Source: Leifsonia xyli subsp. xyli str. CTCB07 (GTDB taxonomy: Bacteria > Actinomycetota > Actinomycetes > Actinomycetales > Microbacteriaceae). From it: a DNA stretch of 64,000 bases. Numbering within the stretch: the first letter of the stretch is position 1; each line of letters opens with the position of its first letter. The stretch lies in contig NC_006087.1 in NCBI RefSeq assembly GCF_000007665.1, forward strand, positions 2,520,159 through 2,584,158, read 5' to 3'. The translations under genes were made by a program, and so were the position numbers. Shown here piece by piece: positions 1 to 64,000 of this stretch. The notes below the pieces were generated by a model. It searched no databases. It saw only the letters and a program-made list of their open reading frames with translations, and was not told where the DNA came from.

Positions 1-423
1 CCGCGACCGGCGCACCGAACCTCAGCTCGGCCCCCGCGGCAGCCGCCGCATCCAGCAGTGCCTCGATCGCCGCGTCGGCACGCAGCCGGCCGCCGTCAGC
101 GTGAAAGAGCACGTCCTCTTCGAAGCGCAGCCCTGGCCACCGGCGGTGCGCTTCCGCCCCGTCGAGCCGGTCGCGTCGAGCAGGGTGCGTCCGCTCGCGC
201 GTTCCAGCTTCCGCCATCCGTCTCGCGCGGCCACGGTCATCGCGACGTAGTCGGCTTCGGCGTAACCGTGGCGGAAGATCCGCGTGGCGCCGTGCGAGGA
301 GCCGCGGTCGTGTCCCCGGCCGAATGCCTCCAGCAGCAGAACGCGAGAGCCGGCCTCGGCGAGCGCTCGCGCGGTCGCCGCGCCGACGACACCGGCCCCG
401 ATCACAATGGGTCGACGGTCATG
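1..423 (-). pseudogene. FAD-dependent amine oxidoreductase (sarcosine-oxidase-like), broken, runs off the left edge
   Basis: The N-terminal Rossmann motif GAGVVGAATARA and the segment RGSSHGATRIFRHGYAE are typical of monomeric sarcosine / N-methyltryptophan oxidases, which oxidise N-methyl amines with covalent FAD. The frame read from GTG 405 loses homology near position 167, and the sequence continues in another frame with GLRFEEDVLFHADGG and onward to the left edge, so there is a single-base frameshift inside the FAD domain. A possible ATG at 423 is also out of frame with the Rossmann motif by one base. The C-terminal half lies outside the window. Substrate cannot be named. Frameshift is seen directly; sequencing error is the only alternative. 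Confidence 0.7.
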
Positions 424-426
424 AGA

Positions 427-933
427 TCACGGTAGCGGGCCGGGGCGAGCCGCCGAACCAGCAACGGCCAGCCCTCCCCGCTTCTCCCGCCGCACACAGA
501 CGGCGACCCCCAGCGCGGCCCCCAGCAGGGCCCCGGCGGTGTTCGCGGCCACATCCATCGGCGAGGCGAACCGAGCCGGCAGGAAAGCGAACTGCCCGGC
601 CTCGATGAGCGCGCTCGCGGCGAAACCGGCGAGCGGGGCCAGCCACCAGCGCCGCCGCCCGAAGATGAGGACGCAGAGCAGCCCAGCCGGAGCGAAGAGG
701 AGGACGTTGCTCACACTCTCAAGGGCGTTGTACCCGTCGATCGGGCGGATGCCGATCTGGGAGAGCGTTCCGAGGAACCGGAACAGCGTTCGCTGGAACG
801 GGCGGTCCACCGGGATCGGCCAGAACGCGACCAGCGCCACGAAGAGCGCGTAGAGAGCGAGGGCGACGACAGCGGAGGAACGCGCTCGGCGAGACAGGGG
901 CACCGGGACAGCATAGGCAGCCCGGCTCGTCAC
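427..933 (-). CDS. VanZ-like membrane protein
   Basis: 168 residues with about four hydrophobic helices. The VanZ family pattern is visible: an N-terminal helix ending in FWPIPVDRPF, then a conserved ESVSNVLLFAPAGLL segment, a third helix and ALIEAGQFAFLPARFASP before the last helix, which matches the family's EhxQ..l..R..d..D signature. VanZ proteins are named from teicoplanin resistance but most homologs have no known role. The open frame extends upstream to 1404, but that part is antisense to the transporter gene; GTG at 933 is the sensible start. It is divergent from the transporter at 961, with only 27 bases between the starts, so a shared promoter region is likely. Confidence 0.65.
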   Translation of the reverse strand: MTSRAAYAVPVPLSRRARSSAVVALALYALFVALVAFWPIPVDRPFQRTLFRFLGTLSQIGIRPIDGYNALESVSNVLLFAPAGLLCVLIFGRRRWWLAPLAGFAASALIEAGQFAFLPARFASPMDVAANTAGALLGAALGVAVCVRREKRGGLAVAGSAARPGPLP

Positions 934-960
934 GCCCTGGGAGAAATGTAATATCGATCG

Positions 961-2382
961 GTGCAACAGACCAGGAAACTGCCCGTGCTCGTGCTGGCCG
1001 GGATGGTCGTCGGCTCGATGGTCGGCGCGGGCGTCTTCTCGCTGCCCGGCACCTTCGCCGGCGCTACGGGTGTGATCGGAGCGGCCGTCGCGTGGACGCT
1101 GGCGGGCGCCGGGATGCTGACGCTCGTCTTGGTGTTTCAGCGCCTCGCCGTCCGCCGTCCCGAACTCGACTCCGGAATCTACGCCTACGCCAAGGCCGGG
1201 TTCGGCGACTACGTCGGCTTCTTCTCCGCGTTCGGCTACTGGGCGAGCGGATGCGCGGGCAACGTGACCTACCTCGTCCTCATCGGGTCCACGCTCGGGG
1301 CGCTCTTCCCCGCGTTCGGCGGTGGGAACACCGTGGTCGCGGTGCTCGTCTCCAGCGGCCTCGTCTGGCTGTTCTCCTTCCTGATCCGCCGCGGCGTCCC
1401 GCAAGCGGCCTGGATCAACACGATCGTCGCCGTCGCGAAAGTCCTGCCGCTCGTGGTCTTCCTCTTCCTGGTCGCGACCGTCGGCTTCTCCTGGCAGACG
1501 TTCGCGCAGAACCTCTGGGGCGGCGAAGCACCCGGCCTCGGCGCGCTCGGCGGCCAGATCCAGCAGACGCTGCTGCTGACGGTCTTCGTGTTCCTCGGGG
1601 TCGAGGGAGCCTCGGTCTACTCGCGCTACGCCCGCTCGCGAAAGGATGTCGGCCGGGCCACGCTGATCGGCTTCCTCGGGGTGCTCTGCCTGTTCGCGAT
1701 GATCACCATCCTCTCGTTCGGCGTCGCCCCGCGCGCGGAGATCGGCGATATGAGGCAGCCGTCGGTCTCGAGCGTGCTGGCCGCGGTCGTCGGGCCGTGG
1801 GGGTACGCCTTCATCAGCGCCGGTCTGATCGTGTCGGTGCTCGGCGCGTACCTCTCCTGGACGCTGATGGCCTCCGAGGTGCTGTTCAGTGCGGCGCGCA
1901 ACGAGGATGCGCCCCGGTTCCTCGCCCGCACCTCCGCCCGAGACGTCCCGGTCGCGTCCATGCTGCTGACGAGTCTACTGGTGCAGACGCTGCTGGTGGT
2001 GACGCTGTTCGCGGAGAATGCGTTCACGTTCGCCCTGAGCCTGTGCAGTTCGCTCGCGCTCATCCCCTACGTGCTCACCGCCGCATACGCGCTGAAACTT
2101 GAGACACCGGCCGGCGACGATCCCGGTGGGCGCAGCCGGCGCGACCTGGCGGTCGCCGCGATCGCGACCGTCTACACCCTCTTCCTCGTCGTGGCCGCCG
2201 GGCCGCAGTATCTGCTCACGACTTTCGTGATCTATGCGCCGGGGACGCTGCTCTTCACTCTCGCCCGCCGCGAGCGTGGGCTGCGGGTGTTCCGTCCGCT
2301 CGAAGCCGTGCTGTGCATGGCCGCCGTGCTCCTGGCGGTGACGGCGGTGGTGGCGGTGGCCGCCGGGTGGATCAGGATCTGA
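961..2382 (+). CDS. APC-family amino acid antiporter (ArcD/LysI-like)
   Basis: 473-residue integral membrane protein with about 12-13 helices. The first helix has GSMVGAGVFSLPG at residues 18-30, the unwound substrate-binding helix of the amino acid-polyamine-organocation superfamily. Overall it resembles the basic amino acid / ornithine antiporter branch, which exchanges arginine for ornithine or imports lysine; the exact substrate cannot be read from sequence. Start is GTG 961, chosen because it directly precedes the first helix; no strong ribosome site is visible (GGGAG lies about 20 bases upstream). It is monocistronic, divergent from the VanZ-like gene and convergent with the LysR gene. 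No disruption seen. Confidence 0.8.
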   Translation: MQQTRKLPVLVLAGMVVGSMVGAGVFSLPGTFAGATGVIGAAVAWTLAGAGMLTLVLVFQRLAVRRPELDSGIYAYAKAGFGDYVGFFSAFGYWASGCAGNVTYLVLIGSTLGALFPAFGGGNTVVAVLVSSGLVWLFSFLIRRGVPQAAWINTIVAVAKVLPLVVFLFLVATVGFSWQTFAQNLWGGEAPGLGALGGQIQQTLLLTVFVFLGVEGASVYSRYARSRKDVGRATLIGFLGVLCLFAMITILSFGVAPRAEIGDMRQPSVSSVLAAVVGPWGYAFISAGLIVSVLGAYLSWTLMASEVLFSAARNEDAPRFLARTSARDVPVASMLLTSLLVQTLLVVTLFAENAFTFALSLCSSLALIPYVLTAAYALKLETPAGDDPGGRSRRDLAVAAIATVYTLFLVVAAGPQYLLTTFVIYAPGTLLFTLARRERGLRVFRPLEAVLCMAAVLLAVTAVVAVAAGWIRI

Positions 2383-2467
2383 CGGCCGTCCGGGCGCAGC
2401 GGATCGGGGAAGGCACACGCGGGAGCCGACGGCCCAGCCGGGCGTCGGGTCTCTAACCGATTTCGGC

Positions 2468-3385
2468 CTAGCGGTCCACCCGGGCCACCCGCAAAAGCGT
2501 TCTGAGCGCCGCAGGGAGATCCGTGTCCGGCCGCCACACCGCGCGCAGTTCGCGGACGATGCGCAGATCCGTCAGCGGCACGCGCACCAGCCGTCCGGCG
2601 GCGAGGTCGTCGCGCACGGTCAGGATGCTGAGCACCGTCGGCGCGAGACCGGACGCGACCGCGGTGCGGATGCCGGCGGTGGTCGGCAGCTCGGCCACGG
2701 GGTCGGCCATGCGCAGCCCGGCAGCGGCGAGTGCCCGCTCGGCGGCGAGGCGCGTGCCGGACCCCCGCTCCCGGGCGACCAGCGGCACGGCGGCGAGGGC
2801 TGCGGCGGCGGCCCCGGCTCCGCGCGCCCAGGGGTGGCCCGGTGCAACGACCACGATCAGCTCGTCGCGGGCGATGCGGCTGGTGCGGAGTCCGGGGGCG
2901 GAGTCCGGCGTCTCCACGAAGCCGAGGGGACACTCACCGCGTGCGACCCTGACCAGCACCGCCGCGCTGTTGACTGCGGCGACCGCCACCCGGGCCTCGG
3001 GCGCGGCGGAACGCAGCCACGTCAGCCAGCGCGGAAGCAGGTACTCCGCGATGGTGAGGCTCGCCGCGACGGACACCGCACCCGCCTCGTCGCCGCGCAG
3101 CGCCGCTGCGCCTTCCACGAGGCGGCCGGCGGCGGCCATCACCTCCGCCGCCCAGCCGGCCACGACCTGACCGGCCGCGGTCAGCCGCGTCCCGGCCGGC
3201 GAGCGTTCCAGCAGCGCGAGTCCGAGGGCGTCCTCCAAACGGCGCATGCGGGCGGAGACCGCCTGCTGCGTCACCCCGAGCACCGCCCCGGCGGCCGACA
3301 GCGAGCCGCGTTCGGCGACAGCGCACAGCATCCCGAGCGCCGCGATGTCCACGCCGGTTCCAAGCTGTGGTTGTGTCCCTGTCAC
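2468..3385 (-). CDS. LysR-family transcriptional regulator
   Basis: 305 residues. The N-terminal winged helix-turn-helix (about residues 14-72) has the LysR arrangement, with GSLSAAGAVLGVTQQAVSAR as the helix-turn-helix. The rest is a periplasmic-binding-protein-like effector domain (about 95-300). It is divergently transcribed from the TDT transporter gene at 3433 with a 47-base gap, the usual arrangement for a LysR regulator controlling its neighbour, so it probably regulates that transporter in response to the transported anion or a related metabolite. That transporter now carries a stop codon. Start GTG 3385. Confidence 0.82.
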   Translation of the reverse strand: MTGTQPQLGTGVDIAALGMLCAVAERGSLSAAGAVLGVTQQAVSARMRRLEDALGLALLERSPAGTRLTAAGQVVAGWAAEVMAAAGRLVEGAAALRGDEAGAVSVAASLTIAEYLLPRWLTWLRSAAPEARVAVAAVNSAAVLVRVARGECPLGFVETPDSAPGLRTSRIARDELIVVVAPGHPWARGAGAAAAALAAVPLVARERGSGTRLAAERALAAAGLRMADPVAELPTTAGIRTAVASGLAPTVLSILTVRDDLAAGRLVRVPLTDLRIVRELRAVWRPDTDLPAALRTLLRVARVDR

Positions 3386-3432
3386 GAACCGAGACTACCG
3401 CCGGTCCTCTCCCCCGGCGCAGTCTGGGGAGC

Positions 3433-4596
3433 ATGAACCGTTTCCGCCTCGAGGCCGTCACCCCCAACTGGTTCGCCGCTGTGATGGGCACCGGGATCGT
3501 CGCGAACGCACTGGCGGGCTTCCCGGAGCAGCTGCCCGGGATGCGCACGGCAGCCCTCGCGTTCTGGCTGCTCGCCGCCATCCTGCTCGCGGCGACCGCC
3601 CTGCACTGGCTGCGGCATCCCGAGACGGCACGCGGTCACCACCGTCACCCGATCATGGCGCACTTCTACGGCGCGCCGCCGATGGCCCTGCTGACCGTGG
3701 GCGCCGGCGCGCTGCTGGTCGGCCACGACCTCATCGGGGACCGGGCTGCGCTCACGGTGGATGCGGTGCTCTGGACGGCAGGCACCGCTCTCGGGCTGTT
3801 CGCCGCCGCCGCCATTCCGTACCTCGTCTTCACCCGGATCGAGGTGGCGGACGATGCGGCTTTCGGAGGCTGGCTCATGCCCGTCGTCCCGCCGATGGTC
3901 TCCGCCGCCACCGGCGCCCTCCTGCTCCCCCACCTCGATGGCGCCGGGCAGCAGACGATGCTGCTCGCGTGCCTGGGGATGTTCGGCATGAGCCTCCTCG
4001 CATCGTTCTTCATCGTCGCCCAGCTCTGGACGCGGCTCACCCGCCACAAAATCGGGGCGGTGGCGATGGTCCCCACGCTGTGGATCGTGCTCGGACCGCT
4101 CGGCCAGTCGGTGACCGCGCTCACCCTGCTGGCCCGCGAGAGCGGACGTCCCTCGCTGCGCTCGGCCGCGGTGCTCGTGGGCACGCCGATCCTCGGCTTC
4201 GCGCTGCTGTGGCTCGCGATCGCGGCGGCGATCACCCTCAGCGCCGCTCGCCGGGGGATGCCGTTCGCGCTGACCTGGTAGTCGTTCACCTTCCCGGTGG
4301 GCACCTGTGCTACCGGCGCCGCCGGGCTCGCGATCGTCACCGGTTCGCCCGCGCTCACCGCTCTCGCAGCCGGCTTCCTCGTGTTCCTGATCGCCGCTTG
4401 GCTCGTCGTCGCGACACGCACGGCCGCCGCTCAGGTTCCCGGCCGTGTCCCGGCTGCGCCCGCTTCAGCCGCACACGGCACGTACGACGAGAGTGACCAG
4501 AACGATGAGGCCCACGGCGGCGACAACGACCGTCGCCGCCGGTCTGGGAGCGTTCGGCGTCCAGCCGCTCGAGAACCCGCTGCGCGACGGATGTGA
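3433..4596 (+). pseudogene. TDT-family (TehA/Mae1) C4-dicarboxylate/anion transporter interrupted by an amber codon
   Basis: Starts at ATG 3433 behind GGGGAG. The N-terminus NWFAAVMGTGIVANAL is the first helix of the tellurite-resistance/dicarboxylate transporter family, followed by about eight more helices. At 4279-4281 a TAG stop follows LTW; translation beyond it in the same frame gives SFTFPVGTCATGAAGLA, the well-conserved next helix of the family (normally W-W-S-F-T-F-P-V-G-T). The simplest reading is a TGG to TAG point mutation of a tryptophan codon. The homologous part ends near 4440; the frame stays open to 4596. The product would be 282 residues, missing its last two helices. Divergent from the LysR gene. 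Confidence 0.78.
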
Positions 4597-4882
4597 GGCG
4601 CCCCATCCACGTCGGACTGACGAGCACGACGATGTCGGACGCAATGATCTGCTCGCGACGGTGCGGCCGCTCGCCGCCGCCCTGATCGAGTTCGGCGCCG
4701 GGCCGGATGTCGTAGTCCACCATCCACACAGCGGTGCCGGTCACCCCGTGATCCGACAGCGCATCGAGCAGCTGTTTAGCGAACAGCTGGCTGCTCGACT
4801 CCGCCGGGGACGGTTTGAGAGTGCAGACCAGCGCCAGCGCGCTGAGAGTTCGGGGTGCGTCGCTCAGATCCCAGCTGAACAC
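4355..4882 (-). pseudogene. Flavodoxin-like / NADPH-dependent FMN reductase fragment
   Basis: Residues from GTG 4882 give ALALVCTLKPSPAESSSQLF, the first strand and phosphate-binding loop of the flavodoxin-fold FMN reductase family, and later IIASDIVVLVSPTWMGRLTS, the second FMN loop. Family similarity ends near position 4535; the remaining open frame to 4355 is arginine/proline-rich, antisense to the transporter pseudogene, and lacks the second half of the fold. The gene therefore looks truncated by a frameshift or deletion at its 3' side, where it collides with the TDT gene end. No ATG is available; GTG 4882 has GGAG 9-12 bases upstream. Confidence 0.5.
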
Positions 4883-5039
4883 TCCGCGGGCTCCAATGCA
4901 ACCCCCTCCCGGAGACCTTGACGAAGCGCGGACATGACCGTAGGGCTGAGTGGTGAGACGAGCGAGGCGGAAGCACACTGGCGGCCTCCTCGTGGCCGCG
5001 TACTATCGACGGGGAATAGGAGAGGGGCCGGGAGAGGAC

Positions 5040-5312
5040 ATGCAGGTGTTCCATGTTTACATCGACGATCTGAGGTTCACCTTCGTCGATACCGAGCCGG
5101 TCGAGGGGCTCAAAAACCGGATCGTGGAGGCCAGCCGCGCCGCCGGTGGGTTCGTGGCGATCACGCAGTCGAGCCGCCCGCCGAGCGAGGTCTTCGTGAC
5201 CGGCCATACGCGTGTCCGGATCGAGACGGCGGCCGTCCCCCAGCACGCCGCTCCCGACGCCAGCGACAGGGACGACGACGCTTTCTGGTTCGACTTCGAC
5301 TCCCTCCCCTGA
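5040..5312 (+). CDS. Small conserved-looking hypothetical protein
   Basis: 90 residues from ATG 5040, preceded by GGGAGAGG at a good distance. The protein opens with MQVFHVYIDDLRFTFVD and ends with an acidic tail DDDAFWFDFDSLP. No signal peptide or membrane segment. I do not recognise a family. The start codon, ribosome site and balanced amino acid composition support a real gene. It lies alone between the flavodoxin fragment and the membrane protein gene at 5406. Confidence 0.6.
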   Translation: MQVFHVYIDDLRFTFVDTEPVEGLKNRIVEASRAAGGFVAITQSSRPPSEVFVTGHTRVRIETAAVPQHAAPDASDRDDDAFWFDFDSLP

Positions 5313-5405
5313 ACCGGCACCGCCCCGAGAACGCGGCTGACATACGGGGTCTCGCCGTCCCCGGCCGACTGGCGGGCACTCCGGATGCCCGGTAAATTGC
5401 CAAAG

Positions 5406-6098
5406 ATGAGCACACCAGAAGACGAGCGCACACCGCAGCAGCCCGCCAACGACCAGCCGAACCGCCTCCAGGCGGCGGAGCCCGCCGTTCCGGCTGCGCC
5501 CACCGAATCCACCGTTCCGGCACCGCCCGCAGCATCCGATGTCACCGTCCCGCCGGCCGCCCCCGGCGGCGCGTTCCCGGCCGCACCGGCCGCGTTCCCC
5601 GCGTACGGCGGCACACCCGCCGCTCCGGCCGAGCGACCGGCCGCCACCCCGACGACCGTCACTGCGTCTTTCTGGCTGTACATCGCGACCGCCGCCCTGA
5701 GCATCGTCGTCGGCATCATCGGCATCATCGCCACCGCGGGCAGCCGAGCGGTGGTCCTCGACCAATTGCAGCGCCAGGGCGGCACCTCCCTCCAGGGCCA
5801 GAACCTCGATCAACTCGCGGACACCGCCGTGACGATCGGCATCGCAACACTCGCCGTCACGACGATCGTCGCGACTGTCCTGTTCACGCTGTTCGCGTTC
5901 CTCATGCGTCGCGGAGGCAACGGCGCCCGCATCGTCCTGACGATCCTCACCGTTCTCTCGCTGCTCAACGCCGGCTCGGCGTTCGGCCTCGGACTCCTCC
6001 TCGTCGCCGCAGCGGTCGTGGCGGCCATCCTGATGTGGCTACCGTCGTCGAACCAGTGGTTCGCCGCGATCAAGGCGTCGAGAGCTCCACGCGCATAA
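5406..6098 (+). CDS. Membrane protein with Ala/Pro-rich N-terminus
   Basis: 230 residues. The first 80 residues are rich in alanine and proline (repeated PAAP-type stretches) and probably cytoplasmic and disordered; about residues 85-225 hold four hydrophobic helices, including FWLYIATAALSIVVGIIGII and IATLAVTTIVATVLFTLFAF. This plan is common for uncharacterised actinobacterial membrane proteins encoded near cell-envelope genes. ATG 5385 is in frame 21 bases upstream and cannot be excluded; 5406 is preferred because it follows a purine-rich stretch. A strong hairpin follows the stop codon. Function unknown. Confidence 0.6.
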   Translation: MSTPEDERTPQQPANDQPNRLQAAEPAVPAAPTESTVPAPPAASDVTVPPAAPGGAFPAAPAAFPAYGGTPAAPAERPAATPTTVTASFWLYIATAALSIVVGIIGIIATAGSRAVVLDQLQRQGGTSLQGQNLDQLADTAVTIGIATLAVTTIVATVLFTLFAFLMRRGGNGARIVLTILTVLSLLNAGSAFGLGLLLVAAAVVAAILMWLPSSNQWFAAIKASRAPRA

Positions 6099-6107
6099 CC
6101 CACCGGT

Positions 6108-6142
6108 GCAGGGCGGGCGCAGGTTGCCGGCGCCCGCCCTGC
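6108..6142 (+). terminator. Hairpin terminator after the membrane protein gene
   Basis: A perfect 13-base stem (GCAGGGCGGGCGC and its complement) with a 9-base loop lies 10 bases after the stop codon at 6098. There is no long U run, as is usual in high-G+C actinobacteria. It can also work in the other direction for the convergent gene ending at 6177. Confidence 0.7.
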
Positions 6143-6176
6143 AAACGCCTGCGTGTCAGACGGTGTCACCACCCGC

Positions 6177-6503
6177 TCAGGCGGGCAGGTACACGCTGAG
6201 GTCGTCTTCCGCCATCACGACCATGCCGCCCGTGTGCTGCGAGGTGTGCATGAGCGCTTCCAGCCACTGCGGGTTGATCGACGGCGGACGGCTGCCCGTG
6301 AACTGGAAAGAGAGCGGGACTTCACGGCTGATCCAGAGCGACACGCGCCCGGAGCCCTGCTCGACCGGCACATCCCAGTTAAGCAGGAAGCTCTCGTGGC
6401 GGCGAAGCTTGGCGACGACCGCGAGCTTGATGTGGCTCAGCACTCGGTCATCCAGGTCATACTCCTGACCCGTGCCGTAGACGAGTTTTCCCATACTGTC
6501 CAT
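6177..6503 (-). CDS. DUF7882-type small protein of Microbacteriaceae
   Basis: 108 residues opening MDSMGKLVYG, followed by KLAVVAKLRRHESFLLNW, an SLWISREVPLSFQFTGS stretch and NPQWLEALMHTSQHTGG. This layout matches small proteins found repeatedly in Microbacteriaceae genomes (called DUF7882, sometimes mislabelled ATP-dependent DNA ligase). Function unknown. Either ATG 6503 or ATG 6494 could be the start; TGAGG is four bases from the first. Convergent with the preceding membrane protein gene. Confidence 0.6.
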   Translation of the reverse strand: MDSMGKLVYGTGQEYDLDDRVLSHIKLAVVAKLRRHESFLLNWDVPVEQGSGRVSLWISREVPLSFQFTGSRPPSINPQWLEALMHTSQHTGGMVVMAEDDLSVYLPA

Positions 6504-6572
6504 AGTGCCTCAGGCAGAGCACGGCTGCCCCTCCGCTCTCGGGGGGATTGACACGCGAAAGGTTTCACCCTA

Positions 6573-6606
6573 AACGCCCCCGAAAGCACGAGGCTTTGGG
6601 GGCGTT
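6573..6606 (-). terminator. Hairpin terminator after the gene ending at 6629
   Basis: AACGCCCCC-GAAAGC pairs with GCTTT-GGGGGCGTT across a short CACGAG-type loop, with one unpaired base in the stem. It sits about 23 bases past the stop codon of the minus-strand gene at 6629. Confidence 0.65.
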
Positions 6607-6628
6607 GTGGATGCCACGGCGGGTAGCC

Positions 6629-6976
6629 TCAGGCGGGGACGCGCGGGGCGGTCGTGGCGGCGACGAACACCGATTGGAGCGCCTCGGCCTCCTCGGTCGT
6701 GAGCTGTTCGCGGTAGACCTCGGCGAGACCCGCCCAGCGGACGGCGGATTGCGCGACCTGGCGCATCCCGACGTAGCCGACCGCACGGGCGGCGTCGAGG
6801 AAGGTCGCGTCGATGGTGGCGACGCGGTCGTGTTCGGCGTCGAGCCGGGAGACCTTGACGCGGGCCGCTTTCTCAAGCTGACGGCGACCGCCGCGCTGGG
6901 CGGCGAGCTGGAGCTCGACAATGCGGGCCAGGTCGTCGGCGCTCAGTGCGGCGACGAGGCGGAGGAACGCTCTCAT
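6629..6976 (-). CDS. Hypothetical protein, helical, charged
   Basis: 115 residues from ATG 6976, with GGGGA six bases upstream; ATG 6991 is an alternative. The sequence opens MRAFLRLVAALSADDLARIV and is rich in Leu, Ala, Glu and Arg with a regular helical pattern; the region AAQRGGRRQLEKAARVKVSR is strongly basic. No membrane segment or known domain recognised. Its promoter would lie in the 216-base gap shared with the divergent oxidoreductase gene at 7193. Confidence 0.55.
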   Translation of the reverse strand: MRAFLRLVAALSADDLARIVELQLAAQRGGRRQLEKAARVKVSRLDAEHDRVATIDATFLDAARAVGYVGMRQVAQSAVRWAGLAEVYREQLTTEEAEALQSVFVAATTAPRVPA

Positions 6977-7192
6977 CGAATCCCCTTTCATAACAGTCAC
7001 GAGGCGAATATGACATATTAGCCGAAGGGGGTGAGAAAATCCTCCCCCGCGCCGCGATGGCGCACCCCGGACGAGAACGCGGCGGCGACTTCTGCGGGAA
7101 TTTTGGCAGAAGTCGTGTACCCGGCGGCGCGAAGTGGCTAGGCTGTCCGTGTTCGCGCGCGTCGAACACCAGGCAAGGAGGCCTCGATCAAC

Positions 7193-8178
7193 ATGAACCG
7201 TCCACTCGCTGTCGCGGCGATCGGTTTCTGGCATGTCCACGCGGGCGACTACGCGCGCGCCGTGCAGGAGCATCCCGGCACCACTCTGGTCGCCGTCTGG
7301 GACGACGACAACCAACGCGGCCTGGCCGCCGCCGCGCAGTTCGGAGTCGAGTTCGTCGCCGACCTGGGCGAGCTGCTCGCCCGCGACGGGCTCGACGCCG
7401 TCACCGTCACCACCGCGACCGGCCAGCACCGGGAGGTGATGCTGCGCGCGATCCGCGCCGGCAAGCACATCTTCACCGAGAAAGTCCTCGCTCCCACATC
7501 GGAGGAAGCGGAGCGGATCGCCGCCGCCGACGACGCGCACCTCGCTCTCGCGGTCTCGCTGCCGCGGCTCTACGATCCGTACACCGTCGCGATCGAACGG
7601 ACACTCGACGAGGGGACGCTCGGGGAGCCGACCTACAGCCGGGTGCGCCTCGCGCACGATGGCTGGGTGGCGGGCTGGCTTCCAGAGCGCTTCGGCGACC
7701 CGGAAGCGGCCATCGGCGGCGCCTTCACCGATCTCGGCTGCCACCCCGCCTACCTGACCCGGTTGTTCCACCGGGCCGAGCCGTCCGCGATCTCCGCCGT
7801 GTACGGCAGCATCACCGTGCGGCAGGTGGAGGACAACGCGGTCGTGACCGCGGAGTTCCCCGGCGGACGTCTGGGCGTGTTCGAGGCGAGCGTCGTGCAG
7901 GGCCCCGGCGACTTCTCGATCGAGCTGCGCGGCACGCGAGGAGCGCTGACGTACGGAGACGGCCGCAGCCTACGGCTGAACACCGGCGACGGCTGGCGGG
8001 AGCTCCCGCCGCCGGCAACGCGCCCGGGGCGTTCAGCCAGTGGGTGCAGCACATCCACGACGGGACACGCGCCGACGACAACCTGGACCACGCGCTCGCG
8101 CTCACGCGCATCGTCGTCGCCGCGAACGAGGCCGCCCGCACCGGGCGCACGGTCGCGCTCGTTCCGGCGACCGCCTGA
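7193..8178 (+). pseudogene. Gfo/Idh/MocA-family NAD(P)-dependent oxidoreductase, frameshifted near its end
   Basis: Starts at ATG 7193 behind AAGGAGG. The N-terminal Rossmann domain is recognisable (VAAIGFWHVHAGDY, then AIRAGKHIFTEKVLAP in place of the usual E-K-P-l signature) and the C-terminal domain has GGAFTDLGCHPAYL. Near 8015 the frame changes: the current frame becomes Arg/Ser/Pro-rich, while the frame minus one gives NAPGAFSQWVQHIHDG and on to VALVPATA before the stop at 8178. The last 50 residues are thus separated by a single-base indel. Upstream partner of the intact paralog at 8236. Substrate (a sugar or inositol derivative is usual) unknown. Confidence 0.72.
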
Positions 8179-8235
8179 TAAACGCCCCCGCTGTCTCTTA
8201 TCCCCTGTTCCTCACCCCTTCCTTCGGAGAGCACT

Positions 8236-9255
8236 ATGACCACATCCACTGTTCGCAGCGGCCTGATCGGGGCCGGCGGCATCGCCAGAGCGCGCCTCGA
8301 AGGGTACCTCGCGAATCCCGGCTCCATCACCTTCGCCGCGGTCGCCGATCCGGTGCGAGAGAGCGCCGAGAGCCGAGCGGGCGACACCGGAGCAGCGATC
8401 TACGCCGACTACACCACGATGCTGGCGGAGGCAGACATCGACGCCGTCGACATCTGCCTGCCGCATCATCTGCACAAGGATGCGATCGTCGCCGCCGCCC
8501 GCGCCGGCAAGCACATCCTGTGCGAAAAGCCGCTCTGCCTGACGCGGGAGGAGGCCGTCGAGGTCGCCGCCGCTGTCGAGGAGGCCGGTGTCACCCTCAT
8601 GTGCGCCCACAACCAGCTGTTCCTGCCGGCCGTTGCGAAGGCCAAAGAGCTGATCGACGACGGGACGATCGGCCGGGTGTATGAGGTGCGCACCACCGAC
8701 TCCTTCCACAACGACTTCGACCCGGCGAACATGGACTGGCGAGCCCACGCCTCCACCTCGGGCGGCGGCGAGCTGATCGACACCGGATACCACCCCACCT
8801 ATCTGCTGCTGCACCTGGCGGGCGGGGTGCCGGTGGAGGCGACCGCGATGCTCGCGACCCACCGGCTGTCGTTCATGGAAGGCGAGGACTCGGCCACCGT
8901 TCTCGTACGGTTCGACAACGGCGTCATCGGCACCGCGGTCACCAGCTGGGCGTATCAGCCGGCCGACGGCACCGAGAAGTTCTCGGCCGTCGGCGAACTC
9001 GGCAGCCTCACGAGCGACGGCACCACTCTCCGCTACCGCCGGCACGGCGATGCGGAGCCGACCGTCCTCGAACTGGGAACGGTCAACCCGTTCGCCGAAG
9101 AGCTCGGCCACTTCGCCCGCAGCGTCCTCGACGGCACCCGCCCGCTGCACACGCAGAAGGAGGGTATCGATGTTCTCGGGATCATCCTCGCGGCGTACGA
9201 ATCGGCGCGGACGAGAACGGTCGCCCCGATACCGTCGCTGACGGCAGCCCGCTGA
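8236..9255 (+). CDS. Gfo/Idh/MocA-family oxidoreductase
   Basis: 339 residues, complete. N-terminal Rossmann fold with GLIGAGGIARARLEGYL, then the family signature AGKHILCEKPLCLTREEA, whose EKP lysine is the expected catalytic residue, and a C-terminal alpha/beta domain with GGGELIDTGYHPTYLLLHL, whose histidine is in the place of the conserved active-site His. Such enzymes oxidise or reduce sugars, inositols or similar compounds with NAD(P). GGAGAG lies eight bases before the ATG. It follows the frameshifted paralog by 57 bases and was probably co-transcribed with it as a two-enzyme catabolic unit. Confidence 0.8.
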   Translation: MTTSTVRSGLIGAGGIARARLEGYLANPGSITFAAVADPVRESAESRAGDTGAAIYADYTTMLAEADIDAVDICLPHHLHKDAIVAAARAGKHILCEKPLCLTREEAVEVAAAVEEAGVTLMCAHNQLFLPAVAKAKELIDDGTIGRVYEVRTTDSFHNDFDPANMDWRAHASTSGGGELIDTGYHPTYLLLHLAGGVPVEATAMLATHRLSFMEGEDSATVLVRFDNGVIGTAVTSWAYQPADGTEKFSAVGELGSLTSDGTTLRYRRHGDAEPTVLELGTVNPFAEELGHFARSVLDGTRPLHTQKEGIDVLGIILAAYESARTRTVAPIPSLTAAR

Positions 9256-9376
9256 GCCGGTCCGGCGGCGGCCGAACAGTGCGGTTTCCAAGGCTGGCAC
9301 CGAACAAAGACCCCTGGCACGCAATCTCTTTAATTTCAATACATACCTAATGCGTGTAATTGGGTTAGTATTCAGC

Positions 9377-9625
9377 ATGAGCACTCCACGGACGGGGCGC
9401 CGACTGCGCAGACCAGAGCACGTGAAAAACGACGACTTCGTCGCCGTTCCTTACCTTCGGCAGGGCCAGATGATCTCCCTGATCAGATGGACACAGGTGT
9501 CCGGAAAGTGGAAGTACTCCACCCTCCTCGCCCAGTACCTGCATCGCGACGAGAGCAGCTGGTATCTCGTGGTCGGCGGGCAGAGAGCCCAACTGAGCCG
9601 CTCGGAGTGGGCGATCTTCAACTGA
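9377..9625 (+). CDS. Small hypothetical protein
   Basis: 82 residues from ATG 9377 (in-frame ATG 9350 is the alternative). Basic N-terminus RTGRRLRRPEHVKN, then a beta-rich core YLRQGQMISLIRWTQVSGKW and SSWYLVVGGQRAQLSRSEW. No family recognised. The DNA upstream (9310-9376) is clearly A+T-richer than its surroundings, consistent with a promoter. It marks the left side of the accessory island with the toxin and recombinase remnants. Confidence 0.45.
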   Translation: MSTPRTGRRLRRPEHVKNDDFVAVPYLRQGQMISLIRWTQVSGKWKYSTLLAQYLHRDESSWYLVVGGQRAQLSRSEWAIFN

Positions 9626-10086
9626 GCGAAGGCTGCCCGGGAACGGGCGGAACGCAGGTTCGGGACGTGACCGACGATGACAGCAGAGCGTGGGGCCAAC
9701 CCCGCCTCGGGGCCTCGATGAAGACGGCGCTGCGCACCGCCCTCGGCTGGATCGCCGCCGTACTCGTCAACCTGGGCATGCTTCTGTTCGCCGCGGGCCT
9801 CCTCGTACCGCGGACAGACGCTTCCCCGGCGCTGGGCGCCGGAATCGGGACGCTGGCCGCGGGAGCGCTCGGGGGCAGCGTGGATACGGAGCGGACGCGG
9901 GTAGGCGCCTACGGAGACGACCGTCGCCACCAGGGGCAGGACGATGGCACAAGCCCACCGAAGTCCCGTAGTTCCGGAAAAGTACCTGCGTCTGTTTGCT
10001 TGGTTGCGGATGATCCTACTACGCACAAACGAACTCGTCGCCAGCCGCGACGCTAGGAGACGGGCACGGGGTGGCGTCGTGGTGGT
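9626..10086 (+). other. Gene-poor stretch with membrane-protein-like debris
   Basis: No convincing intact gene. One frame from ATG 9718 gives ALGWIAAVLVNLGMLLFAAG, a plausible membrane helix, then loses protein-like composition near 9890. Another frame from ATG 9944 gives KYLRLFAWLRMILLRTNELV and stops at 10090. Together they could be the two ends of a decayed small membrane protein, but no family is recognised. Confidence 0.3.
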
Positions 10087-10830
10087 CTAATGCGCGGCGC
10101 GGACCGCGGCTTGGATGGCGAGGCCCGCATCTACCTCGGCTTTGTCGTTGGCGTTGAGTACGCGGCCTTCGCCGATGCGGAACTCAATACCACCAGCGTA
10201 CGCCTGCCTGGTGACGTTGGCGGGGAGGAACCGGGCGAATCCGGGATCGCGCCGGAAGTTCAACCAGCCCAGTTGCTCCCGGGTAACCTCGTCCCGTGTC
10301 GCATCACGGTAGCTCTCGTCGGTGAGCAATCCCCGGTCTGCCTGGCAGAAGTCGATCAAATAGTGGAAAAGTCGTTCCGAGAGGTCGGGAGCGATAATCG
10401 GCGACTCGGGATCATGCAATGTCAGCAAGACACTGTTGTTCAGCCGCTGACTGGTTTTCCCCGTGCGCAGTGACAGATGCAGGTGGTCGTTTGTCCGGTC
10501 TCTTTCGGGTTCGTTCACAAGACCGAACCCCCACCCAACATCGACTAGCGAGTCTGCTGTCGGGCGGCCGTGCTCATCGAGGTTGCTGAACCAGTCTTTC
10601 GGAGTCTTCTTGCCCCAGCCCCGTTCAAACGCGAGTTCTTCAAGGTGCTCCAGGTTCGAGCCGAGAGGCTTCTCCGCGTTCGCCTTGTCCCCGAGTACAT
10701 AGAGGGTGTCGAAAACGGGGTGTAATGCCCGGAGCCCTTGCAGGAACTCGCGGGTTTGTTCGATGAACTGCCCGAACGTCTGCTCGCGCACACCCCAGAA
10801 CGCCCCGAAGTACGGCTGAACGTTGCTCAT
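10087..10830 (-). CDS. Immunity protein, Imm52-like
   Basis: 247 residues, intact, ATG 10830. The opening YFGAFWGVREQTFGQFIEQT, then LRALHPVFDTLYVLG and a mid-region GWGFGLVNE resemble the Imm52 immunity family (aromatic-G-A-x-W-G start, followed by LxALhPlf and a GF-type strand). Imm52 proteins neutralise Tox-REase-5 nuclease toxins, and exactly that toxin domain is encoded 12 bases upstream, which strongly supports the call. Base composition appears lower in G+C than neighbouring core genes, suggesting acquisition. The toxin gene is broken, so this gene now guards against related toxins from other cells, or is simply still undecayed. Confidence 0.7.
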   Translation of the reverse strand: MSNVQPYFGAFWGVREQTFGQFIEQTREFLQGLRALHPVFDTLYVLGDKANAEKPLGSNLEHLEELAFERGWGKKTPKDWFSNLDEHGRPTADSLVDVGWGFGLVNEPERDRTNDHLHLSLRTGKTSQRLNNSVLLTLHDPESPIIAPDLSERLFHYLIDFCQADRGLLTDESYRDATRDEVTREQLGWLNFRRDPGFARFLPANVTRQAYAGGIEFRIGEGRVLNANDKAEVDAGLAIQAAVRAAH

Positions 10831-10842
10831 TGTGATCCAATC

Positions 10843-12272
10843 CTACCCAAACGGGGTGTACACGGTCGTAATGTCACCCGTCCACCCCTGCTTCTCAAGC
10901 ATCTTGTCCACGGCGTCTTTCGCCGCCTGTGTGGAGAGGTGCCACTCGATCCGCATGCCATTCGCCGCCCTGATCTGATTCCCGATCTGCTCCAGGGTTC
11001 CTTCCTGCCAGAAGGTTTGGTTGAGGGGTGGGTATTTCTGCCAGTCTTTGGCGTCGAGGAGGACGTTGCGGGTTTTGTCGTAGCCGTCGAAGTCGACCCC
11101 GTTGACTTTGTATTCGGTGCCGCGTTCCATGCCGGTGATGAACTCTTGGTAGTCTTGGCCCTTGGTGCGGGTGGGGGATTTCTCCCATAGCCCTGGTCCG
11201 CCGTCGCTGGTGACTCGTGCTGTCTCTCCGAGGCGGAGTTTCTCGCCGGGTTGCAGTGGTCGTAGTTTCGGGATGTCGTCGGCTTTCCCGAGCTTGCCGA
11301 CGGTGCCGAGTTTCCCCACTTTGCCGAGTTTCAGGAACGGGAGGGCGAGGGTGAGGGCTGCGAAGGTGGCTCTGCCGGAGGCTTGTCCGGGGTGGTCTTT
11401 CCAGAGGTCGGCGTAGGTGAGGGACTTCCAGATCTGGTCCCATTGGTCACCAAGTACCCCGCCGGGGTTGTTGATGAACGCGTCCCATTTCTGGGCTTGC
11501 CGTTCCCACCCTTCGGGTGTGAACAGTTCCTCGACGACCTGGGGGACCCACACGATAGGAAGAAGCTGCCCCAACCCGATGACGGTGTCCCAGGCCTCGC
11601 CGAAGAACCCGGTCAGGAACTCCCCGATACCTTCCCAGACCTCCGGGGTCGGCTTCGGCAACCCACCGGGTGGGATACCGACCACGGGAACAATGCTCGG
11701 GCCGCCGCTACCCTTCAGTGACGGGGTGACACCACTGGTGGTGCCTGCCGCGGCACGGATCTCTGCGGCGACCTCGTCTCCCACCCGGGCAAGGGTCGCC
11801 CGGGCGGTGTCGAGGCGGGTTTGCGCGTCTGCCAGCCCGGTGCCACCGGGGTCGGTGAAGGGGGTGACGGTCGCTTCGGGCGTGCCGGGGTCGGCGGTGG
11901 CGGCTTTCCGAGTGGCGTCCCGGTGTTCCTGCTTCGCCGCCTGGGTGGCCTGCTACGCGGTCTTCGCGTCGGTGATCGCGGCCCGCGCCTCAGCCCGTGC
12001 AGCCTGGAACGCGGACTGGTAGCGGAGCATCGTTGCGGCGACACGGTTGAGCGCGGGCGGCAGCATGCCCGTGTGGCCGGCTTCTTCGGGGTGAAGGCCC
12101 GCCAGGCGTTGCCGCCGCGGCCTTCCCATCCGGGGAGGGTCATCATCTTCCACGCCCCGGCTATCTGCCGGGCTGGTCCGACACCGGAGCCGATGTTCTG
12201 GACCACGTTCTCGATCGCGGCGGGGTTACCGGGGATGAGTTCCTCGACGGTGGAGGCGCCGGTGAGGGTCAT
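10843..12272 (-). pseudogene. Type VII-secreted polymorphic toxin with C-terminal Tox-REase-5 nuclease domain, inactivated
   Basis: Read from ATG 12272: ASTVEELIPGNPAAI and a WxG-type turn PGWEGRGG are the N-terminal secretion domain of T7SS-exported polymorphic toxins. Near 12084 (a GAAGAAG stretch) the frame shifts by one base; the sequence continues with NRVAATMLRYQSAFQAARAE. At 11953-11955 an in-frame TAG interrupts a helical linker. The 3' frame is then open to 10843 and ends in a restriction-endonuclease-fold toxin: NGVDFDGYDKTRNVLLDAKD contains the D..D-x-K active-site pattern. The intact protein would have been about 476 residues. The two lesions leave only a headless C-terminal frame (GTG/ATG starts inside). 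Directly followed by its Imm52 partner. Confidence 0.72.
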
Positions 12273-12617
12273 GCGTTCACCATCCGGGTGGCGGCTTGCG
12301 CTTGGACGATGCCCATACTCGTCACCTTTCATCGCGGCATTCACGTCACACTCAGTGGTTTCGGGAGCCGGTGCCCGTTGACCGAGTGGACTGATCGGTC
12401 TAACGCTAGATGACACGCACCGGCGAGCACTATTCCGTATTCCACATGCCTCGCCGTCCCCGGGGCACGAACGTCCGCTCAGCGCACGACGGCAGGGCAA
12501 GCGCGCGGAGATGATGCACGTTCCGTGCAGTGCGCTTCGCACCGACCCGGATAAAGCACGAGCGCCCGCTCCGCCGGGGGTGGCGGTGCAGGCGCTGTGC
12601 TCGTGGCAGGTGTTGCG
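12273..12617. other. Gap between toxin and recombinase remnants
   Basis: No gene of normal size. A 15-codon minus-strand frame (12269-12316, opening MGIVQAQAA) has AAAGGTGA in front and overlaps the toxin start as ATGA, so it may be a leader peptide or the stump of an upstream WXG100-type partner gene. The rest shows no coding potential that I can see. Confidence 0.4.
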
Positions 12618-13870
12618 TCAGATGGTGCGTGCGGTGGGGTGCTGCTGCACGATTCGGTTAGGGTTCGGACGGGACGAGCACCTGGGCGAGGAGAGTGCCG
12701 AGGGCGTTGTGGATGCGATGGGCAGCACCGGCATGGCGTCCTCGTACTCGCGTTGCAGCACCACCAGTCGGTCCATGATCCGGTTCCGCTGCCTCGACCA
12801 GGTTGCCCGGTCGATCAGCCCGTCATAGTGGTCGTCGTCCAGCCGCTCCAGTGCCGCCCGGTCCGCCGCCAGTCTCTCCCGCATCCCGGTCACCTCCTCT
12901 TGCCCGGGCGTGCGGGTGGGGGAGCCTGTGAGGTCGGCCCGGAGAAGGCGGCGAGCACGGCATCCTCGATAAATGCCTGAATCGCGACGGCGTTGATCGA
13001 GCGGGCGCACCCGCCCCGAGTGTGGTGCCCACAAATGTAGTTCGGTCCCTGCTTGCGCATCTTGTGCCCGCACTTGCCGCACCGGATCAGTCCAGAGAAC
13101 GGCATCACCCACTTTGACGAGTACGTGCGCCCTCCATTCTTCCTCGCCCGCCGTGCATCCAGCACCGCGACCGTCTCGTCCCAGGCATCGGCATCCAAGA
13201 TCGGGGTCCAGTTCCCCTCCACCACCACCTCGGGGGCCGTCGCCCACGACCCACCCGGCAACACCGGCCGGTACGTTCGTACGCCCTTCAAGACCGGGTT
13301 CCGCAGAATCTGCTTCAACGCCTTCTCGCTCCACCGCACCCCGTGCATCGTCACCCACCCCGCCTGGTTCCACCGGTTGACGATTCTGTACACGCTCTCC
13401 CCAGCCCGCACCCGCTCCGACGCCTCACGCACCAACGCCGCCCGCTCCGGCACCACATACAGCGTGGAGTCGCCCGTCCGGTACCCGTACGAGGCGCGGC
13501 CCCCATGCCAACGCCCGTCGATGGCCTGCTGCTTCGACGCCCGCGCCACCCGCCTGGCGGTGTCCGCAGACGACTTGTTCGCCATCGCCACCAACACCCG
13601 GGCCATCGCCACATCGCTGTCCGTGTCCAGGCGCAGGCTTCCCGTGGCGGACTTCACCCCCTACCCGTGCAGCACCTTGGAGTCGATCAAATCCTCCAGG
13701 TCGCGCGGGTCACGCACCGCACGGTCGAGGTCGTAGGCGATCAGCACGTCCCCGCCGTCGTTCGCCAGCAGTTGGAGCATGGTGCGGAACTTCGGGCGTA
13801 TCACCCGGCGGACCTTCTCGCCCGAGGGCAGCACGATGGTGCCCCTGGCCCCATGACCCGCTCCGGCGTA
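12618..13870 (-). pseudogene. Large serine recombinase (phage/element integrase type), truncated and interrupted
   Basis: The fragment starts inside the resolvase catalytic domain (DGGDVLIAYDLDRAVRDPRD near 13740), lacking the N-terminal part with the catalytic serine. A TAG at 13661-13663 stops this frame; it resumes as KSATGSLRLDTDSDVAMARV. Next come the recombinase domain (about 13130-13560, with WHGGRASYGYRT and ILRNPVLKGVRTYRP) and a zinc ribbon, CGKCGHKM...CGHHTRGGC. Near 12910 another shift leads into the C-terminal coiled coil DRAALERLDDDHYDGLIDR. With the 5' end lost and at least two lesions it is inactive. It is the only mobile-element gene in the island and may have brought in the toxin-immunity pair. 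Confidence 0.75.
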
Positions 13871-13881
13871 CGCTCCCTGCT

Positions 13882-14106
13882 ATGAGCACCCCCGATGACC
13901 AGCCCGGCGCCGCCCGCAAGAACCTCGAGGGCGGCTACACCGAGGCGAACGGCGAAGGACCGCACAAGCGGACCGTCCACGGCCAGTACACCGAGACGGA
14001 GGGCATCACCCCCGGCTCGGATGTCGAGGGGTCGTACACGGACGGGGAAGAGCCCGCCGACGCGCCCAGCGGCGACTACACGGAGGGCGACCCCCGGGAG
14101 CCCTGA
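13882..14106 (+). CDS. Small acidic protein with four GxYT repeats
   Basis: 74 residues, strongly hydrophilic and acidic, no membrane segment or signal peptide. Four copies of a short motif are spaced 14-17 residues apart: GGYTE (17-21), GQYTE (34-38), GSYTD (50-54) and GDYTE (64-68), separated by Gly/Pro/Glu-rich spacers. Likely intrinsically disordered. Similar short tyrosine/threonine-repeat proteins occur in Microbacteriaceae, but I know of no function. ATG 13882 lies just upstream of the truncated recombinase end, so the recombinase deletion may have stopped at this gene's promoter. Confidence 0.6.
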   Translation: MSTPDDQPGAARKNLEGGYTEANGEGPHKRTVHGQYTETEGITPGSDVEGSYTDGEEPADAPSGDYTEGDPREP

Positions 14107-14116
14107 GCCCCGGGAG

Positions 14117-14305
14117 TCAGGCGAAGCGCTTGCGGGCCTTCTCCTCCTCACGCTTCGCCTTTTTGCGAGCCTTCTTCACAGTCGGATCGTTCCAGAACGA
14201 TCTGACGGAGCTGGCGATCTGATCGTAGCGCTCGCGTCCCGCGCGAGCGCCGAGGATGTAAGCGGCGGCGAGGAGAACGAGGACGAGAAGAGTCTGAGGT
14301 CGCAT
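14117..14305 (-). CDS. Small single-pass membrane protein
   Basis: 62 residues: one N-terminal helix (LLVLVLLAAAYILGARAG) followed by a strongly basic, helical cytoplasmic tail ending KKARKKAKREEEKARKRFA. The plan resembles YtxH-like small membrane proteins. ATG 14305. Convergent with the GxYT protein gene, the two stops being 10 bases apart. Function unknown. Confidence 0.6.
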   Translation of the reverse strand: MRPQTLLVLVLLAAAYILGARAGRERYDQIASSVRSFWNDPTVKKARKKAKREEEKARKRFA

Positions 14306-14648
14306 GGCGCGACGATAAACCCTGGCGGGCCGTCTGGGAAGGCCGGAGACGGCGTCCGCCTCCGGCGAGCTGAGCGCGCGCTTCTTCGCTTGGAACGTCG
14401 CGAGCGTCGCACAAGCGGGCCGCCCAGAGCGTCCACGCGGCCTCGGCCGCCGCCGATCGGTTCGCACTCGCCCGATCATCGTGCGGATGAAGGCCTCGCA
14501 CACCAGCGACCCTCGGCCGGGCCGGCCCTTCGTCTCGTGGCGCGCTCACGCGCCACGAGACGAAGACGTGGGAGCCCTCGCGATCGCGGACGAGCCCGGA
14601 AGCACCCCGGGGACAATGCGCTCTCCGGCCGAGGGGACCGCGTAACGA
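14306..14648. other. Gene-free gap holding a perfect hairpin
   Basis: No gene seen. The short frames here have an arginine/proline-rich composition typical of antisense or non-coding high-G+C DNA. Its one clear element is the 16-base hairpin at 14529-14564, listed separately. Confidence 0.5.
14529..14564. repeat. Perfect 16-base inverted repeat (hairpin)
   Basis: TTCGTCTCGTGGCGCG, a CTCA loop, then the exact complement. It is 85 bases past the end of the secreted-protein gene on the minus strand (stop 14649), so it may be its terminator, although no U run follows. Stem length and perfection are well above the other hairpins in the window. Confidence 0.6.
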
Positions 14649-15104
14649 TCAGAGGTAATACCAGCTGAACCTCGCCGTGAGTCCTCCGTACCCGTAGGAT
14701 ACGATGCTGACGGTCATGACGATGTTCCCCCGGCTCTTCCCCCCGACGTAATAACATTTGACATACTGGAAGCCGTGCTTGGCCGGGCAGCTCTGGTCCG
14801 AACGGTAGTCGACGCGTTCGCCGCGCATGTCCAAATGGTCAGCGCCGGCGAGATGGACACCGTCCCAGTAGGAAGTCGAATCGGCATTGTTGCAGTCCGC
14901 GATCTGCCCACCCGATTTGCCTGAGTTGAACCACTCGCTGGCCGCGCAGTTCGCAAGTCGTTTAACGGATGTCGACTGCCAGGAGAAGTCTCCGGATGTC
15001 GTGTAAGACTCGTCGGCATGCGCAGCTCCGGCAGTGCCGGCGACGAGCGTGATCGTTGTGATGCCCGCGAGGAGCAGGCGGGAGAATTTGCGCGATAATC
15101 GCAT
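14649..15104 (-). CDS. Small secreted protein with four cysteines
   Basis: 151 residues. A classical Sec signal peptide: basic MRLSRKFSR, hydrophobic LLLAGITTITLVAGTAGA, cleavage probably after AHA near residue 30. The mature part (about 120 residues) is polar, with Gly, Ser, Tyr and four cysteines (in NCAAS, ADCNN, QSCPAK and KCYYV), which suggests two disulfides in an extracellular fold, and it ends in beta-type alternation, GGLTARFSWYYL. AAAGGAAA lies eight bases before ATG 15104. I recognise no family; secreted small Cys proteins in plant-associated bacteria can act on the host, but nothing here proves that. Confidence 0.65.
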   Translation of the reverse strand: MRLSRKFSRLLLAGITTITLVAGTAGAAHADESYTTSGDFSWQSTSVKRLANCAASEWFNSGKSGGQIADCNNADSTSYWDGVHLAGADHLDMRGERVDYRSDQSCPAKHGFQYVKCYYVGGKSRGNIVMTVSIVSYGYGGLTARFSWYYL

Positions 15105-15360
15105 GGTGTTTCCTTTCGATTGTGAGTGACGGGCTTCAGCTCGCCCGAACACGCTGAAGGGTAGAGGTCGCCGGGAAACAGCGGCAGCTCTCCCGGATGA
15201 CATGTGCGTGAACAGGGTCTGAATCAGCCCTGACGCCGGGAGCGAGGAAGGGACGGCCGGTTCCACCTGCTCATCCACCGTCGCGGACGCTTGGGATGCC
15301 GGTGCGATGCGGCGGGGCCAAGATGATGAACGCGCATGAACCATCTCGAGCGACCGGGGT

Positions 15361-15886
15361 TTCATCCACAGCATGATCGGGCGCACTCTCTCCACATCCA
15401 TGCATTTTGTTCTCCACAGCGTGTGGAGAACAAAAATGCTGGTCAAAAGCTTTTTCTCGCTCCGAAAATGACGGTTATCCCCAGAAAGTCTTGCGTTTAT
15501 CCACGAGATTTCCCCGGTCATGACCATCTTTTCCACACGGTTATCCACAGGCAGATCGCTCGAGGGCGGCAAGCACGGCGTCCGAGGCATCCTCCCCACA
15601 TCGACCCGGCACGCAATGATGCGCCCTCAGGCCGCCGTTCGCACTTCTGAGCACAGCGACTCGCCTCGCGAGCGCGGCGGGGCGCGGCGTCATCCACAGC
15701 TCGGATAACGGTGTGAATGACACGATTGTGTTTTCGCACACAGCTTCGAAAATCGCATCTGTGGAGCAAATAACCTGATCAAAGCACTTTTCTCTAAGCT
15801 GAGAATTCTGCGGTCATACACAGGTCGCGCGTATCCTCCACAGTTTTTCCGCATTCTTCCACGTGTTGTCCCCAGAGTTATCCACA
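15361..15886. promoter_or_regulatory. Cluster of DnaA-box-like sequences in an 896-base gene-free region
   Basis: Between 15105 and 16000 I see no gene. The region is A+T-richer than its surroundings and contains two perfect TTATCCACA boxes (15541-15549, 15878-15886) and at least eight one-mismatch variants: TCATCCACA (15362, 15690), TTCTCCACA (15410; inverted at 15422-15430), TTATCCCCA (15475), TTATCCACG (15497), TTTTCCACA (15529); TTGTCCCCA (15866) is one off the actinobacterial form TTGTCCACA. Most point the same way. This density is that of an origin or of a DnaA-titrating locus, not of chance in a high-G+C genome. The chromosomal oriC is expected beyond rpmH at the right end, so this would be a second DnaA-binding locus. 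Confidence 0.6.
15405..15435. repeat. 14-3-14 perfect palindrome built from two facing DnaA-like boxes
   Basis: TTTTGTTCTCCACA, the spacer GCG, then its exact complement TGTGGAGAACAAAA. Each half contains a TTCTCCACA box, so two boxes face each other. Could be a protein-binding operator or a cruciform-forming element within the DnaA-box cluster. Confidence 0.6.
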
Positions 15887-16000
15887 GCTGCGCAGCAGGG
15901 AAGCGGCGGCTGCGGAAAGCGCCAATCCGATCGGCGGGTCCGCGTCGAATCCCTGATCGAGGTGGGTGGCCCGCCCGCCGTCGTCAAGGAGGAACGAACA

Positions 16001-16414
16001 ATGCGCACATCACCGAATCGCCTCGTCGCCACCGTCTTCGGCGCCGTCTACCTGCTGGTCGGCCTGCTCGGCTTCGCCTTCACGGGCGGCGTCGGATTCG
16101 TGGCGACCCAGGGCGGGCTGATCCTCGGCATCTTCGAGGTGAACCCGCTTCACAACATCGCGCACCTGCTGATCGGCGCTGCGCTGCTCACCGCCGGCCT
16201 GGCGAATGCGACCGCCGCCAGGGGCATCAACGTCACCATCGGAGCCGTCTACCTGCTTCTGGGCATCGTGGGCTTCTTCCTGGTCGGCACCGCGGCGAAC
16301 ATCCTCGCCCTGAACACGCCCGACCACTTCCTGCACCTCGTGAGCGCGATCGTGCTCCTCGGTGTCGGTCTCGGCGCCGAGCGGACCGTGCGCTCCTCTT
16401 CGGCCACCGTCTGA
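16001..16414 (+). CDS. DUF4383 membrane protein
   Basis: 137 residues with four hydrophobic helices. The pattern VFGAVYLLVGLLGF, NPLHNIAHLLIGAALL, VYLLLGIVGFFLVG and TPDHFLHLVSAIVLLGVGL is that of the DUF4383 family, common in actinobacteria and of unknown function; the conserved H-N-x-x-H and D-H-x-x-H pairs sit at membrane boundaries. AAGGAGG precedes ATG 16001. Followed 22 bases later by another membrane protein gene, likely in one transcript. Confidence 0.75.
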   Translation: MRTSPNRLVATVFGAVYLLVGLLGFAFTGGVGFVATQGGLILGIFEVNPLHNIAHLLIGAALLTAGLANATAARGINVTIGAVYLLLGIVGFFLVGTAANILALNTPDHFLHLVSAIVLLGVGLGAERTVRSSSATV

Positions 16415-16436
16415 CCGATCGGGCCACGGCGCTCCC

Positions 16437-16952
16437 ATGAGCAGGATGACGGAATCCCTTCCCGACGCTCCGGCGACCCGGGCATTCCTCGCCGCGGCCG
16501 CGCTGGGGGCCGGGCTGCTGCACGCGGCCCTGGCCCCCGGCGCACCCCTTCCGATGCTCGCCCTGCTGCTGGCCTTCGCACTGGCGGAACTCGGCTGGGC
16601 GGTGGCGACGCTGGCGCCCGATCGGCCGCCGCTGCTGCGCGCCATCCCGGCGCTGGCCCTCGCGCCGATCGGGATGTGGGCGACACTCGCCACGATCGGC
16701 GCAACGGCGTCCTCCGGCACAGTGCTGACGCTCCCGCTCCTGCCGATGGGCGTTGCCTCGCTGCTGGGCCTCGCCGTCGCCGCCACGGCAGCCATCGTGC
16801 TCCGCCGCCGGCGCCCTGCCGCACCCCACAGCGGAGCCCCCCGCTTCCTCGCCGCTCTCCTGCTCAGCGCCTGCGCTGTCTGCGGCGTCACTATTCCGGC
16901 ACTTGGAGCCACTAATGCCGGCATCGCAGCGGTGATGGTCCACCATCACTGA
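16437..16952 (+). CDS. Membrane protein with C-terminal histidine tail, upstream of heme oxygenase
   Basis: 171 residues with about five hydrophobic helices (for example AFLAAAALGAGLLHAALAPG and LLAFALAELGWAVATL) and a C-terminus AGIAAVMVHHH. No known family recognised. The GLLHAALAP segment and terminal HHH could bind metal or heme, but this is inference. It lies between the DUF4383 gene and heme oxygenase, separated from the latter by a palindromic operator candidate, so it may belong to the first transcript only. ATG 16437. Confidence 0.55.
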   Translation: MSRMTESLPDAPATRAFLAAAALGAGLLHAALAPGAPLPMLALLLAFALAELGWAVATLAPDRPPLLRAIPALALAPIGMWATLATIGATASSGTVLTLPLLPMGVASLLGLAVAATAAIVLRRRRPAAPHSGAPRFLAALLLSACAVCGVTIPALGATNAGIAAVMVHHH

Positions 16953-16982
16953 TGGTTGACGGAACCGAAGACCAGGGGACAA

Positions 16983-17000
16983 ACTAAGGTTAACCTCAGT
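16983..17000. promoter_or_regulatory. Iron-box-like palindrome upstream of heme oxygenase
   Basis: ACTAAGGTT followed by AACCTCAGT: an 18-base palindrome with one mismatch, core AAGGTTAACCTC. It resembles DtxR/IdeR operators (TTAGGTTAG-x-CTAACCTAA) by its AGGTTA...TAACCT arms, though the spacing differs. It lies 18 bases before the heme oxygenase start, where an iron repressor would act. Known DtxR control of heme oxygenase in Corynebacterium supports the role by analogy. Confidence 0.5.
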
Positions 17001-17018
17001 TGATCTGGAGACCTCATC

Positions 17019-17669
17019 GTGGCCGAACCCATCCCTTTCTCCCAAGCACTCCGCGAGCGCACCCGGACTGTCCACGAGGAGAGCGAAGGCGCGAGCTTCA
17101 TGCAGGACCTCATGAGCGGTAAGGGCAGCCGGGAAGACTACATCCACCTGCTCGCACAGCACTGGTTCATCTACGACGCGCTGGAAACGGCCGCCGGATG
17201 GATGGCGGGCGACCCGATCGCCGCCCTGTTCATCACCCCGAAGCTCACGCGCCTGCCGGCCATCGAAGCCGACCTGGAGTTCCTTCTCGGTGAGGACTGG
17301 AGGGACCGCGTCCACCCGCTCCCGAGCACACTGCACTACACCGCGCGCATCCGCGACGTCGGCAGCAGCTGGCCGGGCGGCTTCGTCGCCCACCACTATA
17401 CGCGCTACCTCGGCGACCTCTCCGGCGGCCAGATCATCCGCACGCTTCTGCAACGTCAGTACGGCTTCGAGACCAACGGGGTCGGTTTCTACCTCTTCGC
17501 CGAGATCGCCAAGCCGAAAGTGTTCAAGGACATCTACCGGGCCCAGCTCGACGCCGTGGACTGGACCGAAGAGGAGCGCGACCGCGTGATCGCCGAGGTC
17601 GGCCTCGCTTTCCGGTTCAACACAGAGCTGTTCGACGACCTGGCAGCCGCCAAGGCCGCGGCCGCCTGA
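17019..17669 (+). CDS. hmuO: Heme oxygenase (biliverdin-producing)
   Basis: 216 residues, usual length for HmuO/HO-1-type enzymes. Residues 12-24 RERTRTVHEESEG hold the proximal heme-binding histidine (His19); the distal helix is YLGDLSGGQII (residues 130-140), with the conserved D133 and the glycines that let heme bend. The enzyme opens heme with O2 and electrons to biliverdin, CO and free iron, in the cytoplasm, for iron acquisition. GTG start at 17019, GGAG in front. The iron-box-like palindrome upstream suggests induction by low iron. No heme importer gene is nearby. Confidence 0.9.
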   Translation: MAEPIPFSQALRERTRTVHEESEGASFMQDLMSGKGSREDYIHLLAQHWFIYDALETAAGWMAGDPIAALFITPKLTRLPAIEADLEFLLGEDWRDRVHPLPSTLHYTARIRDVGSSWPGGFVAHHYTRYLGDLSGGQIIRTLLQRQYGFETNGVGFYLFAEIAKPKVFKDIYRAQLDAVDWTEEERDRVIAEVGLAFRFNTELFDDLAAAKAAAA

Positions 17670-17688
17670 CCGGCCCGGGGCCGGTCAG
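17666..17688. terminator. Bidirectional hairpin between convergent hmuO and FHA genes
   Basis: CTGACCGGCCC, one base, then GGGCCGGTCAG: a perfect 11-base palindrome overlapping the hmuO stop codon and reaching the stop of the FHA gene at 17685. Position suggests termination for both strands. Confidence 0.55.
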
Positions 17689-18038
17689 CGCCGGCTGAGC
17701 ACGAAAGACGAGTTCCCGAACCGCACGATTGATCCTGGGTCGACCTCGTGCCGGGTGTTCGGGTCGCACGCGAACGTCCCCTCGCCGGGGTAGGTGATAG
17801 TCGTCCCGTTCGCCGACCCGAGATCCATCACCCAGAAGACATCATCGTACCGGCCGAACGCCAAGTGCGTACGGGAGACGGACTTCGCATCGTCGGCCAC
17901 CGTGATGAGTTCGACGGAGGCGGGGTCGTCGAACTCGGTTCCGGGCGTGTGAACCACGGGGTTGCGCCCCACGACTCCGCTCCCGCTGGACTCCACGCGC
18001 TGCCCGTCGCTGAACTCCATCACGAATGTCACTGACAT
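17685..18038 (-). CDS. FHA-domain protein
   Basis: 117 residues, essentially one forkhead-associated domain: GSGVVGRNPVVH (the G-R loop), VSRTHLAFGRYDD (S-R-x-H motif binding phosphothreonine), and MDLGSANGTTITYPGEG (D-x-x-S-x-N-G). It should bind phosphothreonine peptides. ATG 18038 with AAGGGAAG upstream; it overlaps the end of the transglutaminase-fold gene by 10 bases, so the two are translated together. Last gene of the surface/signalling cluster whose kinase (23450-24766) is broken, leaving its phosphorylated partner uncertain. Intact. Confidence 0.85.
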   Translation of the reverse strand: MSVTFVMEFSDGQRVESSGSGVVGRNPVVHTPGTEFDDPASVELITVADDAKSVSRTHLAFGRYDDVFWVMDLGSANGTTITYPGEGTFACDPNTRHEVDPGSIVRFGNSSFVLSRR

Positions 18039-19663
18039 CTCCGTCTTCCCTTCACACCGCTCAGGATGCCACGCCAAGACACCATGACTCTAACCCGAGT
18101 TCGCACCCCGTGCGCACGCAACAGACCAGACCGCGCCCGGTACACACCGGCCCAATAGGCGTCCACCTCGGCTTGCGTGGGCTCGTAGGCGTCGAACGCC
18201 ACCCGGTCGGCCTGCGCGGCGAGCGCCATGACCTCGGCGCTCCGCGCAATCGCGGCGAGCTCCTGCCGCGTCGCCGCGCGTGGAACGGATTCCCCGAGTT
18301 CGGCGATCCGGTCACGCACCTGAGACCAGCCGCCGGTGAGCACGCGTTCCCGCCGGTCCTTCCGCCACCGCCGCCCGCGGAGGACTCCGCGCAGCAGCGC
18401 AGGCAGCCAGAGCGGTGCGAGCAGCGCAGCCAACGCGGGGCCGGCGACAGCGGCGACCCCTAGCACAGCGTTCAGGGCGCGCCGCCACTCGGGAAGCTCG
18501 GGCTCCGGCTTCTTGTCGTCGCCAGCCGAGCCGGTGGAGGAGACGGCATCGGGTCGCGGCGGCGGGGGCGGCGGCAGCACCGTCTCCGGCAGCGCGATCA
18601 CCTCGGTGCTCTCGCGATCCTCATCCGGCGCCTCCCGTTCGGGCGGGTTGGGATCGATCGCCAGCCAGCGGCCGTCCGCGGTCCGCACCTCGACCCACGC
18701 GGTGAGATACGCGCCGGTCACTCGGTCGCTCGCCGGCTCGTATCCGACGACCACCCGCGACGGGAATCCGAGCTGCCGTGCCATCAGCGCGAGAGCGGGC
18801 GCGTACTGCTCGGCGTCGCCGACCATTGGCTCGGTGCCGACCAGTTCGGACAACCGGGCGAGGCTGTGACCGGAGCGGCTCGGCGGCTCCACCTCGCCGC
18901 CGTGGCTCGTGTAACCGGCGCGCAGCCAGGTCGTGAGCGCAAGAAGCCGCGCGCCCGGGGAGCCGTCACCGGCGTGGCGGCTGACCGCATCAGCCAGGAA
19001 GGGCGGGACGCTGGAGACGCCCGGCCCGGCCCCGGGAGGCACGGCCGCGGCGATGCTCGCATCCTCGGACATCCCCTCGATCACGGTCCGCATCGTGTAG
19101 CGCGTCCCCTTCCCGACCTCACCGGCGACCGCACCCGCACCCGCGGCGCTGTTGTATAAGAACCCGTCCAGCGTGATCGACTCGACAGCGCCCGCCGTGG
19201 GAAGCCACGGTCCGCGGTAGTCCTCGACGGTGACCGCGACGCGCGCCTGCCGGCCCTTGGACGCAACCAGACGAACCACGCGGAGGGGGATGCGCTCGTA
19301 CGCGCCGGAGGCCGGATGGGTCCCCACGGCGAACACCCGGCCGTCGTAGTCGTCCAGCACGGCGAGCCGCAGCCGCGAACCCTCCGGCAGCCCGCCGACG
19401 CGCAGCAGCACGGTCTCAGCGCCGGGCGGCAGCACACTGTTGCGGTAAGCGACGAGCGGGCTCAGCTCCGCTCGCGGGTCGAACGGCGGTGTCACCGCGT
19501 CCCGGATGACAGTCCGGGACGCAGCGGCCGGCAGCACTGCGGCGATCCCGGAGCCCGCCCCGGCCGTCGCCGCGATGACCGCGGTCGCCGCCAGGAACCG
19601 TCTCGGCCGCGCCCGCCCACCGCGCGGCGCGCCGATGCCGCGCGTCGCCCAGAGCAGCGCCAC
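18029..19663 (-). CDS. Transglutaminase-fold membrane protein, N-terminally truncated, active-site residues missing
   Basis: 544 residues. From the N-terminus: one remaining helix (FLAATAVIAATAGAGSGIAA), an extracellular region starting RDAVTPPFDPRAE, a transglutaminase-like domain around residues 285-345, a proline run, two further helices (VLGVAAVAGPALAALLAPLW) and a basic cytoplasmic tail. In the transglutaminase core the usual Cys is replaced (GDAEQYAPALALMARQLGFP, where active enzymes have G-x-C) and the His motif reads LTAWVEV, so no catalysis is expected; such degenerate forms are common in actinobacteria. Relatives have several more N-terminal helices; here they were lost by the deletion fusing this gene to the surface-protein pseudogene near 19680. 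GTG 19663 is only a possible start. Confidence 0.65.
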   Translation of the reverse strand: MALLWATRGIGAPRGGRARPRRFLAATAVIAATAGAGSGIAAVLPAAASRTVIRDAVTPPFDPRAELSPLVAYRNSVLPPGAETVLLRVGGLPEGSRLRLAVLDDYDGRVFAVGTHPASGAYERIPLRVVRLVASKGRQARVAVTVEDYRGPWLPTAGAVESITLDGFLYNSAAGAGAVAGEVGKGTRYTMRTVIEGMSEDASIAAAVPPGAGPGVSSVPPFLADAVSRHAGDGSPGARLLALTTWLRAGYTSHGGEVEPPSRSGHSLARLSELVGTEPMVGDAEQYAPALALMARQLGFPSRVVVGYEPASDRVTGAYLTAWVEVRTADGRWLAIDPNPPEREAPDEDRESTEVIALPETVLPPPPPPRPDAVSSTGSAGDDKKPEPELPEWRRALNAVLGVAAVAGPALAALLAPLWLPALLRGVLRGRRWRKDRRERVLTGGWSQVRDRIAELGESVPRAATRQELAAIARSAEVMALAAQADRVAFDAYEPTQAEVDAYWAGVYRARSGLLRAHGVRTRVRVMVSWRGILSGVKGRRRCQ

Positions 19664-19681
19664 CGCGGCGAACAGGACGCC

Positions 19682-22600
19682 GGGCCGAAGTACTCCTTCG
19701 CCGGCGTGTACCGGAGGGTTGTCTCATCCACCACCAGCGGCTGTCCGTCCGAATACGTCGCCGTGACGCTCGCCGCGTCCACGATCCGCGCTTTGCGTCC
19801 GGCTGTGGCGACCACATAGTCACCGATGCGGATCGTCAGCGGCTCACCGCTCGTCGTCGTCAGCTGCGGCGCGTCCGCCCGGCGCTCCGGGGCGGCGTCT
19901 TCGTAGCCCGGGACCCAGACGAACGCCGTCGCGCTGACGGACGGGTCATCCTTGCGCGCGACCGTGTACGGGATGACCTGGCTGAGCGGCCGCGCCTTCA
20001 CCCGCAGCCGGTCCCCGGACACGCTCGCGGTCGGGAAGCCGCCGGGCACCCTCAGCGTCAGCGCGGAGGTCCCGCCCTCGCTGAAGGTCACCGAGCCGAG
20101 AGCGTCCACGGCGACGGTCTCCTTGCCGTCCACGGCCGTGAGAGGCACACGGACATCGGAGGCGACCGGGGCCGCCAGCGGGGCGTCCGCCCGCACGTCG
20201 AGATACAGCCACGCGCTGGCCGTGCCGCCGCGCGGGTTGCGGACCGTGTACAGCACCGCCACCGCGCCCGGCGTCGCCGGGGCCGTCAGCTCGATGGTCT
20301 TCTTCCCGTGCGCCGCCACCAGTCCGTCCGCACCCTCGGCGGCGATGACCGTCAGCGCGCCGCCCTGCGGGTCGCTGACGTTCTGCGTCACATCGACCTT
20401 CAGGGGCGACCCCGGCCGGACCGCGACCGCGTCGTCCACCGGAACGGGCGGCTGCACCGCTTCGGTCGGCGGCAGGACACCGACGCGCACGAGCCCCGTC
20501 GCCTGCGCATCCACCACCGTGTACTGGAACTCGTCTGTGCCCGCCGCGAAAGGCCCCGGCGTGGAGTCGATGGAGTCGGCGCCGACCCCGGAGACCGCAC
20601 CGAGTCGGGGTGCGCCCGTCTGGCCGCTGAGCGTCACCGTGTCGCCGTCTGGGTCGATGCCGGTCAGCGGGATCGGGATGCGGACCAGCTCTCCGGCCTT
20701 CGCGTGGGCGGTCACGGTCAGCGGAAGGGGGGCCGGTTGTCCGACGCCGCTGCGTCCCGGACCGTGATGGTCACCTGGCCGATCGCGGTCTGCCCATCGG
20801 TCGTGGTCACCGAGTAGGCGGCCTTGAAAGTGCCCGGCTTGAGCGGGACGAGAAAGCACAGCCGGTCACCGGCAGGGAAAAGGACGCCGGCTCCCGGCGG
20901 CAGCTTGTCGACCAGCTCCGAGCCGAGAATCAGCGGTTTGCCGTCCGGTTGCGAGTCGTTCGCGAGCACCGGGATGTCCGCCACCTCGCCCACCCGCACC
21001 GTCGCTTCGTCTGGCATCGCGACCGGGGGCTGCAACTGCAGCGGGTCCGGTACCTGGACGACCGTGATCGTCCCGGGGGCGATCGAGCGCCCATTGCTCG
21101 CGGTGTACAGGAAGCTCACGGGTCCGGCGGTCAACGGGCGGGTGAGGGTGAGGGTGAGCCGGCTCTGGTCCAGCACGGCAACCGCGAGCTCGTCCGGGAC
21201 GCCGTCCACACCGGTGATCCCCAGAACTCCGACGGCCGGATCGACGTCCCCAGCCAGCGCTTCCACCTGCTGCGTCTGCCGCAGCGAAGCGTAGACGGTC
21301 ACCGGCGGCGTCACCGGCGGCAGGGTCGTCCCCGGCGGTTCGCTCAGCCGCAGCCGCAGCCGCACCCGGCCGCTCGCGTTCTGGTCGCCGTCGCCAGCGG
21401 TGTAGGTCAGCTCGTAGTCGCCCGCTGCCGGGGCGCGCGCGACGAAGGTCCCCGCCGCATAGTCCGGGGTGATCGTGACCGAGCCGCCGCCTGACTCGGT
21501 CACCCCCTCGAGCATGAGCTCCCCGGTGCCACCGCGCACGTTCTGCAGAGGTGCGACCGCGACCGGCTGCCCGGCGAACCCGGTCAGTGTGAACGAGCCG
21601 GCGATGATCGGCACCGTACCCGGAGCGCCGGCCGTGACCGCGAGGGAGCCGTTGCCCATCGCTGTGTCGTCAGACACGGCCAGCGGCACCGTGCTGAGTC
21701 CCGGCCGTGTCCCGTCATCGGTGTACTGGACCTCGCCCGCCGGGGTGAAGGACACGCGGCCGGGGGCAGACGCCTGCGCGTCGGCCAGGAAGATCGGGTC
21801 GCCGTCGGGGTCCACCCAGTCGTCGAGCACGGCGATCCGGGCCAGGGCTCCGCTCGCGACAGACGTCCGGTTCGTGCGCACCTGGACCGGCGGACTGTTC
21901 TGCCCAGGCGGCGCGATCGTGATGGTCAGGGTCGCCTCGGCCGTCGCTCCGTTCCCGTCGTCGATCGTGTAGCGCACGGTCTGCGCCCCCGCCGCCTCCG
22001 GCGTCGCCGTCAGCTGCAGTTTCTGCGCGTTCTCCACGATGTCGAGGCGCCCGAACAGCTCCGGCAGCGGCGTCACCGCCGTGATCGCGAGCGGGTCCCC
22101 ATTCGGGTCCGTGTCGTTCAGCAGCACCGGCAGCGGCGTCACGCGCCCCCCGCGCGCCGAACTCGTCATCCTGAGCGATGGGCGCAGCGGCGACGCTGTC
22201 GATCTCCGGAGGCGTGTCCAGTGCGTCCTGCCGCGGGTGCCGCTCGCTGTCCTCCGTGGTGAAGTCCGCCCAGTTGTCGATGAGGGCCCCGTCGCGCTGG
22301 ATCGCCCACGCCCGCCCGGTCGTGGCGTCGCCGACGACCGCCCGGCGTCCGTTCGCGAGGAGCGCGGGAGCCGCGCCGGCCATCCCGTCGAGCACGACGA
22401 CCCGAGGGGACGACCCGCAGAGTTCGTACCCGACACCGCCCGACCAGGCCGCGTAATCGCAGCCGTCCACCTGCAACGGCCGCGCAGCGGTGCCCGTCGC
22501 CCGCGGGTCGTGCCCGATGACGGTGACCTCGCCGGTCTCGGCGTGGACGGCGAGAACCCCCTGCGAGTGGGCGATCAGCAGCCGGCCGCTGTCGATGACG

Positions 22601-23448
22601 GGCGCGGCGAGCCGCGCGGAAGCCGGCTCCGGGATGTGGGACCCGAGCCGCACCGTGCGCCCGTCCAGCCACAGTTCGCCCGAAGCGGCGTCGTACACCG
22701 CGGCCCGGCCGCCCACGAGCGAGACCTGGACAGCCCCCGTCTTACCCGTCCCGCCGCCGAATCGCACGGCGCGCGTCTCCGGCTTGGCCGCTGCGGTGAA
22801 CGCACCGGTCGTGAGACGCCCGCTCTTCGCCGAATACCCGGCGAAGTTCCCGTCCGCGTCGGCGGCGAGCGTGGCGTCGGCCCCCAGGGCGTAAGCGGGC
22901 GTCGACTTCGCCCGGAACGACGCCACCGCGGACTCGGCGACGCTCCACACATCCCCACTCGCGGGCAGGTACACAGCGATCCGTTTCCCCGCGTCCACCA
23001 CTTCCGGCAGTCCGCTCGGCAGCGGAACCGTGTCGGTGACCTCCGCGCGAGCCGTGTCCACGACTTGCAGGGTGTTGTTCACGCGGTCGTGGACGAGCAG
23101 CCGCGCCGGGTCCTGGATGAGGTCGGCCCCCGTCCCGCCCGCTACGACCGCCGCGCTCAGCGAGCCGATCTCCGTGTTGGCGTGGCCGACCATCCCGAGC
23201 GAACCGTTCGCCACCCACACCGATCCGTCGTCCAGCTCCGGTCGCTGGCGCGCGTAGCCCTCCGAGACCACCGTGACGGCGACGAGCCCGGCGACGAGCC
23301 CGGCGACGAGCCCGGCGACGAGCATTCCGCCGAGCACGCCGAGCATCGCCCGCGAGAGCCGTCGCATCGCATCGCCGCGCATCGCACCGCGCATCGCACC
23401 GCGGCGGTTCGACCAGGTGCTGACGGCCCGTGTCCACGCCCCCCTCAT
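19682..23448 (-). pseudogene. Large fibronectin/Ig-like repeat surface protein, two frameshifts and a deleted 3' end
   Basis: Begins near 23448 (MRGAWTR) or at MRRLSRAM, with one helix of VAGL repeats, then GSVWVANGSLGMVGHANTEI, the start typical of actinobacterial fibronectin type III/Ig-like proteins, a beta-propeller-like region, and tandem Ig/cadherin-like repeats marked by DTDPNGDPLAITAV, DDWVDPDGDPIFLADA, NVSDPQGGALTVIA and GIDPDGDTVTL. The frame breaks near 22165 and again near 20735. The last repeat stops at RYTPAKEYFGP and joins directly to the transglutaminase gene near 19682, so its C-terminal end is missing. About 1,250 residues remain encoded. Probably a wall-exposed adhesion or scaffold protein; relatives sit with MoxR and DUF58 genes, which are absent here. 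Confidence 0.75.
23281..23402. repeat. Two short 12-base tandem repeats at the start of the surface-protein pseudogene
   Basis: GACGAGCCCGGC is repeated three times plus a diverged fourth copy (23281-23328), encoding the repeated residues VAGL in the membrane helix. A second unit, GCATCGCACCGC, occurs twice exactly (23379-23402) after diverged copies, encoding MRGAMRG. Both are multiples of three, so copy-number change would keep the frame. Confidence 0.75.
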
Positions 23449-23449
23449 C

Positions 23450-24766
23450 CCGAGCACGCCGATCCGCTCGGCTGTCCGCCCAGGACGCCGCAGCACCGTG
23501 ACCGTCACGCAGACCCGCCCCGACGCCGTCGAGACCGTGTAGCTTGTGACGTTCTGCGGCATGTCCTCCGCTGCACCGCCCGGGCCGATCACCCGGACGA
23601 GATAGCTGTCGCCCTCCAGCAGTCCGGGGTCGTCCCAGCGAAAGGTGACGGTTCCCTCTCCGGAGTCCGCGCGAATCGAGCCAACCTGCGGGATGACGCC
23701 GCCGCCCGCCGGAGCGGCGACGCTGAGCCCGACCGCAACGAGCGCGCCGATGACGACCAGCGACATAGCCGCGACGACCGGAACGAGCCATCGCCGCCGG
23801 GCGCCACCGGGAGCGCCGGGATTCGCGTGGGGCGTCTGCCCGATGCCGCCCGCCGCCGCCGTGGACTCCCCGGGAACCGGCCGGATGCGCCGCCCCGTGC
23901 GCCCCGATGTCGCCACGAACATCACCGCCGAGCCGTCGGGCCGCGTCCGCAGGCCCGACGTGTCCTCCGCCGCCAGCACCCGGACGGCCGGCATGTCGAG
24001 CACAGAGGGCCGCATGCCCAGCTCCGCCTCAGCCAGCTGGATGCCGCGCAGCACATCCAGCACCGTCTCGGGCCGGTGCGCCGGGTCTTTGCTGAGCCCG
24101 CTCGCCAGCAGCTCCTCCAGCGCCGGAGTCACATCCTCCCGCCCGATCGGCGGCGCGGGCCGGCGGCCCAGGACCCGGCGCTGCACGTCGTCACGTGTGT
24201 TGGCCTGCCCGGTAAGCTCGAACGGCGAACGGCCGGCCAGCAGGCTGTAGACCGTAGCGCAGAACGCCCACACCTCGGAGGCGACTGTCCCGCTCGTCTC
24301 CCCGGCCAGCACGGGCTTCCCGTAGGCGGTGATCAGAATGTTCGCCGGTTTCACATCCCGGTGCAACACCCCGCCGCGGTGCGTCGTCTCGAGCACACTC
24401 CCCACGGCCACCGCGACCTGCAGCACCTCATGCACGGGCAGCCGCTCCGTCCGGAATCGCTGGCCGTAAGACCCGGGGCAGTATTCCATCACCAGGTACG
24501 GCCGGCCGGCCGCTCTGACACTCGCCTCGTAGATCGTGAGCGCCGATGGATGCGCCGACAGCCGTGCCATGAGCGTCGCCTCCGACAGGAACATCTCCCG
24601 CACGTCGACACTCGACACTTCGGTCAGCAGCACCTTCACCGCGACCTCCCTCCGCGGCATCCCCTGTTCGTAGAGGTAGACATCCGCGAAACCCCCCCGA
24701 CCCGATCGGCCGCACAGCGGTGTAGCCCGCCAGCACCGGCACGGGCTGAGGCAGCCGGGATGCCAC
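23450..24766 (-). pseudogene. Membrane Ser/Thr protein kinase, frameshifted and missing its DFG/activation segment
   Basis: Starts at ATG 24766: AVRPIGSGGF is the glycine loop, then a run of seven G (24692-24698 on the other strand) is one base out of frame; continuing in the right frame gives ADVYLYEQGMPRREVAVKVL with the ATP-binding lysine. The catalytic loop LHRDVKPAN is present, but ITAYGKPVLA runs straight into GETSGTVASEVWAF near 24303: the DFG motif and activation loop (about 25-30 residues) are deleted in frame. Further on are a helix (WLVPVVAAMSLVVIGALVAV) and a fibronectin-like extracellular domain to about 23469. PknB-like enzymes of this type phosphorylate FHA proteins such as those on both sides. 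This copy cannot be active. Confidence 0.78.
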
Positions 24767-25791
24767 GGCTCAACCCCACCGTCTCGAGGACGACGCCGTC
24801 GCCCAGCAGGATCCGAGCCCCGCGCGCCACCGGGATCTGCTCACCCGGACTCAGCCGGAACACCGCCCCGTTCGGCTGCTCGACCATCGTGCCGCCCGCG
24901 GACCAGAGATCGCGGACCAGCACCAGCCCGTCACCCGCGGTGAGTTGCGCGTGGGTCTCCTCCACCGTCCCGGTCCCGGAACCGACCGCGACCAGCGACG
25001 ACCGCCGCTCGTCGGCTTCGGCCGGGAGCGAGGGGTTCCGGCCGACGTACGTCACACCGGCGAGCTCGTGTTCGACCGCACCGGTCGCGTCGGTGACACG
25101 GATCCGCGCAGGCCGGGGCGAACGGCGGTTCGGCGGGGCTGATACGCGGGCGCCGCAGCGAACCAGCCACCCACAATGGTCGCGTCGAGGTCACCGGGCA
25201 CGGGAAGCGGCGCACTCACGACGGTGGCTGCGAAATCGGGCGGGGGAGGGGCGCGGGGACGAGGGGAGCAGGCATGCCGACGGGGATGGTCCGATCGGCG
25301 CTGCCGGTCTCCTGGCTGTCGTCGCCGCTCGGCTCGCCCTCGATCCGGGTCTCGCCGGTCGTGACGTCGTGATCCGCGAGGCGGACGCTGCCGAGATCCT
25401 CGGCGGTGGCCGGGTGGGCGTCCTTCTCTGCGAGGCCATCGCCCGCAGAGCCGTCACCCGTGGGGCCGACCGCCAAAAGGTCCTTGCCGACGGGCTCGCC
25501 GGCATCCTCCCCGGAGCCCTCCGCCTCGAACGCGTTCTCCGCGGGCAGCTGCGGCAGGCGCGCGAGCCGAACGACCTCATCGTATACGGTCTCCCCGAGC
25601 GACGCGTCCAGGACATCGATCTCGGCACCGGACACCAGCCCCAGTCGCACGGCGACCTGCCCGCCGATGACGAGCTGGATGATCCCCGATCCGCTATCCT
25701 GCAACTGGAATGCTGCGTCGGCGGATCGGTCGCGCGCGATCGCGACCATGCACGGAGCGCGCAACTCCAGGCCCCAGAGCTCAGACATCAT
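24760..25791 (-). pseudogene. FHA-domain protein with long N-terminal region, broken by two frameshifts
   Basis: N-terminal part from ATG 25791 (MSELWGLELRAP...) with SGIIQLVIGGQVAVRLGLVS and an acidic linker stops at 25216. In the next frame the sequence goes on as PVPGDLDATIVGGWFAA (through about 25090), and then a third frame carries ARIRVTDATGAVEHELAGV and the FHA domain: VTYVGRNPSLP, VEETHAQLTAG, RDLWSAGGTMVEQPNG. The R of the G-R-N loop and the H of the E-T-H motif are preserved. Its end overlaps the kinase start. Two single-base indels are needed to restore it. Head of the kinase/surface-protein operon. Confidence 0.65.
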
Positions 25792-25809
25792 ACCTTCGGG
25801 TGTTCTGAT

Positions 25810-25839
25810 TCAAGGACGCCACCGCCGACCGTCCTTTGA
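25810..25839. promoter_or_regulatory. Inverted repeat in a divergent promoter region
   Basis: TCAAGGACG and CGTCCTTTGA face each other with 11 bases between; one extra T. It lies in the 128-base gap between the divergent FHA-protein pseudogene and the proline-rich pseudogene, in DNA clearly richer in A+T, so an operator or promoter element is plausible. A TACTAT hexamer at 25886 could be the -10 of the rightward gene. Confidence 0.4.
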
Positions 25840-25919
25840 TTTTGGAAAGGATATCAAATCAGTGATACCGGATTCCACACTGGCTACTATGGGAGAGACA
25901 CCGCCTTCCGAGGAGCCGC

Positions 25920-27149
25920 ATGTCCGCCGAACGCCCGATCCCCTCGACTCCAGGACGCCCACCCGTCCGAGCCACCCGCGCCGTCCCGGATGCGTCGACG
26001 CGCAAGCCGACCAGAGCGAAACGCCCCGTCGCGCTCGACGAGACGGCGACCACTGCGGCGACATTCGTGAAAACCGAGGCTGCGCACACAGCGGAGGACA
26101 CAAACAGAGGTGACGCAATGGATGTCGCCGAAAGGGAGACCAGCCCCGGCCCGACGGCGACGGGCCCGTCTGCCCCGCCACCCCACGCAATCCCCGATCC
26201 CGAGCCCAGCCACGCCCCTCCGCCCCCGCCCACCGAGCCCGCGGCGGACATCGACCCACCCACCGGTCCCGCCCCGGCGTACGATCCCGGCGCCGGCTTC
26301 GCCCCCTGGTCCCGCTCCGAGGCCGCAGCCGATGACGCGCCCAAGCCCGTTGCCAGCCGCGAACCCGAACCCACGCTGCACCCGATCGCCGATCCCGGCC
26401 CCTCCCCGCAGCTCGACACAGCCCCGGATCCGGTGGCGCAGTCCGATCGGTCCCCCGAGCCTCACACCGGCGCGCCTCTCCTCGCCGGCCCCGGCCCCGC
26501 GGCCCCAGCACCGGCAGCGGACTTCTCCGGACCTGAACCCCTGGTTCGACTCGACCTCGCCCCCCCTCCCCGGCGTCACTCCAGAGTTCTCGGCCAAACC
26601 CGCCGCCGACCTCGTCTCCTTCCCGCCGATCCTTCCCCAACCAGAGGCCCTTCCCGAACCAGAGGCACCCGGCGTCCGCAACCCGATTCTCCCCGAGCCC
26701 CTCCACCTCGATCGCCTGGAGGCGTTCGAACTCTCCGCCCGCCTGACCCGTGCGGGTCTCGCCGACCTGCCGACCACGACAGCCGACGGCTTCCCCACCT
26801 TCGCCGAGCAGCCGCTTCCTCCCCTCAGGCGCTCCCTCCCCCTCGCGATGCCGGGGGCTGACCGCCCCCCGGCCGCCCCGTCGGTCTGGGATCGCCTGAC
26901 GAAGCCCTCAAGGCCGGTGTCGTGGTTCGCCGACCCCGCGAGCAGCGCGCCCGACGGGTGGGGATCGGCCACAGCGCACGGGCAGGGCCCGGTGGAGCCA
27001 TCTCCCGCGGCCGGGCCGCGCCCGCCCCTCAGCGGGCGACCGAACGCCCGAAGACGGCGCATCCGATCACACGCCGGACACTCCTGCTCGCCTCCGGAAG
27101 CGCCGCTCTGTTCGCCGCGCTCCTGACCGTCGTCATCTGGCTCCGGTAG
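25920..27149 (+). pseudogene. Proline-rich membrane-anchored protein, two frameshifts
   Basis: ATG 25920 behind GAGGAG. The first 200 residues are rich in Pro, Ala, Asp and Glu. Around 26535 the frame changes, with DLNPWFDSTSPPLPGVTPEF in the next frame, then LDRLEAFELSARLTRAGLADL. Around 27030 it changes back and ends ITRRTLLLASGSAALFAALL-type helix with a short VIWLR tail, a C-terminal membrane anchor. Original length about 410 residues. Long disordered proline-rich region plus C-terminal anchor suggests a wall-spanning or cytoplasm-facing scaffold belonging to the neighbouring cluster. No catalytic domain seen. Confidence 0.6.
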
Positions 27150-27156
27150 CGAGGCC

Positions 27157-28458
27157 TCAGCCGGCCGCCGAGACCCGAGCCGGGCGGGCGTCCCGCATGA
27201 AGCGCTCGACATCGGGGTCCACTGCGATGTCGCTCGGACGAAGCGAGCGGGTCAGGTAGAGCCCCTCGAGCGTCGTGATGCGGCTCAGCGCGACGTAGGT
27301 CTGCCCGGGGGTGAAAGCGCGTGTCCCCAGATCCACAATCGCCGAATCGTAGGTCTTGCCCTGCGATTTGTGGATGGTGACCGCCCACGCCAGCCGCAGC
27401 GGGAACTGCGTGAACTCCGCCACGACGTCTTTCGTCAACGTCTTCGTCTCGGGGGAGTAGGTGTACTTGTATTTTTCCCAGAGGGCAGGCTCCACCTCGT
27501 GGATGTCGCCGTCCACGTCCACGTAGACAGTCGAGTCGATCCGTGTGACCGTTCCAATGGTGCCGTTGACCCAGCGAGGGCCATCGCCCTGCCCGACGTC
27601 GTTGCGCAGGAACATGACCTGAGCGCCGACTTTCAGCTCAAGAACGTCATCGGCTGGGAAGGCGCGTCCGCCGAAGTCGCCGCTGACGTCCGCTTGAGCG
27701 GTGAGCGCGCGCCCCGGCAGGCGTTCAAGCGCCTGTGCGTTGATGCGGTTGACGGTGTCGTTGCGCGTCGCGAGGGTGATGGTACCCTCGCTCGGAGCCG
27801 GGCGGGCGCCGGTCTCGTTGAGACGGTCGGCGATCTCCTTGGTGACCTGGCCGTGACGGACAGCGTTCAGCATGAAACGGAAATCCGACTCGTGCTGGCG
27901 GTGGACCTGAAGCAGCTCCACGATCTTCAAGTCCGCCTCACGCCACACCGTCGCGTCGAAGAACCACATCGACCGGTAGGTGTCACGGAAGTACACGCGT
28001 TCCTCCCGGTCTCCCGGCACCGGGGCCAGCTGATAGGGATCGCCGAACAGCACCACCTGAACACCGCCGAACGGCTCGGCGGTGCGCTGGCGGGCCTGGC
28101 GGAGGCTGCGATCCACCGCGTCCATCAGGTCGGCGTTGACCATCGAGACCTCGTCGACGATCAGGGTGTCGATCGTGTTGAGCAGTTTCCGGAGATCGGC
28201 ACTCTGCTCGATGTCGTGATCGGCGACGACGCCGATCGGCAGCCGGAACAGCGAGTGGATGGTCTGGCCACCCACGTTCAGCGCGGCGACCCCGGTGGGC
28301 GCCGAGATGACGATCGATTTCTCGGTGTTCCAGGAGAGGTGGTTGAGCAGCGTGGACTTGCCCGTTCCAGCGCGGCCCGTGACGAAGACGTGTTCGCGGG
28401 TGTGCTCAATGAGCTCGAAGACGGCCTGCTGTTCGGGGGAGAGCGAGAGTCGGCCCAT
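27157..28458 (-). CDS. PIF1/RecD2-like DNA helicase (AAA ATPase)
   Basis: 433 residues from ATG 28458 (GAAGGGA upstream; GTG 28491 is an in-frame alternative). Walker A GRAGTGKST at residues 28-36, APTGVAALNVGGQTIHSLF (motif Ia of PIF1 helicases), Walker B DTLIVDEVSMV, GDPYQLAPV (motif III, sensor Q), and the C-terminal RLAWAVTIHKSQGKTYD and YVALSR motifs of superfamily 1B helicases. Should unwind DNA 5' to 3'; PIF1-type proteins act on G-rich structures and at forks. Stand-alone gene; downstream of the proline-rich pseudogene on the opposite strand. Intact, and probably a housekeeping protein. Confidence 0.85.
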   Translation of the reverse strand: MGRLSLSPEQQAVFELIEHTREHVFVTGRAGTGKSTLLNHLSWNTEKSIVISAPTGVAALNVGGQTIHSLFRLPIGVVADHDIEQSADLRKLLNTIDTLIVDEVSMVNADLMDAVDRSLRQARQRTAEPFGGVQVVLFGDPYQLAPVPGDREERVYFRDTYRSMWFFDATVWREADLKIVELLQVHRQHESDFRFMLNAVRHGQVTKEIADRLNETGARPAPSEGTITLATRNDTVNRINAQALERLPGRALTAQADVSGDFGGRAFPADDVLELKVGAQVMFLRNDVGQGDGPRWVNGTIGTVTRIDSTVYVDVDGDIHEVEPALWEKYKYTYSPETKTLTKDVVAEFTQFPLRLAWAVTIHKSQGKTYDSAIVDLGTRAFTPGQTYVALSRITTLEGLYLTRSLRPSDIAVDPDVERFMRDARPARVSAAG

Positions 28459-28518
28459 CCGAGTCCCTTCCGCTCGCGCCTGCCGAACCACTCTAACCCC
28501 CGCCGCGCCCGCGCCGCG

Positions 28519-28527
28519 TTATCCACA
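28519..28527 (+). promoter_or_regulatory. Isolated perfect DnaA box
   Basis: TTATCCACA lies between the helicase gene and the divergent gene at 28546. Only one copy, so it may be chance or a single DnaA-responsive site in the helicase promoter. Confidence 0.35.
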
Positions 28528-28545
28528 GACCCCTAGGATGGCTTC

Positions 28546-29586
28546 ATGGGTGGGGAGGGCACAAGCGTCAGGATGCGCCCCGCGCTCCTCTGGTCGGGCG
28601 TCAGTCTCCTCCTGCTGCTGGCTTTCGCCGACGCACTCGGCGCCGTCCAGCGCACGTTCTACTCACCCAGCGGCTTCGTGACGAGCTACCTGGAGGCGAT
28701 CGCCGACCACGATGTCCGCGCTGCCGTCTCCATGCCGGGAGCGGCTCCGACACCGGACGCGCTGAAACAGGCCGGCCTCCCGGAGAACGCCTCCCGTGAA
28801 CTGCTCCGCAGCGATGTCCTCCCACAGCTGACCGACATCGCGATCGTCTCCGATCGGAAGCTGGCCTCCGGCGAGCACCACGTCGCCGCCCGGGCCCGGG
28901 TGGACGGCAGACCGGTGACGGCGACCTTCGCTGTCCGGCCGTCCGGATCGGTGCTCGGCATCCTGCCCACTTGGTCGTTCGCCACCACTCCGCTGTCCGT
29001 CGCCCGCATCGCCGTCGCCCACGCGGACAGCTTCACGATCGCCGGCCATACGCTCTCCCCGCGCGCCGCCGCACCCGGCCAGCCACCCGACGCCTTCACC
29101 CTCTCGGCGGACTATCTCGTTCTGGCCCCGGCCCGCTACGATTTCGGTCACACCTCGGCGTACTCGTCTGCCGCACCCGCTGTCGTGACCGGCGTGCCCG
29201 GTCGCGTTGTCGAGACGACCATCAACGCGCAGCCCACTCCCCGATTCGCGGCAGCCGTGCAGAAACAGCTGAACAGCTTCCTGGATCAGTGCGCGAGGCA
29301 ACGGGTGCTGCAACCGGCTGGCTGCCCGTTCGGTGTCGACATCGACGACCGGGTCCAGGGCGCTCCAGCCTGGAGGATGGTCGCCTATCCCGAAGTCCGT
29401 CTCCATCCCGGCGCTACAGCCTGGACGATAGACCAGAGCGGCGGGGTCGTGCATCTCTCCGTGACCGTGCAGTCCCTCTTCGATGGAACGGTCCAGCAGC
29501 GCGAGTCGGACGAGCGGATGACGGTGTCGCTGACCAGCGTCACGATCCGGCCGGACGGGTCGCTGAGGATCGTGGTCGCGAGATAG
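28546..29586 (+). CDS. Hypothetical membrane-anchored extracellular protein
   Basis: 346 residues. Short basic N-terminus, one helix (LLWSGVSLLLLLAFADAL, about residues 13-31) and a soluble extracytoplasmic part with repeated beta-type stretches and two cysteines (CARQR and GCPFG) 13 residues apart that may form a disulfide. The start YSPSGFVTSYLEAIADHD looks like the N-terminus of DUF4878/NTF2-like extracellular domains, but I am not sure. Its 3' end overlaps the convergent CopD/CtaG gene by 47 bases. Intact. Confidence 0.65.
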   Translation: MGGEGTSVRMRPALLWSGVSLLLLLAFADALGAVQRTFYSPSGFVTSYLEAIADHDVRAAVSMPGAAPTPDALKQAGLPENASRELLRSDVLPQLTDIAIVSDRKLASGEHHVAARARVDGRPVTATFAVRPSGSVLGILPTWSFATTPLSVARIAVAHADSFTIAGHTLSPRAAAPGQPPDAFTLSADYLVLAPARYDFGHTSAYSSAAPAVVTGVPGRVVETTINAQPTPRFAAAVQKQLNSFLDQCARQRVLQPAGCPFGVDIDDRVQGAPAWRMVAYPEVRLHPGATAWTIDQSGGVVHLSVTVQSLFDGTVQQRESDERMTVSLTSVTIRPDGSLRIVVAR

Positions 29587-31552
29587 GGGGCTCCTCTAGC
29601 GCCGCCCCGTGCAGCCGAGCCAGTCGTTCGTTGTACGCCTTCAGCTCTGCTTCGCCGGTTCGATCGGCATTGCGATCGCGCCGCTTGGTTTCGCGGTCAT
29701 CGCTACGGCTCCACTGGATGGCGACGACGATGGCGAGGATGACCGTCGGGATCTCACCGATGCTCCAGGCGATCCCGCCACCGGTCTGCTGGTCGGCCAG
29801 GGGGGCGGCGCCCCAGGTGCGGCCCATCGCGCCGAACCAGTCGGCCAGCAGCAGCCCGTTCATCTGCATGATCGACAGTCCGAAGAAGGCGTGGAAGGCC
29901 ATCGTCGCGAGCAGCAGCAGCAACCGGAAGGGATACGGCAGCCGGTACTTGACCGGGTCGATGCCGATCAAAGACTGCACGAAGAGGTAACCGGTGATGA
30001 GGAAGTGGACGATCATCCACTCGTGGCCGATGTGGTCGGTGGTCGCCCAGCGGAAGATCGGCGTGTAATAGAACGCCCAGAGCGACCCGGCGAAGAGAAC
30101 GGCCGCGACAAGGGGGTTGGCGATGACGCCGGCGAAACGGGAGTGGACAGCGAGCAGTGTCCACTCGCGGCCACCGCGTGAACCATCGGTGCGCTTCTTG
30201 ATGGCACGTACGGCCAGGGTCACCGGGGCTCCGGGGACGAGCAGGAGCGGCACAGCCATCGTCAGCACCATGTGGGCAGACATATGCACCAAGAAGATAT
30301 ATTTCTCGTAGACATTCACGCCGCCGCTGGTGACGAAGAAGAGGAGCACGATGCCGAACGTCCACAGGATGGTGCGGTGGACCGGCCACCGATCGCCGCG
30401 CTTGCGCAGCCGCCACACCCCGGCGAGGTAGAAGAAGAGGGCGAAGGCGCAGGCGAGCGCCCAGAGCAGATCGACGTTCCAGCTCGTGAAGAGCCGGCCG
30501 AAGGTCAGCTCGGACGGAAGCCTCTCACCGGTCAGAATCTCGGCGGGCGTCGGAGCCGACGCCCGCGTCTGAGGGACCGGCGTCACCGTACGGGCGAGGG
30601 CCGCGGCGACACCGGAGGCGACGCCCATGAACGCGAGTTCGGCGCTCACGATCCACCAGAAGGCTCCGCGCTTGCCGGTGCGCCGCAACCGGTCGATGAG
30701 GAGGCGGCGCTGCGTCACGCCGAACAGACCGAGCGCGACCAGAACGGCGACCTTGACAAGCACCAGGATGCCGTACGGTGTCGTCAGCTCAGCGAGCGTC
30801 CCGACACGCAGCTCGGCGTTCACATAACCGGAGACCGCCACGACGATGAAGGCGATGAGCGCGATCGTGGAGTAGCGCTCGAGCACGGCGAGGAGCCGTT
30901 CGCCATCGAGCGTCTGTTTGATCGCGATGAGCGTCGCGAGCCCGCCGAGCCAGACAGTGGCGAAGAGAACGTGCAGGCCGAAGGAGGTGACCGCAGCGTC
31001 GTGGCCGGCCGCTTCGGCGCTGTGGCCCTGCTGCGCCATCGGCACCACCGCAGCCATCGCCAGGAGGGTGACGAAGACGACCGCGGTCTGGTTGCGCACC
31101 GCGAAACAGAGGACCGTGGCGGCGGCGATGAGAGTAATGCCGAGCCAGGCCTGGCCGAGGGAGACGCTGGTGATGAACAAGCTGAGGCCGTTGGTGAAAC
31201 TCCGATTGAGCGACCGCGGCACGGTGGAGACGCTGACGAAGGTGAACAGGCCGGTCACCGCCGCAGCGACCGTGAGGACAGCGGCGCATCCCGCCGCGAC
31301 ATCGAGCGCCTTCCCGTACTCGTCTCTGTCCGAGCTGAACGCGAAGCAGCAGAGGACGAGCGCGCCGACCGTCCCGGCCAGGCTGAGGTTGACTATGAGG
31401 GTCGAGAGGGGCAGACCCCAGCGGACCACGGCGCCCGGGTCGAGCAGCAGCGGGGCGGCAGCGCCGCCGCCGAACGCGAGAGCGGCCACCACAGCCGCGA
31501 GGGCGGCGAGGAGGAGCGCGGCGGGGCCGATCAGGCGGAGCAGACAAGACAC
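29540..31552 (-). CDS. CopD / CtaG-type copper transport and cytochrome c oxidase assembly membrane protein
   Basis: 670 residues with about 15 membrane helices. The N-terminal half (to about residue 350) matches CopD copper-resistance permeases, with FVTLLAMAAVVPMAQQGHSA and a conserved His-rich segment; the C-terminal half is a caa3-CtaG domain: KYIFLVHMSAHMVLTMAVPL, then TTDHIGHEWMIVHFLITGYL and MQMNGLLLADWF. Histidine and methionine clusters at helix ends are copper ligands. It should move copper across the membrane for insertion into the heme-copper oxidase. GTG start at 31552. Such CopD-CtaG fusions are normal in actinobacteria. Ends convergently inside the neighbour gene by 47 bases. 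Confidence 0.85.
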   Translation of the reverse strand: MSCLLRLIGPAALLLAALAAVVAALAFGGGAAAPLLLDPGAVVRWGLPLSTLIVNLSLAGTVGALVLCCFAFSSDRDEYGKALDVAAGCAAVLTVAAAVTGLFTFVSVSTVPRSLNRSFTNGLSLFITSVSLGQAWLGITLIAAATVLCFAVRNQTAVVFVTLLAMAAVVPMAQQGHSAEAAGHDAAVTSFGLHVLFATVWLGGLATLIAIKQTLDGERLLAVLERYSTIALIAFIVVAVSGYVNAELRVGTLAELTTPYGILVLVKVAVLVALGLFGVTQRRLLIDRLRRTGKRGAFWWIVSAELAFMGVASGVAAALARTVTPVPQTRASAPTPAEILTGERLPSELTFGRLFTSWNVDLLWALACAFALFFYLAGVWRLRKRGDRWPVHRTILWTFGIVLLFFVTSGGVNVYEKYIFLVHMSAHMVLTMAVPLLLVPGAPVTLAVRAIKKRTDGSRGGREWTLLAVHSRFAGVIANPLVAAVLFAGSLWAFYYTPIFRWATTDHIGHEWMIVHFLITGYLFVQSLIGIDPVKYRLPYPFRLLLLLATMAFHAFFGLSIMQMNGLLLADWFGAMGRTWGAAPLADQQTGGGIAWSIGEIPTVILAIVVAIQWSRSDDRETKRRDRNADRTGEAELKAYNERLARLHGAALEEPPISRPRSSATRPAGS

Positions 31553-31629
31553 CCTCTCACCCTACGGCGAGCGGGCTGGATGGCCACCCTACGGTGCGCC
31601 GCCGGCCTGCGCAGAGACCCGCGCAGACA

Positions 31630-31669
31630 CCTCGGGGGCGGCGCCGCAGCTGCGACGCCGCCCCCGAGG
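31630..31669 (-). terminator. Hairpin terminator of the HU gene
   Basis: CCTCGGGGGCGGCG pairs perfectly (14 bases) with CGCCGCCCCCGAGG around a 12-base loop, 15 bases past the hup stop codon on the minus strand. Confidence 0.75.
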
Positions 31670-31683
31670 CAAGCGTGCGAAGG

Positions 31684-31968
31684 CTACTTAACGGCAGCCT
31701 TGAGCTTCGAGCCCGCCGTCAGCTTGACGCGGTGGCCGGCCGGGATCGAGATCTCCTCGCCGGTCTGCGGGTTGCGGCCGGTGCGCGCGGCGGTCTGCGT
31801 GCGCTCGGCGGCGAGCCAGCCCGGGATGGTGACCTTGCCGCCACCCTTGACGGTGTCCGCGACCGTCGCGAAGAACGCGTCGACGACGGCGGCGACGGTG
31901 GCCTGGCTCTGACCAGATGCCGCAGCGACGGCGGAGACGAGTTCGGTCTTGTTCAGGTTGTCAGCCAT
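31684..31968 (-). CDS. hup: HU-type DNA-binding protein
   Basis: 94 residues: MADNLNKTELVSAVAA start, dimer helices, then the beta-arm signature WLAAERTQTAARTGRNPQTG (the proline that intercalates DNA is in RNPQTG) and the end RVKLTAGSKLKAAVK. It lacks the long lysine/alanine tail of mycobacterial HupB. Nucleoid-associated protein bending and compacting DNA. GGAGGA stands seven bases before ATG 31968. Single gene with its own terminator; A+T-rich upstream stretch at 31985-32010 should be its promoter. Confidence 0.93.
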   Translation of the reverse strand: MADNLNKTELVSAVAAASGQSQATVAAVVDAFFATVADTVKGGGKVTIPGWLAAERTQTAARTGRNPQTGEEISIPAGHRVKLTAGSKLKAAVK

Positions 31969-32132
31969 TGGGTGTCCTCCTCGGACCTTATTGCTGGATT
32001 TACAGCTTCTCTGTGGAACGGCCACGCGGGCCAGTAACGTTTGGTCGGTCGACCGCCTCGAATGTATCAGACACCCCCGGAAACACGCGGATTTCGACGG
32101 GTTCCCCGGACGCTCGCCTTCCGGGGAGGCCA

Positions 32133-32164
32133 AGGGGGCGCCCGGCCGCAGCCAGACGCCCCCT
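32133..32164 (-). terminator. Hairpin after the rpmB-rpmG-rpsN operon
   Basis: AGGGGGCG and CGCCCCCT form an 8-base stem with a 16-base loop, 20 bases past the rpsN stop codon. Confidence 0.55.
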
Positions 32165-32183
32165 CAACCGGTGTCGCTTTCGC

Positions 32184-32489
32184 TTACCAGCTGGACTTGG
32201 TGATGCCTGGCAGCTCGCCGCGGTGCGCCATGTCGCGGAAGCGGACACGCGAGATGCCGAACTTGCTGAGGTTTCCGCGGGGACGGCCATCCACAGCGTC
32301 GCGGTTGCGGACGCGAATCGGCGAAGCGTCGCGCGGGAGCTTCTGCAGGCCGAGACGGGCGGCCTCGCGGGACTCGTCGGTCCCATTCGGGTCGACCAGA
32401 GCTTTCTTGAGCTCGGCACGCTTGGCGGCGTAGCGCTCGACGACAACCTTGCGCTGCTCGTTCTTGGCGATCTTGGACTTCTTAGCCAT
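32184..32489 (-). CDS. rpsN: 30S ribosomal protein S14, zinc-independent form
   Basis: 101 residues, the long S14 type, without the two CxxC zinc motifs of the short form. Signature [20 protein letters not shown] and [19 protein letters not shown], ending TKSSW. Third gene of rpmB-rpmG-rpsN: its ATG is two bases after the rpmG stop. The zinc-free forms together with the Zur/Znu genes next door suggest a block made when zinc is low, or simply the only copy of these proteins here. Confidence 0.95.
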
Positions 32490-32491
32490 TC

Positions 32492-32659
32492 TTAGCGCTC
32501 CTCTCGGAAGTCGACGTGCTTGCGCACGACGGGGTCGTACTTCTTGAGCACGAGACGGTCAGGGTTGTTGCGACGGTTCTTACGGGTCACGTAGGTGTAC
32601 CCGGTGCCCGCCGTCGAACGGAGCTTGATGATCGGACGGACGTCCTGCTGCTTTGCCAT
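32492..32659 (-). CDS. rpmG: 50S ribosomal protein L33, zinc-independent form
   Basis: 55 residues: [20 protein letters not shown], then [20 protein letters not shown]. The four cysteines of zinc-binding L33 are replaced (STAGTG and DPVVRKH). Starts within the TAATG overlap with rpmB and ends two bases before rpsN, so translation is coupled. Confidence 0.95.
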
Positions 32660-32895
32660 TAGATCTTCTCCCCACGGGCCAGAAGGTCCTTGACGACGGC
32701 CTCGATGCCACGGGCGTCGATGACCTTGATGCCCTTGGCGCTCAGGGTCAGGGTCACGTTACGGCGAAGCGACGGAACGTAGTACGTCTTCTTCTGAATG
32801 TTCGGGTCGAACCGGCGCTTGGTGCGACGGTGCGAGTGCGAGATGCTGTGACCGAAGCCAGGAGTGGCTCCTGTCACCTGGCACACTGCTGCCAT
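32659..32895 (-). CDS. rpmB: 50S ribosomal protein L28, zinc-independent form
   Basis: 78 residues: [20 protein letters not shown], then [20 protein letters not shown] and a C-terminal lysine-rich end. It has a single cysteine instead of the CxxC pairs of the zinc form. First gene of the operon with rpmG and rpsN; stop and next start overlap as TAATG. The 138-base gap upstream to zur carries the promoter; I see no clear Zur palindrome in it. Confidence 0.95.
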
Positions 32896-33033
32896 TGCTT
32901 TCTTCTCCAATACCGTGAGGCCGGACGGCCCCACCCAAGGTCACTTGTCGGCACACGACTTCCCACATCCGCGAGGTGGTGGGGTTTCGTGAGCGGTCTG
33001 AGCAGGAGGAGCCCGCTCAGCCAAACGTCTATG

Positions 33034-33450
33034 TTACGGCACAGCGGACGATGCGGCCAAATCCGCCTTCGCCGAGCACCCCGCGCACAGCCCGAACACA
33101 TCCACCACGTGCTGCACCTGGCTGAATCCGTGGTCCGCCGCGGCGGACCGGGCCCACGCTTCGACCTCGTCCGCCTCGATCTCCACGGTCAGGCCGCAGT
33201 TGCGACAGATCAAGTGGTGGTGGTGGCCGCTCGTACACGCCCGGTAGAGGCTCTCACCCTCCGGCGATTGCAGCGAGTCGGCGTCCCCCTCCGCGGCGAG
33301 ATCCGCGAGCGCGCGATAGACCGTCGCGAGGCCGATGGGGGAGCCCGCCTCGTGGAGGCGGAGATGGAGTCCTTGCGCGCTGATGAAGCCCTCGGTCGAG
33401 GACAGGGCCTCGCGAACGGCTTCCCGCTGCCAGGTGTTGCGCTTCACCAT
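33034..33450 (-). CDS. zur: Fur-family regulator, probably zinc-responsive (Zur)
   Basis: 138 residues. Winged helix with RNTWQREAVREALSSTEGFI and PIGLATVYRALADLAAEG (recognition helix), then metal sites: SGHHHHLICRNCGLTVEIE and CAGC (two CxxC pairs holding the structural zinc). Immediately downstream of znuA-znuC-znuB in the same orientation (9-base gap), and upstream of zinc-free ribosomal protein genes, which identifies zinc rather than iron as its signal. Represses uptake genes when zinc is sufficient. Confidence 0.85.
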   Translation of the reverse strand: MVKRNTWQREAVREALSSTEGFISAQGLHLRLHEAGSPIGLATVYRALADLAAEGDADSLQSPEGESLYRACTSGHHHHLICRNCGLTVEIEADEVEAWARSAAADHGFSQVQHVVDVFGLCAGCSAKADLAASSAVP

Positions 33451-33459
33451 GCGTCCAGG

Positions 33460-34317
33460 CTAGCTGGCGCGGATCACGAATCGCCGTGAGCCGCGGAGGC
33501 CGATGAGCCGGCAAACCGCATAGATGACGAACGAGATGGTGGTGATGTAGGGACTGATCGGAAGCGGCTTCCCGAGCGCGAGCAGGATGCCCCCGACCAC
33601 GGCGACGAGGGCGAAGCCCACGCTGAGCAACGTCACCAGGAGCGGCGACGAGGTGACACGCATCGCAGCTGCGGCCGGTGTGACCAGGAGGGACAGAACG
33701 AGCAGAGCGCCCACGATCTGCACCGAGACCGCCACGGCGAGGCCGAGCAGAACCATGAACGCGAGGGCGACGAAGCGGGTCGGGACGCCGCGGGCGGCGG
33801 CGACGTCCGGATCCAGGCTGTCGAACATCAGAGGGCGCCACATCAGCAGCAGCCCGATCAGCACGACCGCACCGATGCCGAGCAGCCAACCGAGCTGCGG
33901 GTCGTCGACGGTCACGATCTGCCCGGTGAGCAGGCCGAATTTGTTGGCGCTCCTGCCGGGGTACAAGGCCAGGAAGAGGATGCCAAGGCCCAGCCCGAAC
34001 GGCATCAGCACCGCGATGATCGAGTTCCGATCGCGCGCTTTCGCACCCAGCAGCCCGATCAGCACGGCGGCGATGAGTGAGCCTCCGAGCGACCCGACGA
34101 CCACGTTCGCTCCGAACAGCAGCGCCGCCGACGCCCCGGCGAACGACAGCTCGCTGATGCCGTGGACCGCGAACGCCATGTCGCGCTGCATCACGAAGAC
34201 GCCGATGACCCCGCCGACGATCCCCAGCACGGCTCCGGCGATGAGCGAGTTCTGCACGAGCGTCAGGAGTTCGCCGTAGTTCGTGAAAGTGAACAGCTGC
34301 GACCAGAGATCGTTCAT
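33460..34317 (-). CDS. znuB: Zinc/manganese ABC transporter permease (ZnuB-like)
   Basis: 285 residues with about 8-9 helices of the ABC-3 metal permease family: MQRDMAFAVHGISELSFAGA and LLVLSLLVTPAAAAM are family signatures. Overlaps the end of znuC by four bases (ATGA), so expressed with it. Transfers zinc from the ZnuA binding protein to the cytoplasm. Confidence 0.88.
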   Translation of the reverse strand: MNDLWSQLFTFTNYGELLTLVQNSLIAGAVLGIVGGVIGVFVMQRDMAFAVHGISELSFAGASAALLFGANVVVGSLGGSLIAAVLIGLLGAKARDRNSIIAVLMPFGLGLGILFLALYPGRSANKFGLLTGQIVTVDDPQLGWLLGIGAVVLIGLLLMWRPLMFDSLDPDVAAARGVPTRFVALAFMVLLGLAVAVSVQIVGALLVLSLLVTPAAAAMRVTSSPLLVTLLSVGFALVAVVGGILLALGKPLPISPYITTISFVIYAVCRLIGLRGSRRFVIRAS

Positions 34318-35174
34318 GCGGCCGGCTCCGGATGCGGCGTCCGGCCGTGGTCGTGGTGGCTGTGGATCTGGGAGTCCGGGATGCCGACGACCACGATGCG
34401 CCCGCGGCTCCGGACGACGTCCACCGGTGTTTCGTAGAGGTCTGTCAGCACGTCGCTGCGCAGCACCTCGTCGGGCGTGCCCGTGCGGAACCGGCCGTCG
34501 GCCAGGTAGAGGACGCGATCGACCATCCCGAGCACCGGGTTGATGTCGTGCGTGACGAACACCACAGCGCTGGCGTGCTCGCGACGCCGTCGGTCGATCA
34601 GCTCGCTGACACCGCGCTGGTGCTGAAGGTCGAGGGAGAGGAGCGGTTCGTCGCAGAGGAGCAAGGCCGGGTCTGCGGCGAGCGCCTGCGCGACGCGGAG
34701 CCGCTGCTGCTCGCCCCCCGAGAGCGACCCCACGGGCGTGTCCGCGTAGCGGCGAGCTCCCACGGCGTCCACGAGCCGCTCACCTTGCCGACGGTCCGCG
34801 CGGCGGAGGATCGGGAGGCCCCAGCGGTGCCCGTTCACGCCGAGCGTGACGAGGTCGCGGGCACGCATGGGCGTGCCCGCGGGGAGGAGCTTCTGCTGGT
34901 GAATGTAGCCGATGCTCCGATCGCCGCTGCGCACAGGGCGCCCACCCAGCTCGACTGTCCCGGAGTCCAGCCGCTGCTGTCCCAGGATCGTCTTCAGCAG
35001 GCTGGTCTTCCCGGAGCCGTTGGGGCCGAGCACAGCGACGAACTCACCCGCGTGGATGTCGAGGTCGAGGCCGCTCCAGAGCGTGCGCGCACCGAAACCG
35101 AGGGAGGCGCCACGGAGACGGAGAACGGTCTCCCGTTCGGCAGGCGCGGGCATCCGTTCGATCGGTTCGCTCAC
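34314..35174 (-). CDS. znuC: Zinc/manganese ABC transporter ATP-binding protein (ZnuC-like)
   Basis: 286 residues: Walker A LGPNGSGKTSLLK, Q-loop in IGYIHQQKLL, signature LSGGEQQRLRVAQAL, Walker B LLLCDEPLLSLD, switch histidine FVTHDIN. The C-terminus DSQIHSHHDHGRTPHPEPAA is histidine-rich, as often in metal transporter subunits. Start overlaps the znuA stop by four bases. Confidence 0.9.
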   Translation of the reverse strand: MSEPIERMPAPAERETVLRLRGASLGFGARTLWSGLDLDIHAGEFVAVLGPNGSGKTSLLKTILGQQRLDSGTVELGGRPVRSGDRSIGYIHQQKLLPAGTPMRARDLVTLGVNGHRWGLPILRRADRRQGERLVDAVGARRYADTPVGSLSGGEQQRLRVAQALAADPALLLCDEPLLSLDLQHQRGVSELIDRRRREHASAVVFVTHDINPVLGMVDRVLYLADGRFRTGTPDEVLRSDVLTDLYETPVDVVRSRGRIVVVGIPDSQIHSHHDHGRTPHPEPAA

Positions 35175-36067
35175 TTCGCGAGTGCCGCCGCCATGGCGTC
35201 GATGTTCGCCTTCATCCAGCCGATGTAGTCCTTGCCGCTCGGGAGGGTCTCGGTCACCGGAACGACGGGAATGCCGACCTGTTTCGCGGCGGCGAGCACA
35301 CTCTCGGTCTCGGGTCCGCTGGTCTGCTCATTGTAGGCGAGGAGTTTCACGCTTCGCCCGCTGAAGAGGTCGAGCGTCTGCTGCAGCACCAATGGCGACA
35401 CATCGCTGCCCTCCTCGATCGCTTCGCTGAACTTCTCGGGTGTCTTGTTTTGCAGCCCCATCGCCTGAAGCAGGTAGAGCGGAACCGGCTCGGTAATGGC
35501 TACGCCTTGGCCCGTATACGTCGCCTTGAGCTCGGCGGTGCGGTTTTCCAGCTCGGCCACCGTGCCGCGGAACGTCTCAGCGTTCTTCTCGAACGTCGCC
35601 TTCTGTCCCGGGTCGGCCTTGGACAGAGCCGAGACCAGGGCGGTGGAGAGTTTCTCAATGGTGGGGAAGTCGTACCAGACGTGCTCGTTGAGCTCGCCGT
35701 CGACGGGCTTCTTGCCGGAGAGGTCGACGACGTTCAGGACCGCAACGTCATGGTTCTTCGCCCCGTTCCGCAGTTTCTCCATGAAGTCGTCGTACCCACC
35801 GCCGTTTTCGATCAGGATTTCGGCTTTGCTCACGGCGAGCTGGCTCTGCGCACTCGCCTCGAACGAGTGCGGGTCCTGCGCGGGGTCGGTCATGAGGGAG
35901 GTGATCTCGACGGTGCTGCCGGCGATCTTGGCCGCGATGTCACCGTACACATTCGTGCTGGCGACGATGCGCACCTTCCCCTCGGAGGTGGATTCGGCCG
36001 GGGATGCGGCGGAGCAGCCGGCGAGAGCGAGGACGGCGGCGGCGAGCGCGAGGATGGGACGCTTCAT
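35171..36067 (-). CDS. znuA: Zinc/manganese-binding lipoprotein (ZnuA-like)
   Basis: 298 residues. Lipoprotein signal peptide with lipobox LALAGC (Cys18). Cluster A-I metal-binding protein: STNVYGDIAAKIAG at the start, metal ligands in DPHSFEASAQ, LNEHVWYDFPTI, and a conserved acidic region SGPETESVLAAAKQ. It captures Zn2+ (or Mn2+) outside the membrane and hands it to ZnuB. First gene of znuA-znuC-znuB-zur; a Zur-type operator lies 69 bases upstream. Zinc is favoured over manganese by the linked Zur and zinc-free ribosomal genes. Confidence 0.88.
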   Translation of the reverse strand: MKRPILALAAAVLALAGCSAASPAESTSEGKVRIVASTNVYGDIAAKIAGSTVEITSLMTDPAQDPHSFEASAQSQLAVSKAEILIENGGGYDDFMEKLRNGAKNHDVAVLNVVDLSGKKPVDGELNEHVWYDFPTIEKLSTALVSALSKADPGQKATFEKNAETFRGTVAELENRTAELKATYTGQGVAITEPVPLYLLQAMGLQNKTPEKFSEAIEEGSDVSPLVLQQTLDLFSGRSVKLLAYNEQTSGPETESVLAAAKQVGIPVVPVTETLPSGKDYIGWMKANIDAMAAALAK

Positions 36068-36135
36068 GAGCGGGACCTGTCTAAGTCGGGGCGGGGTGGG
36101 ATGGTCGGTCTATCGGGTAAGACCGTAATACATGT

Positions 36136-36150
36136 TGATAATGATTGTCA
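36136..36150 (-). promoter_or_regulatory. Zur-type operator upstream of znuA
   Basis: TGATAATGATTGTCA, a 15-base near-palindrome closely matching the bacterial Zur box (TGAnAATGATTnTCA type), in a short A+T-rich stretch between the E2 gene stop (36154) and znuA (36067). It should let Zur repress the whole znuACB-zur transcript. Confidence 0.75.
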
Positions 36151-36153
36151 AAA

Positions 36154-37512
36154 TCAATCAAGGAGCAGCGCGGGCTCCTCGATGATCGAGGCGACATCAG
36201 CGAGGAACCGGGATGCGACGTCTCCGTCCACGACTCGGTGGTCGAACGAGCCGCCGAGCGTCGTGACGAATCGGGGACGCACCTCGCCATCCACCACCCA
36301 CGGCTTCTGCTTGATCGTCCCAAGCGCCACGATGCCGACCTCGCCCGGGTTCAGGATGGGCGTCCCCGTGTCCATCCCGAACACGCCGATGTTCGTGATC
36401 GTGATCGTGCCGTTCGCCATATCCGCCGGCTGCGTCTTGCCCTCGCGCGCCGTGAGGGTGAGCTCTTCGAGCGCCCCGGCCAGTTCGAGCAGGCTCATTC
36501 CCTGAGCCTCCTTGACGTTGGGCACGATGAGCCCGCGCGGAGTGGCGGCAGCGATACCGAGGTTCACATAGTGGCGGACGATGATCTCCTCGTCCGTCCA
36601 GGTCGAGTTGACCGTGGGGTTGCGCCGCACCGCCCACACGATCGCCTTCGCCATGATGAGCAGCGGGGAGACCTTCACACCGACGAAATCAGGCGCGCTC
36701 TTGAGGCGCTTGACGAACTCCATGGTGCGGGTCGCGTCCACATCCACGAAAACGCTGACGTGCGGGGCGCTGAACGCGCTCGTGACCATCGCGTTCGCGA
36801 TCGCCTTGCGCACACCCTTGACCAGAATGCGCTCCTCGCGGTCATCCGGCCACTCCGGGGTCTGGATGTTGCGGAAAACGCTGGCCTGCGTCCCCTCCCG
36901 CAGAACATCCTCCCGTGTCACCTCGCCGATGGCTCCCGTCGCCGTCACCGTGCTCAGATCGACGCCAAGATCCTTGGCGAGCTTCCGGATCGGCGGCTTG
37001 GCGATGACCGGCCCGCCACCCGACGGCGGGACCGGCGTGGACGGAGCCCGCCCCGGCTCCGCAGCCGACTCGGCCGGCGGGAAAGCGGCCGGACGAGCGG
37101 CGGCCCCGGGATGCGTGACCCGGCGGCGGCTCGTCCCATGTCCCGCGGAGCCGTAGCCGACGATCACGGCGCCCGCCTTCGGCTCCTCGCTCTCGTGGGT
37201 GACGCTCGCGGCGGCGTCCACCGCGGCCTGCTCCGCCTCACCGGCAGGCTCGGTCACACCATGATCGGCTTCGCCTCCGTTCACGGTGAAGATCGGCGTC
37301 CCCACCTCGACGGTCTGCCCCTCGACCACCAGCAGCTCGCCGACCGTCCCCTCGAACGGCGAGGGCAGCTCCACCAGCGATTTCGCCGTCTCGATCTCGA
37401 CGATCACCTGATTGACGGCGACCGAATCGCCGGGCGCGACCTTCCAGGAGACAATCTCCGCCTCGGTCAGGCCTTCGCCCACATCGGGCAGAAGGAACTG
37501 GGACTCGCGCAT
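36154..37512 (-). CDS. 2-oxoacid dehydrogenase E2 (dihydrolipoamide acyltransferase)
   Basis: 452 residues. Lipoyl domain 1-78 with lipoylated Lys44 in [12 protein letters not shown]; Ala/Pro linker; peripheral E1/E3-binding domain (about 145-180, [16 protein letters not shown]); catalytic domain with [15 protein letters not shown] near the end (His425, Asp429). Transfers acyl groups from lipoamide to CoA. Third gene after E1 alpha and E1 beta. One lipoyl domain and the E1 types suggest branched-chain 2-oxoacid (BkdC) rather than pyruvate, but substrate is uncertain. No E3 gene nearby; E3 is usually shared. Confidence 0.88.
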
Positions 37513-37555
37513 CTACGTCTTCTTTCAGTTGGCGGGCTCGGTCAGCGGGCTCGGC

Positions 37556-38722
37556 TCAATAAGCGAGCGAACGGTCGACGACCTCAAGAATACGGTCCGC
37601 ATCCGGCAGGTAGAGACTTTCGAGTTTGGCCGGCGGGAAGGGGGTGTCGAACCCCGCGACCCGGAGCACCGGGGCCTCCAGCGAGTAGAAAGCCTTTTCG
37701 CCGACGACCGCGGCGACCTCAGAGCCGACGGACACGATGCCCGGCGCCTCCTGTGCGACGACCAGGCGGCCCGTCTTCTGCACCGAACGGAGGACCGGGG
37801 CGTAGTCGATCGGGGCGAGCGAGCGCAGATCCACGACCTCCAGGCTGCGTCCCTCCTCGGCCGCGATCTCGGCCGCGCGCAGAGCGACGGGCACCATCCC
37901 CGCCCACGCCACGATCGTCGCATCCGTTCCGCTGCGAACGATCCGGCTGGCGTGCAGCGGCAACGGGTTCTCAAGCGTGTCGACCTCGCCCTTCGGCCAA
38001 TACCGGCTCATGGGCTCGAAGAAGATCACGGGATCGTCGGAGGCGATAGCCTCCTGGATCATCCAGTACGCATCGTGCGGCGTCGACGGCGCGACGATCC
38101 GCAGTCCGGCGGTGTGCGCGAAGTACGCCTCCGGGGCCTCCTGGTGGTGCTCGACCGCGCCGATGTGGCCACCGTGCGGGATGCGTATGACGACCGGCAT
38201 CGAGACCGCGCCGCTGTGCCGGTTGGCCATCTTCGCCAGCTGCGTCGTGATCTGGTCGAATCCGGGGAACACGAAACCATTGAACTGGATCTCGACCACC
38301 GGCCGGTAGCCGCGCATCGCGAGCCCGATCGCCGTGCCGACGATACCGGCCTCGGCCAGCGGCGTGTCGACCACGCGGCTCGCGCCGAACTCGCTCTGCA
38401 GTCCTTCCGTCACCCGGAAGACGCCGCCCAGCGGACCGACGTCCTCCCCCAGGATGAGGACCTTGGGGTCTGCGACGAGAGCCTGGCGCAGGCCCGCGTT
38501 CAGGGCCTTGACCATCGGGAGCGACTGGACGCGCGGTTCGGGTTCGGCGAGCGCGGGCGCCCGCTCCACGCCGGCGGCCTCCTGACCGGCGACATGCTCT
38601 CCACTCGGCCAGGGGCCCGGCTCACCCGCCACGATCTCTCCGAGGTCGAGGGCCTGCGTGTCGGCCAGCTCGGGCTCCCGGGGCTCGACTTCCAGCTCGG
38701 GCTCGCTTTTCGTCTCGTTCAC
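37556..38722 (-). CDS. 2-oxoacid dehydrogenase E1 beta subunit, with N-terminal extension
   Basis: 388 residues. Core begins LPMVKALNAGLRQALVADPK, followed by LGEDVGPLGGVFRVTEGL, DTPLAEAGIVGTAIGLAMRG and the C-terminal transketolase domain with VVAQEAPGIVSVG. Together with E1 alpha it decarboxylates a 2-oxoacid on thiamine diphosphate. About 68 residues at the start are an acidic, disordered extension (EPELEVEPREPELADTQALD) not usual in the family. GTG 38722 overlaps the E1 alpha stop (GTGA), supporting translation of the extension; ATG 38515 at the core has no ribosome site. Confidence 0.88.
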   Translation of the reverse strand: MNETKSEPELEVEPREPELADTQALDLGEIVAGEPGPWPSGEHVAGQEAAGVERAPALAEPEPRVQSLPMVKALNAGLRQALVADPKVLILGEDVGPLGGVFRVTEGLQSEFGASRVVDTPLAEAGIVGTAIGLAMRGYRPVVEIQFNGFVFPGFDQITTQLAKMANRHSGAVSMPVVIRIPHGGHIGAVEHHQEAPEAYFAHTAGLRIVAPSTPHDAYWMIQEAIASDDPVIFFEPMSRYWPKGEVDTLENPLPLHASRIVRSGTDATIVAWAGMVPVALRAAEIAAEEGRSLEVVDLRSLAPIDYAPVLRSVQKTGRLVVAQEAPGIVSVGSEVAAVVGEKAFYSLEAPVLRVAGFDTPFPPAKLESLYLPDADRILEVVDRSLAY

Positions 38723-39858
38723 ACGTCACCTCCGAACGACGCTTCGTACTCCGCCAGCCAGCGCCGCTGCTCCTCCATCACGGGATGCGGCTCACTGTAG
38801 ACATGCTCGAACATGCTGTCGGCCGGCGGCGGCGTCAGCTCGAGAGTGCGGCGCCGGACATCGGCGGCCAGATCGGCCGCCTCTTCGTCCGCACTGTCGA
38901 AGAACGTCTGGCCGAGGCCCTGCTGTTCCAGGAACGCCCGGAAGCGCAGGATCGGGTCACGTTCGGCCCAGTGCCTGACTTCGTCGTCGGTGCGGTACTT
39001 GGTCGGATCATCGCTCGACGTGTGCGCTCCCATCCGGTAGGTCAGAGCCTCGATCATGCTCGGGCCTTCGCCACCGCGAGCATCGTCCAGGTGCTTCGCG
39101 GTCACCGCGTAGGCCGCCAGCACATCGTTCCCGTCGATCTGGACACCCGGAATGCCGAACCCGCTGCTCCGCAGGTAGAGGGGGGTGCGCGACTGCGTCT
39201 TCACCGGAACCGAGATCGCCCACTGGTTGTTCTGAAGGAAGAACACCTGCGGCGTCTGGTAGCTCGCGGCGAACACGAGCGCCTCGCTCACATCCCCCTG
39301 GCTGGTCGCGCCGTCACCGAAGTAGCAGATGACGGCCTCGTCGGCCTCCGGGTTGCCTGTGCCGACCTTGCCATCGAACTTCACACCCATCGCGTACCCG
39401 GTCGCGTGCAGCGTGTGCGAGCCGATCACGAGTGTGTAGAGGTGGAAATTCTCGACCGCCGGATCCGTCGGGTCCCAGCCGCCGTGCGTGACGCCGCGGA
39501 GCAGTCCCATGATTCCGACCGGGTCGATCCCCCGGATCATCCCGATGACATGCTCGCGATAAGAGGGGAAGATGTTGTCCTGCGGTCGCGCTGCGTAGGC
39601 GGACCCCACCTGAGCGCCCTCCTGCCCGTGGCTCGGAACCCACAGCCCAAGCTGCCCCTGACGCTGAAGGTTCGCCGCCTCGTGGTCGAACGCGCGGACC
39701 CGGACCATGTCACGGTAGAAGCGGCGGTAGTCGTTCTCGTCGAGCCGCTCCAGGTAGGGGAGGTACTCGCCAGCGGGTTCGCTCGGCTGGAAACGGCCGT
39801 CTGACGTCAGCAGCTGGACGGTGTTCGCCGGGCGCGGGGTATCGTTCGTCGCAACCAC
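38719..39858 (-). CDS. 2-oxoacid dehydrogenase E1 alpha subunit
   Basis: 379 residues. Thiamine-diphosphate fold with the GDG...N motif: VICYFGDGATSQGDVSEALV followed by FFLQNNQWAISVPV; also RFYRDMVRVRAFDHEAANLQ at the start and phosphorylation-loop-like YRMGAHTSSDDPTKYR. First gene of E1 alpha - E1 beta - E2. This arrangement and sequence type are those of actinobacterial branched-chain (or pyruvate-like) complexes. Located just downstream of, and in the same orientation as, an aminotransferase gene (4-base gap). Confidence 0.88.
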   Translation of the reverse strand: MVATNDTPRPANTVQLLTSDGRFQPSEPAGEYLPYLERLDENDYRRFYRDMVRVRAFDHEAANLQRQGQLGLWVPSHGQEGAQVGSAYAARPQDNIFPSYREHVIGMIRGIDPVGIMGLLRGVTHGGWDPTDPAVENFHLYTLVIGSHTLHATGYAMGVKFDGKVGTGNPEADEAVICYFGDGATSQGDVSEALVFAASYQTPQVFFLQNNQWAISVPVKTQSRTPLYLRSSGFGIPGVQIDGNDVLAAYAVTAKHLDDARGGEGPSMIEALTYRMGAHTSSDDPTKYRTDDEVRHWAERDPILRFRAFLEQQGLGQTFFDSADEEAADLAADVRRRTLELTPPPADSMFEHVYSEPHPVMEEQRRWLAEYEASFGGDV

Positions 39859-39862
39859 CGTT

Positions 39863-40972
39863 CTAACCTAACCGCTTACCCGGGTGGCCATTTGGTAGCT
39901 TTCCTCCAAGATCGGCACTGACTTCAACAGGTCTTTCCACATATTCGTGCTCTCCGACGCTGATCCGAATTCCCTCCGATGGAAAAGCCCGAACGGTCAG
40001 GCCCGCGGCCGAGAAGGCGTCGCTCGCGGCGGCCGTCTCCTCGCCGGTGGCCAGCCACACGAAATTCCCCTGCGCCTGCGGAACGCTCCACCCCTGCTCG
40101 ATGAGCGCCTCCCGCAACCGGTCACGCCGCATCGCGATACGCGCCACCCGCTCCATCAGCTCATCCTCGGCCTCGATGGAAGCGAGAGCCGCGACCCGGG
40201 CGGCATCGGTCACCGACAGGGGGAGAGCGGCCGATCGCGCCGCATCCAGCACCGCAGCCGGCCCGACCGCGTAGCCGATCCTCAGAGCAGCGAGCCCGTA
40301 AGCCTTGGAGAAGGTGCGCAGCACGACCAGGTTCGGGTGCCGCGAGAGCAACGGGATGCCGTTCACCGCCGCCTCATCCGTCTCGAACTCGTGGTACGCC
40401 TCATCCAGCAGAACCAGCAGATCGCCCGGAACCTCCGCCATGAACGAGGCGAACTCCGCCGCCGTGACGACCGGGCCGGTCGGGTTATTGAGCGTACAGA
40501 CGATGACGGCTCGCGTACGGTCCGTGATCGCCGCGGCGAGCGCCGGCAGGTCGTGCCCGCCGTCGGCGCGGTTCGGCACCTGCACGCTCGTCGCGCCGGC
40601 GACCGTCGCCAATCCCGGATACGCCTCGAACGACCGCCACGAATACACGACCTCATCGCCCGCTCCCGCCACCGCGCGAATCAGCTGCGCCAGCAGCGCC
40701 ACGGAGCCGCTGCCCAGATGCACCTGGTCGACGTCCACGCCGTGCCGCTCGGCCAGCTTGTCCCGCAGATCGGCGCCGCCCGCGTCCGGATACCGGTTCA
40801 GTCCGCCGAGCGTCGCACCGACGGCCGCCACCACCGAGGCCAGCGGGGGATACGGGTTCTCGTTGCTCGACAGCTTGAAGTCGTCCGCCGCCGCCGTCCG
40901 CCCCTGCCTGTAGGCGGGAGTGGCCACGATCTCGGGCCGCAACCGCACCGGCGGCGTGTTCTCGTCAGTCAC
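39863..40972 (-). CDS. hisC: Histidinol-phosphate / aromatic aminotransferase
   Basis: 369 residues, fold type I PLP enzyme. [10 protein letters not shown] near the start (substrate-binding), LDEAYHEFE (the D and Y that hold PLP), [18 protein letters not shown] with the Schiff-base lysine. Closest to HisC/Pat proteins, converting imidazole-acetol phosphate or aromatic oxoacids. The full his operon is not here, so an aromatic aminotransferase role (as for Pat) is equally possible. It precedes the E1 alpha gene by four bases and is probably co-transcribed with it. Confidence 0.82.
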
Positions 40973-41139
40973 AGACCCAACTTAGCCGCGCAGGCATTCC
41001 GGCGGGAGAATCCTCTGTTGTCCGCCCGGCCAGTGGCGGCCTCTTCGGCTTCGACCTCCGGGCGCCTCTTTCGCAGGGAACGGAGGAGAGAGAATCCACC
41101 GGCGTTGTCCCCGAGGGCAGCGCCTGCGAAGATGACGTC

Positions 41140-41526
41140 ATGCGATTTCTGCTCAAGACGATCATCAACGCCTTCGCACTGTGGCTCACAACCTTCGTCG
41201 TCAGCGGGGTGACCGTCCGCTCCTACGCCGGCTCGGAGACAGCGACCGTGCTGACGTATTTGCTCATCGCTGTGATCTTCGGGCTGGTGAACGCGATCGT
41301 CGGCACCGCTATCCGGATCGTCGCGTTCCCGCTGTACATTCTGACGCTCGGCCTCATCTGCCTGATCGTGAACGGCCTGCTCCTGCTGATCGTGTCAAGG
41401 ATCAGCGATGCGATGGGCTTCGGGCTGCACATCGCCGGCCTCTGGCCGGGCGTTCTGGGCGCGCTGGCGCTGGGGATCATCGCCTGGCTGTTCGGGCTCA
41501 TCCTGCGCCCGCTCTCACGGAGGTGA
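41140..41526 (+). CDS. Phage-holin-family (DUF360-type) membrane protein
   Basis: 128 residues, four helices: RFLLKTIINAFALWLTTFVV, YLLIAVIFGLVNAIVGTAIR, LYILTLGLICLIVNGLLLLI and ALALGIIAWLFGLILRPLSR. This is the widespread PF04020 membrane protein, named phage holin family only by distant likeness, function unknown. ATG 41140, divergent from hisC, followed 89 bases on by purB. Confidence 0.8.
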   Translation: MRFLLKTIINAFALWLTTFVVSGVTVRSYAGSETATVLTYLLIAVIFGLVNAIVGTAIRIVAFPLYILTLGLICLIVNGLLLLIVSRISDAMGFGLHIAGLWPGVLGALALGIIAWLFGLILRPLSRR

Positions 41527-41615
41527 GCCTGCGGGGTTCGCTGACAACGTACGCCCGGCCGTGAGTGCGGGAGAATAGGGAGCGTCCACCCCGCGCAGCC
41601 ACTCCGAGGAGCCCC

Positions 41616-42995
41616 ATGACCGCCCTGCCTCCCCAGCCGTTGAGCCCCCTAGACGGACGCTACCGCCCGGCGGTGCTCGGCCTCGGCGACCACCTCTCCG
41701 AGGCGGGCCTCAACCGTGCTCGCGTTCAGGTGGAGGTCGAATGGCTCCTGTACCTCACAAACCACCGGATGTTCGGATCGAGTCCGCTGAGCGCCGAGCA
41801 GGCCGGACAGCTGCGGGCCCTGGCCGACGGCTTCGGACAGGCCGAGATCGACCGGCTGGCCGAGCTGGAGGCGACCACCAAGCACGATGTCAAAGCCGTC
41901 GAGTACCTCGTTCGTGAGCGCCTCCACACGCTCGGACTGGACCACATCGCCGAACTCACGCACTTCGCGGCGACCAGCGAAGACATCAATAACCTCTCCT
42001 ACGCGCTCACGGTCAGCGCCGCCGTCAACGAGGTCTGGCTACCCAATTACCGCGCCGTGATCGCCGAATTGCGGGCGCAGGCCGCTCAGCACCGCGACGC
42101 CGCGATGCTCGCGCGGACCCACGGCCAGCCCGCGACGCCCACCACGATGGGCAAGGAGCTCGCGGTTTTCGCACACCGTCTCGAACGCATCCGCAAGCAG
42201 GTCGAGCAGACCGAATACCTTGGCAAGTTCTCCGGCGCGACCGGCACCTTCGCAGCGCACCTCATCGCCGATCCCTCCGCCGACTGGCTCGCGATCTCCG
42301 AAGAGTTCGTCCGCAGCCTCGGGCTCGACTGGAACCCCCTCACCACCCAGATCGAATCCCACGACTGGCAGGCGGAGCTTTACGGGCGTATCTCACACGC
42401 CAACCGCGTCCTGCACAACCTCTGCACCGATATCTGGACGTACATCTCGCTCGGCTACTTCCGCCAGACGCCCGAACCCGGCGCCACCGGATCTTCGACC
42501 ATGCCGCACAAGGTCAACCCGATCCACTTCGAGAACGCCGAGGCGAACCTCGAACTCTCCAGTGCCATCCTGGACTCGCTCGCGGCCAACCTGGTCACAA
42601 GCCGGCTCCAGCGTGACCTCACCGACTCCAGCGCGCAGCGCAACATCGGCGTCGGGATCGGCCACTCCGTGCTCGCGCTCGACAACATCCAGCGCGGACT
42701 CGGCCAGATCTCGCTCGATGCGGACGCCCTGGATGCGGACCTCGACACCAACTGGGAGGTGCTGGCCGAAGCCATCCAGACCGTCATCCGCGCGGATGTC
42801 ACAGCGGGCCGCTCGACCATCGAAGACCCGTACGCACTGCTCAAGAGCCTGACCCGCGGCAAGCGCGTCGACCACGCCGCGCTGACCGAGTTCGTCACCG
42901 GCCTCGACATCGGCCCGGCAGCCAAGAACCGTCTGCTGGAACTCACACCGGCGGGCTACATCGGCCTCGCCTCGCAGCTGGTCGGCCGCCTCTGA
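41616..42995 (+). CDS. purB: Adenylosuccinate lyase
   Basis: 459 residues; ATG 41616 after GAGGAG. PLSPLDGRYRPAV at the N-terminus is characteristic of PurB; catalytic-site segments HFAATSEDINNLSYALTV, ARTHGQPATPTTMGKEL (catalytic His) and the fumarase-superfamily signature GSSTMPHKVNPIHFENAEAN. It releases fumarate from SAICAR and from adenylosuccinate in purine synthesis. This longer PurB type (with PLDGRY) resembles the E. coli form. Stand-alone, intact. A hairpin (CCCGCGG and its complement, 43016-43037) follows and may end both this and the convergent gene. Confidence 0.93.
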   Translation: MTALPPQPLSPLDGRYRPAVLGLGDHLSEAGLNRARVQVEVEWLLYLTNHRMFGSSPLSAEQAGQLRALADGFGQAEIDRLAELEATTKHDVKAVEYLVRERLHTLGLDHIAELTHFAATSEDINNLSYALTVSAAVNEVWLPNYRAVIAELRAQAAQHRDAAMLARTHGQPATPTTMGKELAVFAHRLERIRKQVEQTEYLGKFSGATGTFAAHLIADPSADWLAISEEFVRSLGLDWNPLTTQIESHDWQAELYGRISHANRVLHNLCTDIWTYISLGYFRQTPEPGATGSSTMPHKVNPIHFENAEANLELSSAILDSLAANLVTSRLQRDLTDSSAQRNIGVGIGHSVLALDNIQRGLGQISLDADALDADLDTNWEVLAEAIQTVIRADVTAGRSTIEDPYALLKSLTRGKRVDHAALTEFVTGLDIGPAAKNRLLELTPAGYIGLASQLVGRL

Positions 42996-43022
42996 ACGAG
43001 CGGCGAGTCCGGGGGCCCGCGG

Positions 43023-43394
43023 TCAGTGCGCCGCGGGCTTCTCCATCCCCGGGGCCTCGTCGTCTCCAGCCGGAGCCGTTCGGCCCTCAGGCTGCGACCG
43101 CTCGGCAGCCTTCGCCGCCGCTTCGGCATCTTGCTCGTGGATGTCCTCCGCCTCGGCTTCGTTCGGTTTGAAGGCGAGCGCGAACAGCGCCACCGACAGC
43201 AGTGAAACGATGAACGCGATGCCGAACGCCACACCGGCGATCAGGAGCTCGCGCGTCGCCATCAGCACAATCAGCCCGGTGAAAACGGCGAGACCGCCGG
43301 AGATCGCGAGCAGCTCGACCGGGAGGAAGCGGTCACGGCGGGTGGGTTCGATTCTGGCGCTCACGGGGGAGTCTTTCTGGCTGCGTTCGCTCAC
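43023..43394 (-). CDS. Small two-helix membrane protein with acidic tail
   Basis: 123 residues from GTG 43394. Basic N-terminus, two helices (VELLAISGGLAVFTGLIVLM and AGVAFGIAFIVSLLSVALFA) and a charged, Glu/Ala-rich cytoplasmic tail. Start overlaps the stop of the upstream gene as GTGA, so the two are translated together. No family recognised. Confidence 0.65.
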   Translation of the reverse strand: MSERSQKDSPVSARIEPTRRDRFLPVELLAISGGLAVFTGLIVLMATRELLIAGVAFGIAFIVSLLSVALFALAFKPNEAEAEDIHEQDAEAAAKAAERSQPEGRTAPAGDDEAPGMEKPAAH

Positions 43395-43990
43395 GATCCG
43401 CTCTCCGCCCGCTGCGGCGACGCGAATCGTGATGCGGATCGCAGCGTCGCCGCCCCAATGCCCTGGAACACACCGACGATCACGGCCCACGCGCCGAACA
43501 GGCCGACAGCGAGCACCGCATCGGCCGGCGCGAACAGCAGCACGAGCGCGAGCACGGCGGTGAGAGCGCCGGTGATGAGCCAGTCGCGGGCCGCGGCATC
43601 CCGGTGGCGGGAACCAAGGCCGTTGTAGAGCTCGAGGAAACCGGCCAAGGCGCCCCACACAGTCACGAGGTAGAGGAACATCGCGAGTCCGCTGCCGAGC
43701 AGCGCCAGGGCGAGCGCACCGGCGAGGACGCCGAGGACGCCCTGGCCGACGAAGAGCGTCCGGGTCAGGCCGCGCGACGAGAACAGAAGGCTGAGAACGC
43801 CGGTCGCGAGTCCATCAAGCACAGCGAACGCACCGAAGACGGTCAGCCCGAAGGCCACGGTGTGCGCGTCCCGTGTGAAGGTGATGACGACCGCGGCGGC
43901 CAGCGCCACGACGGCGCGCACGGCGGGGACGGCCCAAGTGCGGCTCGGGGTGGAGCCCCCCGGCGGTTGGGCAAGAACGGCGGGTGCCAC
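43391..43990 (-). CDS. HdeD/DUF308-like membrane protein
   Basis: 199 residues from GTG 43990, with GAGAGAGG eight bases upstream (GTG 44020 is an alternative). Six hydrophobic helices in three pairs (AVVALAAAVVITFTRD, LTVFGAFAVLDGLATGVLSL, VGQGVLGVLAGALALALLGS, FLYLVTVWGALAGFLELYNG, ITGALTAVLALVLLFAP, LFGAWAVIVGVFQGIGA), the repeat plan of the DUF308/HdeD family. Function in actinobacteria unknown. First gene of a pair with 43023-43394. Confidence 0.65.
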   Translation of the reverse strand: MAPAVLAQPPGGSTPSRTWAVPAVRAVVALAAAVVITFTRDAHTVAFGLTVFGAFAVLDGLATGVLSLLFSSRGLTRTLFVGQGVLGVLAGALALALLGSGLAMFLYLVTVWGALAGFLELYNGLGSRHRDAAARDWLITGALTAVLALVLLFAPADAVLAVGLFGAWAVIVGVFQGIGAATLRSASRFASPQRAESGS

Positions 43991-44025
43991 TCGGCGACCT
44001 CTCTCAGTCTGTTTTCCCACCCAGT

Positions 44026-44382
44026 CTAGCTGGCGGCTTCCTGCGCGTTCGCCTGAGCCGGCAGACACTGCCGCCGGTGGCTTCTGAACGCCGGCGCACC
44101 AGGACACCGAACACTAGCCACCCGCACCGGACGTCCCTCCGGACCCGCCAGAACACTTATGACCGCGAACGCGACGAGCAAGAAGGCCCCCGGCAGCAGC
44201 GCCACCCCGATGCCGTCGCATGCCATCGCCGGTCGGCGCCGAGACGGCTGACGGGGGAGTTCGAGGGCCGGCCAGGCGAAAACCATGACGGACAGGACGG
44301 CGACCCCGGCACTCTGCAGCAGAGAAATCAGGACGAAATTGATACGCCTAGTTATAGAGATTCGTTTATCAGCGCGCATCAT
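44026..44382 (-). CDS. Possible small membrane protein, perhaps decayed
   Basis: 118-residue open frame from ATG 44382. Two hydrophobic stretches (FVLISLLQSAGVAVLSVMVF and ALLPGAFLLVAFAVISVLAG) look like real membrane helices; the part between them and the last 40 residues (Arg/Pro/Cys-rich) do not, which suggests frame loss after GPEGRPV near 44150. No ribosome site before ATG. Could be a remnant of a DUF-type small membrane gene. Confidence 0.35.
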   Translation of the reverse strand: MMRADKRISITRRINFVLISLLQSAGVAVLSVMVFAWPALELPRQPSRRRPAMACDGIGVALLPGAFLLVAFAVISVLAGPEGRPVRVASVRCPGAPAFRSHRRQCLPAQANAQEAAS

Positions 44383-44411
44383 GCGTAAGAATGATTTTGA
44401 AAACTATATCT

Positions 44412-44428
44412 AAAGTACCGCATACTTT
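44412..44428. promoter_or_regulatory. Candidate operator before the GntR gene
   Basis: AAAGTA and TACTTT face each other with five bases between, in A+T-rich DNA 56 bases before the GntR gene start; a position and size that suit autoregulation by a GntR-family dimer. Confidence 0.4.
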
Positions 44429-44483
44429 GGGTAAGCTCCTCCCTAACTGAATCGGTTTCAGCCTGGAAGGAAGGCCGAACATC

Positions 44484-45149
44484 ATGCCAGTCCCCATCTC
44501 GAGCAAGGTCGATCTCGCACCTCGGCGACTCCTCCGCGACACTGTGGCGGAGTCGATCCGGAGCGCGATCCTGGACGGATCGTTCTGTCCGGGCGAGCGC
44601 CTCCACGACGAGGAGCTCCAAGGTTGGCTCGGAGTCTCACGAACCCCCATCCGCGATGCGCTCAACGAGCTCTCGCGGGCCGGGCTCGTCGAAATGGCTC
44701 CGAACCGCTACACCCGGGTCGCCGACCCGGACTCCCGCGCTGCCGCCGACTCACTTGAGACGCTGGCGGCGCTGCTTTCCGGAGTGCTCCGCATCGCTGT
44801 ACCACGGATGACACCCTCCGAGCGCCGCGAATGCTCAACCGGAATGGACCGCATCCTGCGGGAATTCGGCGAGAACGATTCGGCGGCTCTGGCGGACGCT
44901 TGCCGCACCGTTCTCGCCGCAGCCGTCCGCGTCTGTGACAACATGGTCCTGACACGCCTCTACGAGGAGACAGTGTGGGGACTGGTCTTCCGTGTGCGCG
45001 ACGGGTACGAGACCGCGGATCTTCGCGAATCGGTCAACAGGCTCTACCAGGACCTCCGCGACGAGGTCACCATCGCCAACAAGCGCAGCACGCGCCACGA
45101 CCAGCACCATCCGATCGCCCCGCGGCGACCGGTCGCGGCCGCCCACTGA
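44484..45149 (+). CDS. GntR-family transcriptional regulator
   Basis: 221 residues; ATG 44484 with GGAAGGAAGG upstream. Winged helix at about residues 14-76: LLRDTVAESIRSAILDGSFC, PGERLHDEELQGWLGVSRTP and IRDALNELSRAGLVEM, a textbook GntR DNA-binding domain. The C-terminal part (80-200) is all-helical and resembles an FCD-type effector domain, but the metal-binding His/Asp residues are not evident. Target and ligand unknown: neighbours are small membrane genes and dnaB. Probably intact. Confidence 0.78.
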   Translation: MPVPISSKVDLAPRRLLRDTVAESIRSAILDGSFCPGERLHDEELQGWLGVSRTPIRDALNELSRAGLVEMAPNRYTRVADPDSRAAADSLETLAALLSGVLRIAVPRMTPSERRECSTGMDRILREFGENDSAALADACRTVLAAAVRVCDNMVLTRLYEETVWGLVFRVRDGYETADLRESVNRLYQDLRDEVTIANKRSTRHDQHHPIAPRRPVAAAH

Positions 45150-45551
45150 CGAAGGAGCCGCTGACGAAGGAGACCGGCTGCGGCGGCGTCGCCGCGGCCG
45201 GTGCCTCGTACACCGCGGGCCCGGAGGGCATCGATCGGTGTGAACGACGACGAAAGTGTCGCCGTGGACTTCGATCAAGCGGTCGGCTCGGTCCGCCGGG
45301 CGTGCGATCTCGGCGACGGCGACCCGGTCGGCAGCGCTGGGCAGGATGCCGTCTTCCACCCAGAGCCTCTCGGCGGAAGCGGTGAGAGTTGCCCGTCCAG
45401 CCAGCCCTGCCTGGGCATACTCCCGGAGCATGACCAACGAGAGGGCGATCTGCCGAGCAGACCACCTCACTCTCCCGGGGTGGCCGCTACGAGCTTTCCC
45501 TCAATCCGGACACCAAAATCTGAGTACACGCTGTAAGGCCATTCACACTCG
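45150..45551 (-). other. Gap with a coding-like minus-strand fragment
   Basis: No complete gene. A minus-strand frame from about 45470 has protein-like composition for 75 residues (LREYAQAGLAGRATLTASAE and LPSAADRVAVAEIARPADRA) and then turns Arg/Pro-rich where it meets the end of the GntR gene. It looks like the stump of a gene that once continued leftwards. Family not recognised. Confidence 0.3.
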
Positions 45552-46925
45552 TCAGATCGGCGCCATGTCCGCGAAACGCGAGTACATGCCCTGGAATGCG
45601 ACCTTAACCGTCTTTGTCGGTCCATTACGGTGCTTCGCCACGATCAGATCGGCTTCGCCCGCACGCGGGTTGTCCTTCTCATAGGCGGACTCGCGGTGGA
45701 GGAGCACAACGACATCGGCGTCCTGCTCGATCGAGCCGGACTCGCGCAGATCGCTCAGAGCGGGGAGTTTGTCGGCACGCTGCTCGGGACCGCGGTTCAG
45801 CTGGGAGAGCGCGATGACCGGAACCTGGAGTTCCTTCGCGAGCAGCTTCAGCGCCCGCGAGAACTCGCTGACCTCCTGCTGACGGCTCTCGACCCGCTTA
45901 CCGCTCGTCATCAACTGCAGGTAGTCGATGATCACCATCTTGAGTCCGACGCGCTGCTTCAGACGACGGCACTTGGCCCGGATTTCGACCAGAGTCATAT
46001 TGGGACTGTCGTCGATGTAGAGGGGTGCGTCGTTGATGCGCCCCCGAGTGGCCGCGATGGTGGTCCAGTCGCGGTTGTCCACCGTGCCCTTCCGCATGTG
46101 CTGAAGGGGGACGGTCGCCTCGGCGGAGAGCAAACGCATCGCGATCTCGCTGCGTCCCATCTCGAGCGAGAAGAAGATCGTGGGCAGATCGTGCTTGATG
46201 GCGGCTGCCCGGGCGAAGTCGAGCGCGAGCGTCGACTTTCCCAGCGCGGGCCGCGCGGCGACGATGATCATCTGACCCGGGTGCAAACCATTGGTCAGCT
46301 CATCGAGCTCGGTGAAGCCCGTGGGAACACCCGTCATCGAGCCATCCTTGTGCTTCGACGCCTCGATCTCGTCGATGGCGACGGTGACCGCCTCCGTCAG
46401 CGGGACGTAATCCTCCACCTCCTGCGTTCCGGTCACCGAGTAGATCTCAGCCTGGGCGTTGTTGACGAGGTCGAGCACCTCGCCCTCGGCCTTGTAGCCC
46501 ATCTGAGTGATGCGGGTGCCCGCCTCGACCAGACGGCGCAGCAGCGCCTTCTCGGCCACGATATTAGCGTAGTAGCCGGCGTTGGCCGCCGTCGGAACAA
46601 GACTGGTCAGGGTGTGCAGGTATTCGGCTCCGCCCGCACGCGACAGCTCACCCAGTTTTGTGAGTTCATCGGTCACGGTGATCACATCGGTCGGCTCGCC
46701 GTGCGAGTAGAGCGACAGGATCGCGTCGTAGACGATCTCGTGCTTCGGGATGTAGAAGTCCGTGCCACGGACGACCTCGACGACATCGGCGACGGCGTCC
46801 TTGCTCAGCAGCATCCCGCCGAGAGCGCTCTGCTCCGCAAGGAGGTCGTGAGGCGGAGTTCGCTCGGGGGAGCGGTCCTCGCCCTGTTCACGGCCGTCCG
46901 CGAGACCGATGTGGGCGATCGACAC
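45552..46925 (-). CDS. dnaB: Replicative DNA helicase DnaB
   Basis: 457 residues, no intein. N-terminal helical domain from PPHDLLAEQSALGGMLLSKD; RecA-type ATPase with Walker A ARPALGKSTLALDF (residues 224-), TIFFSLEMGRSEIAMRLLSA, Walker B MVIIDYLQLM, QEVSEFSRALKLLAKELQVP, and the end RNGPTKTVKVAFQGMYSRF. Hexameric 5'-3' helicase at the fork. Downstream of rpsF-ssb-rpsR-rplI on the same strand but separated from rplI by 523 bases with its own terminator, so it has its own promoter region, which contains DnaA boxes. Confidence 0.96.
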   Translation of the reverse strand: MSIAHIGLADGREQGEDRSPERTPPHDLLAEQSALGGMLLSKDAVADVVEVVRGTDFYIPKHEIVYDAILSLYSHGEPTDVITVTDELTKLGELSRAGGAEYLHTLTSLVPTAANAGYYANIVAEKALLRRLVEAGTRITQMGYKAEGEVLDLVNNAQAEIYSVTGTQEVEDYVPLTEAVTVAIDEIEASKHKDGSMTGVPTGFTELDELTNGLHPGQMIIVAARPALGKSTLALDFARAAAIKHDLPTIFFSLEMGRSEIAMRLLSAEATVPLQHMRKGTVDNRDWTTIAATRGRINDAPLYIDDSPNMTLVEIRAKCRRLKQRVGLKMVIIDYLQLMTSGKRVESRQQEVSEFSRALKLLAKELQVPVIALSQLNRGPEQRADKLPALSDLRESGSIEQDADVVVLLHRESAYEKDNPRAGEADLIVAKHRNGPTKTVKVAFQGMYSRFADMAPI

Positions 46926-47176
46926 GTTCTCTCCTCACTTGTTTCGGCACGCCTGACGGGTAAACGCTCTCGCACTGCCTCTAACGTGAGTCGCGGGCAC
47001 CTGATTGCGTTCTCCGACGCGCCGCACCGCGCTTCTGGCGGGCTGACAAAACACTGAAGCGCGCTCTCAGAGGCAGAATACGAACAACCACCGACACTCG
47101 GACGCGCTTCCCCATCCATGTCCACCTTGGACATCGATCACCCTACGAACCCCGATCCAGCATCCACAACTTTGCC

Positions 47177-47197
47177 TGTGGATAACTTTGTGGACAA
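47177..47197 (-). promoter_or_regulatory. Two perfect DnaA boxes upstream of dnaB
   Basis: TTATCCACA (47177-47185) and TTGTCCACA (47189-47197), both on the minus strand three bases apart; a one-mismatch TCATCCACA lies at 47367-47375. They sit in the 523-base gap 46926-47448, part of which (47235-47300) is strongly A+T-rich. No gene is visible in the gap. They probably allow DnaA control of dnaB transcription. Confidence 0.6.
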
Positions 47198-47400
47198 TCT
47201 GCGGGAAACGCCGCCACGCTTGTGTACAAGTTGGGAATGGATCTGTGGGTAGAGAGAAAATTTTAGTGTTAAAATGTACCTTAACCAGCGATTTTTCTTT
47301 CCGCATCCTGTGAGGAAAAACTTCTTTGGGCACTGTGGCAAGCGCTGAGATTCGGGCGTGTCGAACTGTGGATGAAGCTGGGCAAACTTCCCCGAAAAAG

Positions 47401-47432
47401 GTGTAGCGGCGGGCCTTCGCCCGCCGCTACAC
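47401..47432 (-). terminator. Intrinsic terminator of the rpsF-ssb-rpsR-rplI operon
   Basis: GTGTAGCGGCGGGC, loop of four, exact complement: a perfect 14-base stem starting 17 bases after the rplI stop. On the minus strand it is followed by CCTTTTT, giving the U run of a classical rho-independent terminator. Confidence 0.9.
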
Positions 47433-47448
47433 TCTGCTTTCGAGATCG

Positions 47449-47901
47449 CTAATTGGCAGCGACCACCTGAAGGGTGATCATGGCCGAGAGGTCCTCGTGC
47501 AGCCGCACGGTGGCCTCGTGGTCACCGACGGCTTTGATCGCGTTGGGGAGTTCGATTTTGCGCTTGTCTAGTTCGCCGATGCCGGCGGCTTTGACGGCCT
47601 CGGCGACATCCGCGGTCTTCACCGATCCGAACAGACGACCTTCGCGGCCAGCCTTGACGACCAGCTTGACGCGGGTGGCCTCCAGCTTCGCTTTGAGTTC
47701 CTGAGCGGCCTCCATCGAGTGCAGCTCGCGAGCCGCGCGGGCCGCCTTAATTTGCTCGACCTGCTTCTTGCCACCGCGGGTCCACGAGATCGCGAAACCC
47801 TGCGGAACAAGGTAATTGCGGGCGTAGCCATCCTTGACCTCGACGACGTCGCCAGCGGAGCCGAGGCCGGTGACCTCGTGCGTGAGAATAACCTTCGACA
47901 T
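47449..47901 (-). CDS. rplI: 50S ribosomal protein L9
   Basis: 150 residues: [37 protein letters not shown] (L9 signature), a central helix and the C-terminal rRNA-binding domain. Last gene of the operon, 11 bases after rpsR. Confidence 0.96.
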
Positions 47902-47912
47902 GTGTCTACTCC

Positions 47913-48176
47913 TTAACGGCCGGAGCCGGCGTAGGGAAGCAGAGCCATCTCGCGCGCGTTCTTGACGGCGCGGGCGATCAGGCGCTGCTCCTGGACGGAG
48001 ACACCGGTGATGCGGAGGGCGCGGATCTTGCCACGCTCGGAGATGAACTTGCGCAAGGTCGCGACATCCTTGTAGTCAATGACGCCGACGCGGACGGACT
48101 TCGCCGGAGCGGCGTTCTTCCCGTCCTTGCCCTTGCGGATCGGCTTGCGGCGGTCGCCGCTCGACTTTCCAGCCAT
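47913..48176 (-). CDS. rpsR: 30S ribosomal protein S18
   Basis: 87 residues: basic N-terminus [18 protein letters not shown], then [20 protein letters not shown] (S18 signature). Lacks the CxxC of zinc-type S18 proteins. Start ATG 48176, the family start; lies between ssb and rplI. Confidence 0.95.
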
Positions 48177-48239
48177 GATTTCCTTTGCTTTCCGCCCGTC
48201 ACGGCCGAGGCCGGCGGGCATATGAGTGTTGGGGACCCG

Positions 48240-48752
48240 TTAGAACGGAGTCTCGTCGTTGTACGCGCCCGGGGTGTTCCAGACATCGGTTCCAGCAGAC
48301 GGGTCCGCGGGAACGGTTGCCGCCCACGGCTCTTCGACGGCAGGAGCTCCGCCACCGAATCCGCCCGGACCACCCGGACCACGCGACGACTGCGCGCGGG
48401 TCACCTGAGCGGTGGCGTAACGCAGCGACGGACCGATTTCGTCGATCTCAAGCTCGATGGAGGTGCGCTTCTCGCCTTCCTTCGTCTCATAGGAACGCTG
48501 CTTGAGCCGGCCCTGGGCGATGACACGTGAGCCCTTGGTCAGCGAGCCTGCGACATGCTCGGCGAAGTCACGCCAGACGCTCGCGCGCAGGAACAGTGCC
48601 TCACCGTCCTTCCACTCGTTCGCCTGACGGTCGAACGTGCGGGGAGTGGATGCGATGGTGAAGTTAGCAACGGCCAGCCCGTTCTGCGTGTAGCGCAGCT
48701 CAGGGTCGGACGTGAGGTTGCCCACCACGGTGATGACGGTCTCGCCGGCCAT
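48240..48752 (-). CDS. ssb: Single-stranded DNA-binding protein
   Basis: 170 residues. OB fold ([60 protein letters not shown]), then a Gly/Pro-rich linker. The C-terminus is NDETPF instead of the classical D-D-I-P-F tip; it keeps acidic residues and the final P-F used to recruit partner proteins. ATG 48752; four bases after the rpsF stop. Confidence 0.95.
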
Positions 48753-48756
48753 GGGA

Positions 48757-49143
48757 TTAGACGCCGACCTTCTCGGTGACCGTCTTCTCGGCGGCGGCGG
48801 CCTTGCGGGCGGCCTTCTCGTCGGCGCGCTTCTGAGCGGCCGCGACCTGGGCGATCGCCTCGTCGGCACGGAGGACCTTGGTGCGCATGACAGCCTCGCT
48901 GAGCTTCAGCTGGCGGTCGAGCTCCTTCGTGGTGTCACCGGTGGCGGTGAGCTGCACGACGGCGTAGATGCCCTCGGACTTCTTGTTGATCTCGTAGGCC
49001 AGGCGGCGGCGACCCCAGATGTCGACGTTGTCGATCGTTCCACCGTCGTTCCGGACGACGTTGAGGAACTTGTCAAGGCTGGGAGCAACGGTGCGCTCGT
49101 CGATCTCGGGATCGAGGATGACCATCAGCTCGTATTGATGCAT
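48757..49143 (-). CDS. rpsF: 30S ribosomal protein S6
   Basis: 128 residues: [40 protein letters not shown] (S6 signature), then an alanine/lysine-rich C-terminal extension usual in actinobacteria. GGAGGTGGG nine bases upstream of ATG 49143. First gene of rpsF-ssb-rpsR-rplI. The 300-base gap upstream (49144-49443) has no gene; it holds the promoter region and a short TTACC-TAG-GGTAA palindrome at 49238-49250. Confidence 0.95.
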
Positions 49144-49443
49144 GACTAACCCACCTCCTTTGGTCTTGGCGGCTACAGACGGTCTGCAGCAGGAGTGTTG
49201 TACATCGTGTGCCCAGGTAGGAACCCACCCGGGCAGCTTACCTAGGGTAACGGATGCCCGGTCTCGACGCCAGCTCGCGGGGTGAGGGACGACCGGGCCG
49301 TGTGGGTACCCCTCACGGCGAGGGCGGGAAAGGAGGATACGGGTGGGAGTGGTCATGCATCCACCATCCCCGCTCACCCGGAGCAGCGGGCTCGACGACC
49401 CGAATCGGTGGAGAACTGGTCGATCGAACCCGCCTGTGGAGGA

Positions 49444-50880
49444 TTACGCCTCCGCGGAACGCTCCGACCACCATGCCAGCAGCCGGCGGGTGGCCTCTTC
49501 TTCGCCGAGAGAGCCCTGATCCAGCCGCAGGTCCAGCAGGTACGTCATCGCCTGGCCGACGTCCCGCCCCGGCTTGATCCCCAGGATGGCCATCACCTGC
49601 TGACCGTCCAGGTCCGGACGGACAGAATCCAGCGCCTCCTGTTCCCCGAGTGAGGCGATGCGCTGCTCCAGATCGTCGTACGCGAAGCCGAGCCGGTCTG
49701 CTTTGCGACGGTTCCTCGTCGTGACATCCGCCCGGGTGAGCATGTGAAGCCGCTCCAGCTCGGGACCCGCATCTCGCACGTACCGGCGCACCGCGGAGTC
49801 GGTCCACGCCCCTTCTGTGTACCCAAAGAACCGCAGATGCAGCTCGATCAGGCGGGACACGGATTCGATCGTGGCCTTGTCGAAGCGAAGCGCCGTCAAA
49901 CGCTTCTTCGCGAGTTTCGCCCCGACCACATCGTGGTGATGGAAACTGACCGCCCCACCCGGCTCGAACCGGCGCGTGGCCGGCTTCCCGATATCGTGAA
50001 GGAGCGCGGCGAGCCGCAGCGTCAGTTCCGGCGCGTCACCGGGATGCCGTTCCCTCTCGTACTCGATCGCTTGCTCCAGCACGGTGAGACTGTGCTGGTA
50101 GACGTCCTTGTGGTGGTGGTGCTCGTCCACTTCCAGACGCAACGCGGACAGCTCGGGAAGGACGCGATCGGCGAGACCGGTCGACACCAGCAGCTCGATT
50201 CCTGGACGTGGGCGGTCGGACATAAGCAGCTTGCCGAGTTCGTCCCGGATGCGTTCCGCGCTGACGATCTCGATGCGATCGGCCATCGCGGCCATCGCGG
50301 CCTGGGTCTGGCCGTCCACCTCGAATCCGAGCTGTGCGGCGAACCGTGCCGCACGCAGCATCCGGAGCGGATCGTCCCCGAACGACACTTCGGGGCTCGA
50401 CGGCGTCGTGAGGACGCGGGCAAGCAGGTGCTCGACCCCGCCGGACGGGTCCACCAGCCGCACCTCCGGAACACGCAGGGCGAGCGCGTTCACCGTGAAG
50501 TCCCGGCGAAGGAGGTCGCCCTCCAGCGTATCGCCGAACTCGACGTCCGGTTTGCGGGTCGTGCCGTCATAGCTGTCGGAACGATAAGTGGTGACCTCCA
50601 CCGCCTCCTCGCCGAACACAGCGCCGATCGTGCCGTAGGCACGGCCGATGTCCCAGACTGCGTCGGCGAGGGGGGAGAGGAGGCGTACGATCGCGTCCGG
50701 ACGCGCATCCGTCGTGAAGTCGAGATCGTGTACCTCCCGCCCGAGCAGAGCGTCCCTGATCGGGCCGCCGACCAGCGACAGTTCGTGTCCGGCCGCCGCG
50801 AAAGCCGCCGCCAGGCGGGCCACGGTCGGCGAAGCGGCGATGGCTGCGAGGCGATCGAGGGATTCGGCGACGGACTGCAT
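49444..50880 (-). CDS. cca: CCA tRNA nucleotidyltransferase with HD domain
   Basis: 478 residues. Class II nucleotidyltransferase head: LSLVGGPIRDALLGREVHDL with the DLDF catalytic aspartates just after, FGDTLEGDLLRRDFTVNAL, then the HD domain LRLAALLHDIGKPATRRFEP. Adds or repairs CCA at tRNA 3' ends. In relatives near the origin (M. tuberculosis PcnA, Rv3907c) it is divergent from mutT4-DUF6049-murJ; here the same order holds without the NUDIX gene. Confidence 0.92.
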   Translation of the reverse strand: MQSVAESLDRLAAIAASPTVARLAAAFAAAGHELSLVGGPIRDALLGREVHDLDFTTDARPDAIVRLLSPLADAVWDIGRAYGTIGAVFGEEAVEVTTYRSDSYDGTTRKPDVEFGDTLEGDLLRRDFTVNALALRVPEVRLVDPSGGVEHLLARVLTTPSSPEVSFGDDPLRMLRAARFAAQLGFEVDGQTQAAMAAMADRIEIVSAERIRDELGKLLMSDRPRPGIELLVSTGLADRVLPELSALRLEVDEHHHHKDVYQHSLTVLEQAIEYERERHPGDAPELTLRLAALLHDIGKPATRRFEPGGAVSFHHHDVVGAKLAKKRLTALRFDKATIESVSRLIELHLRFFGYTEGAWTDSAVRRYVRDAGPELERLHMLTRADVTTRNRRKADRLGFAYDDLEQRIASLGEQEALDSVRPDLDGQQVMAILGIKPGRDVGQAMTYLLDLRLDQGSLGEEEATRRLLAWWSERSAEA

Positions 50881-50977
50881 GATGCCTCAGTTTAACGGGC
50901 ACACTCGGCGTGCTCTCCCAGGGGTCGGCCCCTAGAATCGTCGTCATGGAGGCCGAACCGGGAGCGCGCGTCGACGC

Positions 50978-53224
50978 ATGAGTGAATCCGGAACCACCTT
51001 CCGGGGTGTGCGATTCGTCGCCGTGCTCATGAGTGCGGCGGTCGCTTTGTCGGCCCTCCTCGGCGGCGCCCCGGTGTCCGAGGCGAGCACCGGCTGGGGC
51101 TCCGTGGTGAGCGGCGAGCGATCCGCCACGATCAGAACGGCAGCGACGGCTCGGCTCTCCGCATCCCTTTCCGCCGGAACCGCGGGCCTGCTGGCGCCGG
51201 GCCAGGACCTTGTCGCATCGGTCACCGTGACCAACTCCTCCGGCACCGCGCTCACCTCCGGAACGGTCCGGTTCTGGCTGAATCCCACTGCGTTCACTTC
51301 GCGCAGAGGACTGACAGCCTGGCTCTCCTCGACGGACGCGGTGAAGGACAGGGTCAATCTCGGCTCGGTCGCGCTGCCAGCGCTAGAGCCCGGCGCTTCG
51401 GCCATTGTGCGCGTCCCGGTCGCCGCTGCGGCTGTGCCGTTCGCTTCACGATCGGTCACCGGCGTCTTCGGTGTCGGGGCCGCCGTGAGCGCCGACCAGC
51501 AGACAGCAGAAGCCCGCTCATCGCTCGTGTGGTCTGTGGGCGAGGCGGCGGCCAAGACGGATGTCGGCGTGGTGATGCCGATCGTGAGCCCCTCCACCGG
51601 CGCCGGCCTGATCTCCGCCGACGATCTCGCGACCTACACGGCTCCCAACGGCGTCCTCACCCGCGACCTCGACGGGATCGCCGGCCACAGCACGGTCGCC
51701 GTGGGCATTGACCCGATGATCGTCGCATCCATCCGCGCCCTCGGGAACGCCGCGCCCGCCACCGCGACCGACTGGCTGACACACTTGAGCACCCTGCCCA
51801 ACGAAACCTTCTCATTGGGTTACGGAGATGCGGATATGGCCGGTCAGCTGCAAGCCGGCCTCACCACACCGCTCACCCCTCTCTCCCTCCGCTACGCCCT
51901 CGACGCGAAGAACTTCTCACCGGCCCCGACCACGATCGGCGAGCCCACCACCGCAACACACGTCCAGCCGACACCGACGGCCTCACCGGCACAGAGCCCA
52001 AGCCCCAGCCCAACCCCCCTCCCCACCCTCCCCACCCTGAGCGAACTCGTCGCGTGGGACTACAGCCTTTCCGGCATCGCCTGGCCCGGCGACGGCACGC
52101 TCCGCTCCGCGGATCTCGCACCGCTCTCCACAGCCGGGATGAAGACCGTCATCGTCTCCGGCGACAACACGAACGCCGACGAACTGGACAGCACACCGAA
52201 CGCCGTCGTCCACACCGCCAGCAGCATGCTCGCCGTCAGCGACCAGCGGATCTCCGACGCCCTCCGCCAATCGGTCTCCGCACCGAGCGACATCGCATGG
52301 AACACCGCTATGTCAGCAGTGAACGCACAGCTCGCGCTCCTCAGCGGCGAAGACAAGACCTCCCGTAAGGTCCTCGTCGCCCTCGACCGTTCGTGGCCAT
52401 CGAGCGGGACGCAGTTGCAACGCAGCCTCGACGCTCTGCTGACCTCAGCGTGGTCGGCACCGGCCGCCTTTTCCAGCATCGTCTCCGCCTCCGGATCCAC
52501 CGACACCGTCGTGGTGGATGCGCCCGAGTCTCAGAGACGGATCGACGCCATCCGCAGCCTGCTCACCGACGAGAAGGCGCTGACCGACTTCGCGACTGTC
52601 CTGGTCGACCCCACGACGCTGACAGGCAGGACCCGCGCGCAACTCCTCACTCTGCTGGCCGTGTCCTGGCAGAACCCCCGCACCGACTGGTCCGCGGCCG
52701 TGACGAAAAGCCGCGAAGCCACCACCAAGACGCTCCACGCGATCCGCATCCTGCCCACCGAGAACATCAACCTCGTGAGCACGCAGGGGTCCATCCCGTT
52801 CACCGTGAGCAACGAGCTGCCGGGCGAGGCCGCCACTGTCACGCTCAGGGCGTCTCCGTCCAACGGCCGTCTCGAGATCGACGGACCCACGACCAAGTCC
52901 ATTCCGAAGGATTCACGGGGGACGATGCTCGTCCCGGTCAGGGCGAAGGTCGGAAACGGCCAGGTCGTGCTGTCCCTCCAGCTGTACAGCCCGACAGGCA
53001 TCCCGATCGGCGATCCCTCCGCGGTGAGCGTGGAGGTACACGCTGACTGGGAGGGTCTCGGCGCGCTCGTCTTCGGCGCACTGCTGGTGCTCCTGTTCGG
53101 CTACGGAATCGTCCGTGGACTCCTGCGCCGCCGGGCCCAGCGACGCACCGAGGCGCAGCAGACGCCCGAGGACGACAAGGGCGACAACGCCGCTCCCCGC
53201 AACGACGGGAGTTCGGATGGCTAG
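50978..53224 (+). CDS. DUF6049 membrane-anchored protein next to murJ
   Basis: 748 residues: signal-like helix at about residues 13-35 (FVAVLMSAAVALSALLGGAP), a large extracytoplasmic part with beta-sandwich-type strands and a Pro/Ser/Thr linker near residue 330-350 (TPTASPAQSPSPSPTPLPTL), a C-terminal helix ALVFGALLVLLFGYGIV and a charged cytoplasmic tail. This is the DUF6049 family, always upstream of murJ in actinobacteria (M. tuberculosis Rv3909), probably linked to envelope synthesis. Its stop overlaps the murJ start by eight bases. A 12-codon frame at 50946-50981 overlaps its ATG as ATGA, perhaps a stump of the missing NUDIX gene. Confidence 0.85.
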   Translation: MSESGTTFRGVRFVAVLMSAAVALSALLGGAPVSEASTGWGSVVSGERSATIRTAATARLSASLSAGTAGLLAPGQDLVASVTVTNSSGTALTSGTVRFWLNPTAFTSRRGLTAWLSSTDAVKDRVNLGSVALPALEPGASAIVRVPVAAAAVPFASRSVTGVFGVGAAVSADQQTAEARSSLVWSVGEAAAKTDVGVVMPIVSPSTGAGLISADDLATYTAPNGVLTRDLDGIAGHSTVAVGIDPMIVASIRALGNAAPATATDWLTHLSTLPNETFSLGYGDADMAGQLQAGLTTPLTPLSLRYALDAKNFSPAPTTIGEPTTATHVQPTPTASPAQSPSPSPTPLPTLPTLSELVAWDYSLSGIAWPGDGTLRSADLAPLSTAGMKTVIVSGDNTNADELDSTPNAVVHTASSMLAVSDQRISDALRQSVSAPSDIAWNTAMSAVNAQLALLSGEDKTSRKVLVALDRSWPSSGTQLQRSLDALLTSAWSAPAAFSSIVSASGSTDTVVVDAPESQRRIDAIRSLLTDEKALTDFATVLVDPTTLTGRTRAQLLTLLAVSWQNPRTDWSAAVTKSREATTKTLHAIRILPTENINLVSTQGSIPFTVSNELPGEAATVTLRASPSNGRLEIDGPTTKSIPKDSRGTMLVPVRAKVGNGQVVLSLQLYSPTGIPIGDPSAVSVEVHADWEGLGALVFGALLVLLFGYGIVRGLLRRRAQRRTEAQQTPEDDKGDNAAPRNDGSSDG

Positions 53225-54833
53225 CATCGGCCGCGCCAGCGCCATGCTCGCGTCGGGGACCTTGGTCTCGCGCATCCTCGGCTTCGCGAAGGCCTGGTTG
53301 CTCGTTCAGGCGATCGGCGCCCTGAGCTTCGCAGGCGGAGCCTACGCGACGGCGACGCTGGTCCCCAACAGCCTCTATGCGATCATCGCTCAGGGGGTGC
53401 TCAACGCCGTCCTAGTGCCGCAAATCGTTCGGGCCTCCGGTGCGGCCGACGGTGGGCGGCAGTACATCAACAAGCTGGTCACGCTCGGGATGGTCGTCTT
53501 CGCCGCTGTGGCGCTGGTGGCGACCCTGCTCGCGCCGGTCCTCATCGGCCTGTTCGGTCTGCGCGGCGAACAGGCGGCGCTCGGCACGACCTTCGCGTAC
53601 TGGTCGCTCCCGCAGATCTTCTTCCTCGGTCTGTACACACTGCTCGGCGAGGTGCTCAACGCCCGCAAGTCGTTCGGTCCCTTCACCTGGGCGCCGGTGA
53701 TCAACAACGTCGTCGCGATCGGGATGCTGGCCGCCTTCATCCTGGGATTCAGCTCCGACCCCTTCGGCGAGCGCTCGCACGAGTGGGGCTCGGGGATGGT
53801 CGCACTGCTGGGCGGCGGGGCGACTCTGGGCATTGCCGTCCAGGCCGTCGTCCTGTTCTTCTTCTGGCGCCGGATCGGCCTGCGGTTCCGCCCCGATTTC
53901 CGCTGGCGGGGCGTCAACCTCGGCAGCGCAGGAAAAGCCGCCGGCTGGACGCTCGGGATGCTCATGGCCACCCAGATCGCCGGGCTGATCGAGACCAACG
54001 TCGCCAACTCCACCGGAGACGGCAAGGCGGGAGTCTTCGCCATGAACAACGCGTGGCTCGTGTTCATGCTGCCGCACGGCATCATCGCGGTCTCGATCGT
54101 CACCGCGTATTACACGAGGATGGCGGAGCACGCGCAGCAGGGCTCCGCTTCCGGGTTCCGTGCCGATTTCTCCAGCGCGGCCCGCTCGATCATGTTCCTG
54201 ATCGTCCTCTCGTCCGCAGTGCTCATCGTGATCGCCTTCCCGGTCGCCCGCGTTTTCACACCCGAATACCCGGCGATGGGGCTCGTCCTGATCGCCTACC
54301 TGGTGGGACTGGTGCCCTTCTCCCTCGTCTTCATGGCGCAGCGCGCGTTCTACTCCTTCGGCGACACCCGCACTCCGTTCCTGTTCACGCTGGCGCAGAC
54401 CGTGCTCATCGTCATCGGCGTTCTGGGCTGTCTCGCGATCCCGGCCGGACACCGCGCAGCCGCGATCGCTCTCGTCGTGTCCGCGTCCACGCTCATCCAA
54501 GCAGTCCTGGCTTTCGCGCTGCTGCGCCGACGCACCGGGGGAGTGGACGGGCGTCGCATCCTGAGCGGTCTGTGGCGGTTCCTCGCCGCAGGGCTGGCGG
54601 CTGTGGCTGCCGGGACCGGGTTCCTGGTCCTGCTGGGCGGTGCCGTCGAGGGCGCTTTCCCGGTGAGCAGTCCCCTCAGCGCGATCCTCGCCTCCGCCGT
54701 CGTCGGGATCGTCATGGCGATCGTCTATGTCGGCTCCCTGGCGATCTTCCGCTCGGCAGATCTGGAAGCCGGATTGGCGCCTGTCGTGGAGCGTGTTTTC
54801 AGACGCTCAGCGACAGGGGGTGACACGGAATAG
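53217..54833 (+). CDS. murJ: Lipid II flippase MurJ
   Basis: 538 residues with 14-15 helices. MATE/MOP-type protein: ASGTLVSRILGFAKAWLLVQ, VPNSLYAIIAQGVLNAVLVP, TFAYWSLPQIFFLGLYTLLG, and APVINNVVAIGMLAAFI are MurJ/MviN features. Moves lipid II across the membrane for peptidoglycan synthesis. ATG 53217 inside the end of the DUF6049 gene, so coupled. It lacks the pseudokinase and fibronectin-like extension of mycobacterial MviN. The sigM gene that follows in mycobacteria is absent; trxB comes next. Confidence 0.9.
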   Translation: MASIGRASAMLASGTLVSRILGFAKAWLLVQAIGALSFAGGAYATATLVPNSLYAIIAQGVLNAVLVPQIVRASGAADGGRQYINKLVTLGMVVFAAVALVATLLAPVLIGLFGLRGEQAALGTTFAYWSLPQIFFLGLYTLLGEVLNARKSFGPFTWAPVINNVVAIGMLAAFILGFSSDPFGERSHEWGSGMVALLGGGATLGIAVQAVVLFFFWRRIGLRFRPDFRWRGVNLGSAGKAAGWTLGMLMATQIAGLIETNVANSTGDGKAGVFAMNNAWLVFMLPHGIIAVSIVTAYYTRMAEHAQQGSASGFRADFSSAARSIMFLIVLSSAVLIVIAFPVARVFTPEYPAMGLVLIAYLVGLVPFSLVFMAQRAFYSFGDTRTPFLFTLAQTVLIVIGVLGCLAIPAGHRAAAIALVVSASTLIQAVLAFALLRRRTGGVDGRRILSGLWRFLAAGLAAVAAGTGFLVLLGGAVEGAFPVSSPLSAILASAVVGIVMAIVYVGSLAIFRSADLEAGLAPVVERVFRRSATGGDTE

Positions 54834-54909
54834 CATCCGCCTAGGATGTGTTCTACAAGTCGGTGCTTCCGGACCCGGGGGGCGCCGCCGATCACCAAGG
54901 AGTTCCTAC

Positions 54910-55896
54910 GTGCGGCAGATTATCATCATCGGTTCCGGACCAGCCGGTTACACCGCAGCCATCTACGCCGCGCGCGCCAACCTCAAACCGCTGCTGATCG
55001 CCTCGTCTGTCGAGGCCGGCGGCGAATTGATGAAAACCACCGAGGTAGAGAACTTCCCCGGCTTCCCCGACGGCGTCATGGGCCCCGATCTCATGGTCAA
55101 GATGCAGGCGCAGGCCGAGAGGTTCGGCACAGAAGTCATCCTCGAAGACGTCGTCTCCGTTGACCTCTCCGGCGATGCCAAGACCGTGACTCTCGGCTCA
55201 GGCGCAGTCCACGAGGCGCTCTCCGTGATCTTCGCGACCGGCTCCGCCTACCGAAAGCTCGGGCTGGAGGACGAAGAACGACTCTCCGGTCACGGCGTCT
55301 CCTGGTGCGCGACGTGCGACGGTTTCTTCTTCCGTGAGCGCACGATCGCGGTCGTCGGCGGCGGCGACTCGGCCTTGGAGGAAGCGACCTTCCTGACCCG
55401 CTTTGCGGACAAGGTCTACGTCATCCACCGTCGTGACTCCCTCCGTGCGTCCAAGATCATGCAAGATCGGGCCTTCGCCAACAACAAGATCGAATTCATC
55501 TGGAACTCGGAAGTCGTGGCGATCAACGGCAGCGAGCAGGTCGAGGGCATCACCCTCCGCAATCGTGAGAACGACGACCAGAGCGACCTGGACGTCCAGG
55601 GGCTGTTCATTGCCATCGGCAACGACCCGCGCGTCCACCTGGTGCATGGTCAGCTCGACCTCACTCCAGAGGGAACCATCGCGGTCGCCGGCCGCAGCTC
55701 GAAGACCAAACTCACGGGCGTGTTCGCCGCGGGTGACGTCGTCGACTCCTCGTACCGTCAGGCCGTGACCGCGGCCGCATCGGGCACGGTCGCCGCACTC
55801 GACGCGGAGCACTACCTGTCCGACCTCCCCCAGGACCTGCTGGACAACGCAACGGACATTGCGCCCGGCGACCTCGAACTCACGACCACCGCATAA
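54910..55896 (+). CDS. trxB: Thioredoxin reductase
   Basis: 328 residues from GTG 54910, AAGGAG nine bases upstream. FAD site IIIIGSGPAGYTAAIYAARA, redox-active CATC (Cys133, Cys136) in SWCATCDGFFF, NADPH site VVGGGDSALEEATFL, and TKLTGVFAAGDVVDSSYRQA near the end. Reduces thioredoxin with NADPH; its substrate gene trxA follows 13 bases later. Confidence 0.95.
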   Translation: MRQIIIIGSGPAGYTAAIYAARANLKPLLIASSVEAGGELMKTTEVENFPGFPDGVMGPDLMVKMQAQAERFGTEVILEDVVSVDLSGDAKTVTLGSGAVHEALSVIFATGSAYRKLGLEDEERLSGHGVSWCATCDGFFFRERTIAVVGGGDSALEEATFLTRFADKVYVIHRRDSLRASKIMQDRAFANNKIEFIWNSEVVAINGSEQVEGITLRNRENDDQSDLDVQGLFIAIGNDPRVHLVHGQLDLTPEGTIAVAGRSSKTKLTGVFAAGDVVDSSYRQAVTAAASGTVAALDAEHYLSDLPQDLLDNATDIAPGDLELTTTA

Positions 55897-55909
55897 GGAG
55901 AATCAGCCC

Positions 55910-56236
55910 ATGTCAGCAACACGTTCGGTCACGGACGTATCCTTCGAGCAGGATGTCCTCAACAGCGAGAAGACGGTCCTCGTGGACTTCTGGGCGGAAT
56001 GGTGCGGCCCCTGTCGCGCCGTCGGCCCGATCCTCGACCAGATCGCCGCGGAGCACTCCGAGAAGATCGAGATCGTCAAACTCAATGTTGACGAGAACCC
56101 GCAGACCGCGGCGAAGTACCAGATCACCTCCATCCCCGCGATGAAGGTGTACCAGGGTGGCGAGGTCGTCAAGACCGTCATCGGCGCCAAGCCCAAGCCT
56201 GCCCTCGAAGCTGACCTGGCCGCCTACCTGGCGTAG
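55910..56236 (+). CDS. trxA: Thioredoxin
   Basis: 108 residues, ATG 55910 behind AAGGAGA. Active site WAEWCGPCRAVGP (Cys32, Cys35), cis-proline in ITSIPAMKVY. Reduced by TrxB, encoded just upstream; serves ribonucleotide reductase and protein disulfides. Confidence 0.96.
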   Translation: MSATRSVTDVSFEQDVLNSEKTVLVDFWAEWCGPCRAVGPILDQIAAEHSEKIEIVKLNVDENPQTAAKYQITSIPAMKVYQGGEVVKTVIGAKPKPALEADLAAYLA

Positions 56237-56253
56237 GGCGACCGCCTTTTCGC

Positions 56254-56289
56254 GACCCGTCCGGTGCTCACCCGCCGGACGGGTCTTTT
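56254..56289 (+). terminator. Rho-independent terminator after trxA
   Basis: GACCCGTCCGG and CCGGACGGGTC form a perfect 11-base stem with a 10-base loop, followed by TTTT, 17 bases past the trxA stop. Confidence 0.9.
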
Positions 56290-56370
56290 CGTACCCGCGC
56301 ATCCCTCGATTTCCAGCGGAAAGCGCGACCCACATAGCATGGCTGAACGACACTAGAAATGGACTGATTC

Positions 56371-57693
56371 TTGACTGAACAGGGCAGCCCGCGTCAGCAG
56401 GGCAACAATCTGGACCCGTGGTATACCCACTACGCGCAGCGCACCAGCGGCCTCGCCGCCAGTGAGGTCCGAGCTCTGTTCGCCGTCGCCAGCCGTCCCG
56501 AAGTGGTCTCGCTGGCCGGCGGCATGCCCTATGTCGACGCCCTCCCCGAAGACCTCGTCATCGGGGCAATGGATCGTGTGATGCGCGAGCGTGGACCGGT
56601 CGCTCTCCAGTACGGCTCCGGCCAGGGGGTTCCCGCCCTGCGTGAGCAGATCCTCGACGTTATGGCCCTCGAGGGGATCAGCGGCAGCGCGGACGATGTC
56701 ATCGTCACCACCGGCTCTCAGCACGCGCTGGAACTCTTCAGCAAACTCTTCATCGACCCGGGCGATGTGGTTCTCGCCGAAGGCCCCAGCTACGTTACGG
56801 CGATGGTGATCTTCCGCTCCTACCAGGCCGAAGTCGACCACATTCCGATGGACGAGCACGGGCTCATTCCCGAAGCGCTGCGCGAGCACATCGCGCGGCT
56901 GAAAGCGGCCGGCCGGCGAGTCAAGTTCCTCTACACCGTCCCGAGCTTTCACAACCCGGCTGGTGTGACCCTCAGCTGGGAGCGCCGGCTTGAGATCCTC
57001 GAAATCGCACGCCAGAACGACATCCTGGTCCTCGAAGACAACCCCTATGGCTTGCTGTATTTCAACGAGGGTCCGCCAGCGGCCATGCGCTCCGTTGAGC
57101 AGGAGGGCGTCGTGTACCTGGGCACCTTCTCCAAGACGCTGGCCCCGGGTTTCCGTGTCGGTTGGGCGCTCGCCCCCCATGCCATCCGCGAGAAGCTCAT
57201 CCTCGCCAACGAGGCCGCCGTTCTCAGCCCGAGTTCGTTCAGCCAGCTCGTCATCTCGGAGTATCTGTCCGACGCCGATTGGCGCGGACAGATCGACACT
57301 TTCCGGAGTGTGTACCGAGAGCGCAAGGAGACGATGATCTCAGCGCTGGAGGAGCATCTCCCCGAGCTCACCTGGACGAACCCCCGTGGTGGCTTCTATG
57401 TCTGGCTCACCCTTCCTCCACACCTCGATTCCAAGGCGATGCTGCCACGAGCAGTGACCGAGTTGGTCGCCTATACGCCAGGAACGGCCTTCTTCGCCGA
57501 TGGTTCCGGCACCCAGAACATCCGTCTTTCGTTCTGCTATCCGACCCCCGAGAACATCCGCGTCGGCATTCGCCGTCTCGCCAATGTGATCAATGGCGAA
57601 CAGGATCTCCTCGACACATTCGCCGGCACGGGACCGCTCACTGCCACCCGGCCCGGCAAACCCAACGCCAACCCGCCGACCGACCTGCAGTGA
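56371..57693 (+). CDS. PLP-dependent aminotransferase (2-aminoadipate / MocR-catalytic type)
   Basis: 440 residues; TTG start at 56371 judged by alignment to the expected N-terminus (no ATG or GTG upstream in frame fits). VVSLAGGMPYVDALPEDLV, GSGQGVPALREQIL, TTGSQHALELFSKL, PSFHNPAGVTLS, EDNPYGLLYF and the PLP lysine in GTFSKTLAPGFRVGW place it in the class I LysN/aminoadipate group. Such a gene occupies the same origin-proximal place in other Microbacteriaceae. Natural substrate unknown. Followed 27 bases later by the ddl pseudogene. Confidence 0.82.
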   Translation: MTEQGSPRQQGNNLDPWYTHYAQRTSGLAASEVRALFAVASRPEVVSLAGGMPYVDALPEDLVIGAMDRVMRERGPVALQYGSGQGVPALREQILDVMALEGISGSADDVIVTTGSQHALELFSKLFIDPGDVVLAEGPSYVTAMVIFRSYQAEVDHIPMDEHGLIPEALREHIARLKAAGRRVKFLYTVPSFHNPAGVTLSWERRLEILEIARQNDILVLEDNPYGLLYFNEGPPAAMRSVEQEGVVYLGTFSKTLAPGFRVGWALAPHAIREKLILANEAAVLSPSSFSQLVISEYLSDADWRGQIDTFRSVYRERKETMISALEEHLPELTWTNPRGGFYVWLTLPPHLDSKAMLPRAVTELVAYTPGTAFFADGSGTQNIRLSFCYPTPENIRVGIRRLANVINGEQDLLDTFAGTGPLTATRPGKPNANPPTDLQ

Positions 57694-57720
57694 GTCCCGC
57701 AGAAGAGAAAGAGCTGATCA

Positions 57721-58672
57721 TGCCCGAGAAATCATCACTCGACATCGTCGTTCTCACAGGTGGTATCTCACACGAACGTGACATCTCCCTCCGCAGTGGG
57801 CGACGTGTTGCCGATGGGCTTCAGTCACTCGGAAACCGAGTGACGGTCCGCGAGCCGGATGCGACGCTGCTGGCATCCATTCAAGAGGAGCGCCCTGATT
57901 TGATCTGGCCGGCACTGCACGGAGCAAGTGGCGAAGACGGCGCACTACGAGGGCTTCTCGAACTCGCCGGTATCCCGTTCGTCGGATCGCGGACCGGCGC
58001 ATCCCGTCTCGCCTGGTCGAAGCCGACCGCGAAGGCCATCGTCGAGCGCGCCGGGGTGCATACTCCCGCGTCCGTCACCCTGCCCAAAGAGACATTCCGC
58101 GAACTCGGTGCCAACAGCGTGCTCGTCGCCGTGCTCGATGGACTGTCGCTCCCGTTAGTCGTGACGCGAAGGGCGGATCAGCGCAGGGAGTCACCATTGT
58201 CAACGACCCTGGAGAGCTGCCCCGGGCAATGGTCGACGCCTACACCTATGCGGAGATCGCTTTCATCGAACGCAAGATCGACGGTGTTGAAGTCTCCGTC
58301 GCTGTGATTGACACCGGCGATGGGCCGGAAGCGCTTCCGCCCGTCGAGATCGAGCCCGTGGCTGGCGCATACACTTTCGATGCGCGATACAACGCAGGGG
58401 AGACCCGGTTCTATGTTCCCGCCCGTCTGGACGAAGCCACGGCTGAGACTGTTGCGGAGGCGGCGAAGACTGCTCACAGGGCGTTGGGCCTGCGCCATCT
58501 CTCACGAATCGATCTGATTGTGGATGCCAGTGGCGTACCGTGGTTTCTTGAGGCGAACGTGCTTCCGGGCCTTACAGAGACCTCGATCATGCCGCAGGCG
58601 ATCGCTGCTTCAGGCCGGAACCACGGGGAGGTTTACGCTGCTCTCGCCACCGCCGCAATCAACGAAGGTTAA
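57721..58672 (+). pseudogene. D-alanine--D-alanine ligase family protein, frameshifted
   Basis: ATG 57721. The N-terminal domain is clear (VVLTGGISHERDISLRSGRR, then WPALHGASGEDGALRGLLEL and SKPTAKAIVERAGVHTPA). At about 58160, within the ATP-binding loop, the frame changes: after LSLPLVV the next frame reads KGGSAQGVTIVNDPGELPRA, the expected glycine loop, and continues to LTETSIMPQAIAASG and the stop at 58672. A single-base indel removes the catalytic half. Ddl makes the D-Ala dipeptide of peptidoglycan, so another copy must exist elsewhere if this lesion is real. Confidence 0.75.
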
Positions 58673-58681
58673 TCGGCGGAG

Positions 58682-58695
58682 GTTTCACGTGAAAC
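58682..58695. promoter_or_regulatory. parS site overlapping the parB stop codon
   Basis: GTTTCACGTGAAAC, perfect match to the bacterial parS core. The parB stop codon TGA (58685-58687) lies inside it, so the last codons of parB (Arg-Phe-Thr-stop) are formed by the site. Confidence 0.93.
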
Positions 58696-59644
58696 GGACT
58701 CGGGACTCGCTCGAATACTCTGACTCACCGATTTCTTCGAGGATGCGGTTCAGATCCTGGATCGTGGCGAAGTCCACGACAATCTGACCTTTTCGCGCAC
58801 CGAGGGTGATCTTGACGCGGGTGTTCAGGCGGTCGCCAAGTTTCTGAGCGACCTCATCCAGGTGCCCACGGTGCCTCCCGGGTTTCACTGCCGTGCGAAC
58901 AGTCTTGGGAGCTTTGCTGGCCGCTGCTTCAGCTGCGCGAACGGAAAGATCCTCGTTGACGATTTTGTCGGCAAGGTGGACCATTCCCTTTTGGTCATCG
59001 CCGAGCGAGAGAATCGCGCGCGCGTGCCCTGCCGAAAGGACGCCCGCCGCAACGCGCGTCTGCACAGTTGCCGGAAGCTTAAGCAACCGGATCGTGTTCG
59101 TGATCTGCGGTCGCGAGCGACCGATCCGCGCGGCCAACTCCTCCTGTGTGATGCCAAAGTCAGCAAGAAGCTGCTGATACGCAGATGCTTCTTCCAGTGG
59201 ATTGAGTTGCGAGCGGTGGAGGTTCTCGAGAAGTGCGTCACGCAACATCGCCTCATCCGCGGTGTCCTTGACGATCGCAGGGATCGTGTCGAGCCCGAGT
59301 TCTTTCGTCGCACGCAGACGTCGCTCACCCATGATCAACTCATATGTGCCGGCCTGGTTACGCAATGGACGGACAACGACGGGCTGAAGCACTCCGACCT
59401 CACGAATGCTCGCAACTAACTCATCCAACTCATTCTGGTCGAACTCGACACGAGGTTGAGATGGATTAGGCACGATATCGACGGGGGAGAGGTTCGCCAA
59501 ACGCGCCCCCGGAACCGCAACAAGCGCTTCGGTTGCAGTGTCCAACGGCTCGGGGAAGAACACATCCACGGGTCGAGCAGACTGGTCGGTCGTCGGAATG
59601 AGGGCACCGATGCCCCGCCCCAATCCGGTGCGCTTGGCTGCCAT
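58685..59644 (-). CDS. parB: Chromosome partitioning protein ParB
   Basis: 319 residues. GLGRGIGALIP start, ParB/Srx domain with DIVPNPSQPRVEFD, the CTPase motif GERRLRATKELGL, helix-turn-helix GITQEELAARIGRSRPQITN, and a C-terminal dimerisation domain (RKGQIVVDFATIQDLNRILE). Loads at parS and spreads with CTP to organise the origin. Start overlaps the parA stop (TAATG). Confidence 0.95.
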   Translation of the reverse strand: MAAKRTGLGRGIGALIPTTDQSARPVDVFFPEPLDTATEALVAVPGARLANLSPVDIVPNPSQPRVEFDQNELDELVASIREVGVLQPVVVRPLRNQAGTYELIMGERRLRATKELGLDTIPAIVKDTADEAMLRDALLENLHRSQLNPLEEASAYQQLLADFGITQEELAARIGRSRPQITNTIRLLKLPATVQTRVAAGVLSAGHARAILSLGDDQKGMVHLADKIVNEDLSVRAAEAAASKAPKTVRTAVKPGRHRGHLDEVAQKLGDRLNTRVKITLGARKGQIVVDFATIQDLNRILEEIGESEYSSESRVRFT

Positions 59645-60636
59645 TAGCGGGATTCTCCTCTTCGTGCGATTTCAGCGGCGGCCTCGAGGTACGAGAGCGA
59701 ACCGGAGGAGTTCGCGTCGTAGCTGATGACGCTCTGGCCATAGCTCGGCGCCTCGGAGATCCGCACTGAACGGGGGATGATGGTGTCCAAGACCTCATTG
59801 GGGAAATGAGAGCGAACGTCCTCCGCAACCTGATTGGCGAGATTGGTCCGCGAGTCATACATCGTCAGCAGAATCGTCGACACTTGAAGCTTCGGGTTGA
59901 GGTGCCGCTCGATCAGCTGGATGTTTTTCAGCAACTGGCTCAGACCCTCCAGGGCGTAATACTCGCACTGGATCGGGATAAGGACCTCGGTCGCCGCGAC
60001 AAAAGCATTGATCGTGAGCAATCCGAGCGACGGCGGACAGTCGATGAGCACGTAGTCGATGTCATACTCGTGCAAGAATCGGTTAAGCGCGCGTGAGAGC
60101 CGTTGTTCGCGGGCAACCATCGAAACCAGCTCGATTTCCGCACCTGCAAGGTCGATCGTGGCTGGAATCACGAACAGTCCATGGAATTCGGGGCTCTTCT
60201 GGATGACATCTTCGAGCTCTTTATCATTCACGATGACGTCGTAAACGCTCGGTGTCCCCTCGCGGTGTTCGACACTGAGTGCGGTGGATGCGTTACCTTG
60301 CGGATCGAGATCTATCACCAAGACTCGCGCACCTGACTTAGCAAGCGCGGCTCCAAGGTTGACAACGGTCGTCGTCTTCCCAACCCCGCCCTTTTGGTTC
60401 GAGATGGTGAAGATGCGCGTGTGTGGGGGCAACGGAAGAGCCGTATCCGCAATCGCCTTCCGACGCCTCATGAGTTCCTGTATCTCTCTGGCCAGGGGCG
60501 TCGACGTATCGAAAGCGGACTCACCCGCCTCCACGAATATGTCTTGATCCGGTTGTTTCACGTGAAACCTCGTCACTTGGTTGGTGCCCGGAACCGGTTT
60601 GTCGGGATGAAGGCACACTCTCCGCTCACCACTCAT
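59644..60636 (-). CDS. parA: Chromosome partitioning ATPase ParA
   Basis: Up to 330 residues. Deviant Walker A FTISNQKGGVGKTTTVVNLG, Walker B DYVLIDCPPSLGLLTINAF and QCEYYALEGLSQLLKNI. Moves ParB-parS complexes apart on the nucleoid. The start is uncertain: ATG 60636 would include 25 extra residues, whereas GTG 60561 lies inside a parS site (60555-60568) and gives MKQPDQD..., fitting relatives whose N-termini read through parS. Followed by parB. Confidence 0.93.
   Translation of the reverse strand: MSGERRVCLHPDKPVPGTNQVTRFHVKQPDQDIFVEAGESAFDTSTPLAREIQELMRRRKAIADTALPLPPHTRIFTISNQKGGVGKTTTVVNLGAALAKSGARVLVIDLDPQGNASTALSVEHREGTPSVYDVIVNDKELEDVIQKSPEFHGLFVIPATIDLAGAEIELVSMVAREQRLSRALNRFLHEYDIDYVLIDCPPSLGLLTINAFVAATEVLIPIQCEYYALEGLSQLLKNIQLIERHLNPKLQVSTILLTMYDSRTNLANQVAEDVRSHFPNEVLDTIIPRSVRISEAPSYGQSVISYDANSSGSLSYLEAAAEIARRGESR
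60555..60568. promoter_or_regulatory. parS site at the start of parA
   Basis: GTTTCACGTGAAAC, perfect. On the minus strand it contains the GTG that may be the parA start codon. Confidence 0.93.
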
Positions 60637-60726
60637 AAACTCTAACGTGCATCCCCGACACCCCTCGGCTCTGTCGGGAGACTGGTGGATAATTCGCTAA
60701 CTTGTTGGTTCTGTGTAGAAATATTT

Positions 60727-61356
60727 TCAGCGAACAGTCGCCCGGATAACTCGTGTCACTTCGTCGAGGACGCCTTCACCTAAGACGATGACTTCCGCAC
60801 CACGCACTTTGAACTTACTGATCTCTTTGGCCGCACCATCGATCTCAGCTTGAGCCGCGGCGCCCTTCATGAGTACGAGCTCACCGCCATCGCGCAGCAG
60901 GGGAGCGGTCAATGGAAGCAGCTTACGAAAGGCACTCACCGCGCGCGCTGTTACCTGGTCGAGCGGTTTTGCCAACTTCGCGTCTTCGGCTCGGGCGCGA
61001 ACGATATCAACGTTCAACAGTCCTAGCTCGGCAACTTGCTCGTTCAACCAAATCACCCGTCGATCCATCGGCTCAATGAGCACGAAGGAGACATCCGGCC
61101 GCGCGATCGCAAGAACCAGCCCGGGGAGACCCGCGCCGCTGCCGACATCGCCAACAACACCGGGCCGTAAAAGCGGTGCCACGATCGCGGAGTTCAAAAT
61201 GTGCCGAGACCACAGGCGTGGAAGTTCAAGCGGGCCAATGAGACCCCGTTCTTCCCCCTGCGATGCGAGATTAGCCGTGAATGTGCGTGCGATCGGCAAC
61301 CGATCACCGAACAGCTGTGCGGCCGCAGCCGGCTCCAGCTCTACCGAATCCGTCAC
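60727..61356 (-). CDS. rsmG: 16S rRNA 7-methylguanosine (G527) methyltransferase
   Basis: 209 residues from GTG 61356. SAM-binding GDVGSGAGLPGLVLAIARPD, RHILNSAIVAPLL and ARAVSAFRKLLPLTAPLLRD identify RsmG (GidB). Methylates G527 of 16S rRNA. Separated from jag by only 14 bases that form a parS site. Loss in other species gives low-level streptomycin resistance; here it is intact. Confidence 0.95.
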   Translation of the reverse strand: MTDSVELEPAAAAQLFGDRLPIARTFTANLASQGEERGLIGPLELPRLWSRHILNSAIVAPLLRPGVVGDVGSGAGLPGLVLAIARPDVSFVLIEPMDRRVIWLNEQVAELGLLNVDIVRARAEDAKLAKPLDQVTARAVSAFRKLLPLTAPLLRDGGELVLMKGAAAQAEIDGAAKEISKFKVRGAEVIVLGEGVLDEVTRVIRATVR

Positions 61357-61357
61357 C

Positions 61358-61371
61358 GTTTCACGTGAAAC
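61358..61371. promoter_or_regulatory. parS site between jag and rsmG
   Basis: GTTTCACGTGAAAC, perfect; it fills the whole space between the jag stop and the rsmG start. Confidence 0.93.
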
Positions 61372-61913
61372 TAAGAAGCGGTGATAACCGTGTGCCGGTC
61401 ACGACCTTCGCCCTGGGACGTCGAGACATAACCGCGTGCGGAGACGATGTCGTGAACCAGCTTGCGCTTATACGAGGACATCGGGGGAAGTGCTGCCTCC
61501 GGAGCACCCTCCTGTAGTCGCACAATGGCGTGCTCGACCAGCTGAGCAAGCTCTGCTTGGCGCGCATCGCGCGAACCGGCGATGTCCAGAATGAGACGTG
61601 AGAACTCACCGGTGTTGTTCTGTACAGCCAGCCGAGTGAGCTCCTGAAGTGCGGAGACCGTGTCCGGCATCGCGAGAAGCTGCAGATTTGTTCCTGCTTC
61701 GGCATTCACGGAGATGTAGACACGGCCGTTGCGCGTGTCGATGTCAATGTCGCCATCGATGTCGGCGATGTCGAGGATTTCCTCGATGTAGTCCGCTGCG
61801 ATGTCGCCTTCGCGATCGAGCTGCGATCCCATTGATGTTGAGGATTCTTGCTCATCTGCGGGGGAGGTCATCCCCTCCACAGATGGAGTGGACTCGGTAT
61901 GCACGTCGGTCAT
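61371..61913 (-). CDS. jag: R3H/KH-domain RNA-binding protein Jag (KhpB)
   Basis: 180 residues. N-terminal acidic region, KH domain (EILDIADIDGDIDIDTRNGR, TVSALQELTRLAVQ) and R3H domain at the end (PMSSYKRKLVHDIVSARGYV followed by EGRDRHTVI). It binds RNA and is linked with envelope growth; the gene is always next to yidC, here 11 bases downstream of it. Confidence 0.93.
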   Translation of the reverse strand: MTDVHTESTPSVEGMTSPADEQESSTSMGSQLDREGDIAADYIEEILDIADIDGDIDIDTRNGRVYISVNAEAGTNLQLLAMPDTVSALQELTRLAVQNNTGEFSRLILDIAGSRDARQAELAQLVEHAIVRLQEGAPEAALPPMSSYKRKLVHDIVSARGYVSTSQGEGRDRHTVITAS

Positions 61914-61924
61914 GGTGTCGTTTC

Positions 61925-62899
61925 CTACTTCTTTCCGGCCTGCTTTTTGGCGCGATTCTTACTCACGGGCTGGACCCGCTGAGTCGTCCGCGGCTTCTGT
62001 TGCGATTGCTCTTCGACCGTGAGGACGACGGAGCCATCCTGCTGGACAAGCTTGCCCTTTCGGGCGAGGCGGGCCTCACGCGCTTTCGCGGCGTCCGAAC
62101 CCGGAGTCGGCATGTTGCGGATGACGAGGAACTGCTGTCCCATGGTCCAGAAGTTCGAGGTCAGCCAGTAGAACATGACGCCAAGTGGGAAAGCGAAACC
62201 AGAGAACAAGAAGACGAAAGGAAGCAGGTAGAGAAGGATGCGCTGCTGTTTGAACTGGGGACTCGCCTTGGTCTCCGGGGACGTGTTCTTGGAGACGATC
62301 TGCAACTGAGTGATGAACTGCGACCCGGTCATGAAGACGACCATGATAGCTGCGATGATCACGACCGACGTCTGCACAGGATTCGCGTTCATGGCGCCCT
62401 GGAAGCTCTGGTGCAGAGGAGCAACGCCGAAGAGAGTCGCGCTGCCGAATTGCTCGGCGAGGCCAGAGTTGAGCGGGCCGACACCAGCATGACCACCCTG
62501 CGCTCCATTGAGCACCTGGAAAAGCGCGAAGAACACCGGCATCTGAAGCAAGAGCGGAAGGCAGGAACTCAGCGGGTTGGTGCCCGTCTTCTTGTAGAGA
62601 TCCATCGTCTCGCGGGACATCGCTTCGCGGGAGAACTGATCCTTCTTGCCCTTGTACTTGTCCTGGATTTTCTTGAGCTGCGGAGCGATCTCCAGCATGC
62701 GGCGCTGGTTCTTGATCTGCCGGAAAAAAACCGGGATGAGCGCAGCGCGCACGACGATCGTGAGGCCGACGATCGAAAGCACCCAGGTGAGACCGGCCGC
62801 CGGGTCGAAACCGACCTGATACAGGAGCCAGTGCCAGGCAACGAGAATGAGTTCCACGACCCACTTGATAGGCCAGAGCAAAGTACCGATGATGTCCAT
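61925..62899 (-). CDS. yidC: Membrane protein insertase YidC
   Basis: 324 residues, five main helices: WVVELILVAWHWLLYQVGFD, STVGLT-type second helix region VLSIVGLTIVVRAALIPVFF with the conserved arginine in the groove, LPLLLQMPVFFALFQVLNGA and FLFSGFAFPLGVMFYWLTSN. C-terminal tail is basic. Inserts membrane proteins alone or with Sec. Lies between yidD and jag as in other bacteria. Confidence 0.95.
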   Translation of the reverse strand: MDIIGTLLWPIKWVVELILVAWHWLLYQVGFDPAAGLTWVLSIVGLTIVVRAALIPVFFRQIKNQRRMLEIAPQLKKIQDKYKGKKDQFSREAMSRETMDLYKKTGTNPLSSCLPLLLQMPVFFALFQVLNGAQGGHAGVGPLNSGLAEQFGSATLFGVAPLHQSFQGAMNANPVQTSVVIIAAIMVVFMTGSQFITQLQIVSKNTSPETKASPQFKQQRILLYLLPFVFLFSGFAFPLGVMFYWLTSNFWTMGQQFLVIRNMPTPGSDAAKAREARLARKGKLVQQDGSVVLTVEEQSQQKPRTTQRVQPVSKNRAKKQAGKK

Positions 62900-62909
62900 A
62901 GTTTTGTAG

Positions 62910-63221
62910 CTAGGCCTTTCCCTGGCTGGTGGCGACGACGAAACCGAACGCGGTCATCCGATAGCGGCGCTTCCCCCGAAGAGGGACATCATCGACTCCG
63001 CCCGCTGCCCACGGATGGCAGCGGAGGATACGGCACACGCCGAGGTATCCGCCGAAGATCACTCCGTGCTCCTGCACAGCCTGCAAGGTATAGGCGGAAC
63101 ACGATGGATAGTAGCGGCAGACATCCCCGTAGAACGGAGAGAAAACGGCTCGGTATCCCCGGAGCACAAGGACGGCAAGGTTCCGCGGAACGAGGAGCAC
63201 TGCTGAGATCGCGGTGATCAT
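62910..63221 (-). CDS. yidD: Membrane protein insertion efficiency factor YidD
   Basis: 103 residues from ATG 63221, which overlaps the rnpA stop as ATGA. Family core YRAVFSPFYGDVCRYYPSCS and GYLGVCRILRCHPWAAGGVD with three conserved cysteines. Peripheral membrane protein assisting YidC. Confidence 0.94.
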   Translation of the reverse strand: MITAISAVLLVPRNLAVLVLRGYRAVFSPFYGDVCRYYPSCSAYTLQAVQEHGVIFGGYLGVCRILRCHPWAAGGVDDVPLRGKRRYRMTAFGFVVATSQGKA

Positions 63222-63631
63222 GGACGGACGTTGCCTTCGCTGGAGACGCTGTGAGTGGAGACGCGGTGAGATGTGGAGGGGGTGAGGAAGCGAGCGGCGG
63301 CGCGCGAGACCTCTGCGTGCAGAGTAGCCCACGACGCTTGAGCGGATGCTGGCAATGCCCTGATCACGATGTCTATTCCGGTGTCAGCTGCAGCGCCGGC
63401 CATGACGTCGGGGAGAACCAGATACGCGGCCGCTTTCAGCCGTCGGCGCACGAGGTTCCGGCGGACCGCGTTACCGATGGCCTTGCTCACGACGAAACCG
63501 AAGCGCACTGCAGAGGAGTCACGGTTCTTCCGGATGTAGGCGATGGTGTTCGCTTCCGTGAAGCGAACACCGCGCCGTACGTTCGTCCGATAGTCCGCCC
63601 CCCGCGCGATGCGATTGGCTTTCGCGAGCAC
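63218..63631 (-). CDS. rnpA: Ribonuclease P protein component
   Basis: 137 residues. FGFVVSKAIGNAVRRNLVRR is the conserved RNR motif helix that binds RNase P RNA. Processes tRNA 5' ends. Between rpmH and yidD; GTG/ATG choice is clear (ATG-like start at 63631, MLAKANRIARGADY). Confidence 0.94.
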   Translation of the reverse strand: MLAKANRIARGADYRTNVRRGVRFTEANTIAYIRKNRDSSAVRFGFVVSKAIGNAVRRNLVRRRLKAAAYLVLPDVMAGAAADTGIDIVIRALPASAQASWATLHAEVSRAAARFLTPSTSHRVSTHSVSSEGNVRP

Positions 63632-63640
63632 CGGCCAGTA

Positions 63641-63778
63641 CTACGCCGAGAGCTTCTGGCGACCCTTGGCGCGACGAGCGGAAAGGATCGCCCGTCCGGC
63701 GCGTGTCCGCATGCGGAGACGGAAGCCGTGAGTCTTGGCGCGCTTGCGGTTGTTCGGCTGGAAAGTTCGCTTGCTCAT
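63641..63778 (-). CDS. rpmH: 50S ribosomal protein L34
   Basis: 45 residues: [20 protein letters not shown], then [20 protein letters not shown]. First gene of rpmH-rnpA-yidD-yidC-jag-rsmG-parA-parB, the origin-side operon, with dnaA expected on the other side of the window edge. Confidence 0.97.
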
Positions 63779-64000
63779 AATCAATCTCCGTGTGGTGGTC
63801 TCTTCACAGGCCAGTGCTGAGTGTTGAGGGGCCAGCACGGAAAGGCCAGGAAAGCTTCTAGGCAGCCGTAACGGCTGAAGTCAACTGATTAAAGCTACGA
63901 CCTGAGCCCGACCGAGGTCAAACCGATCGCCCCAAAACCATTGATTATGCACGGGATTGGCAGGAACGCTGGCATCGACGCGCCGGTGTATTCCGGGAAT
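63779..64000. other. rpmH upstream region at the window edge
   Basis: No gene. Contains the rpmH promoter region and a CAGCCGT-x-ACGGCTG inverted repeat (63863-63877). No recognisable DnaA box is present in these 222 bases; the origin, if next to dnaA, begins farther right. Confidence 0.5.

Follow-up and report, generated by a model that had tools for sequence, protein, structure and literature searches.

Why does a non-coding gap some 50 kb from dnaA hold so many DnaA-like boxes in the genome of Leifsonia xyli subsp. xyli, a sugarcane pathogen? We analyzed the final 64,000 nucleotides of this genome, which is a single contig (the window), in which the cluster lies at 15362-15886 and the start of dnaA is just past the end; the distance between the two is 49.7 kb, with the contig taken as circular. 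The original prediction was that the cluster is a second DnaA-binding locus with two perfect boxes and eight one-mismatch boxes, and the count is exactly as claimed (the perfect boxes are at 15541 and 15878). Across the window, there are 21 matches to TTRTCCACA with at most one mismatch, and 10 of these fall within the cluster. When we shuffled the window 100 times, we obtained an average of 8.2 matches and at most 19. With 1,000 local dinucleotide shuffles of 15361-15886, the mean was 0.20 boxes and the maximum was 3, versus 10 observed. The whole genome (2,584,158 bp) has 509 boxes with at most one mismatch, compared with 264 matches for a reversed control pattern, and this genome-wide rate predicts 0.10 boxes per 526 bp. 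The density of boxes is thus far above both of the yardsticks that we used, the shuffles and the genome average. The cluster's G+C content is 0.54, versus 0.67 for the window. Exact matches to TTWTCCACA are scarce (22 genome-wide), and three of them are in the cluster and three are in the gap between dnaA and dnaN, which carries three exact copies of TTATCCACA. In short, these are non-coding boxes outside of oriC, in numbers beyond chance, as in an oriC-proximal DnaA-box cluster.

To look for the cluster in other bacteria, we used a blastn-type search of 60 genomes. It detected the cluster's right half in 23 of the 28 that belong to the same genus. We then used a sequence-only profile, R1, with 219 aligned columns from 23 genomes of the genus: 21 from the blastn-type search and two (G012 and G014) that were located through their flgB regions. 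Both L. xyli genomes were left out of R1. The profile matched all 28 of the genus genomes searched (E ≤ 1.8e-34), including the five that had no blastn-type match, so the locus is conserved in related Leifsonia. Named records with the element's pattern include Leifsonia aquatica, L. poae, L. shinshuensis, and L. virtsii. Each genome has one strong match, to which L. xyli adds a degenerate second copy. The boxes in the predicted 530-base cluster are real, but what was described as one cluster is actually two copies of one element of about 205 bp. The parts of the main copy are as follows, with the box positions numbered B1 to B6:

15687..15890, + strand: right (main) copy of the ~205-bp DnaA-box element (R1, E = 1.4e-36)
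15690..15698, + strand: distal box B1, TCATCCACA, 188 bp before B6
15775..15781, + strand: non-box motif, CTGRTCA-like, between B1 and the B3-B6 array; A-rich before it and T-rich after it
15812..15820, + strand: degenerate box position B2; the window has ATACA, and 16 of 25 genomes have a CCACA ending
15834..15842, + strand: box position B3, TCCTCCACA, 44 bp before B6
15855..15863, + strand: box position B4, TCTTCCACG; relatives mostly have TCATCCACG/C/T or CCATCCACC
15866..15874, + strand: box B5, TTGTCCCCA, 12 bp before B6
15878..15886, + strand: box B6, TTATCCACA, a perfect box, identical in 25 of 25 genomes

The layout is rigid. An alignment of the element from 25 genomes has just two gap columns among its 219 columns, one at the edge and one an internal single-base gap (in 8 rows). 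Positions B2 to B6 are spaced by about 22, 21, 11, and 12 bp and are all in one orientation. The distal box B1 reads TCATCCACA in 19 of the 25 genomes and has the form NNATCCACA in all of them, and B3 is identical in all 25 even though TCCTCCACA has two mismatches from TTRTCCACA. On average, columns within boxes are 91% identical, versus 71% elsewhere. There are 64 invariant columns, with 33 among the 54 box columns and 31 outside of the boxes. Ungapped pairwise identity is 40-82% inside the element and falls to 31-36%, close to background, just outside. In the cluster loci of 21 relatives, even the densest 600 bp hold only 1-5 boxes (at most one mismatch); therefore, the affinity of DnaA for positions other than B6 is uncertain.

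Some of the conserved sequence lies between B1 and the array. Within the CTGRTCA-like motif, the C, G, and C at 15775, 15777, and 15780 are invariant in all 25 genomes, and 15 of the 25 have CTGATCA or CTGGTCA. Its CTGGT core is also present in the left copy and in a related copy between rplI and dnaB (see below). We propose that this motif might be the site of a bend or of a partner protein. Closer to B1, at 15715-15750, are conserved non-box stretches that are GTGTGAATTACAC-like and TTTCGAA...TTCGA-like; a LexA-like reading of the latter is conceivable. ATTACAC words that resemble these stretches appear in clusters of the rhomboid-crgA type. We also considered a structured RNA element and rejected this: RNAalifold predicts 4 pairs, with changes on both sides for 0 of them, and no Rfam family matches within the window at its gathering score. 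Given the lack of any covarying pair, we treat the element as a DNA element.

The second copy in L. xyli is what made the cluster conspicuous:

15360..15555, + strand: left, degenerate copy (R1 matches 15430-15555, E = 1.2e-7)
15560..15630, strand not assigned: apparent remnants of both ends of a beta-lactamase-family gene (read by eye; the gene body is absent)

The left copy's boxes are at 15362, 15410, 15422 (- strand), 15475, 15497, 15529, and 15541, with offsets of 12, 44, and 66 before the end box. In L. xyli subsp. cynodontis (G022), the left copy is nearly full-length (E = 1.9e-11 over positions 8-209 of the R1 model; in the whole-genome search with R1, E = 4.3e-9 over 84-208), and a beta-lactamase-family gene lies between the two copies (L046 9570-11201). 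As this gene has apparently been reduced to remnants of its ends in subsp. xyli, the copies seem to have been brought together there. Between the two subspecies, the right copy is identical at 184 of 204 positions (51 of 54 box positions and 133 of the 150 others). With conservation at the boxes barely above that at the other positions, this comparison by itself gives little sign of extra constraint on the boxes. Within the left copy, 15405-15435 is a perfect 14-bp inverted repeat (TTTTGTTCTCCACA/TGTGGAGAACAAAA) that holds two boxes; the repeat is imperfect in subsp. cynodontis. To the left of the cluster, 10846-13657 encodes a protein with a Tox-REase-5 domain and a serine recombinase-type protein (PF07508 and PF13408), which suggests a mobile or polymorphic-toxin region.

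The element's position relative to dnaA is also conserved. In all 23 genomes in which the two share a contig, they are on the same strand and the element is on the upstream side. Among these 23 genomes (of 28; four contigs were taken as circular), the distance to dnaA ranges from 49.7 to 127.8 kb, with a median of 61.1 kb. So, the relatives also keep the element near oriC, and this constant place may partly reflect a general conservation of gene order.

In contrast to its position, the element's neighbors change. In 23 of the 28 genus genomes, a match to the flgB rod domain lies 159-247 bp from the element. In the other five, flgB does not adjoin the element, which is still present. The neighbors there are different: the DUF4383 side in L. 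xyli and a UPF0014 gene in G015, G019, and G027. In G015, no match to a rod gene was found anywhere in the genome that we searched, and the element has a beta-lactamase-family gene on one side and the UPF0014 gene on the other. In G005 and G023, the element's part of the flagellar region is flanked by relatives of both of these genes, and further flagellar-type genes lie beyond the UPF0014 gene. From this layout, G015 seems to have lost flagellar genes to either side of the element. A weak match of 18 residues (E = 0.007) beside the element in G015 is to the end of the open reading frame that precedes the element in G023; that frame has no match in Pfam and is fliT-like by position only. The region has a different, second type of flagellar locus in G019 and G027, where the nearest rod-gene match is about 11 kb from the element. 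L. xyli subsp. xyli has a flagellar locus of this second type at C1:628000-647500 (L119), which has zero boxes, while the element stays near dnaA. (Beside that locus is a pair of open reading frames that look transposase-like.) Overall, the 19.5-kb stretches with the second type of locus have no box in this genome or in G019 and one in G027. The contexts suggest that the flagellar neighbors changed independently three times. It had been argued that the cluster's survival under selection in a decaying genome speaks for a function, and our results support this: both L. xyli genomes keep the element, and elsewhere it is retained despite changed flanking genes.

The cluster is real, yet it is not merely a second DnaA-binding locus, as there are further clusters at C1:17282-17412 and in the gap between rplI and dnaB. 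The latter has the same layout:

47173..47380, - strand: same-layout element between rplI and dnaB (R1, E = 2.2e-7 over model positions 4-209)

Its boxes are at 47177, 47189, 47221, and 47367, with offsets of 12, 44, and 190, where the right copy has 12, 44, and 188. All 28 genus genomes have a weaker second match to R1 that is closer to dnaA (18.2-25.5 kb away in the 23 genomes in which this was measured); within the genus, we checked the dnaB context of this match for our window alone. Across the family, 158 of 398 genomes had matches to R1 (E ≤ 0.001), 10 of them in the genus, and 240 had none. Among the best 20 of the 148 family loci outside the genus, 19 are beside dnaB and 17 of these have rplI as well (L147 is unclassified; a dnaA context could be missed there because the dnaA and dnaN queries were in the wrong reading frame, and the results for dnaB and rplI are independent of this).

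We also collected loci by their dnaB genes, without reference to R1. We found rplI upstream in 26 of 30 loci from the family (including our own genome) and in 12 of 29 loci from the class. In the family, 26 of 26 rplI-dnaB gaps have at least one box and 21 have at least three, with a mean of 4.3 boxes versus 0.18 expected. In the class, 11 of 12 gaps have at least one box and 5 have at least three, with a mean of 2.7 versus 0.14 expected. We then asked how often the element's offsets recur in a fixed stretch of 591 bp per locus (29 loci from the family and 29 from the class, regardless of rplI). In the family, offsets of 12 and 44 occur at 14 and 13 of the 29 loci, compared with means of 0.7 and 0.6 and maxima of 4 and 3 at random. 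Offsets of 55 and 67, which are rungs that the Leifsonia element lacks, occur at 11 and 10 loci. The longer offsets, 188 and 190, occur at 4 and 3 of the 29 loci, which is not clearly above chance (random maxima of 3 and 4), and neither was found among the 29 class loci. In the class, offsets of 12 and 44 occur at 6 and 4 of 29 loci (random maxima of 2 and 3). Thus, the short ladder is common to both loci, and the distal box is clearly shared in this window only.

Other gaps near oriC also have matches to R1. In a search of the order, 33 of 297 genomes had matches to R1 (E ≤ 0.001), with 15 from this family and 18 from other families. Of the seven loci that we kept from outside the family, five are near a rhomboid-like gene and two are near dnaA-like sequence (a match to a query in the wrong frame); neither rplI nor dnaB was found at any of the seven. 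That the best matches outside the family are at other oriC-proximal gaps argues against a simple origin of the element from the rplI-dnaB gap only. A search for the pattern returned 27 stretches, 12 from Leifsonia and 15 from other bacteria. We inspected seven of these 15: stretches from Gulosibacter and from an Actinomycetota MAG are in rplI-dnaB gaps, a stretch from Gulosibacter is in a gap of the rhomboid-crgA type, and four have no recognized neighbor; the remaining eight come mostly from other phyla. At C1:17282-17412 (L011 and L126), five DnaA-like boxes are flanked on one side by a gene that we take to be rhomboid-like and on the other by a small gene that we take to be crgA-like.

What does the element do? 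We think that it is probably a cis-acting DnaA-binding element that helps to control initiation from oriC, and we give this reading a probability of roughly 70%. Its conserved phasing, uniform orientation, and distal box suggest that DnaA forms a defined complex there. Simple titration would need boxes but not fixed phasing, so a defined complex favors an element for the control of initiation. Among the original suggestions, the datA-like, DnaA-titrating reading fits best. The cluster also withstands the two refutations that were named with them: its density of boxes exceeds both the shuffles and the genome average, and the element is conserved in 28 of 28 genus genomes searched. In the proposed mechanism, DnaA would load cooperatively onto the directional B2-B6 array, and the distal B1 would be placed about 190 bp from the end of the array across an A+T-richer spacer that has its own conserved motif and is probably bent by a nucleoid protein. 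Being roughly 50-130 kb from dnaA, the element would be copied soon after initiation. The doubled boxes would then withdraw active DnaA, either through titration or through a change in its nucleotide state like that at datA, and re-initiation would be discouraged. In this scheme, we infer that DnaA occupies the element, that the spacer is bent, and that initiation is affected.

Because flgB so often lies within 159-247 bp, with the element upstream of it, the element might instead be a DnaA-regulated promoter of the adjacent operon that couples motility to the cell cycle. We consider this unlikely: five genomes keep the element beside other neighbors (the DUF4383 side or a UPF0014 gene), the second-type flagellar stretches are nearly free of boxes (0, 0, and 1), and, in our window, neither a promoter of the sigma-70 type nor an intrinsic terminator was found in the gap (15100-16000). 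Given the 31 invariant columns outside of the boxes, the element might instead be read mainly by some other protein; some of these columns fall within 15715-15722, 15728-15749, and 15826-15832. This protein would be a conserved DNA-binding protein involved in chromosome organization or segregation, and the boxes would be secondary. Yet it is the box columns that are better conserved (91% versus 71%), and the rplI-dnaB gap has box offsets in common with the element even though much of the other sequence differs, so we view this explanation as quite improbable.

It had also been suggested that the cluster is the origin of a decayed integrated replicon or an oriC that was displaced by rearrangement. 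The pair of boxes 11-12 bp apart does resemble a pair in the dnaA-dnaN gap (a weak match to R1, E = 0.0043), and a recombinase gene is nearby (12893-13657). However, a decayed replicon is contradicted by the constant side and strand of the element in 23 of 23 measurable genomes, and a displaced oriC conflicts with the intact dnaA and the box-rich gap between dnaA and dnaN. Nor is the cluster beside dnaA or at a change in skew: within the window, cumulative GC skew is lowest at 57-62 kb, near the dnaA end, and it does not turn at 15 kb. An origin of either kind is therefore very hard to credit. It is just as hard to believe that box-like words without a function built up here by chance or because of base composition. 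The gap is A+T-richer, but the local shuffles never gave more than three boxes, and the element is nearly free of indels across 25 aligned genomes; we rejected this explanation because of the shuffles and the conservation.

We can extend the preferred reading, an element for the control of initiation, to a fuller account, which is tentative and, taken as a whole, less likely to be right than wrong. The rigid nucleoprotein element, with its boxes in one orientation, offsets of 12 and 44, and a distal box at about 190 bp, would be an actinobacterial counterpart of datA or DARS that changes the state of DnaA and does not just bind it. Its ancestors would be older arrays near oriC (between rplI and dnaB and perhaps also in the rhomboid-crgA gap, with the 12 and 44 offsets traceable in the class sample). 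The element would have been copied once in the Leifsonia lineage and retained as flagellar genes around it disappeared or gave way to others on three or more occasions.

The control of re-initiation in actinobacteria is poorly known. To our knowledge, they lack Hda and SeqA. The element's fixed geometry and its one strong match per genome make for short and precise targets. Its persistence in the reduced genome of a plant pathogen, and without flagellar neighbors, amounts to a natural experiment that points to a function of the DNA itself. A DnaA-box cluster near oriC is already known as a kind. What appears to be new is the rigid layout that is kept in all genomes of the genus that we searched, along with the short ladder that it shares with the rplI-dnaB gap. 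In the open-licence literature, we found no paper on DnaA boxes in Microbacteriaceae, and in a search for DnaA boxes together with rplI or dnaB, the word rplI was not found among the matches listed.

How does the Leifsonia element compare with known systems? A DnaA-box cluster reportedly regulates replication in Streptomyces coelicolor (Smulczyk-Krawczyszyn and colleagues, in 2006), and Okumura and colleagues are said to have described oriC-proximal DnaA-box clusters (DBCs) of Bacillus subtilis in 2012. The portions of reviews that we drew on describe these clusters, in S. coelicolor as in B. subtilis, as repressors of untimely initiation. According to another review, in the part that we used, removing all six of the B. 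subtilis clusters led to early initiation, but it judges them not to be significant in comparison with E. coli. The S. coelicolor cluster, as described, is like the element in that it is from an actinomycete and its boxes are outside but near oriC, and it is reported to repress untimely initiation. Its role is reported, though, whereas we propose the role of the Leifsonia element from sequence. The B. subtilis DBCs, which we liken to the element by their description, are several clusters outside of the origin that are thought to bind free DnaA. In Leifsonia, there is instead one rigid layout of about 205 bp that is genus-wide in the genomes searched and is echoed at a second locus. In the accounts of E. 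coli that we had, DARS1 and DARS2 are also compact and conserved arrangements of DnaA boxes away from oriC; DARS reactivates DnaA, and the Leifsonia sequence does not separate activation from inactivation.

The E. coli locus datA is several hundred kb from oriC, versus about 50 kb for the Leifsonia element. The IHF-dependent hydrolysis of DnaA-ATP belongs to datA, while the Leifsonia element is known from its DNA sequence alone. Still, as far as datA is described in our sources, both are non-coding DnaA-box loci in which spacing matters and whose distance from oriC is conserved, and where datA has an IHF site between its boxes, the Leifsonia element has the conserved CTGRTCA-like motif after B1 and before the array.
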